In this document: positions 1 to 6,112 of the stretch, piece after piece | Numbering within the stretch: position 1 is the stretch's first letter | Layout: every line of letters begins with the position of its first letter | NCBI GenBank assembly: GCA_021827245.1 | Contig: JAKAWN010000405.1 | Span: 1 to 6,112, forward strand | Reading direction: 5' to 3' | DNA length: 6,112 nt | Origin: Acidobacteriota bacterium | GTDB taxonomy: Bacteria; Acidobacteriota; Terriglobia; UBA7540 | Translations under genes and position numbers: made by a program | The notes under the pieces: generated by a model | What the model saw: the letters and a program-made list of their open reading frames with translations, nothing else | Databases searched by the model: none | What the model was told of the DNA's origin: nothing

Positions 1-250
1 ACGACCTTTCGATCCTCTTCGCTTGCCAGAAGTGCTCCCGGCAGAAACCTCCGCCATCCAAAAAGTCCTGCCGCGCGATGCTGGACATCATACCCTCGTA
101 TAGGAAGCTATGGATGTACCTGCGCGTGGCTCTCATCGAGGCGTGGCATACCAGACATTCTCCCGTGGAAAGGCCACGCTGTAAGGCGATTCTCGCAAGT
201 ACGGATGGTGGACGTTTACCGATTTGACGTGAAGATGATAGGACACCCAT
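1..250 (-). CDS. Cys/His-rich protein, DUF6062-like, partial (C-terminus off the left edge)
   Basis: This open frame runs from ATG at 250 to the window edge, giving 83 residues with no stop. It is visible on the minus strand only, just downstream of dynamin-like gene 1. It contains CLVC (residues 32-35), then a basic helical stretch with an SFLYEGM segment (48-54), then GGGFCREHFW (66-75). The spacing CxxC, about 34 residues, CxxH, with an LYE motif and a GGFCREH motif, resembles proteins annotated as DUF6062, a family of unknown function; that link is from memory and was not searched. The four Cys/His residues suggest a zinc-binding unit. A TTG at 259-257, six bases after GAGAG, is an alternative start because the ATG lacks a clear ribosome binding site. 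The gap of 106 bases to the GTPase stop allows co-transcription. No function is known. Confidence 0.72.
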   Translation of the reverse strand, partial: MGVLSSSRQIGKRPPSVLARIALQRGLSTGECLVCHASMRATRRYIHSFLYEGMMSSIARQDFLDGGGFCREHFWQAKRIERS

Positions 251-356
251 AGGAGTCAACTCATGCTCTCAAACGGTTTGTGATAGCCGAGCAAAGCCGG
301 TGAAGGTTCATCCCAACACCGATCACCTCTCAAAACCACCGGCTCTCGGTTCATCG
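251..356 (-). other. Intergenic spacer with a long-range inverted repeat
   Basis: The gap between the stop of dynamin-like gene 1 and the partial Cys/His gene holds a 7-bp inverted repeat: GCCGGTG at 296-302 matches CACCGGC at 337-343, with a 34-base loop. On the minus strand the 3' arm is followed only by TTTG, so it is a poor intrinsic terminator. Inside the loop region, GGTG and CACC arms enclose a stretch starting TTGG. Further downstream comes TTGACTCCTAT just before the start codon. Both are faintly reminiscent of the aptamers elsewhere in the window, but the loop and the GACTCC segment do not pair properly. Confidence 0.35.
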
Positions 357-2405
357 TCAGATTACCTCCTGAACTCGGGAGCCAGAAAGGATGGAAAGGT
401 CGTGCCGGATCGCCTCTACTTCTTCGGCGCCGGGTTCTTTAGTGGTGGAAAGGCGCTCGAGTTGCGCTCGATAGGCGTCGGCATGCGAATCAAAGCGACG
501 TTGAAGTTCAGCCATAGTCCTTCGGGTCCACAATTCCAACATTCTTCCATACCTTTGGAACGCCTCATCGACGGCTGAGCCGATTTGCTCTCTTAAGTTC
601 CCTTTGACGCGACGCTCCGTGAGTCCCCGGCCCAACACGGCGAGAAAGTCCTTCTGAAGCCCGACGTCAAGAGGGCCAGCGTCAAATCGCGGCATCTCCT
701 TGACTACGCTTGTAAGTTCTTCTGCACCCGGCGGATCCTTCGCTTCCAGGGCGCTGGCGGCACCGGCCAGAGCACCCGACAGATCGCGTCCGAATTCCTG
801 GAGCTTCTCAAATATCTGATTCGCCCCCACCGTGGCCGTCTCGGCAAGACTACGACTGACTAGCTCGCCGACGTCTGTGTCTTTCATGGCCTTATCCAAC
901 CATTGGCTGGCAACCGCAGAGGCCGCCCGCGAGATAGCAACCTCTCCCCAATCATGGATCGTGTCTGAGGCTTTGAGACAAAACGAATTCACGTCCTCAA
1001 ATTTTCCTGCCACCCGCCGCAATTGAGTTTCGGCCGTCCGTAGCCGTTCCTTGTCTTGGTTCGCGCCTTTTTCAGAGAGTTCAAGCTGCACTTTCAGCGC
1101 TGCCTCGACAGACTCGTGCAGTGCGCCGATCTTCCGGCGAAGCGACTCTTGGGCCAACTCCTGATGTTTTGCGTAAAGAGGCTGGATTTCACGAAGGAAC
1201 CATTGATCCAGAAGCTTAGCATGACTGTCCTTTATGCTGACAGGCTGAATTGAAACCTTGAGGCCGAGCTGCGATTCCACCTGTCCGGAGATGTATTTCA
1301 AAGATCGGTCACGGTCTTCGGGCACGAGGAGGTCCGCCTTACTCAATATCACCAAGGCCGGGATGGCCGCTTCGTATAATCGCTGCACCGTGGAAAGGTC
1401 TTCATCGGTAAGGGTAGAACCTGCATCAACGAGCACAACCCCAAGATCGCACTGCGGCAGGTAGGCCAGCGTTTCCGCGGCTCCAGCCGTCGCCAGTGAA
1501 CCGAGTCCGGGTGTATCGACAAAGACAATGCCGTCACGCAGCCGCTCGGACGCTAACTCCACCGTGATTCGCGTGACGCGCTTTGAGTTCCCGGGATTAT
1601 CCTGCTCGCTCACAAATTCGTGCAGGCGCGAGACTTCCGCCTCTTCGACCTTCCTATCCAGATAAGAAATCTTCACTCGCGGTGTGTTGCCGTACACAAT
1701 GCGTGTTGGGACTGCGGTGATGGGATTAACACCCACAGGAAGCACGTCAGCACCCAGGATGTGGTTCAGGAGAGAAGACTTTCCTGAGCTGACGCGCCCG
1801 AACACTGCGATTTGGAAACTGTTGGACTCGAGCTTGTCCAAAATGATCGAAAGAGCGGACCGGAATTCGATCAAACCATGAGTGTTGATGACCTGTTCGA
1901 GTGTCCTCAATAGTTCGATTTCATTACCCGTCTGCGCCAAGCGCTGGAGGCGGCCTTCGAGGTCCTGGCCAAGTCCCTGCGTTAGGTAGGCACTGAGCTT
2001 TCGGACCAGGCTCGACATTTCATTCACAACCCCATTCAGTTCAGGGACGGTCGCAGGGGGCACTTCGCCGTAGCCGCGCAGGGCTTCGGGCCGGCAATCC
2101 GCGAAGGTGATATCCGCGAATTCCAGACTGACACGAATCGAGTGCGTCGCACCGAACTGAGGTCCGGGAGGCGTAATGTCCAGGCTCTTCAGCGCCTGGA
2201 CCATCTGGGCGCGAATCCTGGCAATGAAGTCCTGGACGACCTTCACCTGCGCTGGAGTGAGATCGTTTCGATACTTTGGGAACGGAGACTTGGAGTTCGA
2301 TGCGAAGAGTATGGATTCGACCTCGGACAAAAGCTGATCAACGTATTTGAAACCCGTTAAAACGCGGGACGCCTGGTACGGATTGAGAGAATCGTGGGAA
2401 GACAT
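357..2405 (-). CDS. Bacterial dynamin-like GTPase 1
   Basis: This 682-residue protein has an N-terminal helical region of about 195 residues and then a dynamin-type GTPase domain. The P-loop is GRVSSGKSS (203-211). The switch region is LPVGVNPITAVPT (222-234), a signature shared by many bacterial dynamin-like proteins. G3 is DTPG (297-300) and G4 is SKAD (355-358), where serine replaces the usual N/T. The remainder, to residue 682, is largely helical and charged, as expected for a stalk, with a short Ala/Gly/Leu stretch (sequence GALAGAASAL) that could be a weak membrane-contact segment. The family binds and hydrolyses GTP and remodels or tethers membranes. The ATG at 2405 follows GAAGGG closely. 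The gene is transcribed from a promoter and leader RNA at 2511-2599, and a Cys/His gene follows it. It is paired divergently with GTPase 2, so a heterotypic complex is plausible by analogy with other tandem bacterial dynamins. Confidence 0.93.
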   Translation of the reverse strand: MSSHDSLNPYQASRVLTGFKYVDQLLSEVESILFASNSKSPFPKYRNDLTPAQVKVVQDFIARIRAQMVQALKSLDITPPGPQFGATHSIRVSLEFADITFADCRPEALRGYGEVPPATVPELNGVVNEMSSLVRKLSAYLTQGLGQDLEGRLQRLAQTGNEIELLRTLEQVINTHGLIEFRSALSIILDKLESNSFQIAVFGRVSSGKSSLLNHILGADVLPVGVNPITAVPTRIVYGNTPRVKISYLDRKVEEAEVSRLHEFVSEQDNPGNSKRVTRITVELASERLRDGIVFVDTPGLGSLATAGAAETLAYLPQCDLGVVLVDAGSTLTDEDLSTVQRLYEAAIPALVILSKADLLVPEDRDRSLKYISGQVESQLGLKVSIQPVSIKDSHAKLLDQWFLREIQPLYAKHQELAQESLRRKIGALHESVEAALKVQLELSEKGANQDKERLRTAETQLRRVAGKFEDVNSFCLKASDTIHDWGEVAISRAASAVASQWLDKAMKDTDVGELVSRSLAETATVGANQIFEKLQEFGRDLSGALAGAASALEAKDPPGAEELTSVVKEMPRFDAGPLDVGLQKDFLAVLGRGLTERRVKGNLREQIGSAVDEAFQRYGRMLELWTRRTMAELQRRFDSHADAYRAQLERLSTTKEPGAEEVEAIRHDLSILSGSRVQEVI

Positions 2406-2510
2406 GTCCCTTCACTTCCCGGCGTAACGAGCCACGTCTGGTGACTTAGAAGGAAACCTCTGGCGAAAATAAGGCGGGAAAACGTTGGCCTCACCCTTCA
2501 CCAGGGAACC
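2406..2510 (-). promoter_or_regulatory. Leader of dynamin-like gene 1 with candidate expression platform
   Basis: The leader between the aptamer (2511-2562) and the start codon contains, on the minus strand, TTCCCTGGTG (2508-2499). This can pair over 10 bases, with two G-U pairs, with CACTGGGGAA (2535-2526), which includes the 3' arm of the aptamer's internal hairpin and A38. The two structures are mutually exclusive, as expected for a riboswitch expression platform. A local hairpin, CAGGG/CCCTG, can form instead. No U-run follows the alternative helix directly; a TTTT at about 2477-2486 lies further on. Control could therefore act on translation, Rho or another step. The platform is inferred by pairing by eye and was not folded by software. 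Confidence 0.5.
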
Positions 2511-2562
2511 CCTGTAGGAGTTATCTTCCCCAGTGGGGCAGTTAAGGGCGAACTCCAACGCC
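2511..2562 (-). promoter_or_regulatory. Variant fluoride-type riboswitch aptamer (copy A) upstream of dynamin-like gene 1
   Basis: Read on the minus strand, stem P1 is GGCG (2562-2559) with CGCC (2550-2547), closing the loop TTGGAGTT. AAC follows in the joiner, then a CCCC-ACT-GGGG hairpin (2538-2528), then AAGATAACTCCTAC. Loop bases GGAGTT (2556-2551) pair perfectly with AACTCC (2522-2517), the pseudoknot of the crcB/fluoride riboswitch. The linchpin A40 (2524) and U48 (2516) are kept. Compared with the known fold (Thermotoga petrophila numbering), position 6 is U instead of A and position 38 is A instead of U, a paired swap. Transcription should start immediately before P1. The family assignment is strong; ligand identity in this variant is uncertain. 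Confidence 0.8.
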
Positions 2563-2569
2563 TACGCTG

Positions 2570-2599
2570 ATTATCTGCCTCGCTCGTCCTTACAGTCAA
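2570..2599 (-). promoter_or_regulatory. Sigma70-type promoter for riboswitch A and dynamin-like gene 1
   Basis: On the minus strand, TTGACT (2599-2594) and GATAAT (2575-2570) are separated by 18 bases. The predicted start lies about seven bases on, near 2563, exactly at the first base of the aptamer stem. The promoter of copy C has the same two hexamers with a 17-base spacer. Confidence 0.72.
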
Positions 2600-2600
2600 G

Positions 2601-2614
2601 CACCGGAGACGGTG
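2601..2614. repeat. Short inverted repeat next to the divergent promoter
   Basis: CACCG and CGGTG flank a GAGA tetraloop, directly upstream of the minus-strand -35 box. It could be a hairpin or a protein-binding site. Nothing else identifies it. Confidence 0.3.
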
Positions 2615-2752
2615 TCGTAGGGGCATGTTTACACCGAAACCGAAACCCCTCTCTAAAACTCGGGAATCCGCAAAACTGCACAGATAAAGAAGAGCGGAGC
2701 CGCCCCTATGATGACTTTCTTGAATTTCAATCCGGGACTCTCTCGAGTGAGG
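2615..2752. other. Central divergent intergenic region with no gene seen
   Basis: This stretch lies between the minus-strand promoter (2570-2599) and the plus-strand -10 box (2753-2758). Short open frames cross it on both strands, but none has a convincing ribosome binding site or recognisable protein sequence. It contains a small ACCGAA tandem repeat near 2632-2643 and AT-rich patches. It probably provides only spacing and upstream promoter sequence. Confidence 0.4.
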
Positions 2753-2758
2753 TATAAT
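2753..2758 (+). promoter_or_regulatory. -10 box for riboswitch B and the Cys/His gene
   Basis: A perfect TATAAT lies here, and a start about seven bases on falls at about 2765, immediately before the aptamer stem at 2768. No good -35 box lies 16-18 bases upstream (the region reads ATCCGG or similar). The promoter may need an activator or rely on the strong -10 box. The placement mirrors the other two promoter-aptamer units. Confidence 0.6.
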
Positions 2759-2767
2759 TTCCCCCGT

Positions 2768-2823
2768 GGCGATGGAGTTCGCCTATCCAACCGTCTCGAT
2801 TTTCGAGACTGATAACTCCTACC
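2768..2823 (+). promoter_or_regulatory. Fluoride riboswitch aptamer (crcB motif, copy B), canonical core
   Basis: Stem P1 is GGCG (2768-2771) with CGCC (2780-2783), closing the loop ATGGAGTT. AACC follows, then a seven-bp hairpin GTCTCGA/TCGAGAC (2793-2799 with 2803-2809), then TGATAACTCCTACC. Loop GGAGTT (2774-2779) pairs fully with AACTCC (2814-2819), the fluoride riboswitch pseudoknot. The conserved A6 (2772), U38 (2810), A40 (2812), U41 (2813) and U48 (2820) are all present. In this class fluoride is held by magnesium ions bound to RNA phosphates, and binding usually turns on genes for fluoride export or resistance. Here the downstream gene is a Cys/His-rich protein, with no known fluoride transporter. 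Confidence 0.87.
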
Positions 2824-2955
2824 TGGAACCCTCTTGGCGGAGAGCACCGATAAGGTATTCGCCAATCCTGAAACTGAGAGGATTAGTAAAGCTCGGCGAG
2901 GCAGTTTGTATGCGTTCATTTGATTGATTGCGCCCCCAGAACCGTGAGGAACGCC
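2824..2955 (+). promoter_or_regulatory. Leader between riboswitch B and the Cys/His gene
   Basis: This 132-base leader begins with a CTCT/AGAG hairpin at about 2831-2844, closing a TGGCGG loop. The GGCG in this loop (2836-2839) could compete for the CGCC arm of P1, a possible but weak expression platform. No GC hairpin followed by a U-run is seen, so an intrinsic terminator is unlikely. GTGAGGA at 2944-2950 is the ribosome binding site for the ATG at 2956. Confidence 0.35.
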
Positions 2956-3525
2956 ATGCCACACGGCAAGAAAACTCACTTCGATTCTCTTTCAGATAAA
3001 TTTGGAAGAGACGGGTGCTCAGTATGTGCCTTCCTGAGGGAATTCCAATCCCGGTGTCTCAGAAGTCTTGACAGCGAAGAAGTGCGAACTCTATGTGGGT
3101 TTCACGCTTGGCAGGTCGCGAGCATCGTCAACGCAATCACGGCAGCGAAGATTTTCTTGCGTCTGATTGACAAGTCCATCTCCACTGAATATTCGGATCA
3201 GAAATGCGACCTGTGTGCCCGAATCAGGAAACAGGAAGACTCAAAGGTTCGCGAGTTTTGCAATGCATTGAATGAGCACGATTTCCAGGCCGCATCGAGC
3301 AAGTGTAGGTGCCTTTGCTTGCGGCACACAACCAGCGTCTCTGCCCGCGTTCCGGCCGGGTTGCGTAGCGGCGTGCATTCAGTCTTACAGATTCACGTGA
3401 CCGACTTAAAACGAAGGCTTTTCCACCTGTTAAGCGATTCAAACGCCGGTCAAACTCAACACGCAGGCATCTTGGGGCGAGCGGCTGAATTCCTGGTGGC
3501 TCAGCGAGGTTTGAAAAACGACTAG
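2956..3525 (+). CDS. Cys/His-rich protein with two CxxC/CxxH units, DUF6062-like
   Basis: This is a 189-residue soluble protein with no signal peptide or membrane segment. It shows two similar units: C21xxC24 with C47xxH50 (GFHAW follows C47), and C84xxC87 with C121xxH124. Each could bind one zinc ion. Extra cysteines lie at 34, 102, 117 and 119. The GFHAWQ and CLRH segments recall the FCREHFWQ segment of the partial protein at the left edge, so the two genes look like diverged relatives. Both resemble DUF6062-type proteins, of unknown function. ATG 2956 is preferred because GAGGA sits five to six bases before it; a TTG at 2920 in the same frame has no ribosome binding site. It follows riboswitch B and precedes dynamin-like gene 2 by 326 bases, which has its own promoter. 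No catalytic role can be assigned. Confidence 0.82.
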   Translation: MPHGKKTHFDSLSDKFGRDGCSVCAFLREFQSRCLRSLDSEEVRTLCGFHAWQVASIVNAITAAKIFLRLIDKSISTEYSDQKCDLCARIRKQEDSKVREFCNALNEHDFQAASSKCRCLCLRHTTSVSARVPAGLRSGVHSVLQIHVTDLKRRLFHLLSDSNAGQTQHAGILGRAAEFLVAQRGLKND

Positions 3526-3616
3526 AGGTTTCACCAAGTTGACGAAATTAAGCATCTCAGGAGACTTCCTGATACCCTGTACCTTAAGCTGCAGTAAGGG
3601 TTAACAATGAAGCCGA
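3526..3616 (+). other. Short intergenic stretch with weak hairpins
   Basis: After the Cys/His gene stop, ACCTTA (3581-3586) and TAAGGGT (3595-3601) can form a stem, and AGGA/TCCT a smaller one near 3560-3570. Neither is followed by a U-run, so termination here is not clearly encoded. Read-through into the next gene remains possible. Confidence 0.3.
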
Positions 3617-3645
3617 TTGACTAGATCGCACCAAAATCTGATAAT
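3617..3645 (+). promoter_or_regulatory. Sigma70-type promoter for riboswitch C and dynamin-like gene 2
   Basis: TTGACT (3617-3622) and GATAAT (3640-3645) are separated by 17 bases, the ideal spacing. The predicted start is near 3651-3652, the first base of the aptamer. The hexamers are identical to those of the copy A promoter. Confidence 0.75.
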
Positions 3646-3651
3646 AAAAAT

Positions 3652-3700
3652 GGCGTTGGAGTTCGCCGTTAACCGCCCTTGCCGGGGAAGATGACTCCTG
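3652..3700 (+). promoter_or_regulatory. Variant fluoride-type riboswitch aptamer (copy C) upstream of dynamin-like gene 2
   Basis: Stem P1 is GGCG (3652-3655) with CGCC (3664-3667), closing the loop TTGGAGTT. AACC follows, then a CCC/GGG-type hairpin (3676-3687), then AAGATGACTCCT. Loop GGAGTT (3658-3663) pairs with GACTCC (3693-3698) with one terminal G-U pair. A40 (3691), U41 (3692), G42 (3693) and U48 (3699) match the fluoride riboswitch. Position 6 is U (3656) and position 38 is A (3689), the same paired swap as in copy A. Copies A and C are closer to each other than to copy B, and both precede dynamin genes. Confidence 0.78.
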
Positions 3701-3851
3701 AACCGGGGTATTTCCCCAATGGGCGCCAAATGGCTGATCCAGCGACTCACCTCATTTGGAAATCCCCGAAAACACAGGAAGACATCTCCGGCTGCGAGTG
3801 ACCAAATCTTTGCAAAGCCGGAAGCCTTTTCCGATGCGTCGGAGGCTGCCT
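3701..3851 (+). promoter_or_regulatory. Leader of dynamin-like gene 2 with candidate expression platform
   Basis: TTCCCC (3712-3717) can pair perfectly with GGGGAA (3684-3689), which is the 3' arm of the aptamer hairpin plus A38. GGGCG (3721-3725) can then pair with CGCCC (3674-3678), the other arm. This 11-bp alternative helix with a small internal loop would break the aptamer. A local GGGG/CCCC hairpin (3705-3708 with 3714-3717) competes with it. No U-run follows, so the output is not plain intrinsic termination. The leader from the predicted start to the ATG is about 200 bases. GGAGG at 3841-3845 is the ribosome binding site. Confidence 0.5.
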
Positions 3852-5639
3852 ATGCCGACAGGCAAGGACGACAAGCTGATGCCCACGAGTTTCACGTACG
3901 GACCCTCATCCGAAACCAGTACCGCAGCAACCGCTGAGGTGGACGGCGCTGGCAGGCTTCTGCGTCTGGCAAAACTGGGAGAAGAACTGGGCACAAATCG
4001 GGTTGCCGATGAGGCCCGCGAACTGGCGGCCCGAATATCCGAGGGGCGCTTCTATGTTGCCTGTGTGGGACAGTTCAAGCGAGGCAAGTCTACCCTTATC
4101 AACGCGCTGATCGGCCATCCCGTCTTGCCCGTTGGCTTCATTCCGGTCACGGCCGTTCCCACGGTCATTCGATACGGCGAACAGCTCAAGGCACGGCTCA
4201 AGGACCGTGACTATTCGTGGCACGAGATTCCCGTCTCGGACCTGAAGCAACACGTATCAGAAGAACATAATCCGGAGAACGCCAAGGGCGTGACCGGCGT
4301 CGAAGTGTTTGTGCCAAGCCGTCTGCTGTCGACTGGGATGTGCCTTGTAGATACTCCGGGTTTGGGATCGGTCTTCACGGGTAACACCTCCGCAACTCAG
4401 GATTTTATCCCTCACATCGACGCCGCCTTGGTAGTAGTAGGCGCTGATCCTCCGCTGGCAGGCGACGAACTTACGACTGTCGAAGCTGTAGCTCGGAATG
4501 TTCAGGACCTGATCGTCATTCTCAACAAGGCCGACCGAACCTCGGATGAAGAAAGGGCGGCTGCCTCCGATTTCACGCGTAAGCTGCTTGAAAAGCGTTT
4601 GAAGAGACCGATTGGATCCGTCTTCGAGGTGAGCGCCGCCGAGCGACTTGAGAATCGTGGACCGGAACGCGATTGGCCGAAATTTGTCGCGGCGCTTGAG
4701 CGCCTGGTGCAGGATTCTGGCCGCCAAATTGTGCTGGCGGCCTGTGATCGAGGACTCGTGCGACTGAGTAAAGAACTGCTGGCAATTGTCACCGAGGAGC
4801 GCGAGGCGCTCGAACGTCCGATTGAAGAGTCTGAAAGGCGAATTGCGGCGATGAAAGCTACCATCGCCGAGGCAGATCGCTCGATGCGCGAACTCGGCTT
4901 TCTCCTGATAGCTGAGCAGCAGCGTTTGTCCGACACGTTTGTGGACCGGCGCAAAGCCTTTCTCCGCTCTGTGCTACCTCGGGCAATCCAGGAATTCCAG
5001 GAAGTGTTGCCTTCGGTGCCGCGGAGGATCGGACCTTCCTACCGGCGTGCGTTGATGAGCCATGCGCAAGAGATTGCGAAGAAGCACGTTCTGCCATGGC
5101 TTTCCACCGAGCAACAAGAGGCGGAGCAGGAGTACAGAGTGGTTACCCGCCGGTTCGTTCAAATGGGCAACGATTTTCTGCAAAAGCTTGCCGAGGCAGG
5201 CATTCCTGAGTTGAGTCGCATGCCCCACGCCCTGGATGCTGAAACCGGATTTCGGATTGGTTCCCGGTTCTCATTTCTCGACCTTATCGAGGTAGCGCAA
5301 CCGGCTTCACCACTTCGATGGCTGGCCGACCTGGTCCTTGGATTCATAGGGGCGCGAACAATGATCCAACGGGACGCTGCGGAATTTCTGGAGCACCTGC
5401 TCGAAACCAATAGCGCTCGGCTCCTGAGCGATGTACTTAACCGCGTCCAGGAGAGCCGCGGACGGTTGGAAGTGGAGGTCAAGAAACTGCTCCACGAAGT
5501 GAGCCGGATTGCCGAGCAGGCCCTGGCTCATGCCCGGTCGGCCCGGGATGCCGGCGTTTCCGGTGTCGAGTCAGCGCTTGCTCGCTTAAGCCGCCTCGAT
5601 CAAGAGATCCGCGAGATCCGCCCCGCGCAAATAACCTGA
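3852..5639 (+). CDS. Bacterial dynamin-like GTPase 2
   Basis: This 595-residue protein has a short N-terminal extension and then a dynamin-type GTPase domain. The P-loop is GQFKRGKST (73-81), the switch region LPVGFIPVTAVPT (92-104), G3 DTPG (167-170) and G4 NKAD (225-228). About 300 residues of charged helical stalk follow, with coiled-coil character. A hydrophobic segment at about residues 483-503 (PLRWLADLVLGFIGA) is a candidate membrane-insertion paddle, as in bacterial dynamin-like proteins. ATG 3852 is chosen because GGAGG lies six bases upstream; in-frame TTG at 3756 and ATG at 3834 lack this and would extend the protein into the leader. The GTPase domain shares block order and many residues with GTPase 1, but the N-terminal region is about 130 residues shorter, so they are diverged paralogues or partners. 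It has its own promoter and variant riboswitch. Likely role: GTP-dependent membrane remodelling or repair. Confidence 0.94.
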   Translation: MPTGKDDKLMPTSFTYGPSSETSTAATAEVDGAGRLLRLAKLGEELGTNRVADEARELAARISEGRFYVACVGQFKRGKSTLINALIGHPVLPVGFIPVTAVPTVIRYGEQLKARLKDRDYSWHEIPVSDLKQHVSEEHNPENAKGVTGVEVFVPSRLLSTGMCLVDTPGLGSVFTGNTSATQDFIPHIDAALVVVGADPPLAGDELTTVEAVARNVQDLIVILNKADRTSDEERAAASDFTRKLLEKRLKRPIGSVFEVSAAERLENRGPERDWPKFVAALERLVQDSGRQIVLAACDRGLVRLSKELLAIVTEEREALERPIEESERRIAAMKATIAEADRSMRELGFLLIAEQQRLSDTFVDRRKAFLRSVLPRAIQEFQEVLPSVPRRIGPSYRRALMSHAQEIAKKHVLPWLSTEQQEAEQEYRVVTRRFVQMGNDFLQKLAEAGIPELSRMPHALDAETGFRIGSRFSFLDLIEVAQPASPLRWLADLVLGFIGARTMIQRDAAEFLEHLLETNSARLLSDVLNRVQESRGRLEVEVKKLLHEVSRIAEQALAHARSARDAGVSGVESALARLSRLDQEIREIRPAQIT

Positions 5640-5993
5640 AGGGCTTTCCTCTCCACTCCTGTAGCTCGGCATGTCAGGTTTGATCCCACCACCTTCATCG
5701 TCAGGATCCCTTGACGTACGGACTGACCCAGCGGGCTGGGTCGTCCCGGAGGCATTGAGTCGATATTTCTCAGTTCCGCTAACGCTTCAACGCCTGCTAC
5801 ACCAAGTCTTGTTAAGTGGCGATTACAGCCCTTGCGCTGAGCGACGTCTCTGTGCGTCATACTTGAATACATCATGCATGATTGCGCGACGCCTGACACC
5901 ACTTCTCCGCCCGCGTTGAGACTTGCTTACTCTTGTCCGGAATCGTGCCCGTGCTGTCCGTGCTTTCCATCGGTTCTTGTGGCGCGTAAATAT
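5640..5993. other. Region downstream of dynamin-like gene 2, no gene seen
   Basis: Open frames of 80-100 codons cross this stretch on both strands, but their products look random and lack ribosome binding sites. A perfect inverted repeat GACCCAGC/GCTGGGTC lies at 5725-5742 without a U-run, so it is only a weak terminator candidate for the GTPase gene. A TCATGCATGA palindrome lies near 5873. No clear terminator follows the GTPase stop. Confidence 0.4.
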
Positions 5994-6093
5994 CCCCCGG
6001 CAGAGCCGGGGGCCTTAGTTTGTGAGCCGCTCAAAGCGGCTGATCGGGGTCGTTAACACGGCCCCGTCGTTCTGTGGCCACCGGATGGTGGCC
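5994..6093 (+). ncRNA. Array of four perfect hairpins, candidate structured RNA or transposon end
   Basis: Four stem-loops lie in a row. CCCCCGGC/GCCGGGGG (5994-6001, 6005-6012) has loop AGA. AGCCGCT/AGCGGCT (6025-6031, 6035-6041) has loop CAA. CGGGGTCGT/ACGGCCCCG (6045-6053, 6058-6066) has loop TAAC and one G-U pair. GGCCACC/GGTGGCC (6076-6082, 6087-6093) has loop GGAT. Such dense, clean hairpins are not expected by chance and point to a folded RNA. Transposon-encoded guide RNAs of the IscB or TnpB type, or an IS200/IS605-type end, are possible, with the rest off the right edge. The first hairpin could instead serve as a terminator. Strand is not certain. Confidence 0.5.
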
Positions 6094-6112
6094 GCTTACC
6101 AAAGCCCCATTT

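What the first reader, a model, noticed from the sequence alone, without database searches (positions are those of the whole stretch)
2511..3700. Variant fluoride-type riboswitches with a swapped A6-U38 tertiary pair
Copies A (2511-2562, minus) and C (3652-3700, plus) keep the fluoride riboswitch pseudoknot, the A40-U48 linchpin and the P1 stem. Both carry U at position 6 (2558; 3656) and A at position 38 (2526; 3689), where the known aptamer has A6 and U38, which pair in the crystal structure. Copy B between them is canonical (A2772, U2810). Two independent copies with the same compensatory change argue for selection and a distinct subtype. It may keep fluoride binding, since the ion is held by phosphates and magnesium, or it may have changed affinity or ligand.
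Basis: partly seen in the sequence, partly recalled or inferred. Interest (0 to 1): 0.9.

Follow-up and report, generated by a model that had tools for sequence, protein, structure and literature searches.

The report
Fluoride riboswitches with a swapped pair
Two of the three fluoride-sensing RNA switches in this stretch of bacterial DNA have a normally conserved A-U contact flipped to U-A, the same flip (and a third G-C version) recurs in many related bacteria, and the flipped switches probably still sense fluoride but often sit before genes for membrane-remodelling proteins that we did not find linked to fluoride before.

Summary
The window has three Rfam fluoride riboswitches (51, 34.8, 34.1 bits; cut-off 34); copies A and C carry U6/A38, copy B A6/U38. 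A pattern requiring U6/A38 found 51 genome loci: 49 with Acidobacteriota titles, one probably mislabelled, one chance. Over 282 distinct aptamers, 6/38 is A-U 129, U-A 75, G-C 68, G-U 3, other 7. In an order-level sample it is the most strongly co-varying of the well-filled column pairs. So the reversed Watson-Crick tertiary pair covaries, with a third form, G6-C38, usually with A39. At Rfam's cut-off 20 of 22 A-U but only 6 of 13 U-A and 9 of 40 G-C copies appear. Each form precedes crcB somewhere; U-A and G-C also precede pyrophosphatase and DUF190, so the ligand is most likely still fluoride. 45 of 75 U-A aptamers precede dynamin-like GTPases, as do four A-U aptamers in Bacillota, one before a fragment. 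Changed affinity is untested. Not found in print. A real, lineage-specific variant of a known riboswitch.

The parts
2508..2571 (-). copy A: fluoride aptamer, U6-A38 form (A37)
   Evidence: RF01734 34.8 bits, E 6.5e-07; own model R1 64.9 bits, R1 was built with this copy in it; pattern match
2558..2558 (-). copy A position 6 = U
   Evidence: sequence
2526..2526 (-). copy A position 38 = A
   Evidence: sequence
2759..2828 (+). copy B: fluoride aptamer, canonical A6-U38 form
   Evidence: RF01734 51 bits, E 3.3e-12
3643..3707 (+). copy C: fluoride aptamer, U6-A38 form (A37)
   Evidence: RF01734 34.1 bits, E 1.1e-06; R1 65.5 bits, same caution; pattern match
3656..3656 (+). copy C position 6 = U
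   Evidence: sequence
3689..3689 (+). copy C position 38 = A
   Evidence: sequence
2570..2599 (-). promoter-like TTGACT-18-GATAAT ending 7 nt before copy A's P1 (consensus match only; 2 found in the region, shuffles 0.9)
   Evidence: an ATAAT box near P1 is enriched in the U-A class
3617..3645 (+). promoter-like TTGACT-17-GATAAT ending 6 nt before copy C's P1 (same caution)
357..2405 (-). dynamin-like GTPase, 682 aa, downstream of copy A
   Evidence: Pfam Dynamin_N 4.1e-27; nearest solved chains IniA, a GTP-binding protein (5owv) and a bacterial dynamin-like protein
2..259 (-). partial DUF6062-like ORF after the copy A dynamin gene, cut by the window edge
   Evidence: PF19538 E 7.8e-05, 22.6 bits, under its cut-off 27
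2920..3525 (+). 201-aa Cys-rich ORF downstream of copy B, weakly DUF6062-like
   Evidence: PF19538 E 0.011, under cut-off; similar ORFs in L124, L152, L164 score 9.6e-06 to 8.2e-04, also under cut-off
3756..5639 (+). dynamin-like GTPase, 627 aa, downstream of copy C
   Evidence: Pfam Dynamin_N 1e-27; IniA 4.2e-18, bacterial dynamin-like protein 1.6e-11

Best explanation
Copies A and C are working members of the fluoride riboswitch family in which the long-range reversed Watson-Crick pair 6-38 is built as U-A instead of A-U. The fold needs a pair at this place, not its letters: A-U, U-A and G-C are all used in this branch of Acidobacteriota. Fluoride and Mg2+ are held by backbone phosphates, so the swap should leave the binding site in place (established structure, then inference). 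Fluoride stabilises the pseudoknot, keeps the CUCCU strand (44-48) from pairing downstream, and turns the gene on. In this window the genes behind the swapped copies are two dynamin-like GTPases, plausibly there to keep membranes intact under fluoride/HF stress (inferred). Shown: the aptamers, the covariation, the gene association, and excess predicted downstream pairing of 44-48. Inferred: fluoride binding, ON direction, and dynamin function.
For: Rfam matches at cut-off. 51 loci with U6/A38; 50 of them have a U-A aptamer hit with R1, the 51st was set aside. Pair 6-38 on 45 aligned aptamers: UA 21, AU 11, GC 11, GU 1, other 1; on 81 order-level aptamers: GC 40, AU 22, UA 14, other 5; 282 distinct in all, 275 standard pairs. 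Highest mutual information among columns filled in at least 76 of 81 rows: 1.19 bits, next 0.79, best P1 pair 0.74. In 396 Acidobacteriota genomes with positions 6 and 38 left open, all 66 listed matches carry complementary letters; read by eye 62 A-U, 2 U-A, 2 G-C, one of the last with a poor pseudoknot; reversed-pattern control 0. A40, U41 and U48 are nearly invariant in each form. Genes: CrcB behind A-U 31, G-C 10, G-U 1, U-A 1; DUF190 G-C 6, U-A 4, A-U 3; pyrophosphatase U-A 1, G-C 1; mutS-like U-A 4, A-U 1; NADHdh-type A-U 9, U-A 1 (Pfam on members of both or all forms for CrcB, DUF190 and pyrophosphatase). 44-48 pairs downstream in 52% of U-A leaders against 27% shuffled (A-U 88/40, G-C 85/33). 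[quoted passage not shown]
Against: No binding or expression data for any U-A or G-C aptamer. Phylogeny-aware pair tests have only 0-3 independent contrasts per gene tree, too few for significance; the mean number of opposite contrasts was 0.0, though single random pairings in the dynamin G/C test had one. Seven of 282 aptamers are not standard pairs at 6-38 (A-C 5, C-C 1, G-A 1). Only one U-A copy precedes crcB. The expression platform signal is weakest in the U-A class (52/27; 48/34), and no terminator-like site was found after A or C. Position 38 also pairs downstream somewhat more than shuffled in U-A (29/19%) and G-C (58/34%) leaders, not in A-U (41/40%), so part of the choice of letter at 38 could come from the ligand-free fold.
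Confidence: 0.82

Rival explanations
1. The U-A (and G-C) forms are tuned subclasses: same ligand, but shifted fluoride affinity or folding rate, so that one genome with several fluoride riboswitches answers in graded steps, with the dynamin arm set apart from export and enzyme-rescue genes.
For: Genomes with U-A aptamers hold up to 11 fluoride aptamers. Forms are unevenly spread over genes: dynamin 45 of 73 U-A, Na+/H+ exchanger 18 of 21 G-C, CLC 13 of 14 A-U, enolase 8 of 11 A-U. U-A aptamers have their own promoter-like spacing: ATAAT within 18 nt before P1 in 39 of 75 against 8 of 69 A-U and 7 of 68 G-C of the same genomes.
Against: Uneven spread can be common descent: the U-A dynamin leaders are mostly one clade, and many genomes were chosen because they hold a U-A aptamer (outside them 7 of 13 U-A precede dynamins). 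No affinity data.
Confidence: 0.3
2. Neutral exchange: the pair drifted through compensatory changes in an ancestor of this group and spread by descent and leader copying, with no functional difference.
For: Mostly one branch: 31 of 31 Bacillota aptamers read are A-U, 62 of 66 pattern matches across 396 Acidobacteriota genomes are A-U, and the U-A pattern found no sure hit outside Acidobacteriota in genome contigs. Few class changes on gene trees.
Against: Two kinds of double change (U-A and G-C), lasting mixture within genomes, and linked features (A39 in 61 of 68 G-C; promoter-like box in U-A) are more than one drift event.
Confidence: 0.4
3. The U-A form senses a different ligand.
For: Riboswitch variants with altered ligands are known in other classes (recalled). 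Most genes behind U-A aptamers (dynamins) are not classic fluoride genes.
Against: U-A aptamers also precede crcB, pyrophosphatase, DUF190, mutS-like and NADHdh-type genes, and dynamins also follow A-U aptamers, in Bacillota too. Positions 40, 41 and 48 are unchanged.
Confidence: 0.05
4. U6 and A38 are dictated by the ligand-free fold: positions 5-11 and 33-38 pair with downstream anti-aptamer strands, so the letters follow the expression platform rather than the tertiary pair.
For: Minimum-energy folds of the A and C leaders pair these segments downstream. The 33-38 segment of A37 U-A aptamers has a perfect downstream complement in 5 of 40, expected 0.5. Position 38 pairs downstream in 29% of U-A leaders against 19% shuffled, in 58% against 34% of G-C ones.
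Against: Downstream pairing of position 6 is near shuffled in U-A (55% against 48%) and of 5-11 only slightly above (44% against 34%); C37 forms show 0 of 26 in the complement test. It does not explain why 6 and 38 change together into complementary letters.
Confidence: 0.05
5. A and C are decayed or chance look-alikes.
For: Scores sit just above the Rfam cut-off.
Against: Intact core, many relatives, strong covariation, and consistent place before genes.
Confidence: 0.01

Closest known systems
Fluoride riboswitch (crcB motif, Rfam RF01734)
   Same: P1, P3, six-pair pseudoknot, A40-U48, and (in relatives of the same form) place before crcB, DUF190, pyrophosphatase, mutS-like and NADHdh-type genes; scores at the Rfam cut-off
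   Different: Position 6-38 is U-A (or G-C, usually with A39) instead of the consensus A-U; often A37, so P3 loses its closing pair; often before dynamin-like GTPases; in 39 of 75 an ATAAT box close before P1
Thermotoga petrophila / Bacillus cereus fluoride aptamers (A6-U38, numbering recalled; called A10-U38 in PMC10687018)
   Same: A long-range pair joins the same two places; fluoride promotes it in B. cereus (passages)
   Different: Letters reversed or replaced. The Levitt pair of tRNA (G15-C48, in some A15-U48; recalled) shows that reversed Watson-Crick pairs can exchange in nature
Bacterial dynamin-like proteins (IniA; 5owv and 2j68 chains)
   Same: Dynamin_N GTPase domain; nearest solved chains
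   Different: Here behind fluoride riboswitches, a link not found in the papers searched

Membership tests
Fluoride riboswitch (RF01734) | Covariance model score at or above the gathering cut-off 34 | tested here: met
   A 34.8, B 51, C 34.1 bits; many relatives of the U-A and G-C forms fall below it
Fluoride riboswitch (RF01734) | P1 stem and pseudoknot 8-13/42-47 | tested here: met
   U-A class: 6 of 6 pseudoknot pairs (G-U allowed) in 60 of 62 distinct aptamers, 5 of 6 in 2; P1 cells 99.4% and 98.1% paired
Fluoride riboswitch (RF01734) | A40-U48 linchpin and U41 | tested here: met
   U-A class A40 75 of 75, U41 75 of 75, U48 74 of 75
Fluoride riboswitch (RF01734) | Consensus letters A6 and U38 | tested here: not met
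   A and C carry U6 and A38; B is canonical. Rfam's own cut-off does not require them
Fluoride riboswitch (RF01734) | A 6-38 pair of some Watson-Crick-compatible kind | tested here: met
   275 of 282 distinct aptamers; the geometry itself was not tested
Fluoride riboswitch (RF01734) | Place upstream of fluoride-response genes | tested here: met
   The U-A class precedes CrcB, DUF190, pyrophosphatase and mutS-like genes elsewhere; in the window the genes are dynamins and a weak DUF6062-like ORF
Fluoride riboswitch (RF01734) | Binds fluoride with Mg2+ | not testable with these tools
   needs in-line probing or a reporter
Bacterial dynamin-like proteins | Dynamin_N GTPase domain over the Pfam cut-off | tested here: met
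   95.7 and 97.7 bits, cut-off 27
Bacterial dynamin-like proteins | Membrane remodelling activity | not testable with these tools
   inferred from family only
DUF6062 | PF19538 over cut-off 27 | tested here: not met
   window ORFs 15.6 and 22.6 bits, the second cut by the window edge; the Bacillota ORF in L302 does pass, 63 bits

The most novel reading that the evidence does not exclude
The A6-U38, U6-A38 and G6-C38(A39) aptamers are three functional subclasses of the fluoride riboswitch with different set-points, used side by side in one genome to run a staged fluoride response. The U-A subclass, often transcribed from a promoter that starts at the aptamer itself, switches on a dynamin-like GTPase (and cyclopropane fatty acid synthase) membrane-protection arm of fluoride resistance not described before.
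Probability: 0.25. Interest if true: 0.8.

Novelty: new variant of a known kind. Interest (0 to 1): 0.6.

Why it matters
The 6-38 contact is known from structures and probing, but both letters stand as capitals in Rfam's consensus and all Bacillota aptamers read here keep A-U, so natural variation offered little test of it. Here nature supplies two kinds of double replacement. That makes single and double mutants directly interpretable and suggests that a phosphate-held ligand site tolerates exchange of a tertiary pair. In one order Rfam's cut-off misses 31 of 40 G-C and 7 of 13 U-A copies, so fluoride regulons there are likely under-counted. It points to dynamin-like GTPases, also in Bacillota, as fluoride-response genes, which makes a membrane-damage model of fluoride toxicity testable.

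Tried and rejected
Loose 16-base pattern in viral contigs: at least 120 stretches (capped), too unspecific, not used further; the specific U-A (A37) and A-U patterns found none in viral contigs. Plasmid search with copy C's leader: one short weak hit. Anti-aptamer fold as the reason for U6/A38: not general for position 6, partly open for 38. Terminator scan of 2350-3900: one terminator-like site, not after A or C. Different ligand: unlikely from gene context. Literature: A6-U38, 0 papers; fluoride riboswitch with dynamin, 0; crcB with dynamin, 5 listed, none on this subject by title; DUF6062, 0; one search listed 12 of 455, none holding 'bacterial dynamin'; listings only. The closest paper, NAR 2026 gkag542 (PMC13273304, abstract and passages only), names P1, pseudoknot and P3 as covarying regions of RF01734; 'U38' and 'dynamin' do not occur in its held text, its supplements were not seen. 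PMC11077080: one passage, nothing on 6-38. The 2012 fluoride riboswitch discovery and crystal papers were not seen; what is said of them is recalled, in part through PMC10687018 and PMC8752731 (passages).

Of the 66 matches only 30 came as loci; after removal of repeats 28 remained, all A-U, the removed ones including the U-A locus L251, already counted; all 66 were read by eye from the listing. Of the hits only the 30 best-scoring loci were read (31 aptamers). Of the hits, those in stretches already held or in the 60 fetched were read; at least five others (in G011, G015 twice, G421, G429) were not. The order sample of 80-81 aptamers comes almost wholly from genomes that the U-A pattern had not picked, which disfavours U-A in it. 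Phyla other than these two were sampled only by the U-A pattern scan. 13 of 283 aptamers had no downstream ORF by the rule used.
Full report
What is there. The window (6112 bases, 55.7% GC; no own genome held) carries three fluoride riboswitch aptamers that reach the Rfam RF01734 gathering score: copy A 2508-2571 minus (34.8 bits), copy B 2759-2828 plus (51 bits), copy C 3643-3707 plus (34.1 bits). A and C have U6 and A38, B has A6 and U38, exactly at the coordinates given. A and C also have A37 for C37, which loses the 24-37 closing pair of P3. A leads to a 682-aa dynamin-like GTPase (357-2405 minus), followed by an ORF cut by the window edge that looks weakly like DUF6062. B leads to a 201-aa Cys-rich ORF (2920-3525), also weakly DUF6062-like. 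C leads to a 627-aa dynamin-like GTPase (3756-5639). The closest solved proteins are IniA and other bacterial dynamin-like GTPases.

Relatives of the variant. A pattern that fixes U6 and A38 but leaves position 37 free matched 51 loci in genome contigs; the version with A37 fixed matched none in viral contigs. 49 of the 51 records have titles that belong to Acidobacteriota (Bryobacterales, Terriglobia and others). L144, titled Arcobacter, has 66% GC and a dynamin 72-73% identical to those of two Acidobacteriota loci, so it is probably mislabelled. L125 (Oscillospiraceae) lacks a matching pseudoknot (read from its sequence), and its genome has no RF01734 match at E 0.001, so it is taken as chance. 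All 50 others have a U-A hit with the model R1.

Covariation. R1 was built from 45 aptamers of mixed forms. On these 45, pair 6-38 is UA 21, AU 11, GC 11, GU 1, other 1. R1 over 71 loci gave 155 hits. In 200 genomes drawn from the order of L141's genome it hit 66. 60 stretches, nearly all from these genomes where not yet held, were fetched and gave 81 aligned aptamers: GC 40, AU 22, UA 14, other 5. In this sample columns 6 and 38 have the highest mutual information of all pairs of columns filled in at least 76 of 81 rows (1.19 bits; next 0.79; best P1 pair 0.74). Altogether 282 distinct aptamers: A-U 129, U-A 75, G-C 68, A-C 5, G-U 3, C-C 1, G-A 1. 31 of 31 distinct aptamers from the 30 best Bacillota loci are A-U. 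In 396 Acidobacteriota genomes searched with both letters open, the 66 matches read by eye as 62 A-U, 2 U-A, 1 G-C and 1 G-C-lettered match with a poor pseudoknot; there was no mismatched pair, and the reversed-pattern control gave 0. The G-C form is coupled to A39: 61 of 68, against 18 of 129 A-U and 7 of 75 U-A.

Limits of the covariation evidence. Sequences are related. On a quick tree of 63 dynamin proteins the U-A label needs 2 changes and starred branches force 2; all labels together need 7. The gene after copy A lies in a 28-row all-U-A set (support 96), the gene after copy C in a 4-row U-A set (100) inside an 11-row set with U-A 4, G-C 4, A-U 3 (98). So the two window copies sit before genes from separate U-A lineages, although leader copying could mimic this. 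Independent-contrast tests have 0-3 pairs per tree and cannot reach significance; the mean number of opposite contrasts was 0.0.

Rfam blind spot. In the order sample, Rfam at its cut-off recovers 20 of 22 A-U, 6 of 13 U-A, 9 of 40 G-C, 2 of 3 A-C, 1 of 1 C-C and 0 of 1 G-A aptamers, 38 of 80. The 80 were found by R1, which was built from this group, so the comparison says what Rfam misses, not which model is better.

Genes and ligand. First downstream ORFs (mechanical rule: longest ORF starting within 350 nt), grouped by similarity: dynamin-like 73 (U-A 45, G-C 12, A-U 12, other 4), CrcB 43 (A-U 31, G-C 10, U-A 1, G-U 1), Na+/H+ exchanger 21 (G-C 18, A-U 3), CLC channel 14 (A-U 13, A-C 1), DUF190 13 (G-C 6, U-A 4, A-U 3), enolase 11 (A-U 8, A-C 2, G-U 1), NADHdh-type subunit 10 (A-U 9, U-A 1), cyclopropane synthase 7 (U-A 4, A-U 3), AAA_16 ATPase 6 (G-C 6), mutS-like 5 (U-A 4, A-U 1), pyrophosphatase 2 (U-A 1, G-C 1). 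Groups were typed by Pfam on one or more members: CrcB behind U-A (L134) and G-C (L347); DUF190 behind all four U-A, one G-C and three A-U; pyrophosphatase behind U-A and G-C; dynamin behind U-A, G-C and A-U; mutS domain V behind three U-A; the rest on one to four members. Because each form precedes crcB somewhere and other genes of the kind first linked to crcB RNAs (mutS, K+ or Cl- transport, formate hydrogen lyase; PMC2864571, passages), the simplest reading is that all forms sense fluoride.

The dynamin link is not peculiar to the variant. Four of the 31 Bacillota aptamers, all A-U, precede dynamin-like ORFs over the Pfam cut-off: L281, L283 and L285 with the GTPase domain nearly complete, L309 with a 99-aa fragment only. 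These loci were the best-scoring for a model built from Acidobacteriota, so 4 of 31 is not a fair frequency. A DUF6062 protein over its cut-off (L302) and a cyclopropane synthase (L308) also follow Bacillota aptamers.

How it may work. In leaders folded without the pseudoknot, the 44-48 strand (CUCCU) is predicted to pair downstream more often than in shuffled controls in all classes: U-A 52% against 27% (73 leaders), A-U 88% against 40% (97), G-C 85% against 33% (66) (with a shorter segment, gave 48/34, 90/51, 74/41). In the fluoride-bound state this strand is in the pseudoknot and U48 pairs with A40, so fluoride should release the downstream strand and raise expression; this direction is inferred from studied fluoride riboswitches (PMC8752731, PMC10687018, passages). 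No terminator-like site was found after A or C, so control at translation or by other means is open. Predicted folds of the A and C leaders form long hairpins that take up most of the aptamer (z -1.61 and -2.46; 12 and 2 of 200 shuffles fold as well). Across the U-A class, downstream pairing of position 6 is not clearly enriched (55% against 48%), that of position 38 somewhat (29% against 19%; G-C 58 against 34, A-U 41 against 40), so the ligand-free fold may bear on 38 but does not explain the joint change. U-A aptamers more often have an ATAAT box within 18 nt before P1 (39 of 75, expected 2.3; in 32 of these 6-7 nt away; A-U 8 of 69, G-C 7 of 68 in the same genomes), which suggests that transcription starts at the aptamer. 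In the window, promoter-like sites end 7 and 6 nt before the P1 stems of A and C (2 found, 0.9 expected).

Novelty. The searches of the held library gave no report of exchanged letters at 6-38, of a G-C form, or of fluoride riboswitches before dynamins. A 2026 covariation study of this family names only P1, pseudoknot and P3 in the passages seen. Subscription papers and supplements were not seen. I class it as a new variant of a known kind.

Noticed in passing
window 357-2405 minus and 3756-5639 plus; Bacillota loci L281, L283, L285, L309 (fragment): Dynamin-like GTPases stand behind fluoride riboswitches in Acidobacteriota (U-A, G-C and A-U forms) and in Bacillota (A-U form), apparently a fluoride-response gene family not in the papers searched.
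   Followed up: partly
L210:7165-7225 plus, L220:12661-12723 minus, L221:6369-6434 plus and others: Third aptamer form G6-C38, usually with A39 (61 of 68), commonest form in the order sample (40 of 81) and mostly below the Rfam cut-off.
   Followed up: yes
window 2920-3525 plus and 2-259 minus; L124, L152, L164, L302: DUF6062-like Cys-rich ORFs follow fluoride riboswitches; in the Acidobacteriota loci they score under the Pfam cut-off, the Bacillota one (L302) passes it.
   Followed up: partly
G001, G004 and G428: Genomes with 11 fluoride aptamers each, several of them clustered within a few kb.
   Followed up: partly
alignments A2 and A5: Of 32 neighbouring aptamer pairs under 700 nt apart, 26 are divergent, 6 same-strand, 0 convergent.
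   Followed up: no
L137:235-304, L219:7478-7545: A6-C38 aptamers (5 of 282); these two stand before enolase, apparent exceptions to the pairing rule.
   Followed up: no
L210:12861-12943, L128:6837-6919, L121:1594-1679: Aptamers before NADHdh-type membrane subunit genes seem, by eye, to carry an extra hairpin between P1 and P3.
   Followed up: no
L147, L169, L126, L364 (U-A); L202, L276, L308 (A-U): Cyclopropane fatty acid synthase-like genes behind fluoride aptamers (U-A 4, A-U 3, one in Bacillota), another membrane-related target; four of the seven checked with Pfam.
   Followed up: partly
L283:1277-1350 minus and 1501-1564 plus: A Bacillota locus with a divergent aptamer pair, DUF190 on one side and a dynamin on the other, the same layout as in Acidobacteriota.
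   Followed up: no
L144 (DYJN01000033.1): Contig titled Arcobacter has 66% GC and an Acidobacteriota-like dynamin; probably a mislabelled bin.
   Followed up: partly
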